Source: an uncultured bacterium (GTDB lineage: Bacteria > Actinomycetota > Actinomycetes > S36-B12 > CAIYMF01). Taken from it: DNA of 64,000 bases. The number at the start of each line of letters is the position of its first letter. The first letter of the stretch is position 1. A program made the translations under genes and the position numbers. The stretch lies in contig CAIYMF010000296.1 in assembly GCA_903927265.1 (NCBI GenBank), positions 1 through 64,000 of the forward strand. The letters are read 5' to 3'. This document shows, one piece after another, positions 1 through 64,000 of this stretch. Under the pieces are notes generated by a model. The model saw only the letters and a program-made list of their open reading frames with translations, did no database searches and was not told the DNA's origin.

Positions 1-1
1 G

Positions 2-877
2 CTTCTCGGCCTCCCCTCACTTCCACTTCCAGAGTGGATGGCGGGAGTTCGTATCGGCGGAGACATCACCCTCGAGTCGATGATGACCGGCTTCTACGAC
101 GGCCTTCGCCTTGCGGTGCTTCTCATCTGTGTCGGCGCCGCCAACTCACTGGCGTCACCCGCGAGGTTGCTCAAGAGCGTGCCAGCAGCTCTCTATGAAG
201 TTGGCGTGGCTTTGGTGATTGCCCTGACATTCGCACCAATGCTGGTCAGCGATATCCAACGCGTGCGTGAGGCACAACGGCTACGCGGACGCGCGACGAG
301 GGGGCTGCGCGGTGTCGCGTCGGCTGCACTTCCAGTGTTCGAAGGCGCACTTGATCGCAGCATTACTCTGGCCGCCGCGATGGATTCGCGCGGCTACGGA
401 CGCACCGCTCCCGTCTCGGTGGCACGCCGTCGTTCAACCTCGCTGCTGCTACTGGGAGGGCTGGTCGCGATCACGATCGGCGCCTACGGAGTGGTGGCGG
501 AAGGATCCCCCCTTGTCGTAGGAGTTCCGTTAGCGGTGGTGGGCATCATCGCGGCCGCCCTATCGTTGCGCCTCGCTGGCGCGCGATCGATCCGCACCCG
601 CTACCGACCTGACCCATGGCGGTGGCAGGAATGGCTTGTCAGCGCGAGCGGCATCATTCCCGCGATCGTGGTTGGGGCGGCGTCGGCCGCCGCCTGGTCC
701 GGCATGATGCCGAGCATTGTTCCGCCAGCGTGGCCCGACCTTCCCTTACTCCCCGCAGTCGCCGTGCTCATCGGAGCACTGCCAGCGCTCGCAGCACCAC
801 CACTGCCTCGCCCGCGAGCTGTGACCTCAGCACCACCGGCACGCGTGCCCGCAACGACAGGAGATGTGGCCACATGA
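2..877 (+). CDS. EcfT-like transmembrane subunit of an ECF transporter (5' truncated)
   Basis: This is the membrane-embedded coupling subunit (CbiQ/EcfT family) of an energy-coupling-factor importer. The reading frame is open to the left edge, and the residues before the first in-window ATG (position 38, with LPSLPLPEW just ahead) fit the middle of the family, so the N-terminal membrane segments lie outside the window. Visible are hydrophobic segments, the cytoplasmic coupling stretch with RLRG followed by SRGYG (the two Arg-Gly coupling motifs), and further membrane helices. The stop overlaps the ATG of the next gene (ATGA), so it is translationally coupled to the ATPase. The substrate is judged from the downstream cobalamin genes. 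Confidence 0.85.
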   Translation, partial: LLGLPSLPLPEWMAGVRIGGDITLESMMTGFYDGLRLAVLLICVGAANSLASPARLLKSVPAALYEVGVALVIALTFAPMLVSDIQRVREAQRLRGRATRGLRGVASAALPVFEGALDRSITLAAAMDSRGYGRTAPVSVARRRSTSLLLLGGLVAITIGAYGVVAEGSPLVVGVPLAVVGIIAAALSLRLAGARSIRTRYRPDPWRWQEWLVSASGIIPAIVVGAASAAAWSGMMPSIVPPAWPDLPLLPAVAVLIGALPALAAPPLPRPRAVTSAPPARVPATTGDVAT

Positions 878-2499
878 TTCGGTTCGACAACGTCAGTGTT
901 GTCTACGACGGCGAGACAGTTCCCGTCTTGCGCGATGTCACGCTGCACATCCCCGAGGGCGAATTGGTTCTGGTCGTCGGGCGCACAGGAAGCGGAAAGT
1001 CAACGCTGCTGCGCGCGGTGAATGGGCTGGTTCCACACTTCACCGGTGGAACGCTGACCGGCCGCGTCACCGTCGACGGTCGTGACACCCGCGATCACCT
1101 ACCGCGCGATCTGGCCGATGTGGTGGGTGTGGTGCCCCAGGATCCGTCGAGCGCCTTTGTCACCGACATCGTCGAAGACGAATTGGCCTACGGAATGGAA
1201 AGTCTAGGTTTGGCACCGGATGTGATGCGCCGACGGGTCGAGGAAACACTTGACCTGCTTGGTCTGACCGAACTTCGGGATCGCGCACTCCAGTCCCTTT
1301 CCGGCGGGCAACGTCAACGAGTCGCGATCGGCGCCGTCCTGACGACGCACCCCAAAGTACTCGTCCTTGATGAACCGACCTCAGCCCTCGATCCGGGTGC
1401 GGCAGAGGAAGTGCTGGCCGCACTACAGCGACTCGTGCACGACTTGGGCGTCACCGTACTTCTCGCCGAACACCGACTCGAACGCGTCGTGCAGTATGCC
1501 GATCGCATCGTGGTGGTGCCCGGCAACGGCGCACCCCTGATATCCGGTCGCCCTGCTGAAGTGATGATTGATGCTCCCGTGGCACCTCCCGTTGTCGAAC
1601 TTGGGCGCATCGCCGGCTGGTCACCGCTACCACTCTCTGTTCGCGATGCCCGTCGCGCAGCGGATGAACTACGACGCTCACTGGTGGGACTCCGGCCTCC
1701 ACTGCGAGCAGTTCCTGATGCTGCAGCGATTCCAGTTGCCACGATGCGTTCGGTACGTGTGGGATTCGGTCATGTGCAGGCCCTGGCAGGCGTCGATTTT
1801 GATATCACCGCGGGAGAAGTGGTGGCGCTGATGGGACGCAATGGCGCCGGCAAATCAACCTTGCTCAGTTCTCTTGTCGGACTGCGCCGCCCCAGCGCTG
1901 GAACAGTGCGAGTGGCGGGAGACGACCCCTGCACACTTCGGGGACCGGAGTTGGTGCGGCATGTCGGACTCGTTCCGCAGGATCCGCGCGATCTGCTCTG
2001 TAGCGATCGAGTCAGTGATGAGTGTCGTGCCGGCGATGCAGATGCCCACGCAGTTCCTGGCACGACACGCGCATTGCTCGCGCTCCTCTCCCCCGATATT
2101 GATGATTCAACGCACCCACGCGATCTGTCGGAAGGCCAACGCTTGACGCTGGCTCTTGCCGTGGTGCTTGCCGCCGAACCTCCACTCGTGCTGCTTGACG
2201 AGCCCACACGTGGCCTTGACTACCCGGGAAAAGAACAGCTCGTTATTACCTTGCAAGGTCTCGCCGCCCGTGGACATGCCGTCGTGATGGCAACCCATGA
2301 TGTTGAACTTGCGGCCGCGGTGGCGACCCGAGTGGTGGTACTCGCCGACGGAGAAGTAGTGGCCGACGGTCCGATGGCCGACGTGGTCGTGGCATCACCA
2401 ATGTTCGCTCCGCAGGTTGCCAAGGTGATGGCTCCGGAACGCTGGCTCACCGTGGGTGAAATTGAGCGTGAGATCGAGCGAGGACGGGAATTGGCATGA
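874..2499 (+). CDS. Double-ATPase subunit of the ECF transporter
   Basis: A 541-residue protein with two fused ABC ATPase domains that powers the ECF importer. Domain 1 has Walker A GRTGSGKST near residues 36-44, signature LSGGQRQR near 142 and Walker B VLVLDEPTS near 163. Domain 2 has GRNGAGKST near 321, signature LSEGQRL near 418 and LVLLDEPTR near 438. Each domain has its switch His (AEHRLE, ATHDVE). The start is ATG 874, which overlaps the stop of the EcfT gene; an open frame from 616 is only an extension into that gene. Fused A-subunits replacing separate EcfA and EcfA' are common in actinobacteria. Confidence 0.93.
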   Translation: MIRFDNVSVVYDGETVPVLRDVTLHIPEGELVLVVGRTGSGKSTLLRAVNGLVPHFTGGTLTGRVTVDGRDTRDHLPRDLADVVGVVPQDPSSAFVTDIVEDELAYGMESLGLAPDVMRRRVEETLDLLGLTELRDRALQSLSGGQRQRVAIGAVLTTHPKVLVLDEPTSALDPGAAEEVLAALQRLVHDLGVTVLLAEHRLERVVQYADRIVVVPGNGAPLISGRPAEVMIDAPVAPPVVELGRIAGWSPLPLSVRDARRAADELRRSLVGLRPPLRAVPDAAAIPVATMRSVRVGFGHVQALAGVDFDITAGEVVALMGRNGAGKSTLLSSLVGLRRPSAGTVRVAGDDPCTLRGPELVRHVGLVPQDPRDLLCSDRVSDECRAGDADAHAVPGTTRALLALLSPDIDDSTHPRDLSEGQRLTLALAVVLAAEPPLVLLDEPTRGLDYPGKEQLVITLQGLAARGHAVVMATHDVELAAAVATRVVVLADGEVVADGPMADVVVASPMFAPQVAKVMAPERWLTVGEIEREIERGRELA

Positions 2500-3368
2500 G
2501 TGTCACCGTCGAACGCGGAACTTCCGGGTCGCCATCAGGTGGCGCATCAGCCAATGGCCGTCGGATTCACGCGATTCGACCGCGCGCACGCACCATCACC
2601 ACGCTGATCCTCGTCACGCTGATCTCGTTGGTGGCATTCGGGTGGCCGCTTATCGCCGCCCCGGGGTCTGATGCGGTCGCGCATTCTGGCGATGCACCGT
2701 GGGTTTTCGCGCTTCTCCTCCCGCTGTTGATTGCTCTCGTGTGGGCCGAACTCGGCGACGGTGGAGTCGACGCGAAGGCACTCGCCGTGCTCGGAGTCTT
2801 GGCTGCCGTCGGCACCGCGCTGCGACCGCTGGGCGGCGGAATTGCCGGGCTCGAACCGGTGTGGGTACTGATCATTCTGGGCGGCCGCGCGCTCGGTCCT
2901 GCATTCGGATTCACCCTCGGTTCGGTGACGCTCATTTCATCGGCACTCATCACCGGTGGCGTGGGCCCGTGGCTTCCATTTCAGATGATCGCCGCCGGCT
3001 GGGTGGGGTTAGGTGCCGGCTTGTTACCGAGCACCCGTTCACGCGGGCGCCGCATGGAAGTCATGATGCTGTGTGCGTACGCCTTCGTTGCCTGCATCGC
3101 TTACGGGTTCTGCATGAATCTGTGGTTCTGGCCATTTAGCGGCGGGCTTGCCCCTCAACTCGCGTACATTCCTGGTGCACCACTGCTGGTCAACCTTCAG
3201 CACTGGCTGGTCTTCGGAGCCGCGACCAGTTTGGGTTACGACATTCCACGAGCGATCCTCACCGTCGTTCTCATTGCACTTGCCGGAGCGCCGATTCTGG
3301 CCGCGTTGCGTCGCTCGACCCGACGGGCATCCTTTGGTGCGGTCGGTCGATTTGAGGATGCAGCGTGA
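2496..3368 (+). CDS. ECF transporter S component, probably for cobalamin or a precursor
   Basis: A 290-residue integral membrane protein with a basic, flexible N-terminus of about 30 residues and then roughly six hydrophobic segments. It resembles the substrate-binding S components of ECF transporters, with the typical small-residue-rich region near GGGIAGLEPVWVLIILGGRA. It overlaps the ATPase stop by four bases (ATGA) and overlaps the next gene by four bases, so T, A and S subunits form one operon. Specificity is inferred from the next genes (CobU, CobT, CobS); a CbrT-like cobalamin S component is the best guess, but cobalt or another ligand cannot be excluded from sequence. Confidence 0.8.
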   Translation: MSVTVERGTSGSPSGGASANGRRIHAIRPRARTITTLILVTLISLVAFGWPLIAAPGSDAVAHSGDAPWVFALLLPLLIALVWAELGDGGVDAKALAVLGVLAAVGTALRPLGGGIAGLEPVWVLIILGGRALGPAFGFTLGSVTLISSALITGGVGPWLPFQMIAAGWVGLGAGLLPSTRSRGRRMEVMMLCAYAFVACIAYGFCMNLWFWPFSGGLAPQLAYIPGAPLLVNLQHWLVFGAATSLGYDIPRAILTVVLIALAGAPILAALRRSTRRASFGAVGRFEDAA

Positions 3369-4861
3369 AAGTCCTGCTCCTTGGCACCGGAGCTGCCGAC
3401 GGCTGGCCACAACCGTTTTGTCGATGCGCCTCATGCGTACATGCACGGTCCGAGGGCAACGTCCGGGCACGAAGTGGGGTACTGGTTGACGAGTGCGTGC
3501 TCATCGATCCGTCACCGGACGTTACCGTGTCCGCGGCCCTTGCAGGAGTGTCGCTCGACAGGGTGACCACGATTCTGATCGGACACAGCCATTTCGATCA
3601 TCTTGATCCGTCGGTATTCCTGGCGCGTGAATGGATCATCCCGCGGGGCGAACTCGGACCACTTGTCGTGCATGGCCCAGCGTCAGCCTTGGAACAGATT
3701 CGACCGTGGATCAACCCCGACCGACTATCGTCTGGCGACATCGGCCTTCACGAAGTCGTGATGGGTGCCGACATCACACTGCCCAGCGGACACTCGGCTC
3801 GCGCACTTCCCGCCGAGCACGGTCTTGGTGCGAACGGATGGCCCACATCGCGGCAGCACAGCGAAAGCGCCCATGAAGCGGTGCATGAAGCGGTGCGCGA
3901 GGCAGTGTCCGAGGCAGTGCTGTGGGAAGTCACGTCGACACATGGACAACGACTGCTGCACGCCACCGACACCGGGCCACTTCCATCGAGCACTCGCGCG
4001 CTCATGCGACCCCTTGATGTACTGCTCGTTGAGGAAACCTTCGGTGACACGCTCGATCACGGCACCGCACACCTTGACCTCGCCACACTGCCCCACCTGC
4101 TCAGCGAGTTACGAGGCGAGAGCATCGTGCACGATCAGACTGAGATCGTCGCCATCCATCTGTCGCATCACAATCCTGCCGAACCAGAACTCGTACGCCG
4201 GCTCGCAGCGTGGGGCGCCCGACCTGGTCGAGATCGTGAGGTGATCACCGTGGGGACGTCGGCAGAACCTTGTGTGCCTCAACCGCGCCGGGTACTCGTC
4301 ACCGGAGGCGCTCGTTCCGGAAAGAGCCGTGAGGCGGAGCACCTTGTCGCATCGCACGCGAAAGTGACGTACGTTGCGACGGCGGCGCCGCGTGAGGACG
4401 ATGCAGAGTGGGACGACCGCGTCGCTGTGCATCGGGAGCGCAGGCCCGCGACGTGGACGACGATCGAGACGGCGGATCTGGTGTCGGTCGTGGCCACGGC
4501 CTCAGACCACGACGCCGTGCTCATCGACTGCCTCACGCTCTGGGCCACCCGCATCATTGATGAAAGCGACACGTGGGACACCCCGTCGCAAGCCCGTGCC
4601 GTAGTTCGCGACCGAGCTCGCGACCTTGCATCAGCACTAGCCCACACTTCCGGAACTATCGTGTTGGTCACCAATGAGGTTGGATCCGGAATCATGCCCG
4701 TCAATGCCGCCGCCCGCCTTTTCGCCGACGTGCTGGGTGACGTGAATGCGATCATCAGCCGCGAGTGCGACGAGGTTCTTCTCGCCGTTGCCGGCCGCGT
4801 GATTCCCGTGCATTCGGCCCGGAGTGCACTCGAACCCAGCCACCAGGAGTCGCTCTCGTGA
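3365..4861 (+). CDS. cobU: Fusion of a PhnP-like metallo-beta-lactamase domain with CobU
   Basis: A 498-residue two-domain protein. Residues 1 to about 300 are a metallo-beta-lactamase fold. The motif HSHFDH is at 74-79, and an early Cys cluster (C19, C21, C24) after LGTGAADG resembles the PhnP family of cyclic-phosphate phosphodiesterases. From about residue 308 the protein is CobU: P-loop GGARSGKS near 313-320, a conserved RRPATW segment and NEVGSGIMP. CobU phosphorylates adenosylcobinamide and transfers GMP to it during lower-ligand assembly. The linker holds an HEAV/REAV/SEAV repeat. CobU alone is about 180 residues, so the N-terminal domain is a true addition. Its substrate is unknown; acting on an alpha-ribazole phosphate is an inference from context. 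Confidence 0.88.
   Translation: MKVLLLGTGAADGWPQPFCRCASCVHARSEGNVRARSGVLVDECVLIDPSPDVTVSAALAGVSLDRVTTILIGHSHFDHLDPSVFLAREWIIPRGELGPLVVHGPASALEQIRPWINPDRLSSGDIGLHEVVMGADITLPSGHSARALPAEHGLGANGWPTSRQHSESAHEAVHEAVREAVSEAVLWEVTSTHGQRLLHATDTGPLPSSTRALMRPLDVLLVEETFGDTLDHGTAHLDLATLPHLLSELRGESIVHDQTEIVAIHLSHHNPAEPELVRRLAAWGARPGRDREVITVGTSAEPCVPQPRRVLVTGGARSGKSREAEHLVASHAKVTYVATAAPREDDAEWDDRVAVHRERRPATWTTIETADLVSVVATASDHDAVLIDCLTLWATRIIDESDTWDTPSQARAVVRDRARDLASALAHTSGTIVLVTNEVGSGIMPVNAAARLFADVLGDVNAIISRECDEVLLAVAGRVIPVHSARSALEPSHQESLS
3872..3919 (+). repeat. Four 12-bp tandem units inside the MBL-CobU gene
   Basis: Two identical units (catgaagcggtg) at 3872-3883 and 3884-3895 are followed by two diverged units (cgcgaggcagtg, tccgaggcagtg) at 3896-3919. 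They encode HEAV, HEAV, REAV, SEAV. The period is a multiple of three, so copy-number change would keep the reading frame. Confidence 0.85.
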
Positions 4862-6081
4862 TCAACTGGCCGCTCGTCGAACCCAAAGAAGTCACACCGC
4901 TCGTCGGTCTCCCTGACGACAACGCCCGCGAACAAGCGCGTGCGCGGCAATCGATACTCACCAAGCCCGCAGGTTCTCTGGGACGCCTCGAAGACGTATC
5001 AATCTGGTTGTCAGGGGTGCAGGGGACTTGCCCACCGCGAGCACTTGATGAGGTACGAGTCATCGTGGTGGCTGGCGACCACGGGATAGCGCGCACCGCG
5101 TCAACGTCGGCGTATCCACCGGAAGTAACTGCCCAAATGGTGTTGAACTTTTTGGCTGGTGGCGCTGCGGTGAACGTGCTTGCGCGCAACGCTGGTGCCA
5201 CGGTGCGCGTTCTTGACCTGTCGGTTGACGTGGATCCGTCGTTCTACGCCGAAGCCATTGATGCCGACGCAGTCGATGCACTCGTGCGTTACCGGATACG
5301 CAGAAGCAGCAACTCCCTCGATCGCGAGGATGCGCTCACCTACGAGGAGTCGCTCGCAGCGTTCTCAGCGGGCATTGCCATTGCCAATGAAGAGATCGAT
5401 TCAGGTGCTGACCTGCTGATTGTCGGCGACATGGGAATTGGCAACACGACACCCGCGGCTGTCTTGGTTGGACTGCTTACGAAAGTGGACGCCGCCACCG
5501 TCGTAGGCCGCGGAACAGGAATCGACGACGTCACCTGGATGCGCAAGTGTGCAGCAGTGCGTGACGGGATGCGTCGCGGCCGACCCCATATCGCCGATCC
5601 AATCGAGTTACTCGCCGCTGTCGGCGGCGCGGACCTTGCCGCCATTACCGGGATCCTGTTGCAATCAGCCGCCCGCGGAGTGCCGGTACTACTCGACGGA
5701 GTCGTGTCGTGTACCTGTGCACTCGTCGCCCAGCGGATGTCCTATCGCGCACGCGAGTGGTGGCTCGCGTCTCACCGGTCGACTGAACCCGCAGCGGTTG
5801 CGGCGCTCGACTACTTGTCGATGCAGCCACTGCTCGACCTCGGAATGCGGCTCGGCGAGGGCACGGGAGCACTCACCGCACTGCCCCTGGTGCGGGCTGC
5901 CGCTCTCACCCTTCGCGATCTGTCGACATTTGAGCAGGCGGGCGTTTCGAACCGCGAGGCGGAAACCGCGGAGGAACAGGAAGCGGAATTGGCCAGTAAC
6001 GGCGAGGAAGAAGTCGACACCGAGCCCGAGACGACAGAGTCTGATTCGGGAACCGGCCCCGGAGTCTCATCCGATGCCTGA
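4858..6081 (+). CDS. cobT: Nicotinate-nucleotide:dimethylbenzimidazole phosphoribosyltransferase
   Basis: CobT makes alpha-ribazole phosphate from nicotinate mononucleotide and a lower-ligand base. The 407-residue product has the hallmark N-terminal KPAGSLGRLE, the VVAGDHGIA segment, GDMGIGNTTPA and the C-terminal RLGEGTGA with the catalytic Glu. The start is GTG 4858, which overlaps the CobU stop (gtga); an open frame from 4765 is only a shadow extension. Typical CobT is about 350 residues. Here the last 40 or so form a strongly acidic Glu-rich tail of unknown role. The gene overlaps cobS by eight bases, which indicates coupled translation. Confidence 0.95.
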   Translation: MINWPLVEPKEVTPLVGLPDDNAREQARARQSILTKPAGSLGRLEDVSIWLSGVQGTCPPRALDEVRVIVVAGDHGIARTASTSAYPPEVTAQMVLNFLAGGAAVNVLARNAGATVRVLDLSVDVDPSFYAEAIDADAVDALVRYRIRRSSNSLDREDALTYEESLAAFSAGIAIANEEIDSGADLLIVGDMGIGNTTPAAVLVGLLTKVDAATVVGRGTGIDDVTWMRKCAAVRDGMRRGRPHIADPIELLAAVGGADLAAITGILLQSAARGVPVLLDGVVSCTCALVAQRMSYRAREWWLASHRSTEPAAVAALDYLSMQPLLDLGMRLGEGTGALTALPLVRAAALTLRDLSTFEQAGVSNREAETAEEQEAELASNGEEEVDTEPETTESDSGTGPGVSSDA

Positions 6082-6871
6082 CTGGTTGCGACTTGCGCTG
6101 GGGACCCTCACGGTGTTCCGAGTGCCCCCACCCCGCGTGGTGAATTCACACGTTGCAGCCCGCGCCATGCTCGCCGCGCCAGTAGTTGGCGTAGTGCTCT
6201 CGATTCCCGCCGCGCTGATCGTGTGGATCATTCCCGCCGCCGCTGGGCGGGGCACGACCACATCGAGCGTCGCAATCGCCGCACTCGCGGCAGTACTGGG
6301 GCTCACCGCACTTGCCGCACTGACTCGGGCCCTACATCTGGATGGACTGGCAGATACCGCAGACGGGTTAGGTAGCGGGCGAAACGGTGCTGACGCCCTC
6401 ACCGTGATGTCGAAATCGGACATCGGACCCTTTGGGGTCGTGACCCTGGTTCTTGTCTTGCTCATTGACGTGGCTTCTCTCACCGTATGCATCACGGCAG
6501 GTAGAGGTGTACTCGCGCTCGTCGTTGCCGTCGTCGTGTCGCGCGCGGTGCTTCCTCTTGCCTGCCGCCGCGGTGTACCCGCCGCTCGATCAACCGGATT
6601 GGGCGCGACGGTCGCGGAGTCGGTGTCACCACCAGCGGCCATAGCGGCGGTGGCATTGGCGACCATCCTGAGCGTTGCCGCTGGTTACTCGACTGGTGGC
6701 AAAGGAGTGGCCATCGCTTGCCTACTTGCGGCGCTCGGCGGACTACTCGGGGGTCTGGTACTTCTTCGTCGATGCTGCGCCCGATTAGGTGGAGTAACAG
6801 GAGACGTAGTGGGCGCAATGGTGGAGACCACCCTGTGCGTTGCACTAGTGATCTTCGCCGTCACCGCCTAA
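6074..6871 (+). CDS. cobS: Adenosylcobinamide-GDP ribazoletransferase
   Basis: CobS is the integral membrane enzyme that joins adenosylcobinamide-GDP with alpha-ribazole (phosphate) to finish the cobalamin lower loop. The 265-residue protein is very hydrophobic and carries the family motif DGLADTADGLGSG followed by MSKSDIGPFG. The start is ATG 6074, inside the end of cobT. It is the last gene of the ECF-cobU-cobT-cobS operon. No corrin-ring genes or separate CobC phosphatase are in the window, which fits precursor salvage, though they could be elsewhere. Confidence 0.94.
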   Translation: MPDWLRLALGTLTVFRVPPPRVVNSHVAARAMLAAPVVGVVLSIPAALIVWIIPAAAGRGTTTSSVAIAALAAVLGLTALAALTRALHLDGLADTADGLGSGRNGADALTVMSKSDIGPFGVVTLVLVLLIDVASLTVCITAGRGVLALVVAVVVSRAVLPLACRRGVPAARSTGLGATVAESVSPPAAIAAVALATILSVAAGYSTGGKGVAIACLLAALGGLLGGLVLLRRCCARLGGVTGDVVGAMVETTLCVALVIFAVTA

Positions 6872-6902
6872 CGACCAGGTTCCATCGATGGGCGCTGACT
6901 TC

Positions 6903-6920
6903 GCTACCTGCCGAGGTAGC
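6903..6920. terminator. Hairpin between convergent cobS and gcvT
   Basis: GCTACCT, loop GCCG, AGGTAGC form a perfect 7-bp stem between the stops of cobS (6871) and gcvT (6921). An outer pair, ACGACCAG at 6871-6878 and CTGGTCGT at 6928-6935, could extend the structure. There is no T-run, so bidirectional termination is plausible but not certain. Confidence 0.4.
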
Positions 6921-8021
6921 TCACGCTCTGGTCGTCGACGCGACGAAGGGTGGCTTGACGACGACCGCGTCCAGTGGACGTCCGCGCACATCGATCTGCA
7001 CCACATCGCCTTCTTGTACCGACGGGGACAGCAGAGCGAGTGCAATACCTTCACGTAGGGTCGGCGAAAAGGTTCCGCTCGTGGTGATTCCCACGCTGTC
7101 GCCGTCGCGCACAACCGGCAAGTCCGCTCGAGGAATTCCGCGCTGTGTCGCTTTGAGTCCTCGCAGCACGCGCGCTGGACCGGCAGCGCGTTCGGCAACG
7201 AGCGCCTCTCGACCTTGGAAGGTGGGCTTATCCCAACCAACGGCCCAGGAAAGCCGCGCCTGCACAGGGGAAATCTCGGCTGAGAGTTCGTGACCGTGTA
7301 GTGGGTATCCCATCTCGAGTCGCAGAGTGTCCCGCGCGCCCAGCCCTGCAGGAAGTCCACCGAGGGGACCTGCGAGTACCAGAAGATCGGCCCAGAGTTG
7401 ATCGATGAGTTGCACTGGAACGACGAGTTCGTAACCGAGTTCGCCGGTGTAGCCCGAGCGAGCGACGATGACGGGCGTCCCGTCCATGTCGGCAGAGACC
7501 ATTGACATGTAATCGTGGCCAGTTGGTAGGCCAATCGCGTCGAGAAGGTCGGCGCTCGCAGGGCCTTGCACCGCGATGATTCCATGATCGAGGTGATGAT
7601 CGTCGACCGTCACCGACTGCGGAGCAAGTGACCTGAGCACCTCAACGACGTGTGCAGCATTGCTCGCGTTGGGAATGCAGAACACCTCGTCATCGGCCCA
7701 CAGGTAGACCAAGAGGTCGTCAACGACTCCCCCATCGCCGTCGCACAGCATCGTGTACTGCGCCTGGCCAGGACCAATGCGAGTGAGGTCATTGGTGAGA
7801 ACAGAATTCAGGAACTGAGCGGACTGCGGGCCATGGATTCTGACCTTGCCCATGTGCGAGACATCAAACAGGCCCACTCGCTCGCGAACGGCCGTGTGTT
7901 CGCCGATGGTTCCCGAGTACTCAATCGGCATCAACCAACCCCCGAAATCGCCCATCTTCGCGCCAAGCGCGAGGTGGCGATCGTTCAAGGGCGAAAGTCG
8001 CGGCGTGTTGCTGTCATCCAT
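6921..8021 (-). CDS. gcvT: Glycine cleavage system T protein (aminomethyltransferase)
   Basis: GcvT transfers the methylene group from aminomethyl-lipoyl-H-protein to tetrahydrofolate and releases ammonia. The 366-residue protein is full length. It begins with the family segment LNDRHLALGAKMGDFGGWLMP, has FDVSHMGKV, and ends with the C-terminal beta-barrel region (GITTSGTFSPTL). No gcvP or gcvH is nearby. The ATG at 8021 has no Shine-Dalgarno sequence. A TAGTCT hexamer lies seven bases upstream, so the transcript may be leaderless. It is divergent from the aminopeptidase gene. Confidence 0.95.
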   Translation of the reverse strand: MDDSNTPRLSPLNDRHLALGAKMGDFGGWLMPIEYSGTIGEHTAVRERVGLFDVSHMGKVRIHGPQSAQFLNSVLTNDLTRIGPGQAQYTMLCDGDGGVVDDLLVYLWADDEVFCIPNASNAAHVVEVLRSLAPQSVTVDDHHLDHGIIAVQGPASADLLDAIGLPTGHDYMSMVSADMDGTPVIVARSGYTGELGYELVVPVQLIDQLWADLLVLAGPLGGLPAGLGARDTLRLEMGYPLHGHELSAEISPVQARLSWAVGWDKPTFQGREALVAERAAGPARVLRGLKATQRGIPRADLPVVRDGDSVGITTSGTFSPTLREGIALALLSPSVQEGDVVQIDVRGRPLDAVVVKPPFVASTTRA

Positions 8022-8028
8022 GGATCTG

Positions 8029-8034
8029 AGACTA
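8029..8034 (-). promoter_or_regulatory. Possible -10 element of a leaderless gcvT transcript
   Basis: Read on the minus strand the hexamer is TAGTCT, placed so that transcription would start at or next to the gcvT ATG. No convincing -35 hexamer is seen, and no ribosome binding site precedes the ATG. Confidence 0.35.
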
Positions 8035-8182
8035 CAAGCCCGCTCGGCATCGCAGCTCCCCTACGCCGACCACAACGAGCCGCCCATGCCTCTACGCGGC
8101 TAGGGTGGAATCAGACAGACTTCCGGAGCCGACGATCGACGCCATCAGTCGACCGAGAGCTTCCCGAGCCAACAGGAGCACC

Positions 8183-9682
8183 ATGCCCGCCACGCTGACC
8201 CTCGCCTCGTCCAAGCCCGCACCCACCTGCGATGTTCTCGTGGTTCCGGTCGTCCCTCACGGCAAGACGGTCGAACTTGCGGGGCCGACCACTGTTCTGA
8301 CCGCTGCTTCACGGCGTCGCCTCGTTGAACTGCTCGGCGACCTCAAAGCTACGGGTAAGCGGGGCGAAGTGGTTCGCGTAGCGGGCGTTCCTGGGGCGCC
8401 CGTCATCGCGGCACTTGGCCTTGGCGCGCGTAGCGAAGGAACATGGGACGCCGAGACGCTTCGTCGCAGTGCCGGAGATGCTGCCCGGGCGCTCGCTGGA
8501 ACACGACGAGTAGCGATCGCCATGCCGACGTGCGAAGCGGCAGACGTCGCCGCTATCGGAACCGGGGCACTCCTAGGTGCCTACTCGTTCACCGAGTACA
8601 AGGGCCGCACCGGCAAGGACATCACGAAGCCCGTTCGTTCCTTCACCCTCCTCGTTGACGACCCGAAGGACGCCGCTCTCCGTGCAACCGTCCATGAGGT
8701 TTCAGTGATTGCCGCAGCCGTGCACCATGCGCGCGATCTGGTGAACACTCCCCCGGGCCACCTTCCGCCTGCAGCGCTCGCAGATGCGGCTGTTGCTGCT
8801 GGCGAAGGGCTGCCGGTCACCGTTGAGGTACTCAACGAAAAGGAATTGGCCGCGCAAGGCTTTGGTGGAATTCTCGCAGTGGGCCAAGGATCGGCCCGCG
8901 CTCCTCGTTTGATTCGCATCGCCTATCGCCCCGAGAATGCCGTTGCCCACCTCGCATTTGTGGGCAAGGGCATTACCTTCGACACCGGCGGAATCTCAAT
9001 CAAGCCCGCCGCTGGAATGGACGCGATGAAGAGCGACATGGCGGGGGCTGCAGCCGTGATTCACGCTGCGCTCACCGTTGCCAAACTCGGACTGCCGGTC
9101 GCAGTCACCGCATATGCCCCTTCGGCTGAGAACATGCCCAGTGGTACGGCCCAACGCCCCGGCGACATCATCACGATCTACGGCGGCCGTACCGTCGAGG
9201 TGTTGAATACTGACGCTGAGGGTCGTCTTGTTCTCGCCGACGCATTGGTGCGTGCCAGCGAAGATGCGCCCGACGCGATCGTTGACGTTGCCACCTTGAC
9301 GGGCGCAATTACTATCGCGCTGGGCAACCGGATGAGCGGCGTCATGTCGAACAACGACGGATTCCGCACTCACGTTCTGGACGCTGCAGCACAGGCAGGC
9401 GAACAAATGTGGCCAATGCCGCTGCCCGATGATTTGCGTGCCGGACTCGACAGCCCCTGGGCAGATATCGCCAATATCTCCGACCGTTTTGGTGGCGCGC
9501 TCACCGCAGGACTGTTCCTTAAGGAATTCGTTCCGGCAACAATTCCGTGGGCACACCTCGACATCGCAGGACCTTCGCACAACGAGGGTGGCCCGCACGG
9601 TTACACGCCTAAGGGCGGCACCGGCGAAGCTGTGCGCACCTTGGTGCAGTTGGCGAAGGATGCGGCCGCACACGCGGAGTGA
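8183..9682 (+). CDS. pepA: Leucyl aminopeptidase (M17 family)
   Basis: A cytosolic dizinc aminopeptidase of 499 residues that releases N-terminal residues from peptides. The C-terminal catalytic half carries GKGITFDTGGISIKP (metal-binding Lys and Asp) and NTDAEGRLVLADAL near residues 342-355, the M17 signature with metal ligands and catalytic Arg. The N-terminal third is the variable macro-like domain. The start is ATG 8183 with AGGAG five bases upstream at 8174-8178; the in-frame ATG at 8105 lacks such a site. Neighbours lpd and sucB-like genes occur near pepA in other actinomycetes, which supports a backbone location. Confidence 0.95.
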   Translation: MPATLTLASSKPAPTCDVLVVPVVPHGKTVELAGPTTVLTAASRRRLVELLGDLKATGKRGEVVRVAGVPGAPVIAALGLGARSEGTWDAETLRRSAGDAARALAGTRRVAIAMPTCEAADVAAIGTGALLGAYSFTEYKGRTGKDITKPVRSFTLLVDDPKDAALRATVHEVSVIAAAVHHARDLVNTPPGHLPPAALADAAVAAGEGLPVTVEVLNEKELAAQGFGGILAVGQGSARAPRLIRIAYRPENAVAHLAFVGKGITFDTGGISIKPAAGMDAMKSDMAGAAAVIHAALTVAKLGLPVAVTAYAPSAENMPSGTAQRPGDIITIYGGRTVEVLNTDAEGRLVLADALVRASEDAPDAIVDVATLTGAITIALGNRMSGVMSNNDGFRTHVLDAAAQAGEQMWPMPLPDDLRAGLDSPWADIANISDRFGGALTAGLFLKEFVPATIPWAHLDIAGPSHNEGGPHGYTPKGGTGEAVRTLVQLAKDAAAHAE

Positions 9683-9683
9683 C

Positions 9684-9716
9684 ACGGCACCCCGAACAAT
9701 ACGGCACCCCGAACAA
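9684..9716. repeat. Two 16-bp direct repeats after pepA
   Basis: The 16-mer ACGGCACCCCGAACAA occurs at 9684-9699 and again at 9701-9716, one base apart, immediately after the pepA stop in the convergent gap with the HNH gene. The function is unknown. Confidence 0.9.
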
Positions 9717-9765
9717 CGGGAATACCCGAGTCGCATGCTGGGTGCGCACTCCCTAGCCGGGAGGT

Positions 9766-11394
9766 CTACTGCGGAGGGGGCAGCGGTTCGATGTCTACGA
9801 GACCGGGCGGTTCGACCCGGTATTCACGGCCCAGTGGCGATAGCCAGGTGCACGATCCGTCGCCACCGGACTCGGTAATGGTCCAGCCACCGTGCGTCTT
9901 GAGTTGATGATGTCGCTGACATAGGGCCCCCGTATTCGCCGCGCTCGTTGGCCCGTCGTCGTCCCATGGCTGCGCATGGTCGATCTCGCACTGCTGTGCG
10001 CTGCGTCGACAACCCGGGAATCGGCACACCTGATCGCGCGCCTGCACATAGCGGCGCAACGGCTCGGGAATGGAGTAGGTGCGGCGACCGTAGTCGAGCA
10101 GATGACCCGAGACGGGATCGACGATCGCACGCCGGAAAGACGCATCGGCTGCAAGTTCACGTGCGACCTCGGCCGGAATGTCACCTGCCCCGAGCACCGC
10201 CACCGGGTCATCACACAATCCCAGCCACGTCGGCATATCCATCACCAGCAGCACCTGTGCTGACGTCGCCGCGAGAGACGGACGCGGAACCCAGGCACTT
10301 GAAACCGGCTCGCCCTGAGCAGGAAGGACATCTGGCGCACTTGAATCCCCAACCTCGCGTTGAACGCCGGGTGAACCTTCCGCCGACGCAACAACGTTCG
10401 GATCGTCAGGCTGAACGACCATCGGTGCTGCCGATTGCAGGACGAGAGCGACAAGCGCAGCACTGCGGCGCTCACCGACACCCACCTCAGCCGGATCGTC
10501 GTGCGGACGGAACCGCGCATCGCACGCAAGACCTTCAACAGCACCCACCACAGCCAGTGCGTGCTCAGTGCGCAACCTCGCGAGCAACGTGCTAACACCG
10601 GTGTCGTCATGAGTCACTCTCACATCGAGATCACGTCGATCGCGCCGGATACGATCACTGGCTCCTGACGCGTCTAGCCGGCGCGCTGCAGTACGCACGG
10701 CGTAACGCAACTCACCCACACTGCAGCGCATCGCGCGCGCCAACACGCGTGACTCGAGCTGACGGCCCAAATCACCCGGAGCCTCCGGACCCGCTTGGAT
10801 CACGGTTTCTGCCATCACACGTGCGTGCATCGGCGTAATGCGTCCGCGTTCGAGCGCCATGCGTGTTCCGGGAAGGGAGCTCGCGAGAACCCGCGCGGCC
10901 TGAATCCGACTATGCGCCGTGATCGGCGCCAACCGAAGCGCGGCCGCAACTTCCTCACGCCGTACATCGTCGATGGTGACCGTGGCGCGACCGTCGTGAC
11001 CGACGACCGTGTGCGCGCGTGGCGTGCGCCCAGCGGCTGCCACGAGGGCCCGGTTGGCCAAGCCCTCGAGCCACGCCTGATGCGATGTCACAATGCGCAG
11101 GTAACTGAGTGCCTCGTCGGGGGTCAGCCGATCGGGATCAATATCGACGAGTTCAGCCAATGGATACCAATCGGGATCCATCGCCTCGATGCCCTCCAGC
11201 CTCTGGCCAACGGTCTGGCCCACCGGATCACGGCGATCGGCCTCGCGCACGAGGAGCGAAAGCGCGACATCGACGTCACTTTGATGCCGTGCCTCACGTG
11301 CCTCATCGGCGCGGGAGATACCGGCATGAGTGGTGGAGGGCGGCGAACTGATCGTGTCGAACATGTGTTCGATTCTAGGAAGGGGGTACGACAT
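9766..11394 (-). CDS. DUF222/HNH endonuclease-domain protein (REP13E12 type)
   Basis: A 542-residue protein of a family often present in many copies in actinobacteria. Most of it is the DUF222 region. The C-terminus has an HNH nuclease motif: a zinc-type Cys pair (CRFPGC), EIDHAQPWDDDG, then CQRHHQLKTHGGW. The family's role is not well established; DNA cleavage or mobile-element links are suspected. The start is uncertain: ATG 11394 or ATG 11364 are both possible and neither has a strong ribosome site. It is convergent with pepA and divergent from lpd. Confidence 0.85.
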   Translation of the reverse strand: MSYPLPRIEHMFDTISSPPSTTHAGISRADEAREARHQSDVDVALSLLVREADRRDPVGQTVGQRLEGIEAMDPDWYPLAELVDIDPDRLTPDEALSYLRIVTSHQAWLEGLANRALVAAAGRTPRAHTVVGHDGRATVTIDDVRREEVAAALRLAPITAHSRIQAARVLASSLPGTRMALERGRITPMHARVMAETVIQAGPEAPGDLGRQLESRVLARAMRCSVGELRYAVRTAARRLDASGASDRIRRDRRDLDVRVTHDDTGVSTLLARLRTEHALAVVGAVEGLACDARFRPHDDPAEVGVGERRSAALVALVLQSAAPMVVQPDDPNVVASAEGSPGVQREVGDSSAPDVLPAQGEPVSSAWVPRPSLAATSAQVLLVMDMPTWLGLCDDPVAVLGAGDIPAEVARELAADASFRRAIVDPVSGHLLDYGRRTYSIPEPLRRYVQARDQVCRFPGCRRSAQQCEIDHAQPWDDDGPTSAANTGALCQRHHQLKTHGGWTITESGGDGSCTWLSPLGREYRVEPPGLVDIEPLPPPQ

Positions 11395-11531
11395 TCCCCT
11401 TCGGCCACTCCCGCTCGCCTCAGCCCCGACTACCCAGCAAGCCCTTCACACCCCAACGCACAGCCGCCCTCTCTCGGTGGGAGGATGATCGCGCACGCGA
11501 CACACGCGTGATGAGGCGATAAGGGAGTCCC

Positions 11532-12902
11532 ATGACGGTTCATGACGTCGTCATTCTCGGTGGTGGCAGCGGAGGCTACGCCTGCGCCTTGCGCGCGAGC
11601 CAACTTGGCCTATCGGTTGCCCTGATTGAGAAGGGCAAACTCGGTGGCACGTGCCTCCACAATGGCTGCATTCCCACCAAGGCCCTGCTCCACGCAGCCG
11701 AAGTCGCCGACAGCACCCGCGAATCGGCGGCCTTCGGTGTGCGCGCCACTCTCGAGGGCATCGACATGCCACAGGTGAACGCCTATAAGGACGGTGTGAT
11801 CAGCCGTCTTTACAAAGGACTCCAAGGGCTGGTGAAGAGTCGCGGAATCACCTACATCGAAGGCGAAGGCCGCCTCGTCTCGCCGACGACCGTTGAAGTC
11901 AACGGAGAGCGGGTCGAGGGCCGTCACGTCGTACTCGCCACCGGTTCGTACGCGCGCTCGCTTCCCGGTCTCGACATTGGTGGACGCATTCTCACCAGCG
12001 ATCAGGCCTTGGCTCTCGATTACGTCCCCCGTAGCGTGATCGTGTTAGGCGGCGGGGTCATCGGAGTCGAGTTCGCCAGCGTCTGGACCTCATTCGGTGC
12101 CGAGGTCACCATCGTTGAGGCACTCCCCCGCCTTGTTCCGGCAGAAGACGAAGCCAGTTCCAAAGCCCTTGAGCGAGCCTTCCGCAAGCGCAAGATCACC
12201 TTCAGCACCGGCATTCGTTTCGCCTCGGCTACCCAAGATGCAGACTCCGTCACCGTCACACTCGAAGATGGAACTACCCTCACCGCCGATCTCCTGCTCG
12301 TCGCCGTCGGCCGTGGACCCAGCACCGCCGACCTCGGCTACGAGGCAAACGGAGTCACGATGGAACGCGGGTGGGTCATCGTTGACGACCACCTGCGCAC
12401 CTCAGTTCCGGGAGTGTTCGCCGTCGGCGACATCACCCCAGGACTTCAACTGGCCCACCGCGGATTTCAGCAAGGAATCTTCGTTGCCGAGGTAATCGGC
12501 GGACTCAACCCGGCGGTCATCGACGAAACTGCCATCCCTCGGGTCACCTACTGCGAGCCCGAGGTTGCCTCGGTCGGCTACAACGAGGCCGCCGCCCGCG
12601 AGAAGTTCGGAACCGACAACGTCGCGGTGTACGAGTACAACCTCGGTGGCAACGGCAAGAGTCAGATTCTCGGAACTGCCGGGTTCATCAAGTTGGTACG
12701 CCAGGTCGATGGTCCGGTGGTAGGCGTGCACATGGTGGGTAGCCGAGTCGGCGAACTCATCGGAGAGGCACAGTTGATTTACGCGTGGGAGGCTTACCCG
12801 GAGGAAGTCGCCACGCTCATCCACGCACACCCGACGCAGAACGAGGCACTCGGCGAGGCGCACCTTGCCCTCGCCGGTAAGCCACTGCACGCACACTCCT
12901 GA
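11532..12902 (+). CDS. lpdA: Dihydrolipoyl dehydrogenase (E3)
   Basis: The E3 flavoenzyme reoxidises dihydrolipoyl groups of 2-oxoacid dehydrogenase complexes (and the glycine cleavage H protein) with NAD+. The 456-residue protein has the FAD-binding [10 protein letters not shown] at the N-terminus, the redox disulfide in [16 protein letters not shown], the NAD-binding [10 protein letters not shown], and the C-terminal active-site [20 protein letters not shown] precedes ATG 11532. The E2 gene follows 40 bases downstream on the same strand, so the two are probably co-transcribed. Confidence 0.97.
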
Positions 12903-12942
12903 CCATCACTTTCGTCCGAGACAACGAACAAGGAGCACCCCA

Positions 12943-14640
12943 ATGGCGGTCACTGTCACGATGCCCCAGTTGGGCGAAAGCGTGAGCGAGGGAACAATTA
13001 CCCGATGGCTCAAGAACGTCGGCGACACCGTCTCAGCCGACGAACCGCTGCTTGAAGTATCCACAGACAAGGTCGATACCGAAATCCCCTCACCTGCATC
13101 GGGTGTTCTGCTGTCCATCGCGGCAGGAGAAGACGAAACCGTGCTTGTGGGGGCAGCTCTCGCCGTCATCGGTGAGGCTTCTGAATCAGCAGGTGCACCT
13201 GCCGCACCAGCGCCCGCACCTGCTGTTGAATCCCCTGTCATTGCCGCACCTGTTGTTGAAGCCCCTGATACAACCGCACCTGCTGCGGCACCCCGCGCGT
13301 CGTCAGACGTGACCTCGGTGCTTCTACCGGCTCTCGGCGAATCCGTCACTGAAGGCACGGTGACGCGTTGGCTGAAGTCTGTGGGCGATTCCGTGATCGC
13401 TGACGAGCCGCTGCTCGAGATTTCTACCGACAAGGTCGACACCGAAATCCCCTCGCCAGTTTCCGGAACCCTGCTCTCGATCGCGGTCGCCGAAGATGAA
13501 ACGGCTGCAGTGGGCGCAGTACTCGCAACCATTGGTGCTGCGGGCGCGGCACCTTCGACCACGCCAGCACCTGCCGCTGCCCCACCTGCACCTGCACCTG
13601 CCCCACCTGCACCTGCACCTGCCCCACCTGCACCTGCACCAGTTGCCCCGGCTGCCCCCGCACCTACGGCACCTGCACCCGCGGCCCCTGCCGCGAACGC
13701 CGATGCTTACGTCACCCCGCTGGTGCGGCGACTGGCCTCTGAACACGGCATCGACCTCGCAACTGTCACCGGCACTGGAGTCGGCGGCCGTATTCGCAAG
13801 CAGGATGTGCTCGCGGCCGTCGACGCACGGACACCCGCGGCCACCCCGGCGGCAGTGGCACCTGCCGCCACCCCGACAGCCAGCCCCTCTCCTGCCGCGA
13901 GTTCGGCAGCCAGTTCACTGCGCGGCAGTACCGAACCACTGTCGCGACTGCGCGCGATCATTGCGCAACGCATGGTCGAATCACTTCAGGTCTCGGCCCA
14001 ACTCACCACTGTGGTCGAGGTAGACGTCACCCGCGTGGCAACGTTGCGCGCACGAGCCAAGTCCGAATTCGAGGCGCGCGAAGGCGTCAAGCTCACGTTC
14101 ATGCCGTTCTTCGCACTGGCCGCAGTCGAAGCCCTCAAGTCGTTCCCACAAGTCAACGCCTCCATCGACCTTGATGCGCGCACCGTCACCTACCACGAGG
14201 CGGAACACCTCGGCATTGCCGTCGACAGCGAGCGCGGACTTCTCGTTCCGGTTGTTCGCGATGCAGGCGGCCTCAACCTTGCCGGAATCGCCAAGGCGAT
14301 CGCCGACGTCGCCGAACGCACACGTAGCAACAAACTCAGTCCCGACGAACTGTCTGGCGGTACGTTCACTCTCACCAACACCGGCAGCCGCGGCGCACTC
14401 TTCGATACACCCATCATCAACCAGCCGCAGGTGGCCATCCTCGGAACCGGCACCGTGGTCAAGCGTCCCGTCGTTGTCCAAGATGACACTGGCAGCGACG
14501 TCATCGCGATTCGACAGATGGTCTACCTCGCACTGACGTACGACCACCGCTTGGTCGATGGTGCCGACGCCGCACGCTTCTTGAGCACCATCAAGGCCCG
14601 ACTCGAAGATGGGGCATTCGAGTCCGATCTCGGCCTCTAA
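12943..14640 (+). CDS. sucB: 2-oxoacid dehydrogenase E2 component, two lipoyl domains (dihydrolipoamide succinyltransferase-like)
   Basis: E2 is the acyltransferase core of a 2-oxoglutarate or pyruvate dehydrogenase complex. The 565-residue protein has two lipoyl domains, with lipoylated Lys in [14 protein letters not shown] and [14 protein letters not shown]. Long Ala-Pro linkers follow, then an E3-binding domain ([16 protein letters not shown] to RIRKQDVL) and a catalytic domain ending in DHRLVDGAD with the active His near residue 534. The start is ATG 12943 with AAGGAG at 12930-12935. Actinobacterial double-lipoyl E2 proteins labelled SucB often serve the pyruvate complex, so the symbol shows the family and not the substrate. 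Lipoate comes from lipB and lipA nearby. Confidence 0.93.
13580..13641 (+). repeat. 21-bp tandem repeat in the E2 Ala-Pro linker
   Basis: About three copies of a 21-bp unit (start 13580, 13601, 13622) encode repeated PAPAPAP segments between the second lipoyl domain and the E3-binding domain. The unit is a multiple of three, so linker length could vary without a frameshift. Confidence 0.9.
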
Positions 14641-14651
14641 GTAGCGGTGCA

Positions 14652-14674
14652 CCCCATCCTCCCGGAGGATGGGG
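14652..14674 (+). terminator. Perfect inverted repeat after the E2 gene that covers the next gene's ribosome site
   Basis: CCCCATCCTCC (14652-14662) and GGAGGATGGGG (14664-14674) are exact reverse complements separated by one base. The element starts 11 bases after the E2 stop and ends two bases before the ATG of the epimerase gene. Its right arm contains the Shine-Dalgarno GGAGGA (14664-14669). It could terminate E2 transcription, sequester the ribosome site, or both. There is no T-run. Confidence 0.55.
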
Positions 14675-14676
14675 GT

Positions 14677-15564
14677 ATGAGAGTTGCCATTACCGGAGCA
14701 TCCGGTCTGATCGGATCCGCACTTGCCCCGCACCTGCGATCGCACGGACATGAGGTCACTCGCCTTGTTCGTCGCCCTGCAGCAGCGGGCGACGAAATCA
14801 GTTGGGATCCCTCAGCGGGCACCGTTGACCTCGATGCGCTTGCTGGAACCGACGCGGTGGTGCACCTCGCAGGAGCCGGAGTTGGTGACCATCGGTGGAC
14901 CGAGTCGTATAAGCGCGAGATTCTGCAATCGCGCGTGCGCGGTACGGACACCATCGCCCGCGCCATGGCATCGCTTGACCCACGGCCGCGCGCGTTGATC
15001 TGCGGCTCAGCAATCGGCTGGTACGGCGATACCGGCAGCACAGCCGTCGACGAGAGCACGCCTGCCGGAAGCGGTTTCCTCGCCGACGTGGTCGAGAAAT
15101 GGGAAGCGGCGGCGACACCGGCCAGCGAGGCAGGAATCCGCACAACCTTTGCTCGCACAGGACTCGTCGTGGCTCGCGCCGGCGGCGCGTTCGCGCGTCT
15201 TGTCCCCATCTTCAAACTCGGCGGCGGCGGACGAGTCGGCTCTGGACAGCAGTACTGGTCATTCATTTCGTTGACCGATGAAATCGCCGCCCTCACGTTC
15301 TTACTCGAGAACGACATCCACGGTCCGGTCAACCTCACCGCGCCAAACCCAGTCACCAACGCCGAGGCCACCAAGGCTTTGGGCGCACTTCTGCACCGCC
15401 CCACACTGCTACCCGTGCCGTCCTTCGCACTGAAGGCTGTCCTCGGCGAGTTTGCTGAGGATGTGCTTGCCAGCCAACGTGTAATGCCGCACGTACTTGA
15501 GGGCACACCCTTCACCTTCACTCATCCCACCATCGATGTGGCACTGGCAGCTGAACTCACCTAG
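14677..15564 (+). CDS. TIGR01777-family NAD(P)-dependent epimerase
   Basis: A 295-residue extended short-chain dehydrogenase of the TIGR01777 (YfcH/SulA-like) group. The N-terminal nucleotide-binding motif is TGASGLIGSAL, and the middle has GSAIGWYGDTG and FLADVVEKWE, typical of this group. The C-terminal DUF1731-like region ends near HPTIDVALAAEL. The substrate is unknown for the family. The start is ATG 14677 behind GGAGGA; a GTG at 14647 is also in frame but lies before the hairpin. Its end overlaps the convergent pseudokinase gene by eight bases. Confidence 0.87.
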   Translation: MRVAITGASGLIGSALAPHLRSHGHEVTRLVRRPAAAGDEISWDPSAGTVDLDALAGTDAVVHLAGAGVGDHRWTESYKREILQSRVRGTDTIARAMASLDPRPRALICGSAIGWYGDTGSTAVDESTPAGSGFLADVVEKWEAAATPASEAGIRTTFARTGLVVARAGGAFARLVPIFKLGGGGRVGSGQQYWSFISLTDEIAALTFLLENDIHGPVNLTAPNPVTNAEATKALGALLHRPTLLPVPSFALKAVLGEFAEDVLASQRVMPHVLEGTPFTFTHPTIDVALAAELT

Positions 15565-17152
15565 GGGCACTTGGGATCGACGGTGAGTCAGACGGAACCG
15601 CAGTCGGAGCCGTCGATGATGACGGTGTCGCAGCTCCAAGCGGGACGACGTCGCGAATACGCCAACGTTCCGAACCGTTCTCCGAAACCAGCGTGATACG
15701 CCACTGAGCCTCGACGCGCGCCGGCCGCCGACCTCGAACTACTCCGGCTGAATCGACAAGTTCGTAGGCCCGTCGTCGGTCGATGACCACCAGCGTGACT
15801 TCACTGGCCGACCGGCGCACCTCTTCCACTGAGACCACGTCCAATGCGAAGCCTCGCGGCTTGAGCCCTGCAGCCCGCAATCCCTCAAGAGTCTGCAGGT
15901 CGGTAGCCAGCGCCGAAGAACCCACGGCGTCTGCGCGCGACAAGGCCGCAGCATCGACACTGCCGAAGGCGGTCGCCCGCACCACGTCGAGCGCTTCTAA
16001 GACCACGGCCCACGGCAATTCGGGAACGCGGCCCTCGGGTGGCGGTGATGTCGACGGGAGTCCCCAGGCAGTCTCGACCGGGTCGACCGACGGCGCGGCG
16101 CCATTCTCGGGGTCAGCAGTCTCGGATGCCTCGGCACTCGATGATGGCAATGAGGTTGACTGGGAAACAGTGGGGCTCGCCGGCACTGATGGCGCGTCGA
16201 GTGGTGCTACTGCCTGCGCGGCGGCTGTGGACCCGGCACCGGACATTCCACGCAGAACACCGAGCAGCACAATCAAGGCCACGGCACCCATCGCACCAAA
16301 GCGCCACTTACTGCGAACGTGCTTCACCGGGCCAGGCGAATCTAACCGGGCAGGTCGGGGTGGAAGTACCGATGGCTTCGGATTCCGATCCTCGACGAGT
16401 ACCTCGCCTATCGACACTGCACCTGAGCGCTGAGGTGGCATAGCCGTCTGGGTCGATGTGGACGACATGAGTTCGTGCACCACCTGCGGCCGCCTCAATG
16501 GTTCGGCGGGACACGTCACAATCAATGCATCAGCGAACTGCGCACTCGTTGGGCGTCGAAGCGCATCGTCGTCTTCAGCGCGCAGCAGCGCGAGAGTGAG
16601 CGGTCCAGGTGCGGCGCGAGTTGCCAACAATTCACGGACCATTTCCGCCAATGCGGCGACATCGCTTGCCGGGTCAGCAACACCGCGCGCGTGGGCGAAC
16701 GCAAACCTCCACATCGGGCGTCCCTCGCCATCGACGATTACGTCGCTGATCGACAATTGCCCACCTCGACATGCCCCGGCCTGATGCAGCGCCGCCAAGC
16801 CGCGGGCAAGTGCGGTGCCGAGAGTGACCGCCTCTCCGGGAGTGAGTCGGTGTCCGACGGGAATCCAGTCGCGCAGTAACCGAGAGCCTGGCGCAATCTC
16901 AAGGTCGGCACGTAATGTGCGCCCCTCTACATGAGTGGCTCGTACGGCAACTACATGTTCGTGCCGGATGCCTGCCAGTCGAGCAAGTCCGCGGCGCCAC
17001 GCTTGGACTTCGACCGGGTCGTCAGGCAGTGCCACCTCAACAACCGATGCAAGTTCAGACGCCACTTCGTGGCCGACTGCTGCACTGTCGCTTTCGGTTG
17101 GCCACCGCCCTGTAACCAATGAGGAATCGTAGAACTCATCCCAATCGACCAC
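15557..17152 (-). CDS. Membrane protein with a degenerate protein-kinase domain
   Basis: A 531-residue protein. Residues 1 to about 230 look like a Ser/Thr kinase lobe (LARLAGIRHEHVVAVRATH, then a C-lobe) but lack a recognisable HRD catalytic loop and DFG motif, so it is probably a pseudokinase. A membrane segment follows at FGAMGAVALIVLLGVL, then a Ser/Pro-rich spacer and a C-terminal external domain with a beta-rich end (VEAQWRITLV to WRIRDVVPL). The start is GTG 17152 with AAGGAGGG about five bases upstream; an upstream frame to 17347 lacks this. It may scaffold or sense at the cell envelope, but its partner is unknown. Confidence 0.75.
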   Translation of the reverse strand: MVDWDEFYDSSLVTGRWPTESDSAAVGHEVASELASVVEVALPDDPVEVQAWRRGLARLAGIRHEHVVAVRATHVEGRTLRADLEIAPGSRLLRDWIPVGHRLTPGEAVTLGTALARGLAALHQAGACRGGQLSISDVIVDGEGRPMWRFAFAHARGVADPASDVAALAEMVRELLATRAAPGPLTLALLRAEDDDALRRPTSAQFADALIVTCPAEPLRRPQVVHELMSSTSTQTAMPPQRSGAVSIGEVLVEDRNPKPSVLPPRPARLDSPGPVKHVRSKWRFGAMGAVALIVLLGVLRGMSGAGSTAAAQAVAPLDAPSVPASPTVSQSTSLPSSSAEASETADPENGAAPSVDPVETAWGLPSTSPPPEGRVPELPWAVVLEALDVVRATAFGSVDAAALSRADAVGSSALATDLQTLEGLRAAGLKPRGFALDVVSVEEVRRSASEVTLVVIDRRRAYELVDSAGVVRGRRPARVEAQWRITLVSENGSERWRIRDVVPLGAATPSSSTAPTAVPSDSPSIPSAPR

Positions 17153-17288
17153 GGTGCCCTCCTTGGCAGTCGCCCCGCGCCTCTCGCGGATCCACAGCGA
17201 CCCTCTCCCCTCCCGCTTATGGGTGGCGCAATTCCTCCACAGGTCCCCCGACACGCGGTCATCGGACTCGCCCCCTAAGTTCGGAACC

Positions 17289-18542
17289 GTGGATGTTGAT
17301 GTCGTCGTGGTGGGTGCCGGCCTCGCAGGCCTGGCCGCCGCTCGCACCCTGCATCACGCAGGCGCGCAGGTTCAGGTGATTGAAGCCGGTGACGAAGTGG
17401 GCGGCCGCGTGCGTTCCGACATCGTCGACGGACTCACTCTTGATCGCGGCTTCCAGCTACATAACCCCGCCTACCCTGAGGCCCAGCGTGTCCTTGACCA
17501 CGACGCCCTAGAAATGCGCTCGTTCGCGGCCGGCGTCGCGGTTGCTTTCGAAGGCGCCCACACGTTTCTCGCAGATCCGCGTCGCAAGCCAAGTTGGGCT
17601 TTGTCGTCCCTCACTGCCAACGTCGGCAGCCCCATCGAGAAGGCACGCTTCGTCGCCTATGCCCTCCGATGCGGTCTCACGCGCTCCGAGAAGCTGCTCC
17701 AGGCACCCGACATCACCGCTCTGGATGCGTTGCGTACAGCGGGGGTGCACGGTGATCTCTATCGACGCGTCCTGCACCCCTTCCTCTCCGGCGTGTTCCT
17801 TGAGGATCGGCTACTCACCTCACGCTATTTCCTTGATTTCGTATTGCGTTCCTTTATCCGCGGCACACCCGGTGTGCCAAGTCGTGGCATGCAGGCCATT
17901 CCCGACCAACTCGCCGCCGCACTACCCGCGGGAACCATCACGCTGAATTGCCCGGTTCACAAAGTCTGCGGAACCGAGGTGCATCACGCCGGAGGTCGAA
18001 CCCGGGCCCGGGCCGTCATCGTCGCAACCGATCCGGCGACGGCCAGCACCCTGATTCCGACCATTGGCCTACAGCACTGCCATGACGTCACGACGTGGTA
18101 CTACATCGCCTCGGTCGACCCGAGTTCGATGCTGTCGGGCGCACCGGTACTCGTTGTCGACGGCAACGGCTCGGGACCCCTGGTCAACTCCACCGTGCTC
18201 ACCAATGCCGCACCCGAATATGCCACCCGCGGCAGGGTGCTCGTGTCATCCTCGGCGCTCGGACTGCACGATGAAGCAGTCGATGATCGGCGAGCACGGG
18301 AGCACACCGCGCGCCTCTACGGCATCTCACCGAATGAACTTGAACATGTCGCCACGTATCAAGTACGCGATGCACTGCCCGCGATGTCGGTTCCCTTTGA
18401 CATTCGCCGACCGGTCGATCTCGGCGACGGGCTTTACGTTGCTGGTGATCACCGTGATACCTCATCAATCCAAGGTGCCTTAGTGAGCGGTCGTCGCGCC
18501 GCAACGGCCGCACTGCGCAACAGTTTGGGAGTCACATCATGA
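17289..18542 (+). CDS. FAD-dependent amine-oxidase/phytoene-desaturase-like oxidoreductase
   Basis: A 417-residue flavoprotein with an N-terminal dinucleotide motif VVVGAGLAGLAAARTL, followed by the GDEVGGRVRSD segment typical of flavin amine oxidases and carotenoid desaturases. The C-terminal FAD segment reads DGLYVAGDHRDTSSIQGALVSG. The substrate cannot be told from sequence. The start is taken as GTG 17289 because the glycine-rich motif must lie near the N-terminus; the ribosome site is weak. Its stop overlaps the peptidase E ATG (ATGA), so the two are coupled. Confidence 0.82.
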   Translation: MDVDVVVVGAGLAGLAAARTLHHAGAQVQVIEAGDEVGGRVRSDIVDGLTLDRGFQLHNPAYPEAQRVLDHDALEMRSFAAGVAVAFEGAHTFLADPRRKPSWALSSLTANVGSPIEKARFVAYALRCGLTRSEKLLQAPDITALDALRTAGVHGDLYRRVLHPFLSGVFLEDRLLTSRYFLDFVLRSFIRGTPGVPSRGMQAIPDQLAAALPAGTITLNCPVHKVCGTEVHHAGGRTRARAVIVATDPATASTLIPTIGLQHCHDVTTWYYIASVDPSSMLSGAPVLVVDGNGSGPLVNSTVLTNAAPEYATRGRVLVSSSALGLHDEAVDDRRAREHTARLYGISPNELEHVATYQVRDALPAMSVPFDIRRPVDLGDGLYVAGDHRDTSSIQGALVSGRRAATAALRNSLGVTS

Positions 18543-19270
18543 CCACTCGTCGGATAATCGCTAGTAGTGGCGGATTCCTTCAGACTGACCGCTGGGGCGT
18601 CATGCGGCCTGGGCGCATCGTGACCGAGGCGCTACGTCTAAGCCGCAGCGAACGTCCGAGGGTGTGCTTGGTGATGACGGCCAGTGGTGACGACCGCAGC
18701 TACCTATCACGCAGTTATGAGGCACTCGCCGACATCGGCTGCGATGTCACTCACCTTGAACTCTTCACCATGCCCAACGCACCCATTGAAGAACGCATTC
18801 TCGGTAGCGATGTGGTGTGGGTGGGCGGCGGTTCAGTCGCGAACCTCTTGGCACTATGGACATTGCACGGTGTCGACGACGTGATGCGGGCGGCGTGGGA
18901 ACAAGGAGTCGTGCTCGGAGGCGTCAGCGCCGGATCGATCTGCTGGCACCTCGGCGGCCCCACCGACTCGTTTGGCCCTGAACTACAACCGGTTACCAAT
19001 GGGCTGGGGTTCCTTCCCTACGGCAACGGTGTGCACTACGACAGTGAAGAGCAGCGCCGACCTTTGGTGCAGCAACTGGTCGGCAACGGCACGCTGCCCT
19101 TGACCTATGCCACCGATGACCACGTCGGAATGCTCTATGAGGGCACTGAGCCTGTCGAAGTCATCACCGACTCGGATGTCGACCCCACGTCAGGTCCGGC
19201 CGCCTACCGCATCGAAATCGTCAACGGCGAGATCGTCGAAACCCGTCTGGCTCCGGGGCGCATCAATTAA
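18539..19270 (+). CDS. Peptidase E-like protein (S51 family)
   Basis: A 243-residue member of the S51 family, related to aspartyl dipeptidase and cyanophycinase-like enzymes. The nucleophile Ser133 lies in GGVSAGSICW, and upstream VWVGGGSVANLL matches the family. The usual His-containing segment may be TDDHVGML. It overlaps the flavoprotein gene by four bases. Cytosolic peptide cleavage is expected; the natural substrate is unknown. Its end overlaps the convergent GNAT gene. Confidence 0.85.
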   Translation: MTTRRIIASSGGFLQTDRWGVMRPGRIVTEALRLSRSERPRVCLVMTASGDDRSYLSRSYEALADIGCDVTHLELFTMPNAPIEERILGSDVVWVGGGSVANLLALWTLHGVDDVMRAAWEQGVVLGGVSAGSICWHLGGPTDSFGPELQPVTNGLGFLPYGNGVHYDSEEQRRPLVQQLVGNGTLPLTYATDDHVGMLYEGTEPVEVITDSDVDPTSGPAAYRIEIVNGEIVETRLAPGRIN

Positions 19271-19872
19271 CCGAAAGGCTCACGCCACATCGTCACTACC
19301 TCGGGCCCGCCGCCGGCCATCTGGATAGAACCAAGCGTGCGGAAGCCGTAGCGCTCGTACAGCGCAACGTTGGCAAGGTTGCTCGCCTCCAAATAAGCCG
19401 GCATGCGCAGAGTGTCAATTTCTCGCAGATTTTCTTGCAGCAGACCCAAACCGATTCCTCGTCCGCTCCACCGTGGGTCGGTACCCAACAAGCTCAGGTG
19501 AAAATGCGGGGGCCGATCGTGTGGGTGCACCTCATCGAGCTTCTCGAACGCCTCGAGTGGACGTTGGGCTCCGTCACCCAAGAGTTCCACCAAGAGCGGC
19601 TCAAGATGCGCTGACTGCTCATCGGTGAGTTCAGTGCCATTCGGCGGTATCCACACCGCTGTTGCCTCGTTGCCGGAGGTCATCCGTACCCAGGGGTACC
19701 GCAGGGCGCCTTCAACGAAGAGTCGCCACATCGCGCGATGCTGCTCGCGCCGCTGCTGGTGATCGGGGAACGACCACGGGCCCCACAGCGGGTCAGCGAA
19801 GAACGCGCCGACAAGGATGTCAGTGACGACATCAATGTCGTCGAAACCCGCAATCCGTGCCGTCGACGCCAT
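19267..19872 (-). CDS. GNAT-family N-acetyltransferase
   Basis: A 201-residue acetyltransferase. The acetyl-CoA-binding stretch is LGTDPRWSGRGIGLGLLQENL followed by YLEASNLANVALYERYGFRTLG, the classic GNAT motif A/B region. The acceptor is unknown. ATG 19872 is chosen since the domain begins right after it; the frame extends to 19965 but would run into the RND gene. It lies 42 bases after the RND exporter gene on the same strand. Confidence 0.85.
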   Translation of the reverse strand: MASTARIAGFDDIDVVTDILVGAFFADPLWGPWSFPDHQQRREQHRAMWRLFVEGALRYPWVRMTSGNEATAVWIPPNGTELTDEQSAHLEPLLVELLGDGAQRPLEAFEKLDEVHPHDRPPHFHLSLLGTDPRWSGRGIGLGLLQENLREIDTLRMPAYLEASNLANVALYERYGFRTLGSIQMAGGGPEVVTMWREPFG

Positions 19873-19913
19873 TACCCCACCGTAGCCACCACCCAGCGAG
19901 CGACGGGTCGTTG

Positions 19914-22900
19914 CTATTCGAGTGTGATTGTCGGAAGTACCTTGTCGAGAGGCTTCGGCAGCCACCAGTTCGACTTACCCAGCAGACTCATCAGCGAAGG
20001 CACCAGCACCAACCGCACAATGAATGCGTCGACGATGACTGCGGCGGCGAGCGCAACCCCGAACATCTTGATGGTGCCGTTCGGCGACGGTACGAACGCG
20101 AGGAAGACGCTAGTCATGATGGTCGCGGCCGCAACGACGACCTTGCCCGAACCCGCCAATCCCAGTCGTACTGAATCGCGGTTGTCGCCCGACTGATCCC
20201 AATGCTCTTTCATGCGGGTCACGAGGAATACCTGGTAGTCCATCGACAGACCAAACAAAATGGCGAACACCATGATGGGCAAGAACGGCAGGATCGGCCC
20301 CGTTCCTGCAACGCCCAGTAACGAATTTGCGGCTCCGAGTTGGAAGACCGACACCGTAACGCCGAGTGCCGCACCGAAGCTGAGCAGTGAGGTGATCGCA
20401 GCGGTCAACGGAATCAGCAACGAGTGGAACAGCAGCATCAGCGCGATGAACCCGAAGCCCACGACCACCAAAAGGAACAGCGGCAGTGCCCCCGACAGTA
20501 CGGAAGTGAAGTCACTCGATACGGCCTGCGAACCACCGACGTAGATGTCAGTTCCAGTCTCGTTGAGCACCTTCGCAGTTGTCGTCGTTCGAATGCGTTC
20601 GAGGAGTTGCGATGTGCGTTCGTCAGCTGGCGCCGTGGTCGGCTGCACGATCACCGAGGTCACACCATCTTTGAAGAGCTTGGGATTCAATTCGAGCAAC
20701 GGCAGCATGCCGCTTGAGGGGAAGGTCGATGCGACGCCCGGAGTGTCCTCGAGCGCGGTAATGACCTTCGCAAGTGCTGCGAAGTCGGCGGCCTGCTTGG
20801 TTTGAACGGCCACATAGAAGGGGCCGTTGACGCCGGGTCCAAATCCCTCGGAAAGTAGGTCATAGCCGACTCGAACCGACGAGCCCTTTTCCGCTGATCC
20901 ATCGTCAGGGAATCCTGCTTGCATCTTGAGTGCCGGCATCGCCAAGCCGACCACAATCAGCACCGCAATGACCAGCGGAACGACAGGCGCCTTCTGCAGA
21001 AGGCCGCCGTACTTGGCCCACCGCGAGTTTTCCGGATCGACCGGTTTGGGGTGACGCGCCCACGGCATTTTGATTGCGAGCGACTTCGACCCCAACAATG
21101 ACAGCAGGGCGGGAAGCATCCACAGCGCCGACGCCATCACCATCAAGACGGTGACGGCCGCACCTACAGCTAGCCCATTGAAGAACCCAATGCGCAGCAC
21201 GAACATGCCCAACAGCGCGATGATCACCGTGCACCCGGCGAACATCACAGCGCGACCAGCGGTACCGACTGCCGTGTGCGCCGCAGCCTTGGGCTCAGCC
21301 CCATTGCGCACTTCCTGAGTGAATCGACTCAGCACAAACAGTGAGTAGTCGATGCCCACTCCCAGGCCGATCATGATCGCCAAACTCGGTGCGAAGGATG
21401 CGATGCTCAGGAAACGCTCGCTGACCGCGAGCATCATCAGACCGCCGAGCAGGCCGGTGATCGCGGACACGAGTGGAAGTCCCGCAGCAATGAGCGAGCC
21501 GAAGGTGATGAGCAAGATGACCAACGCCGCAAGCAGTCCGATGCCGACTGAGTTGTCCGGTTCGGCTGGGCCATTGTCGAATGTCGTGCCCGATGCACCC
21601 ACCGTGAGGACGTCGCCATTGGCCTGATCAACAATGTCGAGAACATCGCCCACGCGGTTGCCCAACAGACTCGACGGAATCTTCGCGCCGTCGAAGGTCA
21701 CTGTCGCGTAAGCAACCTTCTTGTCCTTGGAGATAGGTGAGATAGCGGCCTGAGTCGCTTCAGCAGCGGTTCCGAGCTTCGCGAGTTCAGCCTTGGCCGC
21801 AGCCATCGCCTTCTCAATCACAGCCACATTGGCAGGAAGTGCGGCGGCGAACGCCGCAAGCTTCTGCGGATCAGCAGAAGCAAGTTCGGCAAGCACATCC
21901 GAAGGCAACTCCGCGAACTTCGCCAAGCCACCGAACGCTGCGGTGATGGCAACGATGTCTTGCTTGGTGAGCCCTACGAGGAATGACAGATCCTCCGGTG
22001 TCAATTTGGCAAGAGCATCGATCGTTGACTTGTTCGCTTGGGCAAGGGTCGCCAAATCGGGAAGCGCCCGCGCAATAGCCGACAGCGTGGCAGGGTCGTC
22101 ATTCGCGATCGGCGCAATGTCGTTAATGAGCGTGACAGCGGCCTGAAGATCAGCAGGCGTGATGCCGTACTTCTTTGCGATCGCTTCAATCGCCGTAGCA
22201 ATACTGGGATCCTTCGCGATCGCTGCCTTGAGGTCGGTCCACAGCGCCTCAAGCGTGGCGACATCGGAAGGAAGGGCCGCAGCGAATGCAGCGAGTTGAG
22301 CGGGGTCAGCCTTTGCCAACGCCTGCAGGGTCGCCGGCGGCAGGTTGGCGAACTTCGAAAGCCCACCTATCGCATTGGTGGCGTTCTCAATTTCCTGCAC
22401 GTTGATGCCGACCAGGAAACTCAATTGTTCTGGCGTCAATGCCGCTAATGCATCAAGCGTGGCTTTCGGCGCCGACGCCAACTTCGCGATCTCCGGTAGC
22501 GCCTGCGCGACAGCGGCTAGTTGCGTCGGGCTCGCGTCAGCCAAGGGGGCCATCTTGTCGATCAGCGTGACAACATCGCCCACCTTGTCTTGCGGGATGT
22601 TCAGTTCCTTGGCGATGAGCTTCGCCACTGCTGTGTTCAGTGCTGCTTTGAGGTCAGTAGGAGTTGCTTTCGGGCAGTCTCGGCCGTAGTTCGCGCCGTA
22701 CGGTCCGGTGACGCAATTGACGAACGGCTGCGCGGCGATCTTCTCCATCAACGCAACGGCTGCCGCCTTATTGGCCGCATCGTTCACCGTGCCAGACTTC
22801 GGCGACCACACCACCTTCCCGTTGGGATCGGTGCTCGCATCGGTGTTGAGCTTCTCAAGGAGGTTCTGTGCTGTCGTCGACTGCACACCCGGCAGGGCGA

Positions 22901-23009
22901 AACTGTCATTCGGCTTCCCGCCAAGGGAAACAGCGGCAACCCCGAGTCCCACAATCAGCACAGCCCAAACAATCAACGCGATTACCGGTCGTCTTACTGC
23001 CCACCCCAT
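19914..23009 (-). CDS. MMPL/RND-family membrane exporter with a duplicated extracellular region
   Basis: A 1031-residue transporter of the MMPL (YdfJ-like) group, which export lipids or drugs using the proton gradient. It has an N-terminal membrane helix, a large extracellular loop, membrane bundle one ([21 protein letters not shown]), a second loop and membrane bundle two ([19 protein letters not shown]). The first loop is enlarged by an internal duplication of about 117 residues (141-257 and 286-402). The start is ATG 23009 with GAGGAG upstream; the frame open to 23213 is an artefact overlapping lipB. The substrate is unknown. Confidence 0.9.
21804..22589 (-). repeat. Internal duplication in the RND exporter gene
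   Basis: Two protein-level copies, residues 141-257 (about 22239-22589) and 286-402 (about 21804-22154), share a run of motifs in the same order: [52 protein letters not shown]. The offset is about 145 residues. The copies are diverged, so the duplication is old. It builds a helical Ala/Leu-rich insert in the first external loop. Confidence 0.88.
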
Positions 23010-23066
23010 AGCGTCTCCTCGCCTCCGTGGACACTCACGGTAGCGGCTGACCGTAGGCTGAAGGCC

Positions 23067-23786
23067 ATGTCGACGGATTTCCCGCAAACGCCCGCGTGGC
23101 AAATCACGCAAGAGAGTGAAACTGTCGAATCTCAGGTCGTCTTCGAACGAGTCGCCTTCATGCCCGCGCCGCTCGACTACAACGCCGGATGGAATCTTCA
23201 ACGCGAGCTCCACGATCGAGTGGTGGCCGGGACCACACCTGACACGGTGTTACTGCTTGAACACACTTCGGTATACACCGCAGGGCGCCGCACTGACCCC
23301 CTCGACCGGCCCACTGACGGTACGCCGGTCATTGATGTCGACCGCGGCGGTTTGATTACCTGGCACGGCCCCGGTCAACTCGTGGCGTACCCAATCGTGA
23401 CGTTGCAGGAGCCCCTCGATGTCGTCGGCTTCGTTCGGCTGCTTGAGTCAGCGATCATCGCCACCTGCACCGACCTCGGGCTGACATCGGCCCAACGGGT
23501 TACTGGGCGAAGTGGAGTGTGGGTACCCGCCGACGATCGCGGCCCCGACCGCAAGGTCGCTGCTATCGGTGTACGCGTCGCGCGCGGAGTCACGATGCAC
23601 GGCCTCGCCCTCAACTGCGATTGCGACCTCACGTGGTTCGATCGCATCGTTCCGTGCGGCATTCGCGACGCTGGGGTAACGTCACTCACGAGCGAACTTG
23701 GCCGACCGGTTACTGTCGCAGAAGCACTACCTCTACTCGAACGCCATCTGGCGCTCATCCTCACCGAGCTGGGAGTTCCTTCATGA
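23067..23786 (+). CDS. lipB: Octanoyltransferase
   Basis: LipB moves octanoate from acyl carrier protein to the lipoyl domains of E2 and GcvH. The 239-residue protein has [10 protein letters not shown], the signature [11 protein letters not shown] at 94-104, Lys163 in [10 protein letters not shown] and the catalytic Cys197 in IVPCGI. The start ATG 23067 follows a short AAGG sequence; an in-frame extension back to 22521 runs antisense through the RND gene and is rejected. The gene is divergent from the RND exporter, and LipA follows one gene later. Confidence 0.95.
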
Positions 23787-24739
23787 CTGACGCGTTTCCA
23801 CCAACAGTCAGCCCCGACGCCACTCCTCCTACCCCACCGGTACCAGAAAAGTCAGCCGGTGGATGGTGGCGAACCGTCGTCTGCGTCGTGCTGGCCGTTC
23901 TCGCCGGTGCCCTCATCACGGCCGGAGCCGTGGGCCAATGGGCGCAGACCGAGGTTGTCAGCACCTCTGGGTTCACCAGCGCTGTTGGTCCGCTGAGCAG
24001 TCATCCCGCCGTGAAGGGTGCGATGACTGAGGCGGTGACCGAGCGCGTAATGACGGTGCTCGAGAACTCAGCCGATTCCTCGCCGATCGGAGGAATGGTG
24101 CTCAAGGCCTTGCTCCCTAGCCTGCGCGCACCCTTGCATCAAGGAGTGGAGACGGCCGTCGCCAGCGATACGGTTTCAAAACTCTGGGACACCACCATGA
24201 CCTCGGTGCATGACGAAACCATGGCGTCGATCAATGGCACGTCCCATGCAGTCGACTTCAACAACGGCATCGCAACGATCAATCTCAACGACTTCAAAGC
24301 TTCACTCGTCGGCGGACTTGACGCTCCCGACGCCCTGAAGAATTGGGCGCAGGGCCTCGATCTCGGCACGCTCACGGTCAACACCGGAGCCTCCGACCAA
24401 TCCCTGAGCGCAGCCGTGAAGATCGCCTCCTCGTGGCTTCCGATTCTGCTTGTGGGCATCGTTCTGGTGGCTCTTGCCGGACTGATTGCCCGCCGAACGG
24501 GCCTCGGCCTGATCATCGCTGGTGCCGCGATCGCGATCATCGCACTGATCGCACTGGTGGTGGGGGGCAAGGGCTTCACCAACACGACTCAGACCGACGC
24601 CCTGTCAATCGCGCTGAGTAAGGCGATCATGGGATCTCTGCAGCCGGGCTTCACCCAGAATCTGCTGTTCGCTGTGGGTAGCGGCATCGCCGTTGCTCTC
24701 GTCGGAGCAGGCGTGTGGCTCGTCGGTCGACGCGCATAG
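23783..24739 (+). CDS. Conserved membrane protein between lipB and lipA
   Basis: A 318-residue protein of unknown function. After a Pro-rich N-terminus come a membrane segment ([19 protein letters not shown]), an external region of about 190 residues, and three more hydrophobic segments near the C-terminus ([36 protein letters not shown] and a last one ending in VWLVGRRA). It overlaps lipB by four bases (ATGA), and lipA begins nine bases after its stop, so it is inside the lipoate operon. I do not recognise a catalytic motif. Confidence 0.85.
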
Positions 24740-24748
24740 GATCAGTAC

Positions 24749-25687
24749 GTGGTCGATCCTGACGGACGTCGCCTGCTGCGACTAGAAGTGCGCAACTCGC
24801 AGGTTCCCATTGAGCGCAAGCCGCCGTGGATCCGCACCACCATGCGCACCGGACCTGAATTCCTCGCTATTCGCGAACGCGTGGCCGCCGAAGACCTCCA
24901 CACCGTGTGTCAGGAAGCCGGCTGCCCCAACATCTACGAGTGCTGGGAAGACCGCGAGGCGACCTTCCTCATCGGTGGCTCTGCGTGCACGCGCCGATGC
25001 GACTTCTGCCAAATCGACAGCGGTAAGCCCGATCCTCTCGACCCCGACGAGCCACGTCGGGTTGCGTCGTCGGTGGCATCGATGGAATTGAAGTACGCCA
25101 CTGTCACCGGTGTCGCACGCGATGACCTGCCCGACCAGGGTGCCTGGCTCTACGCCGAAACCGTGCGCGCCATTCACCACGCGGTTCCCGGCTGCGGAGT
25201 TGAAGTACTCATCCCCGATTTCTCCGGTGAGCCTGCCCTACTCGGTGAAGTGTTCGCCGCCGCACCTGAAGTTCTCGCCCACAACCTTGAGACCGTGCCT
25301 CGCCTCTTCCGACGTATCCGACCAGCGTTCACCTACGAGCGTTCGCTCGACGTCATCACCCAAGCACGCGACGCCGGAATGGTCACCAAGTCCAATCTCA
25401 TCTTGGGCATGGGCGAAGAACTCGCCGAAATCGATCAGGCCCTGCGCGACCTGCACGCCGCCGGCTGTGACCTCATCACCATCACGCAATACCTGCGACC
25501 CAGCCCACGCCACCATCCCGTTGAACGGTGGGTCACCCCCGACGAGTTCGACGCTCTGGGGGTACTCGCCACCGAAATCGGCTTTGCCGGAGTAATGAGC
25601 GGACCCCTCGTTCGGTCGTCCTACCGTGCCGGCCGTCTCTATCGACAGGCCATCGAGGCGCGGTCGGCCACGCCCCGGGTAGGCTAA
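24749..25687 (+). CDS. lipA: Lipoyl synthase
   Basis: LipA is a radical SAM enzyme that inserts two sulfurs into protein-bound octanoyl groups. The 312-residue protein has the auxiliary-cluster motif C54-x4-C59-x5-C65 and the radical SAM motif C80-x3-C84-x2-C87, and ends with [10 protein letters not shown] containing the conserved Arg-Ser-Ser. The start is GTG 24749 with AGGA seven bases upstream. It works after LipB on the E2 and GcvT-associated H protein. Confidence 0.96.
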
Positions 25688-25691
25688 CCGC

Positions 25692-26399
25692 ATGTCCAAC
25701 GGATCCCCCTCAGGTGATGGCGCCAAGTCAGGCCGCATCGCCCAAATCCTGCAGACCTACAAGCTCACCAAGAAGTCCGATCCTCACATTGGCTGGATCC
25801 TGCTCGCGGTATTCCTGCCGCTGCCCCTCATCATTTCGGTCGGCGCGTGGTTTCTCTCCGGAAGCACATGGAGTTGGTCGCTGATTCCTTGGATCATCAT
25901 CGGCATCCTGCTGGGCCTGATTCTTGCCACGGTCGTGTTTGGTCGCCGCGCCGAGCGTTCCGCCTTCGCTCAGATTGAGGGGCAACCCGGAGCAGCCGCC
26001 GCCGTGCTCGGAAGCCTGCGCAAGGGCTGGTTCACGACACCCGCGGTTGCAATCACCAAAAACCAGGACATCGTGCACCGCGTTATCGGTCGCCCCGGAA
26101 TTGTCCTCGTGTCTGAAGGACCAGCCAATCGCGTGGGGCAGTTGCTGGCCAATGAGCGCAAGCGCACATCGCGCTGGGTTCCCGATATGCCGATTCATGA
26201 AATCCAGAGCGGAAACGACGAAGGTCAGATTCCGCTGCGCAAACTGAACTCCACGGTGATGAAGTTGCCGCGCGTATTGCGCCCCGAGGAAGTCACCACC
26301 ACGCGCAAGCGGCTCGAAGCGGTGTCGACTCCGCCGATGCCCATTCCCAAGGGCCCGCTTCCTAAGAGCACGAAACTCGGAAAGAGTGCCCGCGGGTAA
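25692..26399 (+). CDS. DUF4191 membrane protein
   Basis: A 235-residue actinobacterial conserved protein of the DUF4191 family. Two adjacent membrane helices (IGWILLAVFLPLPLIISVGAWF and IPWIIIGILLGLILATVVF) are followed by a soluble region with RRAERSAFAQIEGQPGAAAAVL and a Lys-rich C-terminus. It starts five bases after lipA. The placement lipB-lipA-DUF4191-RDD-glnA matches other actinomycetes. The function is unknown. Confidence 0.88.
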   Translation: MSNGSPSGDGAKSGRIAQILQTYKLTKKSDPHIGWILLAVFLPLPLIISVGAWFLSGSTWSWSLIPWIIIGILLGLILATVVFGRRAERSAFAQIEGQPGAAAAVLGSLRKGWFTTPAVAITKNQDIVHRVIGRPGIVLVSEGPANRVGQLLANERKRTSRWVPDMPIHEIQSGNDEGQIPLRKLNSTVMKLPRVLRPEEVTTTRKRLEAVSTPPMPIPKGPLPKSTKLGKSARG

Positions 26400-26405
26400 C
26401 GAGCT

Positions 26406-26903
26406 CTAGCGAGCCTTCACACAGACCGACCCCACCGCTTTGTCATGAAGTCCCCGACTGTCGCGGTCCCACACCACCGCAGGAACCACTAGGCACAGCA
26501 GCGCCGCGCGCACGCATGCGCGACCCAACCCGAGCCGTGAACCGTCAACGCGCACCACAGACAAGCCCACGATGCGCTGGCCGAACGATGAACTCGCGAG
26601 CCAGGTGAACACCGCAACCTCGAGTCCGAACACCACGAGCACCATCAGGCTGTAGCCCGAATTCGTCCCCGACGCATTTGCAGACGTCGGCACGAGGTTC
26701 GAAAAAGCCAGTCGTACGAGCAGGAGGCTGGCCACCCAGTCGATCATCAGCGCACCGAGCCGACGGCCGAAGCCGGCGACCGAACCCGGTCCTTCCGCGG
26801 GAAGCCCGAGGCGCTCACCGCGGTAGCCGAAATCGACCCCCTGGTTTTCCAGCGCCTCACGGGGGCCCGAAAGCCAGGAACTCACATCACGACGGTCAAC
26901 CAC
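26406..26903 (-). CDS. RDD-family membrane protein
   Basis: A 165-residue membrane protein with the RDD family pattern: GSVAGFGRRLGALMIDWVAS (Arg and Asp in helix one), a middle helix, then SFGQRIVGLSVVRVDG and a C-terminal helix ending WDRDSRGLHDKAVG (Asp and Arg). The role is unknown. It is convergent with DUF4191 and divergent from glnA, a conserved arrangement. Confidence 0.88.
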   Translation of the reverse strand: MVDRRDVSSWLSGPREALENQGVDFGYRGERLGLPAEGPGSVAGFGRRLGALMIDWVASLLLVRLAFSNLVPTSANASGTNSGYSLMVLVVFGLEVAVFTWLASSSFGQRIVGLSVVRVDGSRLGLGRACVRAALLCLVVPAVVWDRDSRGLHDKAVGSVCVKAR

Positions 26904-26949
26904 ACCCCTACGCTACGGGGACCACCTCCAACCCGCCATCTCGACTGCG

Positions 26950-26981
26950 GTAACCCGCGTGAGACGTAACACAGGCGAAAC
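26950..26981 (+). promoter_or_regulatory. GlnR-like boxes upstream of glnA
   Basis: GTAAC (26950-26954), six bases, GAGAC (26961-26965), then directly GTAAC (26966-26970), six bases, GAAAC (26977-26981). Each pair matches the actinobacterial GlnR half-site pattern gTnAc-n6-GaAAc, the second pair exactly. The spacing between pairs is zero instead of the often cited six. The site lies about 115 bases before the glnA start. Confidence 0.6.
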
Positions 26982-27095
26982 AACCCCCTTACGGCGAGGA
27001 AATAGCGGCTGGTTAGGTTGTGATCAAGGCCGTGGACGACCACGGAAATTGCCCCCAGGCTGGCTCACGTTGAGCAGGCCCCGCGAGGAGGACGG

Positions 27096-28520
27096 ATGTT
27101 TAGCAACGCCGACGAGGTGCTCAAGTACATTAAGGACAACGACGTCATGTTCGTCGATGTTCGCTTCTGCGACCTTCCTGGAGTGATGCAGCACTTCAAC
27201 GTGCCTGCCAAGAGCGTCGACGCCACGTTCTTCGAGGTTGGCCAGATGTTCGACGGATCATCAATCCGCGGCTTCCAGGCCATTCACGAGTCGGACATGA
27301 AGCTCATCCCCGACCCCACCACCGCGTACATCGACCCCTTCCGTGCCGAGAAGACGCTGATCATCAACTTCTCGATCCTCGACCCCTTCACCGACGAGCC
27401 CTACAGCCGCGACCCCCGTCAGGTTGCTGCCAAGGCGCAGGCGTACCTCGCCAGCACCGGCATCGCCGACACCGCGTTCTTCGCACCCGAGGCCGAGTTC
27501 TACATCTTCGACAACGTGCGCTTTGAGACCAAGCAGAACGCCGGCTACTACTACATCGACTCAGTCGAAGGCGCCTGGAACACCGGTCGCGAAGAAGAGG
27601 GCGGCAACCTCGGCTACAAGCCTCGCTACAAGGGTGGCTATTTCCCCGTTCCCCCTGTCGACCACATGGCCGACCTACGCGACGCCATGTGCGTCTCGCT
27701 CGACCAGGTGGGTCTCGACGTTGAGCGCGCGCACCACGAGGTCGGCACCGCTGGCCAGCAGGAAATCAACTACCGCTTCGCCTCGCTGCTCCAGTCGGCC
27801 GACGACGTCATGAAGTTCAAGTACGTCGTCAAGAACGTCGCGTGGGAGGCCGGCAAGACCGTCACCTTCATGCCCAAGCCGCTCTTCGGCGACAACGGTT
27901 CAGGTATGCACGTGCACCAGTCACTGTGGAAGAACGGCGAGCCCCTGTTCTACGACGAAAGCGGCTACGGCGGCCTGTCTGACATGGCGCGCTGGTACGT
28001 CGGTGGCTTGTTGCACCATGCCCCCGCACTGCTCGCATTCACCAACCCCACCGTGAACAGCTACCACCGTTTGGTGCCTGGCTACGAAGCGCCGGTCAAC
28101 TTGGTGTACTCGCAGCGCAACCGGTCGGCCTGTATCCGTATCCCGATTACCGGCACCAACCCGAAGGCCAAGCGCATCGAGTTCCGCTGCCCCGATCCTT
28201 CAAGCAACCCGTACCTCGCCTTCTCGGCGATGCTGATGGCAGGCCTCGACGGCATCAAGAACAAGATCGAGCCGCCGCTGCCCGTCGACAAGGACCTCTA
28301 CGAGCTTCCGCCGGACGAAGCCCGTGGCATCCCGCAGGTACCTGCTTCACTTCCCGCCGTGCTCGACGCACTCGAAGCCAACCACGACTTCCTGCTTGAA
28401 GGTGGCGTCTTCACCCCCGATCTGATCGAGACCTGGATCGACTTCAAGCGCACTCACGAGGTTGACCCGATTCGTCTGCGCCCGCACCCACACGAGTTCG
28501 AGCTCTACTACGACATCTGA
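27096..28520 (+). CDS. glnA: Glutamine synthetase type I
   Basis: GlnA makes glutamine from glutamate, ammonia and ATP as a cytosolic dodecamer. The 474-residue protein has FDGSSIRGF near residues 50-58, [11 protein letters not shown], the ATP-binding [16 protein letters not shown] and the NRSACIRIP arginine segment. Tyr402 in [12 protein letters not shown] is the adenylylation site expected for GlnE control, and glnE is in this window. A strong GAGGAGGA precedes ATG 27096. GlnR-like boxes lie upstream and a strong terminator follows. Confidence 0.98.
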
Positions 28521-28530
28521 GTTATCCCAT

Positions 28531-28578
28531 CGACAACGGCTCGGTTCCCTTCGGGGAGCCGAGCCGTTGTCGTTGTTT
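28531..28578 (+). terminator. Strong intrinsic terminator after glnA
   Basis: A 19-bp stem with one G-T pair (28531-28549 with 28554-28572) closes a TTCG tetraloop at 28550-28553 and is followed by TTGTTT. It lies ten bases after the glnA stop and before the convergent thioesterase gene. Confidence 0.9.
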
Positions 28579-28594
28579 GTGCCTGAGGCGCGAA

Positions 28595-28987
28595 CTAGCC
28601 GATATAGCGCGTCAGTTGCGATCGTTCGTCGTCAGTGAATGGAAGCGAGCCGCGAGTCTCTCCGCTCCACTTGACTGACACCACCCGCGCGGTCGTCACC
28701 AACTCCCCCGATGGCAGTCGAATCTCCTCGCGCGTCGTCAGACTGGAGTTTCCGATTTTCTCGACGGCGACGCTGACGTGCACCGCCTTGACGTCTAGCC
28801 GCACTTCAGCCTTGAAGTCAATCTCGATGCGCACCACGACGTACTCCGGGCCAAGGTTGAGCACGTCCGAATACAGAGCGTCTCTGGCTTGCTCCAGGTA
28901 GGTCAGGAACACGGCGTGATTCACATGTCCCAACGCGTCGCCGTCGCGCCAACGCGTCACCACGGTTCGTTCAAAGAACTCACTCAC
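28595..28987 (-). CDS. Acyl-CoA thioesterase (4HBT hotdog family)
   Basis: A 130-residue single-hotdog protein. RWRDGDALGHVNHAVFLTYLEQAR is the 4-hydroxybenzoyl-CoA thioesterase-type signature with the Asp and His of the active site. The substrate is probably an acyl-CoA. It is the last gene of the minus-strand group after the IclR regulator (28 bases away) and may be co-transcribed with the catechol dioxygenase, but it could also be housekeeping. Confidence 0.85.
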   Translation of the reverse strand: MSEFFERTVVTRWRDGDALGHVNHAVFLTYLEQARDALYSDVLNLGPEYVVVRIEIDFKAEVRLDVKAVHVSVAVEKIGNSSLTTREEIRLPSGELVTTARVVSVKWSGETRGSLPFTDDERSQLTRYIG

Positions 28988-29015
28988 TGACGAACCGCCC
29001 TTCTTCGCCGATACC

Positions 29016-29783
29016 TCAGTGTTTTGACGCCATTGCTTTCGACAGATGCTTTCCAGCCGAGACTACTAGTCGCACCTGGCGGTCCTTGTGCACGCTGAGT
29101 TCTTCCACCGAGCCCGTGATGGAGATCGCCGCAATGGCCACCCCGTGCTGATCCAACACCGGAGCCGCGACCGAGGCCATCTTGTACATCACTTCTTCAC
29201 GCGCAGTGGAATAACCCACGCGCCGAACTGCCGCAAGTTCCTCACGAAACCGTGCCGCGTTGTTGATCGTGTGGGTGGTGTACACAGGGAAGCCCGCCGC
29301 TATACGCGCTTGCGCCGCTTCGGGATCATAGGCGCAGAGAGCCTTCCCAGACGATGTCGCATGCAGCGGCCACCGGCGGCGGTACTCAGACATCACCTGC
29401 ATACCCCGCAAGGTAGGAAGTCGCTCAAGGAAGAGAGTGTCCGTGCCTTGAGCGATTGAAAGGTGCACGGTCCAACCGCTCACCTCGCGCAACTCCTCAA
29501 GCATGGTGAGCGAGCGGCGACGCAACTCAAGTCGACTGACCGCCAAATGACCCAACTCGAACAGGTGGAGGCCAAGCCGGTAGCGTCCCGTCGGCACACT
29601 TTGCTCAATCAGACCGCGTGAAGCCAGGGTGGTCAGCAACCGGTGCGCCGTGCTCTTGGCAACGCCGAGCCGGCGCGCAACCTCGGATACCCCAAGTTCC
29701 TCATCAACAGCGAAGCAGTCGAGCAGATCGAGGGCATGTGCGACCGACTTCAGGCCGCCCTCAACATCTGACTCCACACTCAA
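29016..29783 (-). CDS. IclR-family transcriptional regulator
   Basis: A 255-residue regulator with an N-terminal winged helix (VSEVARRLGVAKSTAHRLLTTL) and the C-terminal IclR effector domain (SGWTVHLSIAQGTDTLFLERL, then SVAAPVLDQHGVAIAAISITG). Members often control aromatic catabolism in response to a pathway compound. It lies 68 bases downstream of the catechol dioxygenase gene on the same strand. It is the only regulator in the island, so it is the main candidate for the palindrome array at 31233-31310. Confidence 0.93.
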   Translation of the reverse strand: MSVESDVEGGLKSVAHALDLLDCFAVDEELGVSEVARRLGVAKSTAHRLLTTLASRGLIEQSVPTGRYRLGLHLFELGHLAVSRLELRRRSLTMLEELREVSGWTVHLSIAQGTDTLFLERLPTLRGMQVMSEYRRRWPLHATSSGKALCAYDPEAAQARIAAGFPVYTTHTINNAARFREELAAVRRVGYSTAREEVMYKMASVAAPVLDQHGVAIAAISITGSVEELSVHKDRQVRLVVSAGKHLSKAMASKH

Positions 29784-29851
29784 CAGCGTAGGGAGAAAAG
29801 GTGCGGGGGCAACAGGTCTTCTGTCACCCCCGCCACCTCACTGGGCTGCGG

Positions 29852-30766
29852 TCAGGTGGCGACCGTCAGGAAGCGGTCGTTGAGTTCGCGCTGGTGGTAG
29901 AAGATCGCCTTACCGAGCTGGTCAGGCGTCCACACCACGGTGGGGCGGTCGCGGAAGCAGCGGTAGCCGCCCGAGAACGTCTCATTGCGGTTACCCGCGG
30001 GGTCGAAGAAGTAGATCGTCGTTCCGCGGGTGATGCCATGGCGGGTTGGGCCGATGTCGATCGGCGTGTCGTCCATCGCGAAGATATCGGCCGCGTGAAG
30101 AATGTCGCTCCAGCCACGCATCTCAAATGCAAAGTGGTGAATCTTGTTCTCCGGCGCCTCGAGCAGTGCGATGTCGTGGTTCGACTCACCAATCGTCAGC
30201 CACGTGGCGATCGTGTGTGCGTCGTCGTCGAGCGAGGTCTGAACCCGCTCCGTCGCCCACATGCCAGTGCACTCCATGAAGAACTTCTCAATGCCCGCGA
30301 CATCGTCAACCCACAGCAGTGCGTGGTCGAGACGAGGGGCACCGATGCCCACCATGTGCCGCGGGAATGCATCGGGGTTGTGGGTTCCAACCTCAAGGCC
30401 CCAGGCGGTCATCTGGCTGTAGAACTCGATCTGGTGTCCGGTCGGAAGCGTGACGCGAATGCCGTCGCCAACCTCAGGGTTTTCGCCGGCAACCATACGC
30501 TCAACGGGGTATCCGTAGGCAATCGCCTTTGTCTCAATGTCTGCAACGTCTTCAGGCTTTTCACACTTGAATCCGCACTTGACGTAGCCGACGCCACCCT
30601 CTTCGATCACGACCGAGTGGTGGTCCCACTCATCCCAACCCTTGTAGTAGACCCGGCCGTCCTGCTCCAGGGTCTGGTAGAGCCCAACCGTGTTTGCATA
30701 GTGATCCTTGGCCTCAGCCAAGTCAGTCACTCGCACATGCATGTAGCCCATTCGCATGACAGCCAT
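29852..30766 (-). CDS. Catechol 2,3-dioxygenase
   Basis: An extradiol dioxygenase of 304 residues that cleaves catechol to 2-hydroxymuconic semialdehyde. Two vicinal-oxygen-chelate halves are seen. Predicted Fe(II) ligands are His148 in RLDHALLWV, His210 or His211 in KIHHFAFEM, and Glu262 in GNRNETFSGGY. The segments IDIGPTRHGITRG and TIYFFDPAGNRNE match the XylE/DmpB group closely. The gene follows a DmpQ-type ferredoxin by 43 bases. It would act on the catechol made by the divergent phenol hydroxylase. Later meta-pathway genes are not in the window. Confidence 0.95.
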   Translation of the reverse strand: MAVMRMGYMHVRVTDLAEAKDHYANTVGLYQTLEQDGRVYYKGWDEWDHHSVVIEEGGVGYVKCGFKCEKPEDVADIETKAIAYGYPVERMVAGENPEVGDGIRVTLPTGHQIEFYSQMTAWGLEVGTHNPDAFPRHMVGIGAPRLDHALLWVDDVAGIEKFFMECTGMWATERVQTSLDDDAHTIATWLTIGESNHDIALLEAPENKIHHFAFEMRGWSDILHAADIFAMDDTPIDIGPTRHGITRGTTIYFFDPAGNRNETFSGGYRCFRDRPTVVWTPDQLGKAIFYHQRELNDRFLTVAT

Positions 30767-30809
30767 GTTGTCGGTCCTTTCGCTTTTCGAGAGTTCGATT
30801 GAGTGAAGT

Positions 30810-31145
30810 TCAGCCCGTTCGCGATGCCGCGTAGAGCGCCATCAGAGTGCTCACGCGACGCAGATCGTCGTCCTCGCGCATCGCAATGGATACATCCGTA
30901 ACAGCGACGGCCCGACAACTCAGGCACGTCCCTCCGGCTCGTTCGGACTCGCTGAGAACGCTGTCCGCGACGGGGCGGTTATAGAAGACTTCTCCTTGCA
31001 GCAGATCAACTTTGCAGATTGCGCACCCACCTCGCCGACAGCCAATGCGATACGCAAAACCGTTGCGGTAGAGGCCTTCGAGGATGGTTTCATCGTCGCG
31101 CAGTTCAACGCTGACGCCATGGGCCTCGACGGTGAGCTTGGGCAC
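30810..31145 (-). CDS. Plant-type [2Fe-2S] ferredoxin, XylT/DmpQ-like
   Basis: A 111-residue ferredoxin with C36-x4-C41-x2-C44-x29-C74. Such ferredoxins, next to catechol 2,3-dioxygenase genes, reduce and reactivate the dioxygenase when its iron is oxidised by poor substrates. Here it precedes the dioxygenase gene on the same strand, as in dmpQB and xylTE. The start is GTG 31145 with GAGGGGG five bases upstream. It is the first gene of the minus-strand operon. Confidence 0.92.
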   Translation of the reverse strand: MPKLTVEAHGVSVELRDDETILEGLYRNGFAYRIGCRRGGCAICKVDLLQGEVFYNRPVADSVLSESERAGGTCLSCRAVAVTDVSIAMREDDDLRRVSTLMALYAASRTG

Positions 31146-31232
31146 GTGACCCCCTCATGTCTGGTCAAGGCTCGCGCCTGCGAACCACCCTGCAATCGCA
31201 AGTTAGACCCGCGCCGCGGCGACCGACGGTGC

Positions 31233-31251
31233 CGTTCCTTTCCATGGAACG
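31233..31251. promoter_or_regulatory. Dyad CGTTCC-N7-GGAACG, copy 1
   Basis: Six-base arms with a seven-base spacer (tttccat). It contains the smaller perfect palindrome TTCCATGGAA. It lies 88 bases before the ferredoxin start and is centred at 31242, exactly 29.5 bases from the centre of the middle palindrome. It is a likely regulator site; IclR is the local candidate. Confidence 0.65.
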
Positions 31252-31259
31252 AAACGAAA

Positions 31260-31283
31260 AAGTCGGGACCTAGGTCCTGACTT
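31260..31283. promoter_or_regulatory. Central 24-bp palindrome of the catabolic control region
   Basis: Arms AAGTC-GGACC and GGTCC-GACTT match in 11 of 12 pairs around CCTAGG, centred between 31271 and 31272. It resembles a DosR/DevR-type GGGAC-GTCC box. Read on the minus strand it is also a hairpin followed by TTTTT, so an intrinsic terminator or attenuator ahead of the ferredoxin-dioxygenase operon is an alternative reading. Confidence 0.6.
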
Positions 31284-31291
31284 CTTCCATT

Positions 31292-31310
31292 CGTTCCGGA
31301 TGCTGGAACG
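31292..31310. promoter_or_regulatory. Dyad CGTTCC-N7-GGAACG, copy 2
   Basis: Same arms and same spacer length as copy 1 (spacer ggatgct), centred at 31301. It lies 75 bases before the first gene of the phenol hydroxylase operon. Confidence 0.65.
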
Positions 31311-31385
31311 TGCCTGATGATGTCGTGGGCGACCCCAATAGACATAACCCGTCGGCATCCGCCGATCCCTTTCTTGGGGGCATGA

Positions 31386-31817
31386 GTGACACCCTTCATG
31401 ATGCGAGTCGCCGAGTTACTCGGCACAGAAGTTGATCCAGATGATTTGCCGACGCCTGCGACCCGACCGTCGGTACTACGGCCTGTTGGTAAGGGCAATG
31501 ACATACAAATTGCCTACCGCGGGCTCACCGAACAGCTGGTGTGCGAAGTCAATGCGGTGCTCCCCGCTGAAGACGACCACATGAGTTTGGTTGACGACAT
31601 CATCGGAAACGAAATGATCTTCTCGGTGTTCTACCGAGGACGCGCAGCTGTCGTTTCGACCGTCTTTGGTGAGGGCAAGGCCTACGGCCGCGTCGTTGCC
31701 GACGGCCTCGATAACTCAGAGCCCCGCGAATTGGCGAGCCCCGATTCAGTACAAGACCTTCTCTTGCTGTTACTGCTCGAGTCCGACACACCACGCCATC
31801 CGGCACACCAGCACTAA
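31386..31817 (+). CDS. Unknown protein at the head of the phenol hydroxylase operon
   Basis: A 143-residue predicted soluble protein that I do not recognise. It sits in the place usually held by DmpK, the small assembly protein of Dmp-type phenol hydroxylases, but shows no resemblance to it. It has an acidic N-terminal part, a beta-rich middle (EMIFSVFYRGRAAVVSTVFG) and a seven-Leu run near the end. The start is GTG 31386 behind GGGGGC; ATG 31398 or 31401 are alternatives. The phenol hydroxylase beta subunit gene begins 26 bases downstream, so it is very likely in the operon. Confidence 0.7.
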   Translation: MTPFMMRVAELLGTEVDPDDLPTPATRPSVLRPVGKGNDIQIAYRGLTEQLVCEVNAVLPAEDDHMSLVDDIIGNEMIFSVFYRGRAAVVSTVFGEGKAYGRVVADGLDNSEPRELASPDSVQDLLLLLLLESDTPRHPAHQH

Positions 31818-31843
31818 GCGCGTACCCCACCCAGGAGGTGAGC

Positions 31844-32866
31844 ATGCAATTCGAACTACGAACACAGGTAATTGAACCTCGACGCAAGACATTTTCGAAT
31901 CTTGTGCGTAGGTATGGAGATCGGCCCGCCTCCCGGTACGAAGAGGGATCGGTTGATATTCAGGCGACCGAGAATTTCCACTACCGCCCGCTCTGGGCTC
32001 CCGACAAGGAACTTTACGACCCCACGTACACGGCCTTCCGGCTGACTGACCCGTACTCATTCCTTGATCCGCGTCAGCTCTACTACGCACCGTACGTGCA
32101 GTCACGGGCCGCGAGTGGTGAAGCATTCTCCAAGTCTCTCGACTACGTCGACTCTCGTGGCTTGCTCACCAAGTTGCCTGACGGCTGGGCCGCGATCGTC
32201 GGCGAACTGCTGCTCCCCCTCCGTCACTACGAGGCCGGAGCCGAACTCATCTCCATTGAGGGTTCCCGCTTCGCCTACGGCACCACCATCGATCAGGCGT
32301 GCACCTACGCTGCCTTCGACCGCATCGGTAACGCGCAGAGCTTGTCCCGCGTTGGCATCGTGTTCAACGATGGCCACGCACACGCGTTGGCCGAAGCCAA
32401 GGAGAAGTGGCTAGACGACCCCGCGCTGCAGGGTCTTCGCCGTTTAATCGAGGAACTGCTGATTGAACGCGACTACGCCAAGGAACTCATCGCACTCGAT
32501 CTGTGCGACCAGTTGCTGTACGCGGTGCTCTACACGCACCTCGACGAAGCTGCACTGATGGGTGGCGCGGGCGCCTACAGCCTGATTGCCCAGCACTTCT
32601 CAACCTGGTTCCTCGACCAGCGTCGTTGGATCGACCAACTCGTCAAGGTCTGGTTCGCCGACCCCGAGTTTGCAGAGACGAACAAGGCCGCATTCAACGA
32701 TGTTCTTGACCGTCGTTGGAGCCAAATTGTTGAGGCGGTCACCGACTACTCGGCCGCCCTCGATTCCAGAGTCGACACCGGCGCCGTCGCCGCGACTTCA
32801 GCGAACGCTGCTGCCGTCGCTGCCCGACTTGGCGAACTCGGCCTCACAGTGCCAGGAGGAAAGTGA
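31844..32866 (+). CDS. dmpL: Phenol hydroxylase beta subunit (DmpL/P1 type)
   Basis: The 340-residue non-catalytic beta subunit of the soluble diiron monooxygenase hydroxylase. The N-terminal region LVRRYGDRPASRYEEGS and NFHYRPLWAPDKELYDP match DmpL/MphL closely, as does TDPRQLYYAPYVQSRA. It pairs with the DmpN alpha subunit. The start is ATG 31844, five bases after AGGAGG; a GTG at 31838 overlaps the ribosome site. Its stop overlaps the ATG of dmpM. Confidence 0.93.
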   Translation: MQFELRTQVIEPRRKTFSNLVRRYGDRPASRYEEGSVDIQATENFHYRPLWAPDKELYDPTYTAFRLTDPYSFLDPRQLYYAPYVQSRAASGEAFSKSLDYVDSRGLLTKLPDGWAAIVGELLLPLRHYEAGAELISIEGSRFAYGTTIDQACTYAAFDRIGNAQSLSRVGIVFNDGHAHALAEAKEKWLDDPALQGLRRLIEELLIERDYAKELIALDLCDQLLYAVLYTHLDEAALMGGAGAYSLIAQHFSTWFLDQRRWIDQLVKVWFADPEFAETNKAAFNDVLDRRWSQIVEAVTDYSAALDSRVDTGAVAATSANAAAVAARLGELGLTVPGGK

Positions 32867-33156
32867 TGAGCGTCGTAGCCGCACCACGTCCCGTAGGCGT
32901 TGACCTGCAGGAAAATGAGGAGACCCGAGCCATCGTCGAGGCGATCGAAGCTGACAACGATGACCTCACTGTGCGTCACATGCCCGGCATCGTCCGACTG
33001 ACCAAGGAAGGTCAGTTGGTGATCAACCAGGAGAGTGTCGAGGGGCGACTTGGACGCCCGTGGGAGACCCACGAATTCCAGCTGGCCATGATCTCGTACT
33101 TCGGCGAGTTCGTTGAGTGGGATGACGATCGCATCGTCATCGCCTGGAAGCACTGA
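32866..33156 (+). CDS. dmpM: Phenol hydroxylase regulatory (effector) protein (DmpM/P2 type)
   Basis: A 96-residue cofactor-less effector protein of the MmoB/DmpM family, which binds the hydroxylase and tunes oxygen activation. It has the family segments VGVDLQENEETRAIVEAIE and PWETHEFQLAMISYFGEFVEWDDD. ATG 32866 overlaps the dmpL stop and has AGGAGG upstream. It is followed by the catalytic subunit after 12 bases. Confidence 0.94.
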   Translation: MSVVAAPRPVGVDLQENEETRAIVEAIEADNDDLTVRHMPGIVRLTKEGQLVINQESVEGRLGRPWETHEFQLAMISYFGEFVEWDDDRIVIAWKH

Positions 33157-33168
33157 GGAGAAACGCTG

Positions 33169-34698
33169 ATGACCGTTCCTACCCAGAAGCCCGCCCGCAA
33201 GCTCACGATGCAGCAGCGGTACGCGGCGCTCACCCACGATCTCGACTGGGACCCGACGTATGTCGCCGAGGAAGAGATCTATCCCTTCACCACCTTCGAG
33301 GGCATCAAGGTCCACGACTGGTCAAAGTGGGAGGACCCCTTCCGTCTGACGGTTGAGGCCTACAACAAGTACCAGGCGGAGAAGGACCGTCGCCTGTACG
33401 CCGTCCTCGACGGTTTCGCACAGAGCCAAGGTCAGCTGAGCCTGACCGAAGGTCGCTACATGAATGCGATGAAGATCTTCCTGCAAGGCATCCCGTCCGG
33501 CGAGTACCAGGCGCACCGCAACTTCTCGCACCTCGCTCGCTACTTCAACGGCCCCGGAGCGCGATTTGCATCGCTGTGCCAGAGCATGGACGAGTTGCGT
33601 CACGCGCAGACGGAAATTCACACGCTGTCGCACTACAACAAGTACTTCGGCGGCATGCACGACTGGAACAAGATGAGCGACCGCGTGTGGTACCTGTCGG
33701 TACCGAAGTCGTTCTTCGACGACGCTGGTACTGCCGGCCCGTTCGAATGGCTGATCGCCATCGGGTTCTCGTTCGAGTACCTGTTGACGAACTTGCTGTT
33801 CGTACCGTTCATGTCGGGCGCGGCCTTCAACGGCGACCTGCCCACGATGACCTTCGGTTTCTCGGCTCAGTCCGACGAAAGTCGTCACATGACGCTGGGC
33901 CTCGAGGGCATCAAGTTCATGCTCGAGCAGGACGAAGACAACCTGCCCATCGTTCAGGCATGGCTCGACAAGTGGTTCTGGCGCGGTTACCGTCTCATCG
34001 CTCTGGTCGCCGGAATGATGGACTACATGCTTCCCAAGCGGGTCATGAGCTGGAAAGAAGCCTTCGAACTGTACTTCGAGGAGCAGATGCTCAATGGTCT
34101 GTTCAAGGACCTCGAGTACTACGGCATCAAGCCTCCGCGCCACGTGCAGTGGGCAATCGATGAGAAGGAAATCCTGTCGCACCAGGTGTACTGGGTTCTC
34201 TACCAGTTCAGCCACGCAGCAGCCTTCACCACCACGATTCCCAACGAAGAAGACCAGGCGTGGCTCGAATCGGCCTACCCCGAAACGTGGCCAGTGTTCA
34301 AGTCGGTCGTGTGGGACAAGGCGCAGCGTGTGGTTGACTCCGGCGGTCGCTACTTCAACCCCGGTCTGCCCCAGTTGTGTCAGATCTGTCAGATCCCGAT
34401 GGGCTTCACCGAGCCTGGCAACCCGTTGGTGCAGTGCCAGCGCCACTCGATCTACGAGGGTGAGCGCTACGACTTCTGCTCCGATGGCTGCCAGTGGATC
34501 TTCGATCGCGAGCCGGAAAAGTATGTGCAGGCGTGGCTTCCGGTGCACCAGATCTACCAAGGCAATTGCGGAGGGCCGACGCTCCCCGACGTTGCAGTCT
34601 GGTACGGGCTCGAACCCGGAGACGCCGGTGAGTACATCGGTTCGATGGACCACCAAGACTGGCTCAAGTGGCACGCATCATCGATCAAGGAGGGCTGA
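33169..34698 (+). CDS. dmpN: Phenol hydroxylase alpha subunit (DmpN/P3 type), diiron oxygenase
   Basis: The catalytic 509-residue subunit that hydroxylates phenol to catechol at a carboxylate-bridged diiron site. Iron-binding ExxH motifs are DELRH near residues 142-145 and DESRH near 238-241. The C-terminus has the YHS-like Cys-rich module CQICQIP, then FCSDGCQWIFDREPEKY, normal for DmpN. The full length and strong match leave little doubt about the family. The natural substrate could be phenol, a methylphenol or another small aromatic. Confidence 0.96.
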   Translation: MTVPTQKPARKLTMQQRYAALTHDLDWDPTYVAEEEIYPFTTFEGIKVHDWSKWEDPFRLTVEAYNKYQAEKDRRLYAVLDGFAQSQGQLSLTEGRYMNAMKIFLQGIPSGEYQAHRNFSHLARYFNGPGARFASLCQSMDELRHAQTEIHTLSHYNKYFGGMHDWNKMSDRVWYLSVPKSFFDDAGTAGPFEWLIAIGFSFEYLLTNLLFVPFMSGAAFNGDLPTMTFGFSAQSDESRHMTLGLEGIKFMLEQDEDNLPIVQAWLDKWFWRGYRLIALVAGMMDYMLPKRVMSWKEAFELYFEEQMLNGLFKDLEYYGIKPPRHVQWAIDEKEILSHQVYWVLYQFSHAAAFTTTIPNEEDQAWLESAYPETWPVFKSVVWDKAQRVVDSGGRYFNPGLPQLCQICQIPMGFTEPGNPLVQCQRHSIYEGERYDFCSDGCQWIFDREPEKYVQAWLPVHQIYQGNCGGPTLPDVAVWYGLEPGDAGEYIGSMDHQDWLKWHASSIKEG

Positions 34699-34701
34699 TC
34701 C

Positions 34702-35025
34702 ATGGCTGTTGTGGCGATCAGTGACTACAAGTTCCCGTCGAAGTCACGTCAGGAACTTTACGGAGATGACCAACTCGTCCACCTGTGGTGGAAGGGCAAT
34801 CCCTACTTCGTCGCCGCCTCCTGCTTCCGCTTCCCCAAGGCAATGCCATTCGGCGACTTGGTGGAATTGTGCAAGGGGTTCTTCTCGGCAGATCCTGACT
34901 TGGATCCAACTGCGTTCGACAGTGTCCAGTGGGTCATTGACGACAAGCCGGTGACTCCCGACTTGGGCGCCTCTCTTGAGGCGAATGGGGTCGGACACAA
35001 GAGTCTGGTGCAGTTCAGCATCTGA
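34702..35025 (+). CDS. dmpO: Phenol hydroxylase gamma subunit (DmpO/P4 type)
   Basis: A 107-residue small hydroxylase subunit. Segments YKFPSKSRQELYGDDQLVHLW and CFRFPKAMPFGDLVELC match DmpO/P4. It starts three bases after the dmpN stop. It completes the (alpha-beta-gamma)2 hydroxylase with DmpL and DmpN. A GC-rich hairpin separates it from the reductase gene. Confidence 0.93.
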   Translation: MAVVAISDYKFPSKSRQELYGDDQLVHLWWKGNPYFVAASCFRFPKAMPFGDLVELCKGFFSADPDLDPTAFDSVQWVIDDKPVTPDLGASLEANGVGHKSLVQFSI

Positions 35026-35040
35026 CAGATGTGCACACCT

Positions 35041-35075
35041 CGCGGCGCCCGGTAGGTGAACTGCCGGGCGCCGCG
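35041..35075 (+). terminator. GC-rich hairpin between dmpO and dmpP
   Basis: CGCGGCGCCCGG (35041-35052) and CCGGGCGCCGCG (35064-35075) form a perfect 12-bp stem with an 11-base loop. There is no T-run. It lies within the operon and may act as a partial terminator or RNA-stability element that lowers reductase expression relative to hydroxylase. Confidence 0.55.
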
Positions 35076-35123
35076 GCACGCTTGACCGCACTACTCGAAG
35101 TCACAGCACGCATGGAGGCCAGA

Positions 35124-36188
35124 ATGACCACCGAGTACCGCATCACGGTTGAGCCCCTGGGGCGCGAGATTACCTGTCGTGACGATCAGACGATCCTCGA
35201 TGCATGCCTCCGCGCCGGTGTGTGGGTTCCTCATTCGTGCACCCACGGCACGTGCGCTACGTGCAAGGCCGAGGTACTTGAAGGCGAGGTCAACCATGGT
35301 GAGGCGTCGTCATTCGCCCTGATGGACTTCGAGCGGGAAGAAGGCAAGACCCTCCTGTGCGTGTGCAAGCCCCTGTCCGACGTCATCATCGAAGCCGATG
35401 TCGATGCCGACGACGCTATTGAAGTGCACCCGGTGCAAGACTTCGTCGGCACTGTTGTTTCGATGGACGAAGTCGCACTCGACACGCGCCGCCTGATCGT
35501 TGAACTCGACGCCGACCTCACTTTCAATTCCGGGCAGTACATGTCACTGGCGCTTCCGAATCATCCGGGAGTCACGCGCACCTACTCGATGGCCAATATC
35601 CCCACCGAGCCACGACTGCTCGAGTTCCAGATTCGTCGAACACCAGGCGGGCTCGCGACCGACGGCTGGATCTTCGCCGATCTCGCAGTCGGCGACTCGT
35701 TCAACCTCAGCGGGCCTTACGGCCGATTCGTCTTGCGAACCGATCGCACCGAGCCGTCCGTACTCATTGCCGGTGGAACCGGCCTTGCGCCCATCGCCTC
35801 AATGATTCGGCACACCCTCGAGAACGACGTTGAGGGCATCGGACACATGACGCTGTACCAAGGCGCTCGCACGAAGGCGGGTATCTACGACGTCGAACGA
35901 TTCCAGGCATTGGCCGACGAATTTCCTGATCGCTTCACCTACCGACCGTGCCTGTCCGAGGAAGATGCCGAAGGCTTCGAGTCGGGCATGGTGACCGATG
36001 TACTCAACGAGCATCACGAAACGCTCAAGGGGCACATCGGCTATGTGTGCGGACCGCCCGCCATGGTGGAGGCCTCGCTGAAGACGTTGATGCTCAAGCG
36101 ACTCTTTCCACGCGACATCTACAAGGAAGAATTTCTCGACGCGAGTGCCGCGGCCACGCAAATCCGTTCGCCACTCATCAAGCGCTAG
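35124..36188 (+). CDS. dmpP: Phenol hydroxylase reductase (DmpP/P5 type)
   Basis: A 354-residue reductase that passes electrons from NAD(P)H through FAD and a [2Fe-2S] cluster to the hydroxylase. The N-terminal ferredoxin domain has C39-x4-C44-x2-C47-x31-C79. The FAD domain has RTYSMANIP, and the NAD domain has IAGGTGLAPIASM and YVCGPPAMVEA. The length equals that usual for DmpP. The start is ATG 35124 with GGAGG about five bases upstream; earlier in-frame ATGs fall in the hairpin region. Confidence 0.95.
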   Translation: MTTEYRITVEPLGREITCRDDQTILDACLRAGVWVPHSCTHGTCATCKAEVLEGEVNHGEASSFALMDFEREEGKTLLCVCKPLSDVIIEADVDADDAIEVHPVQDFVGTVVSMDEVALDTRRLIVELDADLTFNSGQYMSLALPNHPGVTRTYSMANIPTEPRLLEFQIRRTPGGLATDGWIFADLAVGDSFNLSGPYGRFVLRTDRTEPSVLIAGGTGLAPIASMIRHTLENDVEGIGHMTLYQGARTKAGIYDVERFQALADEFPDRFTYRPCLSEEDAEGFESGMVTDVLNEHHETLKGHIGYVCGPPAMVEASLKTLMLKRLFPRDIYKEEFLDASAAATQIRSPLIKR

Positions 36189-36196
36189 GGGTACCG

Positions 36197-36772
36197 ATGA
36201 AGGTCGAAGGCCGCGTCCACCATCCGCGCGAACTTCCTGTCACCGTGGTGGTGTCGCGGCGACCGACTCCAGGCAAGGAACAGCCGCTTGTTCAATGGGC
36301 GAACGACGTGGTCGAAGTCGCCAGCACATTTCCAGGCCATCTGAGCGCCGAGGTCTACCCACCGTCGATGCCAGACCGCCCTGATTTGGTCATCGCCTTC
36401 TCCTTCTCAAGTGCCGCAACCCTCAGCGTGTGGGAGCACAGTGCCGAACGCAGTGACTGGCTTGGCCGTTCAGCGCCTCTTGTAGAAGGCGAGGCGAGGG
36501 CCCACGCAGTGAGTGGATTCGAGGGGATCTTCTCGCCCAGCCTTCACGCAATGTCCAGCCCGCCACCGAGATGGAAAAGTGCCGCCGTCATCGCACTCGC
36601 GCTCTATCCGGCGTCGCTACTCATCAGTTGGCTGATAGTTCCGCAGTTGATGTCACTGCCGGTAGCGGTACGTGTACTCATCACGACTGCACTCGTCGTG
36701 CCGTTTATGGTCTGGGTGGGCGTTCCGTGGCTCACCAAACGGCTGAGCGGCTGGCTACAGAAACCTCGCTAG
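36197..36772 (+). CDS. Membrane protein with an antibiotic-biosynthesis-monooxygenase (ABM) domain
   Basis: A 191-residue protein. The N-terminal 120 residues look like an ABM/ferredoxin-like alpha-beta domain (PVTVVVSRRPTPGKEQPL, then AFSFSSAATLSVWEHSAER), followed by two hydrophobic helices (VIALALYPASLLISWLIV and VLITTALVVPFMVWVGVPW). It starts eight bases after dmpP, so it is probably the last gene of the phenol hydroxylase operon. The role is unknown; quinone or radical handling at the membrane is a guess. It is convergent with narI. Confidence 0.75.
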   Translation: MKVEGRVHHPRELPVTVVVSRRPTPGKEQPLVQWANDVVEVASTFPGHLSAEVYPPSMPDRPDLVIAFSFSSAATLSVWEHSAERSDWLGRSAPLVEGEARAHAVSGFEGIFSPSLHAMSSPPPRWKSAAVIALALYPASLLISWLIVPQLMSLPVAVRVLITTALVVPFMVWVGVPWLTKRLSGWLQKPR

Positions 36773-36789
36773 GTGTTACCCGGAAGTCA

Positions 36790-37539
36790 TCAACTTCCGA
36801 TTCGCTCCCAGCCACGTCGCGGTGCTTGTGCCGCATTCTGCGGGTCACGGCTGCGATACACCACGTACGGCCGCGACAGGTATCCAACAGGCGCGCTGAA
36901 TATATGCACCAAGCGAGTGAAAGGAATGATCGCGAAGAGAAGCATCGCGAGCACCGCATGCACCTGGAATGAAACGGGAGCCGCCGTCATGCCGTTTGCA
37001 TCGGGGTTGAACACGAATAGGCTGCGGAACCACACGGATACGGTTTCGCGGTAGTTGTAGCCGCCCGGATAGGCACCGGTGATGTTGAGCAAGTTGATGG
37101 CGATGGTGTTGAAGGCACCTATCAGTACCACCGCCCCCAACATGACGTACATCAACTTGTCCATACGTGTCGTCACCGTGAAGACACGACCCACCGTTCG
37201 CCGGCGGTAGATCAGAATCACTAGGCCCACAACAACCATCACGGCCGCGATCACCCCTAACGTGACCGCCACCACGTGGTAGAGCTGCTCGCTGATTCCG
37301 ACTGCTGATGTCCAACCCTCGGGGATGAGAAGACCAATGACGTGCCCACCCAACGCCATGAGGATTCCGAAATGGAAGAGCGGACTTCCGATGCGCAACA
37401 AGCGTGACTCGTACATCTGCGACGACCGCGTCGTCCAGCCGTACTTGTCGAAGCGGTATCGCCACACCATCCCCACGACAAAAGCAACAACGCAGACGTA
37501 GGGCAACACAATCCAGACCAGGGTTTGTATAGCGGTCAT
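36790..37539 (-). CDS. narI: Respiratory nitrate reductase gamma subunit
   Basis: The 249-residue membrane cytochrome b subunit that takes electrons from quinol and anchors NarGH. Five hydrophobic segments are seen, with LVWIVLPYVCVVAFVVGMVWRYR at the start, SPLFHFGILMALGGHVIGLL with heme-ligand His residues, and FQVHAVLAMLLFAIIPFTRLVHIFS near the end. Its start overlaps the narJ stop by four bases. It is the last gene of the nar operon. Confidence 0.95.
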   Translation of the reverse strand: MTAIQTLVWIVLPYVCVVAFVVGMVWRYRFDKYGWTTRSSQMYESRLLRIGSPLFHFGILMALGGHVIGLLIPEGWTSAVGISEQLYHVVAVTLGVIAAVMVVVGLVILIYRRRTVGRVFTVTTRMDKLMYVMLGAVVLIGAFNTIAINLLNITGAYPGGYNYRETVSVWFRSLFVFNPDANGMTAAPVSFQVHAVLAMLLFAIIPFTRLVHIFSAPVGYLSRPYVVYRSRDPQNAAQAPRRGWERIGS

Positions 37540-38192
37540 GTTCGTGCTCCCACTCGAATCGACTCAACCGGAAAGAACGGGGTCAGACCCACCATCTCTG
37601 TGGGAGGTCCACTCGCAGCCAATTCGGCGGCATTCTGTGCCTCGATACCCCGCGGGACCACGTGCAGCAACGCGGCTGCCACGTTGGCATAGGCAGACTC
37701 GAACCCACGAAGGGCATGCTCAAGGAGTTCGAGCCCCGCCCGGTGTTGACCAAGAATCTCAAGTGCCTGATCAAGGTCACCCACCGCGCCAAATTCGAGT
37801 ACTACCGGGAGGAAATCCGGCAACTCTGTGGGGTCAATCGCGAATCCCGCACGCTGGTACGCCTCTTTGAAACCCACCAGCGCCATCCCTCGTCCACGGG
37901 TGTCACCATTGAGAAAGTAGGTGAGGTACAGGCATGCCTTGCGACGACGGTCAAAGATTTCGACGTAATGTTCCTGCGCCTTGAGCACATCGGTGGCCGA
38001 CAGCCACTGCACAAACGACTCAATTTCCGCGCCGGCTTGGTCAGGCAATTCACCGATAGTGCTACGCAGCAACGCAAGTCGCTCCACTGTGCACTGGTCC
38101 GGGTAACTCAAGAGCATCGAACATGCCGCCAGCAACCGCCGCGTCGAAATGGACTCACTCGCGGGCGTCTGAGTGTGAAGTGAGTTCTTCAT
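37536..38192 (-). CDS. narJ: Nitrate reductase assembly chaperone
   Basis: A 218-residue TorD/NarJ-like chaperone needed for molybdenum-cofactor insertion into NarG. CSMLLSYPDQ near the N-terminus and EHYVEIFDRRRKACLYLTYFLNGDTRGRG match NarJ strongly. It overlaps narH and narI by four bases each, so translation is coupled. Confidence 0.94.
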   Translation of the reverse strand: MKNSLHTQTPASESISTRRLLAACSMLLSYPDQCTVERLALLRSTIGELPDQAGAEIESFVQWLSATDVLKAQEHYVEIFDRRRKACLYLTYFLNGDTRGRGMALVGFKEAYQRAGFAIDPTELPDFLPVVLEFGAVGDLDQALEILGQHRAGLELLEHALRGFESAYANVAAALLHVVPRGIEAQNAAELAASGPPTEMVGLTPFFPVESIRVGART

Positions 38193-39772
38193 CGTTCTCC
38201 ACCTGCCTCGGGCAGTCCTGCATGCTGATCTGCCGAGGCACGCTGTTTGGCGAGGTGGAAGCTCTCAATTGATACCGGAATAGGACCCTTGCGATCGACG
38301 TGAGCACCCTGCATTCCTGGACCCCCGTCGTAGTCCAATGAACATCCTGGTGTTTCTTCCAGCGCTTCTGCTGCTTCACGATGAGCCGCAGGTATTACAT
38401 ACCGGTGTTCGTATTTCGCAATCGCGAGCAGGCGATACATCTCGTAGAGATCCTCACCCTCAAGACCCACAGACTGCGCGATCGATTCGTCAGGATCGCG
38501 ACCGAGATTAATGTCGCGCATGTATGAACGCATGGCCGCCAGCCGTCGCAGTACCCCGTCGACCACTGCGACATCCCCCGCAGTCATGAGGTTCGCGAGG
38601 TACCCGATCGGAATACGCATCGCCTCAATTGCGGCGAAGAGAATGCCTTGATCCTCTGCGTCGTGCCCCGTATTCGCCAACGCGTCAACTACGGGTGAAA
38701 GCGGCGGGATATACCACACCATCGGCATGGTGCGGTATTCAGGATGCAGCGGCAACGCAAGGCGGTACTTCTTTGCCAGGGCGTAAACCGGTGACTTCTG
38801 CGCAGCCTCGATCCAATCTTCGGCGATTCCGTCGCGTCGGGCTTGCTCAATGACATCGGGATCGTTGGGGTCGAGGAGGAGATCGAGTTGAGCCTCGTAA
38901 AGGTCCTGCTCGTTTTCTACCGAAGCGGCGGCCAACACCTTGTCAGCGTCGTACAAGAAGAGCCCGAGGTAACGCAGCCGACCCACACAGGTTTCTGAAC
39001 ACACGGTCGGCTGGCCAACCTCAATGCGCGGGTAGCAGAGGGTGCACTTCTCAGCCTTGCCTGTTCGGTGATTGAAGTAGACCTTCTTGTAGGGACACCC
39101 CGACACACACATACGCCACCCGCGGCACATGTCTTGATCAACGAGGACGATGCCATCTTCTGACCGCTTGTACATCGCACCTGACGGACACGAGGCAACA
39201 CACGAAGGGTTCAGACAGTGTTCGCAGATTCGAGGCAGGTAGAACATGAAGGCCTTCTCGAACTCGAACGAGACCTGGTCTTCAATACCTTTGAGCATGG
39301 GATCCTTGTGGCCGTTTTCGGTTGCGCCACCGAGATCATCGTCCCAGTTAGCCCCCCAACGAATCTCCATGTCCTTGCCAGTGATCATCGACTTGGGTCG
39401 GGCAACGGGAACAGTATCCATCGGAGGCGCGCTGATGAGGGTGTCGTAGTCGTAGGTCCACGGCTCGTAGTAGTCATCGAGCCCGGGCAATTTCGGGTTA
39501 CTGAAGATCGACGCCAGTCGCTTCAGACGCCCGCCCGACTTCAATCGAAGGGCGCCTCGCCGGTTGAGCTGCCAGCCACCCTTCCAGCGCTCTTGATCCT
39601 CATACCGACGGGGATATCCCTGACCTGGCCGAGTTTCAACGTTGTTGAACCACACATACTCAACGCCACGACGATTAGTCCACGTCTGCTTGCATGTCAC
39701 TGAACACGTGTGACACCCAATGCACTTGTCGAGGTTCATGACCATGCCCACCTGAGCCATGATTCTGGTCAT
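38189..39772 (-). CDS. narH: Respiratory nitrate reductase beta subunit
   Basis: The 527-residue iron-sulfur subunit that wires NarI to NarG. Four Cys groups are visible: CIGCHTCSVTCKQTW, CEHCLNPSCVASCP, CRGWRMCVSGCPYKK (Trp in one Cys position, as for the 3Fe-4S cluster) and CTLCYPRIEVGQ through CSETC. It overlaps narG and narJ. ATG 39772 is used; an internal ATG four codons later is also possible. Confidence 0.96.
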   Translation of the reverse strand: MTRIMAQVGMVMNLDKCIGCHTCSVTCKQTWTNRRGVEYVWFNNVETRPGQGYPRRYEDQERWKGGWQLNRRGALRLKSGGRLKRLASIFSNPKLPGLDDYYEPWTYDYDTLISAPPMDTVPVARPKSMITGKDMEIRWGANWDDDLGGATENGHKDPMLKGIEDQVSFEFEKAFMFYLPRICEHCLNPSCVASCPSGAMYKRSEDGIVLVDQDMCRGWRMCVSGCPYKKVYFNHRTGKAEKCTLCYPRIEVGQPTVCSETCVGRLRYLGLFLYDADKVLAAASVENEQDLYEAQLDLLLDPNDPDVIEQARRDGIAEDWIEAAQKSPVYALAKKYRLALPLHPEYRTMPMVWYIPPLSPVVDALANTGHDAEDQGILFAAIEAMRIPIGYLANLMTAGDVAVVDGVLRRLAAMRSYMRDINLGRDPDESIAQSVGLEGEDLYEMYRLLAIAKYEHRYVIPAAHREAAEALEETPGCSLDYDGGPGMQGAHVDRKGPIPVSIESFHLAKQRASADQHAGLPEAGGER

Positions 39773-42700
39773 CAGTACTGAACCTCCTGCGAGCGGCGAC
39801 GAATCGTGGTGACTTCATCACGCTGATTGCCAGTGGGACCGTAGTAGTTGAATCCGTACGACAGTTGGGCGTAACCACCGATGAGATGGGTGGGTTTGAT
39901 CAGAAGTCGGGTGAGCGAGTTGTGAATGCCCCCGCGCTTACCGGTCTTCTCGACCCGAGGAACACCGATGGTGCGGTCCTTCGCGTGATACATGTAGACG
40001 GTGCCTTCGGGCATGCGGTGCGAGACCACAGCTCGTGCGACGACAATGCCGTTACGGTTGTGCGCTTCGATCCAGTCGTTGTCTTTGACACCGATCTTCT
40101 CCGCGTCTTCCTTGCTCATCCAGATGTCAGGGCCACCACGAGAGAGCGCGAGCATGAAGAGGTTGTCCTGGTATTCGGAGTGAATCGACCACTTGGAGTG
40201 CGGGGTGAGGTAGCGCACGACAACATGGGATTCACCATGCTCGCCGATCGTTGGGTAGCCGGCCAGTGCCGCCAGATTCAACGGCGGCCGATACGTCGGG
40301 AAACATTCACCCACTTCCGAAATCCAGTCATGATCGATAAAGAAATGCTGCCGACCCGTAAGGGTATGCCAGGGTTTGCCTCGCTCGACATTGATCGTGA
40401 AGGGCGAGTATCGCCGGCCACCGTGCTCACTTCCCGACCACTCCCACGACGTGATCACCGACTGCGGCCGACTCTGGGTATCGGCGAACGTAATCTGCTT
40501 GCCCTCGTGCTCGCGAGCAAGATCAGCAAGTTCAACACCGGTGCGCGCTTCGAGTGCCTGGAAACCAGCCACGGCGATCGCCCCATTCGACACGCCCGAG
40601 AGCGTCAGGATGGTCTCGCATGCTTGCTCGGCAGTTTTGAGTAACGGCCGACCATCAGCCACACCACCTCGGGCAACGCCATTCATCGTGCGCAGATAGT
40701 CGACGGAGTTCTGCTGCTTGAGTGTGACGCCCTTCACGACTGTGCCGAGGTTTTCAACATTGGGACCGAGCGCTGTCATCATCTCTGCGATCTCGCCGTA
40801 GTTGCGAGTCACGACCGCCAGACTCGGCATTGTCTTTCCCGGAATTGCTTCACACTCCCCCGCACGCCAGTCGAGCACTCGTCCGCCCGGTTGACCAATC
40901 TCAGTCGGAGTGTCGTGTGTCAGCGGTGTTGCCACTACGTCGGTCTGCACGCCTAGCCGAGGACCTGCCATTTCGCTGAACACTTCGGCCAGTCTGGTGA
41001 AGGTGTCGTAGTCGCTTCGTGCCTGCCACGGTGGCGCAATCGCGGCATTGAAGGCGTGAATGTAGGGGTGCATGTCGGTGGAGGCAATGTCGTACTTCTC
41101 GTACCACGTAGCAGCGGGAAGTAGCACGTCACTGAATAGACCCGTGCTTGTCATGCGGAAGTCGAGCGAGACAAGGAGATCGAGTTTGCCCACAGGGGCT
41201 TCGTCGTGCCAGACCACATCCGCGGGACGCTTCTCGGGCGGAGACTCCTCAGCAGCAAGTGCTGCATCCGTGCCGAGCAGGTGGTGCAAGAAGTACTCAT
41301 TACCTTTGCCAGACGAGCCGAGGAGGTTTGCTCGCCACACAGTCAGAACCCGGGGGAAGTTCTCCGGTGCATCCGGATCCTCAACAGCGAATTTCATCCG
41401 GCCAGAGGTAAGTTCATCCACCACATAGTCGGCAGGCGACAAGCCTGCCTTCTGCGCGTCACCCGCCAACGTCAATGGATTGCGGTCAAACGTCGGCGAG
41501 CCTGGAGTCCAACCCATCCGGACCGCCTGCGCCAATGTGTCGGCACACGACTTGCCCGCAAACTGACCAGTTCCCAACGGGGTGGCAATGTCATCTGCAC
41601 CAAAGGCGTCATAGCGCCATTGATCGGTATGCAGATACCAGTACGAGGTACCGGCCATCTGCCGCGGAGGACGTGACCAGTCCAAACCAAACGCGAGCTG
41701 GGCCCAGCCGGTGAATGGTCGGGCCTTTTCTTGGCCGACGTAATGAGCCCAGCCACCACCGTTCTTGCCTTGGCACCCGGTGAGTAAGACCAACGCGATG
41801 ATGGCCCGGTAGGTCGCGTCGGAGTGGTACCAGTGATTGGTGCCCGCTCCCAAGGTGATCATCGAACGACCACCCGACTGTTCAGCGTTGAGTGCGAACT
41901 CACGAGCGACGCGAGTCACTGTCTCAGCGGGCACTGAGGTGATCTCTTCTTGCCAGGCCGGCGTGTACAGGCTCGATGCGTCGCCGTATTCACCGGCCCA
42001 CTCTCCCGGTAGACCCACGCGGCCGACCCCGTACTGGGCAAGCAACAGGTCGTACACCGTCGTGACGAGCCGATCACCAATGCGCCGCACCGGAACGCCG
42101 CGACGAATGATCGATCCTTGTTCGGATCCAGCATCACCGATGTCGAATCGCGGCAGGTCAACTGCAACTGACTCACTGTTGTCGCTGAATAGCGATAACA
42201 CCGGTTCGATGCCATCGAGGTTGAGATTCCACTTGCCCATGCCGGACTCGTTGTGGCGGAATCCAATCGAGCCGTGTGGAATCACCGGTGCATCCGTGCG
42301 CCCGTCGATCAGAGCGGGCTTCCATTCGGCCGCATCTTCCTCGACACCGAGATCAGCCGCAGTGACAAAGCGATCAGGAACCCACGCGTCTTCACGCTGT
42401 CGCAATGAGACGAGGAACGGCAGATCGGTGAAGCGCCGCGAGTAATCCATGAACATCGGCACCTGCCGCTGCACATAGAACTCCTTGAGAATCACGTGAC
42501 CCATCGCCATGGCCAGCGCACCGTCAGTTCCTGGTGCTGCAGGCATCCATTCGTCGGCAAACTTGGTGTTGTCTGCATAGTCGGGACTGACTGTCACAAC
42601 TTTCTGACCCTTGTACCGAGCCTCGGTCATGAAGTGCGCATCCGGCGTCCGCGTCGTCGGAATATTGGAACCCCACATGATGAGGTAACTGGCGTTCCAC

Positions 42701-43464
42701 CAGTCGGCCGACTCAGGGACGTCGGTTTGGTCACCCCAGATCTGCGGCGATGCGATGGGCAAGTCGGCATACCAGTCGTAGAACGAGAGCATCGTTCCGC
42801 CGATCAATGACGTGTACCGCGCACCCGCAGCGTGCGATGCCATCGACATCGCCGGAATAGGCGAGAATCCCGCGACACGGTCAGGTCCGAACTTGGCAAT
42901 GGTATGGATCTGGGCGGCCGCCACTATTTCCAGAGCCTCATCCCACGAAGCCCGCACTAGACCACCGCGCCCACGCTGCGAGTGATACCGGCGCCGCGAT
43001 TCCTCATCGTCAGCGATAGCTGCCCACGCCTTGACGGGGTCACCCTCATTGGCGATCTTGGCCGCGCGGTACATCTCGAGGAGCACCCCGCGCACATAGG
43101 GATAGCGCACGCGGGTCGGCGAGTACGTGTACCAACTGAACGCCGCGCCTCGCGGGCAGCCGCGCGGCTCATACTCCGGTGAATCCGGACCGACAGACGG
43201 GTAGTCGGTCTGCTGGGTCTCCCACGTAATGATGCCGTCCTTGACGTACACCTTCCATGAACACGATCCCGTGCAGTTCACTCCATGTGTCGAGCGCACA
43301 ATGCGGTCGTGAGACCAGCGGTCACGGTAGAAGATGTCACCTTCACGGCCTCCCACTTCGTGTACCACTCGATGATCGGGCGAGACATCCGAGCGAGTGA
43401 GAAACGAGCGGGCTGAAATGAGGCCATCAACAATGGGATCGTCAATGCGGTTCGTGGTGCTCAC
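39772..43464 (-). CDS. narG: Respiratory nitrate reductase alpha (molybdopterin) subunit
   Basis: The catalytic 1230-residue subunit that reduces nitrate to nitrite at a bis-MGD molybdenum site on the cytoplasmic face. The N-terminal HGVNCTGSCSW holds the His and Cys ligands of FS0, and the Mo-ligand Asp lies in GSNIPTTRTPDAHF. No twin-arginine leader is present, as expected for NarG. The start is GTG 43464 with AGGAG seven bases upstream; a longer frame to 43770 overlaps the regulator gene and is rejected. The regulator gene ends only four bases upstream. Confidence 0.97.
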   Translation of the reverse strand: MSTTNRIDDPIVDGLISARSFLTRSDVSPDHRVVHEVGGREGDIFYRDRWSHDRIVRSTHGVNCTGSCSWKVYVKDGIITWETQQTDYPSVGPDSPEYEPRGCPRGAAFSWYTYSPTRVRYPYVRGVLLEMYRAAKIANEGDPVKAWAAIADDEESRRRYHSQRGRGGLVRASWDEALEIVAAAQIHTIAKFGPDRVAGFSPIPAMSMASHAAGARYTSLIGGTMLSFYDWYADLPIASPQIWGDQTDVPESADWWNASYLIMWGSNIPTTRTPDAHFMTEARYKGQKVVTVSPDYADNTKFADEWMPAAPGTDGALAMAMGHVILKEFYVQRQVPMFMDYSRRFTDLPFLVSLRQREDAWVPDRFVTAADLGVEEDAAEWKPALIDGRTDAPVIPHGSIGFRHNESGMGKWNLNLDGIEPVLSLFSDNSESVAVDLPRFDIGDAGSEQGSIIRRGVPVRRIGDRLVTTVYDLLLAQYGVGRVGLPGEWAGEYGDASSLYTPAWQEEITSVPAETVTRVAREFALNAEQSGGRSMITLGAGTNHWYHSDATYRAIIALVLLTGCQGKNGGGWAHYVGQEKARPFTGWAQLAFGLDWSRPPRQMAGTSYWYLHTDQWRYDAFGADDIATPLGTGQFAGKSCADTLAQAVRMGWTPGSPTFDRNPLTLAGDAQKAGLSPADYVVDELTSGRMKFAVEDPDAPENFPRVLTVWRANLLGSSGKGNEYFLHHLLGTDAALAAEESPPEKRPADVVWHDEAPVGKLDLLVSLDFRMTSTGLFSDVLLPAATWYEKYDIASTDMHPYIHAFNAAIAPPWQARSDYDTFTRLAEVFSEMAGPRLGVQTDVVATPLTHDTPTEIGQPGGRVLDWRAGECEAIPGKTMPSLAVVTRNYGEIAEMMTALGPNVENLGTVVKGVTLKQQNSVDYLRTMNGVARGGVADGRPLLKTAEQACETILTLSGVSNGAIAVAGFQALEARTGVELADLAREHEGKQITFADTQSRPQSVITSWEWSGSEHGGRRYSPFTINVERGKPWHTLTGRQHFFIDHDWISEVGECFPTYRPPLNLAALAGYPTIGEHGESHVVVRYLTPHSKWSIHSEYQDNLFMLALSRGGPDIWMSKEDAEKIGVKDNDWIEAHNRNGIVVARAVVSHRMPEGTVYMYHAKDRTIGVPRVEKTGKRGGIHNSLTRLLIKPTHLIGGYAQLSYGFNYYGPTGNQRDEVTTIRRRSQEVQY

Positions 43465-43468
43465 GTGA

Positions 43469-44176
43469 TTACTCCTGCTCGGTAGTCGACACCTGCGCGA
43501 AGGCAGGGGCGGGGGCCGGCCTGATATCGGGCCGGTCAAGCTGCACGACGCACAAATCCCCCTTGACGAAGATGTCCAAACGTCGCACTCTGACACCCGC
43601 GTCGATTTCTCCGAAGAAGCCCGTGAGCATCTCGTGGTGCACCCGACAGATCGAGCGGTCTTCGCGGGCCATTTCCAAGAATGGGCACACAGGCAGGTAG
43701 AGCCGGTCACCAAGCGGATCGGTGCTCGTCTCAAAGCCCAGGACCTCCAGTCCGTCAATGGCCAAATCAATGGACTCGTCCGGAGTCACTGTCGAGGGGT
43801 TTCCCGCCTTCTCTCGCTGTGCCCGCGCAAGCCGACGGCCAGCCGCCAATCCCGGGGTATCGCCGGGCCGGCCCGCATCGGCACCCGCCGCGAGTTCGGC
43901 CGCCAGTGTTCGGTACGGGTCGTGGGCCGTTACTTCAGGAACCGCGCGATAGAGCAACTTGGGACGCCCCGGAACGGTGCGGCGCTCGGAGATGGACTCG
44001 ACGCGCCCCATATCGACCAGGAGCGACAGATGCGACCGCACCGTGTTGGCGTGCAGTTCGGTCGCCGCCACTATCTGGGCCACCGTCAGAGGGTCAGCAG
44101 AGCCGACCACATAGTCGAGGACTCGACCACGTGAGGTATCAGTCGCGGTGTCATGTCGCTTGGGCGCATTTACCAC
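43469..44176 (-). CDS. SufR-like HTH regulator with conserved cysteines, first gene of the nar operon
   Basis: A 235-residue regulator. An N-terminal winged HTH (LTVAQIVAATELHANTVRSHL) is followed by a wing with RTVPGRPKLLYR. The C-terminal half has C164 (VCPFLEMA), C177 (SICRVHHEML) and C209 (DLCVVQL), the pattern of Fe-S regulators of the SufR group. Corynebacterial ArnR, an Fe-S repressor of nar genes, is a functional parallel. Cluster-based sensing of oxygen or NO is inferred. The GTG start at 44176 has a GAGGG upstream. It ends four bases before narG. Confidence 0.85.
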   Translation of the reverse strand: MVNAPKRHDTATDTSRGRVLDYVVGSADPLTVAQIVAATELHANTVRSHLSLLVDMGRVESISERRTVPGRPKLLYRAVPEVTAHDPYRTLAAELAAGADAGRPGDTPGLAAGRRLARAQREKAGNPSTVTPDESIDLAIDGLEVLGFETSTDPLGDRLYLPVCPFLEMAREDRSICRVHHEMLTGFFGEIDAGVRVRRLDIFVKGDLCVVQLDRPDIRPAPAPAFAQVSTTEQE

Positions 44177-44205
44177 TCGAATCCCTCACTCCTGTTATTT
44201 ATGTG

Positions 44206-44215
44206 TCACTTGTGA
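44206..44215. promoter_or_regulatory. Short dyad TCAC-TT-GTGA in the nar/narK gap
   Basis: Four-base inverted arms, 30 bases upstream of the nar-operon regulator start. It faintly resembles a CRP/FNR-type half-site pair but is too short to assign. Confidence 0.3.
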
Positions 44216-44265
44216 ATTAACCCGACTACGACGGTACACCTCACGAAATCACGCTGACACTACCT

Positions 44266-44288
44266 ACGTGATGTGTCGTACGTCATGT
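44266..44288. promoter_or_regulatory. Candidate operator between nar and narK operons
   Basis: ACGTGATGT (44266-44274) and ACGTCATGT (44280-44288) form a dyad ACnTGAnGT-N5-ACnTCAnGT. It lies about midway between the divergent starts (44176 and 44372). A Fe-S HTH dimer encoded next door is the obvious candidate binder. Confidence 0.45.
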
Positions 44289-44309
44289 AAAAAACTGCCT
44301 TTCGACCTT

Positions 44310-44332
44310 AGACGCGCCACTCAGAGGCGTCT
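44310..44332 (+). promoter_or_regulatory. Leader hairpin ahead of the first narK
   Basis: AGACGC (44310-44315) pairs with GCGTCT (44327-44332), followed by TTT, 40 bases before the narK ATG. It might be a weak attenuator or only a chance stem. Confidence 0.3.
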
Positions 44333-44371
44333 TTACTCATAAGCAGAATAGTAAATAACAAAGGAGTTGAG

Positions 44372-45739
44372 ATGAGCGTGACTACGGCTGACGGCCCCGA
44401 CGAAAACGAGCTCCCTGCGCCCGGCCGCTACCGCGTCCTCGTCACGTCGACCATCGCCTTTACGTTGATGTTCGCTGTCTGGCTGCAGTTTGGAATCCTG
44501 GGAATTCCCATCCAGAAGGAGTTCGGCCTCTCCGATACCGCCTTCTACTGGCTCACCGCGCTACCGGTTCTCAACGGCGCCATCTGGCGTCTGGGTACGG
44601 GCATTTTGGCCGACCGATGGGGCGGTCGCATCGTGATGACCGCTCTGCTCGTACTCGCCGCCATTCCCACCTACCTCCTCGCTGGCACCCATAACCCGAC
44701 GTTGCTGTTTGTGCTTGCATTCCTGATCGGCTTTGCCGGTAACTCGTTCAGCGCGGGTATCGCATGGAACAGCGCATGGTTCCCTCGGTCTCAGCAAGGC
44801 TTCGCGCTCGGGGTCTTTGGCGCTGGCAACGTCGGTGCCTCCATCACCAAACTGATTGGCCCGGCGATCATTGCCGGCACCGCAGGCGCCGCGTACTTTG
44901 GCGGTTTCGTCGGCGGAGGCTGGCGCTTGGTTCCCGTGATCTATGCGGTCGCACTCGTCGTGATGGCAGCGGTGCTGTGGTTCGTTGCCCCCAAGCCCGA
45001 CCGCACGCCCGGCAAGACAATTCCAGTGAGAGTGCAACTGCTACCCCTCAAGCACATGCGGGTGTGGCGATTCAGCCTCTACTACGTGGCGGTGTTTGGT
45101 GCCTATGTCGCACTGTCATCGGCGCTGCCCAAGTACTACGAAGTGCAATACGGAGTTGAGCTTTGGCAAGCGGGACTTCTCACCGCGCTCTTCATTTTCC
45201 CCGCCTCCCTGTTGCGACCGCTTGGCGGCTGGATGTCTGACAAAGTGGGCGCTCGTCGCATCATGTACTGGACGTTCGCTCTGATGCTCCTCACCACGGG
45301 CGTGCTCATGATGCCCAGCGGTTACATCACCATCGACGTCGCCACCTCCAAATCGGCCGACGGCACCGCGGAGGTCCTCCCATGGCATTTGGGCATGTGG
45401 CAATTCACCTTCGTGGTCGTCCTACTGGGCTGCTCGATGGGAATCGGCAAGGCCGCTGTCTACAAACACATTCCTGAGTACTTCCCTCACGACGTGGGTG
45501 CCGTCGGCGGACTCGTGGGGATGTTGGGTGCCCTTGGCGGCTTCTTCCTGCTGCCGGTCTTCGGGTATGCGGTTGCTCTCACGGGTATTCCCACGGCCGT
45601 GTTCGGGGTGTTGTTCCTGCTCACGCTGGCCTGCTCGATCTGGATGCACCTGACCGTGATTCGCATGCTGCACCGCAACTCCCCCGCACTCACCGACGAC
45701 TTCGAGCAACCCGTGCTCGTCAGCACGTCAGTCCACTGA
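44372..45739 (+). CDS. narK: Nitrate/nitrite transporter, NarK1-type
   Basis: A 455-residue major facilitator protein with about 12 membrane segments. The nitrate-signature region is FAGNSFSAGIAWNSAWFP, then GFALGVFGAGNVGASITK; a second copy occurs around GCSMGIGKAAVYKHIPEYFP and GAVGGLVGMLGALGGFFLP. It resembles the NarK1 branch (nitrate/proton symport). AAAGGAG precedes ATG 44372. It is divergent from the nar operon and 30 bases upstream of the second narK. Confidence 0.92.
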   Translation: MSVTTADGPDENELPAPGRYRVLVTSTIAFTLMFAVWLQFGILGIPIQKEFGLSDTAFYWLTALPVLNGAIWRLGTGILADRWGGRIVMTALLVLAAIPTYLLAGTHNPTLLFVLAFLIGFAGNSFSAGIAWNSAWFPRSQQGFALGVFGAGNVGASITKLIGPAIIAGTAGAAYFGGFVGGGWRLVPVIYAVALVVMAAVLWFVAPKPDRTPGKTIPVRVQLLPLKHMRVWRFSLYYVAVFGAYVALSSALPKYYEVQYGVELWQAGLLTALFIFPASLLRPLGGWMSDKVGARRIMYWTFALMLLTTGVLMMPSGYITIDVATSKSADGTAEVLPWHLGMWQFTFVVVLLGCSMGIGKAAVYKHIPEYFPHDVGAVGGLVGMLGALGGFFLLPVFGYAVALTGIPTAVFGVLFLLTLACSIWMHLTVIRMLHRNSPALTDDFEQPVLVSTSVH

Positions 45740-45769
45740 CATTCCAACAGACCGAGAGGACTAACTACG

Positions 45770-47179
45770 ATGAGCAGCACTTCTACAGAGACGCGCAAGG
45801 GCAACGAGTGGTTGACAGACTGGGATCCCGAGGATGAGCAGAAGTGGAATTCCTCGCTCGCCTGGCGCACCCTCACCATCACAACATTCGCCCTGACCCT
45901 GGCGTTCAGCACGTGGTTTCTCGCCAGCGCCATTGCGCCGAGCTTGACGAACCTCGGCTTCGACCTCAACAAGACTCAGTTGTACTGGTTGGTCGCCATG
46001 CCCGGACTCGCCGGCGGCGCCTTACGCCTGCTCTGGATGTGGCTTCCGCCGGTAATGGGAACTCGCAAGCTCGTCACACTGACAACCGCGCTGCTTCTGA
46101 TTCCTCTCATTGGTTGGGGTGTGGCCGTTCAGAACCCTGCTACCACGTTTACCACCTTTATGATTCTGGCGTTCCTCTCCGGAATCGGTGGCGGTGCCTT
46201 CTCAGGCTTCATGCCCAGCACTTCGTACTTCTTTCCACGTCGCAAGCAAGGAACAGCACTCGGTATCCAAGCGGGTATCGGCAACTTCGGCGTCTCCATT
46301 GTGCAATTCGTCACGCCATGGATCATTGGGTTCTCGCTGCTGGGCATCTTGGGAGCTTCGCAGCAGTTTCACGACCCCGCGAAGAACACCAATCGCGCAG
46401 TATGGGAGCAGAACGCCGCGTTCATCTACGTTCCGTTTGTCATCGTCGCGGCGATACTCGCGTGGACCATGCTCAAGAGCGTTCCGGTGCGTGCCAACTT
46501 CGGTCAGCAACTCGACATCTTCAAGAACGCTGACACCTGGTGGATGACAGCGCTGTATGTCATGACCTTTGGAATCTTCTCTGGACTGTCAGCCCAGTTC
46601 GGCCTGCTCATCAAGAATATCTACGGAGCAGGTAACCCCGCCATCGTCGCCACCGCAGCTGATGGTTCAACTTCGGTGCTTGTGCCGGGATACGCCGTAC
46701 CGCTTGCCTTGACGTTTGCCTTCATCGGTCCACTCGTCGGTGCCGGCGCACGGGTTGCCTTCAGCCCGCTTACCGACAAATACGGTGGAGCCAGGTGGAC
46801 GCTGGTGGCCGGGATCGGAATCCTGCTGTCGTTGCTGTTCACTCTCCAGCACGTGAATCCCGATCCGTCTCAAGGGGCTGAGGCTCTCACCAATGAGTTC
46901 CACCTGTTCCTCTACGGCTTCATCTCAATCTTTTTCTTCACCGGTATCGGCAATGCCTCGACGTTCAAGCAGTTGCCGATGATCTTCGAACGGCGTCAAG
47001 CCGGTGGCGTCATCGGGTGGGTGTCGGCTATCGCCGCTTTCGGACCATTCCTGTTCGGCATTGCACTCGCCAGCATGAGCGTGTCGGGCTTCCTGTGGAT
47101 TCTGGTGGCGTTCAGCCTCTTCTGTATCTCCATCACCTGGGTTCGCTACGCCCGTCCTGGTGCACCCAAACCGTCGTAA
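45770..47179 (+). CDS. narK2: Nitrate/nitrite transporter, NarK2-type
   Basis: A 469-residue major facilitator protein with signature GIGGGAFSGFMPSTSYFFP and QGTALGIQAGIGNFGVSIVQF, closer to the NarK2 branch (nitrate/nitrite antiport). The second motif is GFISIFFFTGIGNASTFKQLP. It follows the NarK1-type gene by 30 bases. A symporter plus an antiporter together would start and sustain nitrate respiration. Paralogue labels rest on motif pattern only. Confidence 0.9.
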   Translation: MSSTSTETRKGNEWLTDWDPEDEQKWNSSLAWRTLTITTFALTLAFSTWFLASAIAPSLTNLGFDLNKTQLYWLVAMPGLAGGALRLLWMWLPPVMGTRKLVTLTTALLLIPLIGWGVAVQNPATTFTTFMILAFLSGIGGGAFSGFMPSTSYFFPRRKQGTALGIQAGIGNFGVSIVQFVTPWIIGFSLLGILGASQQFHDPAKNTNRAVWEQNAAFIYVPFVIVAAILAWTMLKSVPVRANFGQQLDIFKNADTWWMTALYVMTFGIFSGLSAQFGLLIKNIYGAGNPAIVATAADGSTSVLVPGYAVPLALTFAFIGPLVGAGARVAFSPLTDKYGGARWTLVAGIGILLSLLFTLQHVNPDPSQGAEALTNEFHLFLYGFISIFFFTGIGNASTFKQLPMIFERRQAGGVIGWVSAIAAFGPFLFGIALASMSVSGFLWILVAFSLFCISITWVRYARPGAPKPS

Positions 47180-47273
47180 GCAACCCCGGCCAACCCCTCA
47201 CCAAACGAGTAAGAAATTGGCTAAGAAAACCCTAAGCGCCACGCGTTAACGGGTAACCGTCGCCAGCATCCTC

Positions 47274-47279
47274 TAGCAT
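47274..47279 (+). promoter_or_regulatory. Possible -10 element of a leaderless GGDEF-EAL transcript
   Basis: TAGCAT lies five bases before the GTG at 47285. No ribosome binding site is seen before this GTG, so transcription may start at the initiation codon. Confidence 0.35.
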
Positions 47280-47284
47280 GAATC

Positions 47285-49555
47285 GTGCCCGAGATCACGC
47301 CAGTCAACCGCGTTCAACCGCGGCGCGTGCTTGGCCTGCTCGCGCTCGATGCTGCCGGGGCGATAGCGCTAGCTGTCATCCTCGGAGCAGCGGCTCACGA
47401 CAGTGTGCTCGCCATCGGTTTCGTTCCCGTGTGGGTACCCGCCGCCGCCATTGGCATCATCGCCTTTATCCCCGCGTGGCGGTGGCCGATCTGGCTGGTG
47501 GTGGTCGCTGCCGTGTCAGTCGTGGTGATTCTTCCCACCGGCACCCCACCGCTCACCATCGCCTTCCGAGTCGTCGGAGACGCACTGGTGGTCGCTGTCG
47601 CAGCACTGGCCGTTCGCCGACTTACTCATCTTCCGCTGCGTTCACTGCGAGACGCGCTCACCCTCATCGCTGTCGCCGCGGGGGTCGGGCTCGCTCGCAG
47701 CATCCTCGCGCTGGTCACGTTCCAGTTGCTGGCGGCCCCCGGCGCCAACCCGGCCGTTCTTCCTGTTTCCTTCGGCCTCTCCGGAGCCATAGGAATGCTG
47801 ACCCTGATGCCCATGATGGCGTTGGCCATCCGTCGAGAATCGTGGCAGTCGTGGACTCCGCGCTCACTGCTCGCCTCGGTGCTCGGTCTGGCAAGTATCA
47901 GCCTGGCTACCTGCCTGGTCTTCCTGCAGCCAGCTGAATCATGGCCACTCGGAACGGCCTTCCTGCTCATTCCCCTGCTCATGTTGATGGCCCTACGACG
48001 GCAACAATTCCCACTGGCACTCACACTGTCGGTCGTCGCTCTGCTGACGACCTACGCCACCGCGACGAATCAAGGACCGCTCGGCGAACAGATTGAAGAG
48101 CACCCTGATCCGCGACTCGTCATGCTCAACACGCTGCTGTTCCTTGTGGCGATCCCCGCGACGGCATGGGTCCTCACCGCCGCCCTAGCCCAGGTGCGCG
48201 ACTCTACTGACCTACTTGTCGAAGCGGAGCAGGATGCGCGCGTCAATGCGAACACCGATCCCGCTACTGGCCTTCGCAGTAGATCGTGGGTCACGCGACG
48301 CATTCAGACACTCCTCGAGACATCGGTGCCAAAGTCCGGCGCCTGCGCAGTAATGTTCGTTGACTTCAGCGAGTTCGAACTCGTACGTAGTTCACTGGGC
48401 TATGAGGCCGCCGATGGATTGCTGCGCGACATTGGCGCCGAAATAGCCGACGCCACGAACAGCACGGGCAAACTCGGTCGCTTCGACGGAGACCGACTTC
48501 TACTCGTCCTGGACGAACCGGTCGATTCAGAGCGCCTCTCGCAACTTGCACTGTCGACGCTCGCCGTGATTCGCAAAGAACGCAGCATCGGCGGAAGTCG
48601 GCTTTCGCGCGAAGGTTCCGTGGGGATTGCCGTATCCACCGAAACGTCCACCCCAGCCTCGATGCTGCGCAACGCCGACTTGGCCCTCGCCGTCGCGGCC
48701 GGTCAACGCAGCCCTGGCTGGAGAGTCTTCGAGGATGCCGATGACACCTCGACCGGCGCGCTCGAACTCGAGAGCGATATTCGGCGAGGACTTGATGCGG
48801 GTGAATTCGTTCCCTACTACCAACCGCAGGTCCTTCTCGTCGACGCGACAGTCATCGGCTACGAAGCACTCATCCGCTGGAATCACCCCACACGTGGCGT
48901 CCTTTCCCCGGCCGACTTCCTGCCGGCGGCGGAACGTTCCGGGTTGGTGTCGGCGTTGGGCGAGCACATGCTCGAACAGATTTGCCAGCGGTTGCGCGAC
49001 GAGCCCGACCTACCCGTTGTGTCGTTCAACCTCTCAGCCACCGAGCTCGCCGATCCGTTGTGGGCCGCGATTCTCGCTGGTATTGCTGACGCACACGGAA
49101 TTTCAGCTGGTCGACTCGCGGTCGAACTGACCGAGACCACCATCTTCCGAATCACCGAAGATTCACGGCGAGCAGTACTACGACTGACCGGCGCAGGGAT
49201 GGCCTTGCACGTCGATGATTTCGGCACCGGCTTTTCCTCGGTCTCGCATCTGCGCGACATGCCCGTGAGCGGGCTCAAACTGGACCGCTCTTTTGTGGCC
49301 GCACTCGACACCGGTGGCGAACAGGCCCTGGCACTCGTGACTGGTCTCGCGGGCCTGGCCAATGGACTCGGACTCGTCACCATCGCCGAAGGCGTCGAAA
49401 CCCCGTCACAAGCTGAGGCACTCCTTGGCGCCGGCTGGATTGCCGCTCAGGGATACCTCTACGGCCGACCCGCACCCGAACCCACGGCCCATCGCATTCA
49501 CCCGTCAACAACCACGCCGACGTACCCCGCCTCGACCACAGCAGCCAACAGCTGA
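47285..49555 (+). CDS. Membrane GGDEF-EAL protein with a degenerate GGDEF site
   Basis: A 756-residue c-di-GMP signalling protein. The first 300 residues hold about eight hydrophobic segments, resembling a MASE1-type sensor. The GGDEF domain has DGDRL (residues 401-405) in place of GGDEF, so diguanylate cyclase activity is unlikely. The EAL domain is intact: EALIRW (527-532), NLSA, ELTET, DDFGTG, LKLDRSF and IAEGVET, so it should be a phosphodiesterase. The start is GTG 47285. Its 3' end overlaps the convergent HMA gene by 58 bases. Confidence 0.9.
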   Translation: MPEITPVNRVQPRRVLGLLALDAAGAIALAVILGAAAHDSVLAIGFVPVWVPAAAIGIIAFIPAWRWPIWLVVVAAVSVVVILPTGTPPLTIAFRVVGDALVVAVAALAVRRLTHLPLRSLRDALTLIAVAAGVGLARSILALVTFQLLAAPGANPAVLPVSFGLSGAIGMLTLMPMMALAIRRESWQSWTPRSLLASVLGLASISLATCLVFLQPAESWPLGTAFLLIPLLMLMALRRQQFPLALTLSVVALLTTYATATNQGPLGEQIEEHPDPRLVMLNTLLFLVAIPATAWVLTAALAQVRDSTDLLVEAEQDARVNANTDPATGLRSRSWVTRRIQTLLETSVPKSGACAVMFVDFSEFELVRSSLGYEAADGLLRDIGAEIADATNSTGKLGRFDGDRLLLVLDEPVDSERLSQLALSTLAVIRKERSIGGSRLSREGSVGIAVSTETSTPASMLRNADLALAVAAGQRSPGWRVFEDADDTSTGALELESDIRRGLDAGEFVPYYQPQVLLVDATVIGYEALIRWNHPTRGVLSPADFLPAAERSGLVSALGEHMLEQICQRLRDEPDLPVVSFNLSATELADPLWAAILAGIADAHGISAGRLAVELTETTIFRITEDSRRAVLRLTGAGMALHVDDFGTGFSSVSHLRDMPVSGLKLDRSFVAALDTGGEQALALVTGLAGLANGLGLVTIAEGVETPSQAEALLGAGWIAAQGYLYGRPAPEPTAHRIHPSTTTPTYPASTTAANS

Positions 49556-49716
49556 GCGTCTGTCACTGCCTCCGCAGCCACCACTGCACACCGCCCCGAC
49601 TTGAGATTCGTCCGCGAGGACACCACTCCGGGCACGTCCTCCACGCAGTCGTCAACAAGTATCGAGCATGAGGCGCAGTGCATGCCGGTGATCTCAATTT
49701 CGACGGTTCGGTTCAT
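49498..49716 (-). CDS. Small heavy-metal-associated (CopZ-like) protein
   Basis: A 72-residue HMA-domain protein with GMHCASC near the N-terminus, the metal-binding motif of copper chaperones, and a ferredoxin-like fold pattern. It begins 16 bases after the TauE/cupredoxin gene on the same strand, so both likely act in copper handling. Its last 58 bases overlap the 3' end of the GGDEF-EAL gene on the other strand. Confidence 0.88.
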   Translation of the reverse strand: MNRTVEIEITGMHCASCSILVDDCVEDVPGVVSSRTNLKSGRCAVVAAEAVTDAQLLAAVVEAGYVGVVVDG

Positions 49717-49732
49717 CGTCGGCGTTCCCCGC

Positions 49733-50782
49733 TCACGACACGGTGATGGTGCCGCTGTACATGCCCATGGAACACGAGATGGGAATGTCGCCGGCAGCCA
49801 GCGTGCCGAGGTCGATTTCAGTATCTCCCGAATCTGGTAGCACCACCTGCTTACCCAGCGATGGGAAGACGGTGTCAACGATGCAGGAGCGAGTGTGATC
49901 GGTGTGGAAGACAACCTTGGTAGGTACTCCCGCCTTCGCCAAGATCACTTGCGGTGAGTAGCCGTCAGACCGGGCGTCGATGCGCAGTACCTGCACACCG
50001 TTCACAGGCGTAGGGGCAGCTGCCGTCGATGCCGGCCCTGACCGTGAGCCCATGACCGACGCCGCAACCGTCTGTGCCGTGACCGACGAGCCCAGCGCCG
50101 TCAGGCTTGCGTTCAGCGTCACTAACCCCATCAGCACGATCACGACACCGAGAATGACCGACATCGCGCGGTTATCCGGTGACACGTAACGCTGGGCTAG
50201 CAATCCGTAGGCCGCAAACATCGGAACAGTTCCCAGCACGAACACACCCATCACGGCTCCACCCGCCGCCGCCGAGCCCGCTGTCGCCGCGAGCAACATG
50301 ATCGAGATGGTGACTCCGCAGGGAATGAGCACCGTGGCCAAGCCCAGCAGGAAGGGCGCGAACGCCGACTGTGACCTCGTGCTTTTGCGCACAACGCGCG
50401 TCCACGATTCGGGCGGCGTGAACCGAATGTCGCGGAAGCCCGCCACACCTGCGGCTCCGAGCCCGAGCATGATCATCACCGCGGCTGCGAGCAGCTGAGC
50501 AAAGCCACCGATGCGGGCATCAATGGCGAAGAAGGAACCAAGCGCACCCAAGAGCACGCCAACCACGACGAGAATGACGAACTTGCCGACCAGAAAGCCA
50601 CCGACGGGCACGAGGTCCTCGGCCACAGACGACCTCGTGTCTACGGCGACCGCTCCCACTGCGGCCTCGTCAGCCGCGCGCTTTTGCCGGTTGATCAGAC
50701 CGACGAGCAAACCTCCCTGAGCGACGGCACACGTGGTCGCACCAGCTAGAAGCCCGGCACCGAAAATGGCGAACCAGTTCAT
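49733..50782 (-). CDS. TauE/SafE or DsbD-like membrane protein fused to a cupredoxin-like domain
   Basis: A 349-residue protein. About six membrane segments come first (LLAGATTCAVAQGGLLVGL with a Cys in helix one, and FLLGLATVLIPCGVTISIML with a Pro-Cys pair typical of DsbD/CcdA-like and SafE-like proteins). The last 85 residues form an external beta domain with Cys in HTRSCIVDTVF and SCSMGMYSGTITV near the end, like the cupredoxin-like EfeO/CopC-type modules. With the HMA gene next to it, transport or delivery of copper to the outer face is inferred. It starts at ATG 50782, divergent from tetR. Confidence 0.8.
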   Translation of the reverse strand: MNWFAIFGAGLLAGATTCAVAQGGLLVGLINRQKRAADEAAVGAVAVDTRSSVAEDLVPVGGFLVGKFVILVVVGVLLGALGSFFAIDARIGGFAQLLAAAVMIMLGLGAAGVAGFRDIRFTPPESWTRVVRKSTRSQSAFAPFLLGLATVLIPCGVTISIMLLAATAGSAAAGGAVMGVFVLGTVPMFAAYGLLAQRYVSPDNRAMSVILGVVIVLMGLVTLNASLTALGSSVTAQTVAASVMGSRSGPASTAAAPTPVNGVQVLRIDARSDGYSPQVILAKAGVPTKVVFHTDHTRSCIVDTVFPSLGKQVVLPDSGDTEIDLGTLAAGDIPISCSMGMYSGTITVS

Positions 50783-50867
50783 TGACTACTCCTCACTCCT
50801 TCGAGGGTATCTCGCCCTCCCTTACGCCACCTACGACCAAGGCCGTCCGAGTGACAGGGCATTTCTC

Positions 50868-50899
50868 TTGACTGATGAGCATTTATGACTAATAGTCAT
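50868..50899 (+). promoter_or_regulatory. tetR promoter with an overlapping 15-bp palindromic operator
   Basis: TTGACT (50868-50873) and TAATAG (50890-50895) are spaced by 16 bases. The perfect palindrome ATGACTA-A-TAGTCAT (50885-50899) covers the -10 region. Transcription would start at about 50902-50903, at the GTG of tetR. This layout is typical of an autorepressor site. Confidence 0.65.
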
Positions 50900-50902
50900 T
50901 TC

Positions 50903-51577
50903 GTGACCACTCCCCTCGCCTCCAAACGCGATCGCACCCGCAATGCGCTGTTGATTGCCGCCCAGCATCTCTGCCTGGAAAACCCCGGATCCCCACTCAC
51001 TGTGTCCGCGGTGACCGGCCGGGCCGACATGGCCCACGGAACCTTCTACAACCATTTCGAATCGATCGAGAATCTCCTCGACGGAATCGGACTGCTGCTG
51101 CTCGCCGAACACTCCCGCCTGATCGCCAGTGTCACGGCCGGCCTCACCGACCCTGTGTCGGTGTTTGCTTTGTCTACGCGTCAGACATTGCGACTCGTGA
51201 CAGACGGACATGGATACGGACTGATCCTCTTTGACTCCGGACTCCCCGTCGACCGCTTCCTCGGTGGCCTGCGCTATCGCATGGGCACCGACGTGCTTGA
51301 AGGACTTCGTAGCGAGCGCTTCCGCGTTCACGACGCCGAAGTGGCGATTAGCATGATCGCCGGCTCGGTGCTCGGAGTCGCTCTCGACCTGCATCGCACC
51401 ACACTTCGGCCCAGCGCGATCGAATCGGCAACTGAACGCATGCTCACATCCTTGGGAGTGAATGTGCGCACCGCAGCGCGAGTCGCACATGAGCCGTTCA
51501 CCTTCGTGCCACCACGTCCCCTTCCGCTCACTTCGCTTCCCCACACACTCTCGTCGCGTCAGGAAGGTGTGGTCTAG
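50903..51577 (+). CDS. TetR-family regulator
   Basis: A 224-residue TetR-type repressor with N-terminal HTH (LTVSAVTGRADMAHGTFYNHF) and an all-helical ligand domain. The ATG at 50885 gives six more residues but lies inside the palindromic operator and -10 region, so GTG 50903 is preferred and the message would be leaderless. The next gene starts on the last base of its stop codon, so regulator and enzymes are one operon, probably induced by the pathway substrate. Confidence 0.88.
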   Translation: MTTPLASKRDRTRNALLIAAQHLCLENPGSPLTVSAVTGRADMAHGTFYNHFESIENLLDGIGLLLLAEHSRLIASVTAGLTDPVSVFALSTRQTLRLVTDGHGYGLILFDSGLPVDRFLGGLRYRMGTDVLEGLRSERFRVHDAEVAISMIAGSVLGVALDLHRTTLRPSAIESATERMLTSLGVNVRTAARVAHEPFTFVPPRPLPLTSLPHTLSSRQEGVV

Positions 51578-52905
51578 TGGGCGCCCCCACTACTGCGCCA
51601 GGCGGTACGTATCGCCGTGGTGAGCCCGGTTACGAAGGCACCCGGCTCGCGATGATGTGGAACACCAACGTGCCCGACCGCTTTCCCGACGTCATCGTCC
51701 AGGCCAACGACGAGGCTGACGCCGTCGCGGCAGTCAAGGATGCAGCGACCAAGGGCATGCGCATCGCCGTGAAATCCGGAGGCCACAGTTGGTCGGGCAA
51801 TCACGTACGTGAGGGAGGACTTCTGCTTGATGTGTCGCGCCTTGATTCGGTGACGATTGATAAGGCTGGCATGACCGCCGTCGCTGGCGCCGGATCAGGG
51901 GGCAGTGTGGTGGCAGCGGCTCTGGGGAAGGAAGGACTGTTCTTCCCCGCCGGACATTGTCTGGGAGTTCGACTCGGCGGTTACCTGCTTCAGGGAGGCT
52001 TCGGCTGGAACGGACGCGTACTTGGACCTGCCTGCCAGAGCGTGATCGGTATCGACTACATCGACGCCGAGGGAACCGCGCGGCACTCGAGTGAGACCGA
52101 GAACCCTGACATGTTGTGGGCTGCCCGCGGTGCCGGGCCTGCCTTCTTTGGAGTCGTGCTGCGATTTCATTTGCGCCTCTACCCGAAGCCACGGTTTCTT
52201 GGGGTGACTGCCGCGAGTTACTCCATCGACCACTTCGACGAGGTGCTCAGTTGGGCACATCACATTGGTCGAGAGGTACCACCATCGGTTGATCTCAACC
52301 TGATGACATCACGCAATCCCAAGCTCATCCGCGGGCAGGGCATCGAAGTCGCCGCTCCGGTGTTCGAAGACTCGTGGTCGAAAGCGCGCAGCGCCACATC
52401 GTTCATGAGCGCTCGACCGCGCGGCGCGAAACTCGTGATTCCGTTGACCAAGGTGCCATTGTCGCGGCTCTACCACCAGGTGATGACGCATTACCCATCG
52501 AACACTCACTGGGTCTCCGACAACATGTGGACGCACGCGTCATACGAAGAACTGCGACCGGGGCTACACCGCGTCGTCGACACGATGCCGCAGCGGCCCT
52601 CACATATGTTGTGGATGAACTGGATGCCGCCCGAGTCGCGCCCCGATATGGCGTATTCAGTTGAGGACGACTACTACATCTCCCTGTACGGCGGGTGGAA
52701 CCACCCTCATGAAGCCGCAGCCACGGCGCGCTGGGCTCCCGACCGTATCGCCGAGATGAGCCACCTCTCCACCGGAAGTCAGTTGGCCGATGACCCCGGT
52801 CACCCCGCCCGCGTGATCGCCGAGCCCAACCTCGATCGCCTTGCCGGCCTACGTTCCACTCACGACCCGAGCGGACGCTTTCAACCATGGATTGGACACG
52901 CGTGA
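51577..52905 (+). CDS. BBE-like FAD-linked oxidase, probably bicovalently flavinylated
   Basis: A 442-residue flavoprotein of the berberine-bridge-enzyme/VAO type. The FAD domain has His70 in SGGHSWSG and Cys128 in AGHCLGVRLGGYLLQGGFG, the two positions that bind FAD covalently in this family. The C-terminal BBE segment ends DPSGRFQPW. Such enzymes oxidise alcohols, sugars or phenolic and alkaloid substrates with O2. The GTG start at 51577 shares a base with the tetR stop. Its end overlaps the next gene by 19 bases. Confidence 0.88.
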   Translation: MGAPTTAPGGTYRRGEPGYEGTRLAMMWNTNVPDRFPDVIVQANDEADAVAAVKDAATKGMRIAVKSGGHSWSGNHVREGGLLLDVSRLDSVTIDKAGMTAVAGAGSGGSVVAAALGKEGLFFPAGHCLGVRLGGYLLQGGFGWNGRVLGPACQSVIGIDYIDAEGTARHSSETENPDMLWAARGAGPAFFGVVLRFHLRLYPKPRFLGVTAASYSIDHFDEVLSWAHHIGREVPPSVDLNLMTSRNPKLIRGQGIEVAAPVFEDSWSKARSATSFMSARPRGAKLVIPLTKVPLSRLYHQVMTHYPSNTHWVSDNMWTHASYEELRPGLHRVVDTMPQRPSHMLWMNWMPPESRPDMAYSVEDDYYISLYGGWNHPHEAAATARWAPDRIAEMSHLSTGSQLADDPGHPARVIAEPNLDRLAGLRSTHDPSGRFQPWIGHA

Positions 52906-53738
52906 CTTTCAAGGAACGTCTCACCGCTGCCAAACCCCTCGAAGGACGTCATCTCGGCTGGACCGAAGGCGAACTTGCGTCGGCGCCGTACGCACGATTC
53001 TGGAACCCGAAGATGGCGGACATTTCGGCCGACGCCTATCGCGCCGTAGCGAACAGTCCGATGGCACACGAGTTGTTCCCGCCCATGCGCGAGGCGATCG
53101 CATCAGTGGTCGACGCTGAAGTACAGAACGGCTACACGATCACGCCCACCGGCGCGATGCATGTGAATCTGTCTACGCAGATGCCCGATGTCACTCCCGA
53201 GATGATCGACTGGTGGTTCGGCTGGCATAGCGACAGCCCTGAGCGCTACAAGATGTGGCATCCCCAGGCTCACGTGCATGCGCAGTGGCAGGAGCAACCC
53301 CCCACGGGCACCAGCGGGCGAGCACGCTACGTCGGGTACGCATCACAGGTCGATGAGTACCTCGGGAGCGGGCTCATTCGCGCACTGATTCAATTCCGCC
53401 GACCCGAGGAACTAGGCCTCGTGGATGCAGACGTCACGGCCGGAGTCGATGCCACTGCCGTGTGCGCACGTGTAGGAGTCGTTGACGTACCTGTCGACAT
53501 CGGCTATTTGGCGCACCACATTGAACGCGTGCCGGGTGGCAGTGTCATGCGGTCACGCTTCTGGATCGGACAGCCGTACATCGCTGCGCGCAATGCGAAG
53601 GTGCGGGCCGTTCTTCCGTTGGCGAAACCGCTCCTGACCCCCACCGATCTCGACGCGCGCAACATGCTGGTTCACTGCTCCCAAGAGATGACGCATCTGG
53701 CAAGTTTTCTTCCCGCCCTCTATGAGCAGGAGCACTGA
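52887..53738 (+). CDS. PhlG-like C-C bond hydrolase (DAPG hydrolase family)
   Basis: A 283-residue protein of the family of PhlG, a zinc enzyme that removes acetyl from 2,4-diacetylphloroglucinol by C-C hydrolysis. Segments WWFGWHSDSPERYKMWHPQAH and QVDEYLG match this family. Predicted ligands His125, Glu157, His263 and Glu267 (in HCSQE) reproduce the PhlG His-Glu-His-x3-Glu set at nearly the same spacing. The gene lies between a covalent flavoprotein and a DUF1330 gene. The real substrate is unknown; an acylated phenol or beta-diketone is inferred. Confidence 0.8.
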   Translation: MDWTRVTFKERLTAAKPLEGRHLGWTEGELASAPYARFWNPKMADISADAYRAVANSPMAHELFPPMREAIASVVDAEVQNGYTITPTGAMHVNLSTQMPDVTPEMIDWWFGWHSDSPERYKMWHPQAHVHAQWQEQPPTGTSGRARYVGYASQVDEYLGSGLIRALIQFRRPEELGLVDADVTAGVDATAVCARVGVVDVPVDIGYLAHHIERVPGGSVMRSRFWIGQPYIAARNAKVRAVLPLAKPLLTPTDLDARNMLVHCSQEMTHLASFLPALYEQEH

Positions 53739-53739
53739 C

Positions 53740-54102
53740 ATGGCGATCAATCCCACCGGCGCCGAACTCAAGCAATTGCTCGTCGACGATCCTGGTGGCC
53801 CGGTCGTGATGCTCAATTTGCTGCGCTTCAACGAGGGCGGGCAGGTGAAGTACGGCGAGTACTCGCGATCGGTACTTCCATTCCTTGAACGTTACGGCGC
53901 TGAGGTGGTGTATTTCGGCACCGGCTCCACGGCGCTCGTCGCTGAGTCGGGGCAAGACTGGGACGCCGTGATTCTGGTGCGTTACCCAAGTCGCGAGGCA
54001 TTCACCCGCATGGTGTCCGACCCTGAGTACCAGGCCATCACTCACCTTCGTAGCGAGTCACTCACTGAAGCCGTTCTGCAGGCAACAATTCCACTGCACT
54101 AG
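53740..54102 (+). CDS. DUF1330 protein
   Basis: A 120-residue small alpha-beta-barrel (dimeric ferredoxin-like) protein of the DUF1330 group. It has VVMLNLLRFNEGGQVKYGEY and a VILVRYPSREAFTRMVSDPEYQ segment, typical of the family. It starts at ATG 53740, with AGGAG upstream inside the end of the PhlG-like gene. It closes the tetR operon. A catalytic or ligand-binding helper role is inferred. Confidence 0.88.
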   Translation: MAINPTGAELKQLLVDDPGGPVVMLNLLRFNEGGQVKYGEYSRSVLPFLERYGAEVVYFGTGSTALVAESGQDWDAVILVRYPSREAFTRMVSDPEYQAITHLRSESLTEAVLQATIPLH

Positions 54103-54118
54103 CCAGTGAGTGATGGCA

Positions 54119-55186
54119 TCAGTCACCCAGCAGGTAGTTGCGAATACCTTCAAAGAGGCCGTCGGCCACCTGCTGCCGTCCGGACTTCGATTCGGCGATC
54201 TGCGCATCACTCTCGTTCGCCATATTGAGCGTCTCCACAATGGCGATCGGAGTGGTGGCTACATTCAGCGTTCCTTGCTGAGTGTCGGGTGACACGTTCG
54301 GAACGAGATAGGTCGATCCCTGCAGCCCCTGATTCGACAGTCCCGCTAACACCCGGTCGGCCAAACGCACCGACTCGGTGGCCTTGCTGGCATTGGTGTA
54401 GCCGGCCAGTCGTCCTGGTGTATAGACAAATGCGCCACGCCCACTCGACGGACCACCATCGGCGTGAATCGACACCTCGACGTCGGCCTTGACCTGTCCG
54501 CCGAGCAGTCCACGCGCCTGAATACACGGGCCGTAGGTGTCGGTGGTGTTGCGGTCACGCGTGAGCACCACTGTTGCACCTGCATCTGTCAGTCGCGCCA
54601 ACAACCGCTTGGCCACGTCAAAGGTGTAGGTCGCTTCCTCAAAGCCACTCGCCGTGGCTGTACCGGTGGTGTTGCAGATTTTGTCGAGGCCCACCCAGTA
54701 GTGCTTGTTGAGCTGGGAACTGTGGGTCGAATTGCCCACGTTGTGGCCAGGGTCAATGACCACCAACTTGCCGTCGAGGTCACCTGACCCCGTAGGACCC
54801 ACCACCATCGGCCGCGGCCAGAGCGCCAACCATGGCTGCGCCTCACCCTTGCCAGAGTCAGGGCTCCAGTTCGGGTACCAGATCGGTTCGAGCGACCCAC
54901 CGTCAGACGCGGGAGCGGGTGCGTCACTTCCGGTGTCGCTCGGCGCCGGTGAGGCAGACTCCGACGGCGCCGCCTCGACCGTCTTGGAGGCACTAGGCGT
55001 TGGCTTCGTTGGTGAGGGCTTTGCAGAAGGAGCCAGGCTCGCCGAATCACCTGCACCGGACTTCACCGAGGCACTGCGAGCCGTGCCTGCCTCAGGCGCA
55101 CCGCACCCCGCGGCTACGGTAGCGACGACCACGAGTGCACCCAGCAGCCCGAGGGCCGTGCCTGATCGCGCTGGCTTCACGCTCAC
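54119..55186 (-). CDS. N-acetylmuramoyl-L-alanine amidase, lipoprotein
   Basis: A 355-residue cell-wall hydrolase of the Amidase_3 family. A signal peptide ends in the lipobox VAAGC with Cys28. A Ser/Pro/Ala-rich linker of about 70 residues follows, then the zinc amidase domain: IDPGHN, GFEEATYTFDVA, SIHADGG and a C-terminal ETLNM with the catalytic Glu. It should be tethered outside the membrane and cleave the bond between MurNAc and the stem peptide. The start is GTG 55186. It is convergent with the DUF1330 gene. Confidence 0.92.
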   Translation of the reverse strand: MSVKPARSGTALGLLGALVVVATVAAGCGAPEAGTARSASVKSGAGDSASLAPSAKPSPTKPTPSASKTVEAAPSESASPAPSDTGSDAPAPASDGGSLEPIWYPNWSPDSGKGEAQPWLALWPRPMVVGPTGSGDLDGKLVVIDPGHNVGNSTHSSQLNKHYWVGLDKICNTTGTATASGFEEATYTFDVAKRLLARLTDAGATVVLTRDRNTTDTYGPCIQARGLLGGQVKADVEVSIHADGGPSSGRGAFVYTPGRLAGYTNASKATESVRLADRVLAGLSNQGLQGSTYLVPNVSPDTQQGTLNVATTPIAIVETLNMANESDAQIAESKSGRQQVADGLFEGIRNYLLGD

Positions 55187-55299
55187 AACTCGCTTCCCGC
55201 GGGCACCTCACCCACTTCGTTCCAGCATACGTCGGCGTGGTGCAGGCAACGAGTGACGCGACTCGTGGCGGGCTGTGAGTCACGGTCTGGGGAAGTCGT

Positions 55300-55313
55300 G
55301 GGACCTTGGTCCC
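55300..55313. promoter_or_regulatory. GGGACC-TT-GGTCCC palindrome upstream of the amidohydrolase
   Basis: A six-base inverted arm pair flanked on the right by GAA, close to the DosR/DevR box pattern GGGACT-WW-AGTCCC. A possible -10, TACGCT, is at 55332-55337, so the palindrome would lie over the -35 region. It is similar to the central palindrome at 31260-31283. Confidence 0.55.
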
Positions 55314-55377
55314 GAATGACCGTTCATCACCTACGCTGGAGGCAGTGTCACCCGTCATCGACCTGTCAGGAGAACCC

Positions 55378-57120
55378 ATGTCGCACACCCACGCGACCTG
55401 CTGCGCGCGCCTACCGTTGGCGCAGGGTCTGCGACACCACCTGAGCGTTCCCTCTGGCATCGCCGAGCCTGCGCATTACGGACTTCGACCGGTGCGCCGC
55501 GACCGGGCTGATCTGATCGTGCTCGCCCACATCTCAACCGGCGTGCCTGGGTCATCCCCCGCCGAAGCGATGGCCGTTTCCGGTGGAGTGATCACGGCGG
55601 TCGGAACCGCCGCCGACGTCGCTCACCTCGCCGGTCCTGACACCACGATCATCAAGCCTGAGGGATTCATTTCCCCGGGGCTCATCGAGCCGCACGCCCA
55701 CATTTTCACCTCAATTATTTCGATCGACTGGACCGACGTGTCACACCAGTCGTGTGCGACGTTCGACGACGTCGTCACCACCCTGAAGAAGGCGGCCGAA
55801 GGTCTCACCAAGGGCGAGTGGCTGCTGGGTCAGCAATTCGACCCGAGCCTCTACCCCGGAGAGCCCGATCTCACCCGCGACATCCTTGATCAGGCAATTC
55901 CGAATACGCCGGTCTTTGTGATGAACGCGTCGATGCACTTCGGCTATTTCAACTCGGCAGCCATGAAGGCCGCTGGCATCACCGACGAGACACCCGACCC
56001 GCCCCACGGAGCACTCCCCCGTGTCAACGGTCGCCTCACCGGCATCGCGTCGGAATCAGGTGCGGAATTGCTCTTCATTAGCAAACTCCCCGAGCCCACT
56101 CCCGCTGACATCAGCGAACGCATCTATCGGTTACTCAGCACGGCGGCAAGCCGCGGTGTCACCTCATTCCGCGAGGCAACAACGGGCGCCATCGCCGGCG
56201 TGGGCGAGTACGCGCTCTTGCACCAACTCAACGGAGCCAAGCGCCTTCCCACACGCGTTTCCACCGCTCAGTGGGCACTGCTCAATGGCCTCGCTCCCGA
56301 AGCCTCTGCGCTCGCATGGACGCAAGCGGGTGTGACTCCCTTCAGCGGTGACGGAATGGTGCGCGCAGATGCTTGGAAGGTCGTCACTGACGGTTCCAAC
56401 CAGGGACGTACGGGCTATCAAACCCAGCCGTATCTCGGGGAGCAAACAGGTGGGCAAGCGAACTACACCCCCGAGTTGCTGCGCGCCTACCTCTCGGCGG
56501 GACTCGATGCGGGCTGGCAGTTAATGATTCACGCCAACGGTGATGGCGCTGTTGAGTTCACAGTCGAGGCGCTCGAAGACATTCTTCCGGGACACCCCCA
56601 CGCCGACCTTCGACACCGCCTCGAGCACTGTTCGCTCACCACCGATGACCAACTCGCTCGCATGGCATCGCTGGGACTGTCACCGAGTTTCTTGATGAAC
56701 CACGTGTACTACTGGGGCGCGGCTTTCCGTGACACGATTCTGGGACCCGCCCGAGCCGACACACTCGACCGAGTGGCGAGTGCCCTCACACATGGCCTTC
56801 GCCCCTCGTTGCACTCCGACTACAACGTCTCGGAGATTCACCCTCTCTTCAGCGCTCAGACCGCAGTGCAACGCATCATGCAAGCCAACGGCGAGGTACT
56901 CAACCCGCACGAATGCGCCACCCCCGAGCAGGCCCTCACCGCCATCACAGTCGACGCGGCCTGGCAGATTCACGCTGACGACCGCGGAACACTTGAAGTG
57001 GGCAAGCGCGCTGACTGGGCCGTGCTCTCGGCCGACCCCTGGAGCACTGATCCGGCAGGATGGCACGACATCACCGTGTCCGAGACTCGCATCGATGGCG
57101 AAGTGGCCTACCAGGCATAG
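55378..57120 (+). CDS. YtcJ-like amidohydrolase
   Basis: A 580-residue metal-dependent hydrolase of the amidohydrolase superfamily. The metal motif is GLIEPHAHI, later HANGDGA and HRLEHCSL, with a C-terminal composite beta-sandwich segment (GTLEVGKRADWAVLSADPW). Members hydrolyse amides, imides or lactams; the substrate here is unknown. The start is ATG 55378 with AGGAGA six bases upstream; an earlier frame from 55306 crosses the palindrome. The PAS-GGDEF-EAL gene starts two bases after its stop. Confidence 0.88.
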   Translation: MSHTHATCCARLPLAQGLRHHLSVPSGIAEPAHYGLRPVRRDRADLIVLAHISTGVPGSSPAEAMAVSGGVITAVGTAADVAHLAGPDTTIIKPEGFISPGLIEPHAHIFTSIISIDWTDVSHQSCATFDDVVTTLKKAAEGLTKGEWLLGQQFDPSLYPGEPDLTRDILDQAIPNTPVFVMNASMHFGYFNSAAMKAAGITDETPDPPHGALPRVNGRLTGIASESGAELLFISKLPEPTPADISERIYRLLSTAASRGVTSFREATTGAIAGVGEYALLHQLNGAKRLPTRVSTAQWALLNGLAPEASALAWTQAGVTPFSGDGMVRADAWKVVTDGSNQGRTGYQTQPYLGEQTGGQANYTPELLRAYLSAGLDAGWQLMIHANGDGAVEFTVEALEDILPGHPHADLRHRLEHCSLTTDDQLARMASLGLSPSFLMNHVYYWGAAFRDTILGPARADTLDRVASALTHGLRPSLHSDYNVSEIHPLFSAQTAVQRIMQANGEVLNPHECATPEQALTAITVDAAWQIHADDRGTLEVGKRADWAVLSADPWSTDPAGWHDITVSETRIDGEVAYQA

Positions 57121-57122
57121 AC

Positions 57123-59195
57123 ATGACACCTGACCACGAGCCCCCTGAGCTTTCTCCCGAGGATCTGTACCGACTCCTCGCGGAGAATGCCTCTGACCTC
57201 GTGTATCAAACCGACGGGCTCGACATCATCTGGATCTCACCCTCGGTCACCGACCTGCTGGGTTGGAAGCCAGACGAACTCATCGGTCAGCCCGCAGCAC
57301 AGTTGGTGTCTCCCCGCCAAGACCTCACGTTCATCCGGCGCAATCGCGAACTGCTGAATCAGGGCGAGACGGTCTACCAAGAAATGTTGCTCGTCGGATC
57401 ACAGGGCGAAGAGCGCTGGTTTGCTGGTCGCGCGCGGCCCATGCCGGGCGAGGGAAGTGCCGCCGGATTCATGGTGGGAATGCACGACATTCACGACCAG
57501 ATGCTCGCTCGAAAGGCACTCATCCAAAGCGAGCGGATGTATCGATCGGCTATCGAACACGCGGGCGTTGGCATCTGGCTGCTCGCACCCGATGAGCGCA
57601 CCCTGGAAGTGAACGACTCTCTGTGCCTCTACCTCGGTTACTCGCCCGAAGAGATGATGAACAAAGACTGGCGCGAGGTAACCCACTTCGGCGATGTACC
57701 GATCGAAGAGGAGTTCCTGCGGCAGATTCACCGCGGCGAACGTGACTCATTCCGTGTTTCGAAGCGCTACCTGCACGCTGATGGCACCATCCTTTTCGGC
57801 GATCTCACCGTTGCCGCGGCCCGCGACGACGACGGCCAACTCCTGCTCCTCACCAAGCAGGTCATTGACATCACCGAGCAGACGCGTGCTCGAGAGCACC
57901 TCACGAGGTTGGCCACTACTGATCCGATGACATCGCTCCCCAACCGAGCGAGCATCCTCACTGAGCTTGAGAAAGCACTCACGTCGCGAGTTCGAGACCC
58001 AAAAAACTCTGGCGAGAAACAACATGTGGGCGTGCTCTTCGTCGACCTGGACAACTTCAAACTCGTCAATGAGTCACTCGGCCATGCAGCAGGTGACTCC
58101 TTACTCACCGCTGTAGCCGAGCGTCTGCGCGACAGTCTGTCTCGCGAAGTTCCCGTGGGGCGCTTCGGCGGCGACGAATTCCTCGTTGTCGTTCCGGCAC
58201 CAGCAGACGAAGCATCCATCGAAACATTGGCAAATCGCATCTTCTCGGCTCTGTCAGGTGAGTTTCGGGTACATGGGCGCAAGGTAGTCATGACTGCTTC
58301 CGTCGGCGCGGCGCTGTCCCAACCCGAGTCGACGCCGGCGACCTTGCTGCAGGATGCCGATGTTGCACTGTCTGAGGCAAAACGCAATGGCAAGTCACGC
58401 TGGCGAGTGTTCAACCTCGGCATGGCATCTGCCGCCATCCGCCGACTCGTTCTTGAAGGTGAGTTGCGCGATGCGATCGAACGTCACGAGTTCACCTCGC
58501 ATTACATGCCCGTACACCGGCTCGCCGACGGCAGTCGGGCTGGGTTTGAGGCACTCATTCGTTGGCATCATCCGACGGAGGGGCTCCTACTTCCAGCCGC
58601 ATTCCTCACGGTCGCCGAAGAGTCGGGTCTGATTGTGCCGATCGGCGCGCAAGCCTTACGTGCCGTGTGCCGCGATATGGTTGCCAACCCACGCATCACC
58701 GACAAATTCGCCGTCAACATTTCTCCCGTTCAACTCAGCGAACCCGGTTGGCTTGAATCATTTCTGACGATCCTCGAAGAGGAGCAGGTACCCGCTTCAC
58801 GCCTGGTCATCGAACTGACCGAAACGGCCGTGATGTCCACCCGTCACGATCTCGCTCGTGACTTAGAGCGACTGGGTGACCTCGGAGTTGGTATCCATGT
58901 TGACGACTTCGGCACGGGGTACTCCTCGATTTCACTTCTACGAGACCTACCGATCAGCGGACTCAAACTCGACGGTTCCTTCGTGGCGATGCTCAACGAC
59001 GAGACTGCATCCGGCTACGCACTCACCGAAGGCTTGGCGCGATTGGCGCACTCAATTGGGTTGCAAGGAATCGCCGAAGGAGTCGAAACTCCAGTACAGG
59101 CGGCCTATCTGCGCGCAATGGGGTGGAGTCACGCCCAAGGCTGGCTCTACGGCAAGGCGGCTCCACTCGACGAGTGGGAGCACTCGACCGAGTGA
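57123..59195 (+). CDS. PAS-PAS-GGDEF-EAL c-di-GMP protein
   Basis: A 690-residue cytosolic signalling protein. Two PAS domains (about 10-120 and 135-250) precede a GGDEF domain with an intact site at 349-353 and an EAL domain with EALIRW at 476, then NISP, ELTET, DDFGTG, LKLDGSF and IAEGVET. Both cyclase and phosphodiesterase sites look active. There is no membrane segment. It is two bases downstream of the amidohydrolase gene, so the two are co-transcribed. PAS ligands (redox, light or small molecule) are unknown. Confidence 0.92.
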   Translation: MTPDHEPPELSPEDLYRLLAENASDLVYQTDGLDIIWISPSVTDLLGWKPDELIGQPAAQLVSPRQDLTFIRRNRELLNQGETVYQEMLLVGSQGEERWFAGRARPMPGEGSAAGFMVGMHDIHDQMLARKALIQSERMYRSAIEHAGVGIWLLAPDERTLEVNDSLCLYLGYSPEEMMNKDWREVTHFGDVPIEEEFLRQIHRGERDSFRVSKRYLHADGTILFGDLTVAAARDDDGQLLLLTKQVIDITEQTRAREHLTRLATTDPMTSLPNRASILTELEKALTSRVRDPKNSGEKQHVGVLFVDLDNFKLVNESLGHAAGDSLLTAVAERLRDSLSREVPVGRFGGDEFLVVVPAPADEASIETLANRIFSALSGEFRVHGRKVVMTASVGAALSQPESTPATLLQDADVALSEAKRNGKSRWRVFNLGMASAAIRRLVLEGELRDAIERHEFTSHYMPVHRLADGSRAGFEALIRWHHPTEGLLLPAAFLTVAEESGLIVPIGAQALRAVCRDMVANPRITDKFAVNISPVQLSEPGWLESFLTILEEEQVPASRLVIELTETAVMSTRHDLARDLERLGDLGVGIHVDDFGTGYSSISLLRDLPISGLKLDGSFVAMLNDETASGYALTEGLARLAHSIGLQGIAEGVETPVQAAYLRAMGWSHAQGWLYGKAAPLDEWEHSTE

Positions 59196-59204
59196 TGCCG
59201 CCCG

Positions 59205-60602
59205 CTATCGACGCATGAACCCCGAGTCATCTACCTCACGCATGGCTTCGGTCACGGTGCGATCGTCGACTTCAACCGGGCTCACACTGACGGTGTCACC
59301 TCGCACCAAGCGCGCGACGCGTTGAAGGAGCTGCCGTCCAGGCCACCGACGAGTGGCTACCAGCACCAACACCAGTGATACCGCGGCACACAGCACGACG
59401 GCGAAGGCCGGACTGGTGAGATCGGCGAGGGCGCCGGAAACGAGAAACGACACCACGGTGGCCGCCGCCCATGCTGACGCTGAGAGTCCCGCGATGCGAC
59501 CCCGTTCCTCAGCAGGTGTCAGCAGTGTCATGAAGGCCATACACGGTACGAGGAAGGCCTGCAGCGCGCCGGAAATCACCCACAGCGGCATCACGATGAG
59601 CAGTGAGGGCTCCGGCGCCACCAGCAAGAGCACGAGGCCGCACCCCAACGCGAGCGGCAGGAGCAGCTCGATTTGCCGGTGGGGTGGTCGGCGACTGATC
59701 ATGATCGAACCGATGGCCGCACCACCCACAACGCACGAAACGAGTGCGGCGCCCGCCACGTCAGACGCACCCACATCGCGTGCATACGAAAGGGCCAGCG
59801 CCTCGGGCGCCACCACTGCCAACGATGACGCGACCGCCAACATCAGCAGACTACGGCGGGCCGGATCGCCCGACATCGCTGCCATTCCAGCCTTGGCATC
59901 TGAAAGAAGCGATACCAGTGAGGCGCCTCCGGGGAGTTCCGCTGGTCGAGGCCGCACCATCACCAGGAGCACCACGAAGGACACAATGTAGGTGACTGCG
60001 TCGACAGCCAATCCCAAACGCGGCCCGAGAATCGTGACCACTGCTCCTCCGAACACCAGACCGACAACCTGGGTCACCAGCGAGAGCGTGCGGCTTAAAC
60101 CAAAACCTGCGGCACACTCAGCAGGATCTGTGAGGACATCAGGAATCGTTGCCGTGCGCGCCGCATCAAACGCTGGCGTGAACAGTTCCACGAAGAAGAG
60201 CAGCAGGAACAGCAACCACAGCGGAGTCGTTCCGACGGCAACGAGCGCGAAGAAAGCGACGAGCGCCGCACGAGCGATGTCGGCCACCAACATCACGCTA
60301 CGACGAGACAAACGGTCCGCGATGGGGCCCAGCACAGCGGAGCCTAAGAACATCGGCAGGAACGAAACAGCGAAAGCCGCTGCAGCACCAAACGCCGATC
60401 CGGTGCGGTCGAGAACGACGAGTGCCAAGGCCAGCCTGGCGATCTGGTCGCCCACCTCGCTGATGGCTTGCGCAACGATGATTCCGAGGAATTCGCGGTT
60501 GCGGATGACCTCGCCATACGAGACGTTACCGAGGTCAGCGGAATTATTTCGGGCGCGAGTTCCTGAGCGTTCGGCTTTCTCAGCCGCCCCGCGCTCGCTC
60601 AT
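59205..60602 (-). CDS. MFS transporter
   Basis: A 465-residue major facilitator with about 12 membrane segments and a motif-A-like loop GPIADRLSRRSVMLVADIARA, in the style of enterobactin/macrolide exporters (MFS_3). Both termini are charged and predicted cytoplasmic. Its ATG overlaps the glnE stop (ATGA), so it is co-transcribed with glnE. The substrate is unknown. Confidence 0.88.
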   Translation of the reverse strand: MSERGAAEKAERSGTRARNNSADLGNVSYGEVIRNREFLGIIVAQAISEVGDQIARLALALVVLDRTGSAFGAAAAFAVSFLPMFLGSAVLGPIADRLSRRSVMLVADIARAALVAFFALVAVGTTPLWLLFLLLFFVELFTPAFDAARTATIPDVLTDPAECAAGFGLSRTLSLVTQVVGLVFGGAVVTILGPRLGLAVDAVTYIVSFVVLLVMVRPRPAELPGGASLVSLLSDAKAGMAAMSGDPARRSLLMLAVASSLAVVAPEALALSYARDVGASDVAGAALVSCVVGGAAIGSIMISRRPPHRQIELLLPLALGCGLVLLLVAPEPSLLIVMPLWVISGALQAFLVPCMAFMTLLTPAEERGRIAGLSASAWAAATVVSFLVSGALADLTSPAFAVVLCAAVSLVLVLVATRRWPGRQLLQRVARLVRGDTVSVSPVEVDDRTVTEAMREVDDSGFMRR

Positions 60603-63600
60603 GCGTAAAACTCCCTTTCAACCACCATCCGCGCCCTGCGTGTGACTCGACGGTAGTCGTCGATCAACTGTTGAGTCCCGCCGGGAGGGTACCCGAGCAC
60701 GTGAGCAACCCCACGTCCCTCAACCACATCGAGGGGAACTGAGTCACCCGCCTTGCCGCGTACCAGCATGATCGCATTGCGCATCCGCGTCGCCAGATTC
60801 CAAGCATCGACAAGCACCGAAGCGTCGGCGCCGTCGATCAACCCGTCGTCTACTTCAGCCATCAAGGCCGTCAGGGTGCCAGTTACCCGAAGGGCGGGCA
60901 CCCGATGGGCGTGCTGCAGTTGCAGGGTCTGCACGGTCCACTCGACATCCGATAGCCCGCCGCGGCCGAGTTTGGTGTGCAAGGTCGGATCAGCACCACG
61001 GGGAAGTCGCTCAGATTCCATACGCGCCTTGAGCCGACGAATCTCACGTAGTTCGGCTTCACTCAGACCCGCATCGGGATAACGCAACGGCGCGATCAAC
61101 GCCGTGAATCGATCGCCCAAATCGGGGTCGCCTGCGAGGGGTGCTGCCCGCAGCAACGCTTGGCTCTCCCAGCCTGCCGACCACCGCTCGTAATAGGTCG
61201 CGTACGACTCGAGCGAACGCACGAGAGAACCTTGCCGCCCGTCGGGACGAAGGTCAGCGTCGATCTCAAGAGGTGGGTCAGTACTCGGCGTCATCAACAG
61301 TGAGCGCAATTCGTTCGCCAATTCGAACGCCGCCTCGCTGGCATCTTGCGGATCGGCTGAGTCATAGGGTTCGTGAACGAACATCACATCGGCGTCACTT
61401 CCGTACCCGCACTCGCCGCCACCGAGTCGACCCATGGCAATGATGGCGAACCGCGTCGGTAATTTCGCCGACTTTCCCGCAGCCTCTCGGCTCGCGCACA
61501 CCGAACGCACCGCCGCGTGCAATCCACCGATAACAGTGGCGGCGGTGATGTCGGTTAACGCCTCACACACCTGCTGCACGCTGAGCAATCCCAGCACGTC
61601 AGCGGACGCGACCCGGAACAATTCGCGCCGCCTGATACCGCGCACGATGCTGATTGCCTCAACCGGATCGTCTTGACGAGCCACCGCTGACAACGCCTCG
61701 CTCACGAGAGCCTCGCGGTCACGCGGCATCAATTCCTCATCACGCGCCAACAAACTGACCGAGTCGGGAGACCTCATGAGTAGGTCGGTAGCCAAACGAC
61801 TCGATCCCAGCAGCATCGCGAGCCGCTGAGCAGCAAGCGACTCATCGCGCAACAGGCGTAAGTACCACGGTGTCGCTCCCAAGGCATCGGACACGCGTCG
61901 GAAGCCGAGCAGTGCGGCATCAGGGCTCGGCGTATCGGCGAACCACCCGAGCAGCACCGGAAGCAGCGTGCGCTGAATAGCTGCGCGCCGAGTAACACCG
62001 CTGGTCAAGGCTTCAAGATGCCGAAGTGCGCCCTCAGGATCGAGGTATCCCAAAGCTTCCAGTCGCTGCCCTGCGGCTTCGGTCGTGAGCCGCGCCTCAC
62101 CGGAATCGAGCCGAGCGACTGCTTGCAACAAGGGCCGATAGAACAGTTTCTCGTGCAGCCGTCGGACTTCTCTCTGGTGCACTTTCCATTCTGCAATAAG
62201 TTCAACTGCTGGATCGACCCGGAATCCCAGACTGCGACCCAACACCCGAAGCTCATCAGCGTCATCGGGGAGCAAGTGTGTGCGGCGCAAGCGCCGCAAC
62301 TGCAAACGGTGTTCGAGAGTGCGCTGAAAGCGATACGCCGACGCCAGCGTGGCCGCATCGTCGCGACCGACGTATCCCCAGGTAGCCAGAGCCTCCAGCG
62401 CCGTGAGCGTCGTCGGGCTACGCAGCATCACATCGCTGCGACCGTGCACCAATTGAAGTAGCTGAACCGCGAACTCGACATCGCGGAGACCGCCGGGGCC
62501 CAGTTTGATTTCGCGGTCTACTTCGCCGGCCGGAATATGTTCCTCGACGCGGCGTCGCATCGCCTGCACATCAGTGACGAAGTCGTCGCGATCAGCGACC
62601 GACCACACCCCCGGCAGCATCGCTTCGACATAGGCAGCCCCAAGCACAAGATCACCCGCGCTGGGCCTGGCTTTGAGTAACGCCTGAAACTCCCATGTCT
62701 TTGCCCAACGCTCGTAGTACGCCACGTGACTTGCCAACGTGCGCACCAATGCACCGCTCTTACCCTCGGGCCGCAGGCCTGCATCAACTTCCCAAATCGT
62801 TCCCTCGGCTGTCGCGGCCACACACGCATTGATGACCGAACGCGCCAATCTTGTGGCCGTGACGAGTGCACGTTCCTCGTTGCCACCCGACACCGCTTCA
62901 GCAACGAACACCACGTCGACATCACTCACGTAGTTCAGTTCGCGAGCGCCGCATTTTCCAAGTCCGATAATCGCCAACCGACACGGCTCGGAATCTGCCG
63001 GCAACTCGGCCCGACCAATCGCCAGCGCGGCTTCGAGCACGGCGTCAGCGATGTCGGCAAGTTCGCGCCCCACCTGTTCCATTCCGACGGCACCGTCGAG
63101 ATCGCGCGATGCCAAGCTGAGCACGTGCCGGCGATATTCAACTCTCAATGCGTCGAGAGCCTCGTTACCGGTCACGCCTGCGACGGGCTCGGCCAACGCC
63201 GGGTCTGCCCCGACTCCGCGCAATAAATCACTGCGCAATGAATGACGATCCGGAAGTGGTCCAGAGCCGCGATGGGCAAGATCGGTGAACTGCTGGGGGT
63301 GCCTGATCACATGCTCCCCCAGTGCAACGGAGACTCCCAACACCGGTAGGAGGCTCGCGCGGAGATCGGCATCCCGCGCAATCGATGCGATCGCACGGGC
63401 ACCAAGAGTTGTGTCGGCCAGCCTCGAAAGCGCAAGAACGGCGAGGTCGGGATCGGCAGCGAGACCGAGGTCATCGACGGCATCATCGTCGGTAAGAAGT
63501 GGGGTGAGAGCGGGCGATTCGAGCAGGGCCGACGTGCGCACCGGATCACGCGAACCGAGTCTACGAAGCCGGGCCGAGAGAGTCTCCTGGCGATCAGCCG

Positions 63601-63607
63601 CCGGCAT
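60599..63607 (-). CDS. glnE: Bifunctional glutamine synthetase adenylyltransferase/adenylyl-removing enzyme
   Basis: A 1002-residue regulator that adenylylates and deadenylylates GlnA to set its activity. Both nucleotidyltransferase domains are present: GLGKCGARELNYVSDVD at about 215-231 and the C-terminal MGRLGGGECGYGSDADVMFV near 730. The start ATG 63607 follows GGTGGAG. A longer frame to 63634 is less likely because it runs further into the upstream gene. Its target GlnA is in the same window with the modified Tyr. Confidence 0.96.
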   Translation of the reverse strand: MPAADRQETLSARLRRLGSRDPVRTSALLESPALTPLLTDDDAVDDLGLAADPDLAVLALSRLADTTLGARAIASIARDADLRASLLPVLGVSVALGEHVIRHPQQFTDLAHRGSGPLPDRHSLRSDLLRGVGADPALAEPVAGVTGNEALDALRVEYRRHVLSLASRDLDGAVGMEQVGRELADIADAVLEAALAIGRAELPADSEPCRLAIIGLGKCGARELNYVSDVDVVFVAEAVSGGNEERALVTATRLARSVINACVAATAEGTIWEVDAGLRPEGKSGALVRTLASHVAYYERWAKTWEFQALLKARPSAGDLVLGAAYVEAMLPGVWSVADRDDFVTDVQAMRRRVEEHIPAGEVDREIKLGPGGLRDVEFAVQLLQLVHGRSDVMLRSPTTLTALEALATWGYVGRDDAATLASAYRFQRTLEHRLQLRRLRRTHLLPDDADELRVLGRSLGFRVDPAVELIAEWKVHQREVRRLHEKLFYRPLLQAVARLDSGEARLTTEAAGQRLEALGYLDPEGALRHLEALTSGVTRRAAIQRTLLPVLLGWFADTPSPDAALLGFRRVSDALGATPWYLRLLRDESLAAQRLAMLLGSSRLATDLLMRSPDSVSLLARDEELMPRDREALVSEALSAVARQDDPVEAISIVRGIRRRELFRVASADVLGLLSVQQVCEALTDITAATVIGGLHAAVRSVCASREAAGKSAKLPTRFAIIAMGRLGGGECGYGSDADVMFVHEPYDSADPQDASEAAFELANELRSLLMTPSTDPPLEIDADLRPDGRQGSLVRSLESYATYYERWSAGWESQALLRAAPLAGDPDLGDRFTALIAPLRYPDAGLSEAELREIRRLKARMESERLPRGADPTLHTKLGRGGLSDVEWTVQTLQLQHAHRVPALRVTGTLTALMAEVDDGLIDGADASVLVDAWNLATRMRNAIMLVRGKAGDSVPLDVVEGRGVAHVLGYPPGGTQQLIDDYRRVTRRARMVVEREFYA

Positions 63608-64000
63608 ACTCCACCACCAGGTCGGCCCAGGCATGGAACACCGGTCGCCACGAGTCCTCGATTGCGTCTTGCGACGCGCTCAACTCCTCAACAGCATCCT
63701 CGAGAGTCTTACCCGTCCCTTCCAGAATGTCCGCCTCCGACTCGTCACCCCACCGCGCCATCACCGAGGCATCGATCTCGGGGTGACCCTGCACGCCATA
63801 GACGCGAGTGCCAATCCGCAAAGCCTGGACGGGATAGAACGGGGAGGTGGCAAGCACGGTGGCTCCGAGTGGTGGGTGGGCCACGCCATCGCGATGCATT
63901 TGTGGCACCTGGGCCCGCGTCGGAAGTTGCCCCATCACGGCATCATCGCGACCATCGTCAGTCACGTCGATCCAGCCGACACCCAGCTCCGGGGTGTTAC
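63594..64000 (-). CDS. Class I glutamine amidotransferase (5' end outside the window)
   Basis: The C-terminal part of a GATase1-type protein. GVQGHPEI carries the catalytic His and Glu; the nucleophile Cys lies in the missing N-terminal part. The frame stays open to the right edge (NTPELGVGWIDVT just inside it), so the gene begins beyond 64000. It may be a stand-alone GMP-synthase-like amidotransferase. It overlaps the glnE start by 14 bases and is its upstream operon partner. Confidence 0.85.
   Translation of the reverse strand, partial: NTPELGVGWIDVTDDGRDDAVMGQLPTRAQVPQMHRDGVAHPPLGATVLATSPFYPVQALRIGTRVYGVQGHPEIDASVMARWGDESEADILEGTGKTLEDAVEELSASQDAIEDSWRPVFHAWADLVVEYAGG

Follow-up and report, generated by a model that had tools for sequence, protein, structure and literature searches.

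A conserved gene pair for a flavoprotein oxidase and a PhlG-fold hydrolase, a candidate oxidise-then-hydrolyse C-C cleavage module of freshwater Actinobacteria and other bacteria

The 64,000-nucleotide stretch of DNA analysed here (the window) carries, at positions 50903-54102, four + strand genes in tight order which encode a TetR-family regulator, a covalent-flavin BBE/EncM-like oxidase, a PF18089 zinc C-C hydrolase and a DUF1330 protein. The linkage of oxidase and hydrolase is far beyond chance, since the same order, strand and spacing are found in 58 loci, and this link, proposed by the initial annotation from the window sequence, is thus real and conserved. The families to which the enzymes belong, and the closeness of their genes, suggest that oxidation under TetR control precedes a zinc-dependent hydrolysis of a C-C bond. 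On balance we lean towards a substrate-inducible oxidise-then-hydrolyse (retro-Claisen-type) C-C cleavage module that would break down or detoxify a beta-dicarbonyl or acyl-phenol compound.

Gene order, gene starts and a putative operator

All four open reading frames described by the initial annotation as overlapping or nearly touching are present, and its gene-by-gene assignments proved right by Pfam matches. The features are as follows.

50866-50902, + strand: putative promoter/operator, with a -35-like TTGACT and the inverted repeat ATGACTAATAGTCAT
50903-51577, + strand: TetR-family regulator, GTG start; PF21306 (TetR_C_40), E = 1.3e-12
51577-52905, + strand: BBE/EncM-like covalent flavoprotein oxidase; PF01565 (FAD_binding_4), E = 2.9e-24; closest to EncM
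52887-53738, + strand: predicted PF18089 (PhlG fold) zinc-dependent C-C hydrolase; DAPG_hydrolase, E = 3.4e-53
53740-54102, + strand: DUF1330 protein, an optional accessory; PF07045, E = 9.9e-10

The source genome comprises 3.67 Mb in 353 contigs, and a 99% identical copy of the locus is found in a Lake Pavin Actinobacteria MAG (L032). The TetR stop codon (TAG, 51575-51577) overlaps the oxidase GTG start at 51577, and the oxidase stop codon (TGA, 52903-52905) overlaps the hydrolase start region, where either GTG 52902 or ATG 52887 could serve; ATG 52887 fits the N-termini of relatives better, and the hydrolase residue numbers used below (H124, E152, H258, E262) are counted from GTG 52902. The hydrolase stop (53736-53738) is separated by one base from the DUF1330 ATG at 53740.

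The regulator was placed in the TetR family by its C-terminal ligand domain (PF21306, above cut-off) and its N-terminal helix-turn-helix, for which PF00440 (TetR_N) scored 22.7 bits, just under the cut-off of 24, and a homologous TetR gene lies upstream of the enzyme pair in 30 loci. Its reading frame is open from ATG 50885, the first in-frame ATG, which is situated within a perfect 7-bp inverted repeat, ATGACTAATAGTCAT, at 50885-50899. The core of this repeat, TGAC-N5-GTCA (50886-50898), lies directly 5' of GTG 50903, and the -35-like TTGACT is at 50868-50873. When the window promoter was aligned with that of a Caulobacter locus (L066), 24 of 40 bases were identical in register and the start codon (GTG 50903 in the window, ATG in L066) was equally far from the palindrome in both. 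Because of this matching spacing GTG 50903, the start originally proposed, is the better choice, and the operon mRNA is probably leaderless.

Among loci whose upstream region is complete, most have the same core a short way ahead of the TetR gene, in both Actinobacteria and Alphaproteobacteria, where it overlaps a TTGACA-like -35 element; in some loci it is present twice, 17 bases apart, and it is also found in a second cassette of the window's own genome. Across all loci pooled there were 34 such sites in 1.3 Mb, or approximately 0.009 per 350 bases. The site at 50886 is the only one in the 64-kb window, with 1.96 expected by shuffling, so that a lone match is unremarkable by itself and it is position and conservation that carry the weight. 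A stricter operator pattern gave no match in the whole of the window's own genome, the window's own site departing from that pattern. The palindrome is a putative operator at the regulator's own promoter.

The fourth gene is a clear member of its family (PF07045, 39.1 bits against a cut-off of 23) and matches the PDB entry for RPA0582 (3dca, E = 1.3e-12). About 8 of the ~31 TetR-type loci, all of freshwater Actinobacteria, have a DUF1330 gene as part of the set, and it lies directly downstream only in L032, L033, L037, L038, L039, L042 and L110. In L041, L066 and L068 a DUF1330 gene is found elsewhere. The initial annotation had made its proposal depend on the set being conserved in other genomes: the TetR-oxidase-hydrolase core does recur, whilst the DUF1330 gene, confined to a minority, is an optional extra outside the conserved set, and the whole four-gene set was rejected as a unit.

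Linkage, distribution and neighbours of the pair

A scan of GTDB genome contigs yielded 71 loci. Linked loci carry regulator, oxidase and hydrolase on the same strand in the same order, and the stop-to-stop spacing from oxidase to hydrolase was 782-881 bp in 58 loci. When 123 PF18089 proteins were placed in a maximum-likelihood tree, the hydrolases with a linked oxidase formed two clades (window type and mycobacterial), with the unlinked proteins, including PhlG and the Mycobacterium abscessus phloretin hydrolase (MabPH), making up the rest, and the linkage label needed few changes on this tree. The oxidase lies directly upstream of 58 of the 59 hydrolases on the linked side, compared with none of the ~60 others, Pseudomonas PhlG and MabPH included. 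Five of six apparently unlinked members of the linked clades were coordinate artefacts of stop-to-stop reading frames; the true exception is a mycobacterial hydrolase (genome G528, L140) with no oxidase in the 12 kb examined. Long branches at the deepest splits of the tree leave it unproven that the pairing arose only once.

Pairwise distances of oxidase and hydrolase were strongly correlated (Mantel r = 0.918, 55 pairs, 0 of 2000 permutations), and TetR distances correlated with those of both enzymes at 0.88-0.91 (30 loci), correlations to which shared host ancestry contributes. By these comparisons the two enzymes are inherited as a pair. A search of 396 genomes of the phylum for an oxidase of this type at E <= 1e-70 picked out 7, six of which hold a linked hydrolase. 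The oxidase of the seventh is more distant (466 bits, 36% identity) and its gene overlaps one for an FAA-family hydrolase, in a cluster that also encodes a glyoxalase/dioxygenase-family protein, a flavin monooxygenase, a second FAA hydrolase and SDRs; this aromatic-catabolic cluster repeats the logic of an oxidase with a C-C hydrolase, using a different hydrolase family.

The TetR-oxidase-hydrolase arrangement recurs in freshwater Actinobacteria and Alphaproteobacteria, its carriers including freshwater actinobacterial MAGs (one labelled Nanopelagicales), a Tetrasphaera MAG, Caulobacter, Polymorphobacter and Sandarakinorhabdus, and the oxidase-hydrolase pair is also found in Polyangium, a planctomycete MAG and mycobacteria. 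Cultured strains among the alphaproteobacterial carriers are Sandarakinorhabdus limnophila DSM 17366 and Polymorphobacter arshaanensis DJ1R-1. PF18089 was detected in 85 of 198 members of one genus fitting Mycobacterium and in only 2 of the 17 genomes of the window's own family, on account of which the distribution is patchy, as expected for a cassette that moves horizontally. The mycobacterial loci lack TetR and have a divergent IclR gene upstream; the regulator therefore varies by clade whilst the enzyme pair is constant. A plasmid of M. riyadhense (L143) encodes a lactone oxidase, an IclR regulator, an FAD-binding oxidoreductase and a 'hypothetical protein', which is the hydrolase. This was the only close carrier in a plasmid search, and the idea of a plasmid element was set aside on that count.

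The order IclR-oxidase-hydrolase in L103-L107 and in the M. riyadhense locus is the same, by locus number, as that of M. tuberculosis Rv1773c-Rv1774-Rv1775, and L103 has a CYP144-matching fragment just downstream. Rv1773c is annotated as a regulator (PMC2905415, PMC9685343), Rv1774 an FAD oxidoreductase resembling cytokinin dehydrogenase (PMC8157059, PMC11925245) and Rv1775 an annotated PhlG-like C-C hydrolase of unknown substrate (PMC8562490), each being treated singly and without a substrate in the papers found. Gene numbers and neighbours point, indirectly, to the mycobacterial copies being equivalents of these three genes.

Flanking genes differ at most loci, and no further common pathway genes were found at most of them. 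Recurrent catabolic neighbours are SDRs (8 loci), aldehyde dehydrogenases and GST-like proteins, and an FAA hydrolase gene lies directly downstream in L058, L060 and L064. L040 has, in a row, the oxidase, the hydrolase, an SDR, a 3-hydroxyacyl-CoA-dehydrogenase-like protein, a cyclase, a cupin and a beta-keto acid cleavage enzyme (BKACE), the SDR and dehydrogenase-like part being common to L037 and L042. A 3-hydroxy or 3-oxo carboxylic acid released by retro-Claisen hydrolysis of a polyketone would fit such genes. As SDR, dehydrogenase-like, BKACE and FAA hydrolase genes adjoin some loci, degradation is favoured over biosynthesis.

A serious possibility, though one to which we give less than even odds, is that the module serves self-protection or detoxification and not growth. 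It would then inactivate a polyketide or phenolic antimicrobial made by competitors, algae or plants, with the products left unused, a role compatible with the same oxidise-then-hydrolyse chemistry. The stand-alone, TetR-controlled character of the cassette amid changing flanks, its patchy occurrence in the family, the plasmid copy in M. riyadhense and the lack of a full pathway at most loci all speak for this, whilst the catabolic genes that directly follow or adjoin the pair in L040, L037 and L042 speak against it.

Sequence features of the two enzymes

The hydrolase matches PF18089 at 180.9 bits (cut-off 22.7), with all four predicted zinc ligands of the zinc C-C hydrolase fold in place. 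Its AF2 model (pLDDT 93) is closest in the PDB to 5xey (TM 0.79) and 3hwp (TM 0.76). Residues H124, E152, H258 and E262, invariant in the linked set as is H205, align with H129, E160, H270 and E274 of PhlG, reportedly listed as its zinc ligands by He and colleagues in 2010, which bears out the original statement that the ligands match PhlG. The same authors are said to have assigned substrate positioning in PhlG (PDB 3hwp) to Y121, N132 and Y229. Of these Y121 is kept (Y116), as in PhlG of Pseudomonas fluorescens (3hwp) and MabPH (5xe5/5xey), which share the fold and the H/E/H/E ligands; Y229, a Tyr in both known enzymes, is replaced by F220, an invariant Phe across the linked set, and N132 by A127 (Ile in MabPH). 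The predicted catalytic centre is kept, in a pocket that appears different, and with two of three substrate residues changed a substrate other than DAPG or phloretin is likely. The protein is ~27% identical to PhlG in structural alignment and reached 102.1 bits against the curated cut-off of 600 for the DAPG-hydrolase (PhlG) equivalog NF047887. On score, residues and a tree position apart from PhlG and MabPH, identity as a DAPG/phloretin hydrolase was rejected, and the replaced residues and the equivalog score leave an acylphloroglucinol substrate unsupported.

The oxidase matches FAD_binding_4 at 85.8 bits, and its structure model has a pLDDT of 85. Its best match by sequence (E = 2.7e-32) and by predicted fold (TM 0.83) is EncM, the flavin-N5-oxide oxygenase of enterocin biosynthesis (3w8w, 4xlo), which is the closest solved structure and works on beta-dicarbonyl chains; relatives also include the BagK/FevA1 family. 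By alignment H70 occupies the 8-alpha flavin His position, common to EncM, and C128 the second BBE attachment position. Together with FAD_binding_4 these place the protein among VAO/PCMH BBE-like covalent flavoproteins and agree with its earlier description as probably bicovalent. The C-terminal BBE domain PF08031 gave no Pfam match at E <= 1, despite which the predicted fold aligns with nearly all of EncM. Plant and fungal berberine-bridge-like oxidases have in common with it the VAO/PCMH fold and bicovalent His/Cys FAD; the present enzyme differs from them in the undetected PF08031, in being bacterial and in its operon with a C-C hydrolase.

Compared with EncM, the oxidase has the additional C128 in most members (Ala in part of the alphaproteobacterial relatives), H127, invariant, in place of V135 beside the flavin, and V131, invariant in all aligned relatives, in place of T139, a residue of the O2 pocket. 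H127 may be catalytic. The EncM T139V variant shows oxidase activity, which a review ties to the conversion of bound diketone into a triketone (PMC7662398). V131 and this behaviour of EncM T139V therefore favour a plain oxidase, with O2 as the likely electron acceptor and beta-dicarbonyl-like compounds as possible substrates; N5-oxide oxygenation of the EncM type is disfavoured by V131. Two actinobacterial oxidases (L041 and L069) have Arg in place of the flavin-linking His at position 70, with the hydrolase still adjacent. These Arg residues, together with the G528 hydrolase without an oxidase, the long deep branches of the tree and the few shared pathway genes, were counted against the oxidise-then-hydrolyse model.

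Predicted order of reactions and significance

In the model that we prefer, a TetR dimer bound at TGAC-N5-GTCA would cover the promoter and block the operon until the substrate or a metabolite released it. The oxidase would withdraw two electrons from the substrate, transfer them to O2 (giving H2O2) and convert a hydroxyl or activated C-H beside a carbonyl to a keto group, the product being a beta-dicarbonyl (or tricarbonyl). Zinc-bound water in the hydrolase would then attack one carbonyl, and a retro-Claisen break of the C-C bond would yield a carboxylic acid together with either a ketone or a phenol, products which would enter general catabolism, through the SDR, 3-hydroxyacyl dehydrogenase-like, BKACE or FAA hydrolase proteins where these are adjacent. 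Such a module would serve aerobic bacteria of freshwater and soil in degrading or detoxifying a polyketide-like or acyl-phenol compound.

That the oxidase acts first is something we infer. The reverse order, in which the hydrolase deacylates an acyl-phenol to a phenol or alcohol that the oxidase goes on to oxidise, seems rather unlikely: PhlG and phloretin hydrolase do deacylate acyl-phenols directly, all characterised PF18089 members known to us act directly on acylphloroglucinols, and phenols could be substrates of the oxidase, as they are of some BBE-like enzymes, but the Y229 and N132 that position phloroglucinol in PhlG are here replaced by F220 and A127, and in the tree PhlG and MabPH stand with the hydrolases that lack a linked oxidase. 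That the hydrolase is an ordinary PhlG with an accessory oxidase, as family, fold and zinc ligands might suggest, is very improbable given the equivalog score, low identity, separate tree position and altered substrate residues. Least credible is natural-product tailoring, with the oxidase as an EncM/BagK-like oxygenase and the hydrolase editing by retro-Claisen cleavage, a role suggested by the oxidase's best relatives and countered by V131 at the T139 position and by the absence of a biosynthetic cluster, no PKS/NRPS genes being found among the neighbours scanned.

Oxidation before hydrolysis, as we prefer, has a parallel in the oxidised polyvinyl alcohol hydrolase systems, in which beta-hydroxy groups are converted to a beta-diketone before C-C hydrolysis; the logic is the same and the enzyme families are unrelated. 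Searches of the open-licence literature found nothing on the oxidase-PhlG combination, on PF18089 or on Rv1774 and Rv1775 together, in agreement with the initial annotation, which knew of no described pathway with this set, and the pair is undescribed as a unit in the searchable literature. It is a fair possibility, which we put forward tentatively, that the pair constitutes an undescribed oxidative retro-Claisen pathway, in which a bicovalent EncM-like oxidase makes a beta-polycarbonyl that a PhlG-fold hydrolase cuts, as one module across freshwater Actinobacteria, Proteobacteria, myxobacteria and mycobacteria, and that it explains Rv1774-Rv1775.

Enzymes rarely break C-C bonds by hydrolysis, and only a few members of PF18089 have been characterised, each acting alone on acylphloroglucinols. 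The conserved link to an oxidase predicts that this fold also serves an oxidative route, and would provide a joint hypothesis for Rv1774 and Rv1775, which the literature searched discusses only singly and without a substrate.

A second cassette and nearby palindromes

The complete TetR-oxidase-hydrolase-DUF1330 set is present twice in the genome to which the window belongs, with the second copy located at G000:C101:14.6-17.8 kb (equivalent to locus L110:7604-10797) and encoding a hydrolase 73% identical to that of the window. This second cassette is followed on its 3' side by a convergent cupin protein and a GDSL esterase. Two more TGAC-N5-GTCA sites, 21 bases apart, are found near the second cassette, upstream of a gene encoding a YHYH-domain protein (L110:5322-5355 and, in the sister MAG, L035:5202-5235); the TetR regulator may act there as well.

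Variation in the oxidase and in the cassette flanks

In the sister MAG the second cassette's oxidase gene is broken into two frames (L035:8552-9998), reflecting either a frameshift or an assembly error, and the oxidase of locus L043 is likewise split. The oxidases of L041 and L069 carry Arg at position 70 rather than the flavin-linking His, with the remaining motif intact, and their flavin is perhaps non-covalent or attached through Cys only. By sequence, L037, L038 and L043-L045 fall among freshwater actinobacterial MAGs, yet their public MAG titles read Bifidobacterium breve and look mislabelled.

In two Caulobacter MAGs (L066 and L068; 5068-5712 and 6252-7919) the cassette is preceded upstream by a longer protein of ~214 aa related to the DUF1330 profile and, in L066, also by a sulfatase. 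The cassette's substrate might thus derive from sulfated phenolics.

Hydrolases and oxidases in other arrangements

A full PF18089 gene stands in tandem with a very divergent, short PF18089-like protein (~200 aa) at L114:8775-10822 (genome G015), and the same tandem occurs at L025 and L026. These loci belong to other members of the phylum, and none of them was found to have an oxidase. In genome G109 (L139:7662-10053) the gene for a distant oxidase relative overlaps a fumarylacetoacetate-hydrolase-family gene within an aromatic-degradation cluster, repeating the logic of an oxidase plus a C-C hydrolase with a different hydrolase family.
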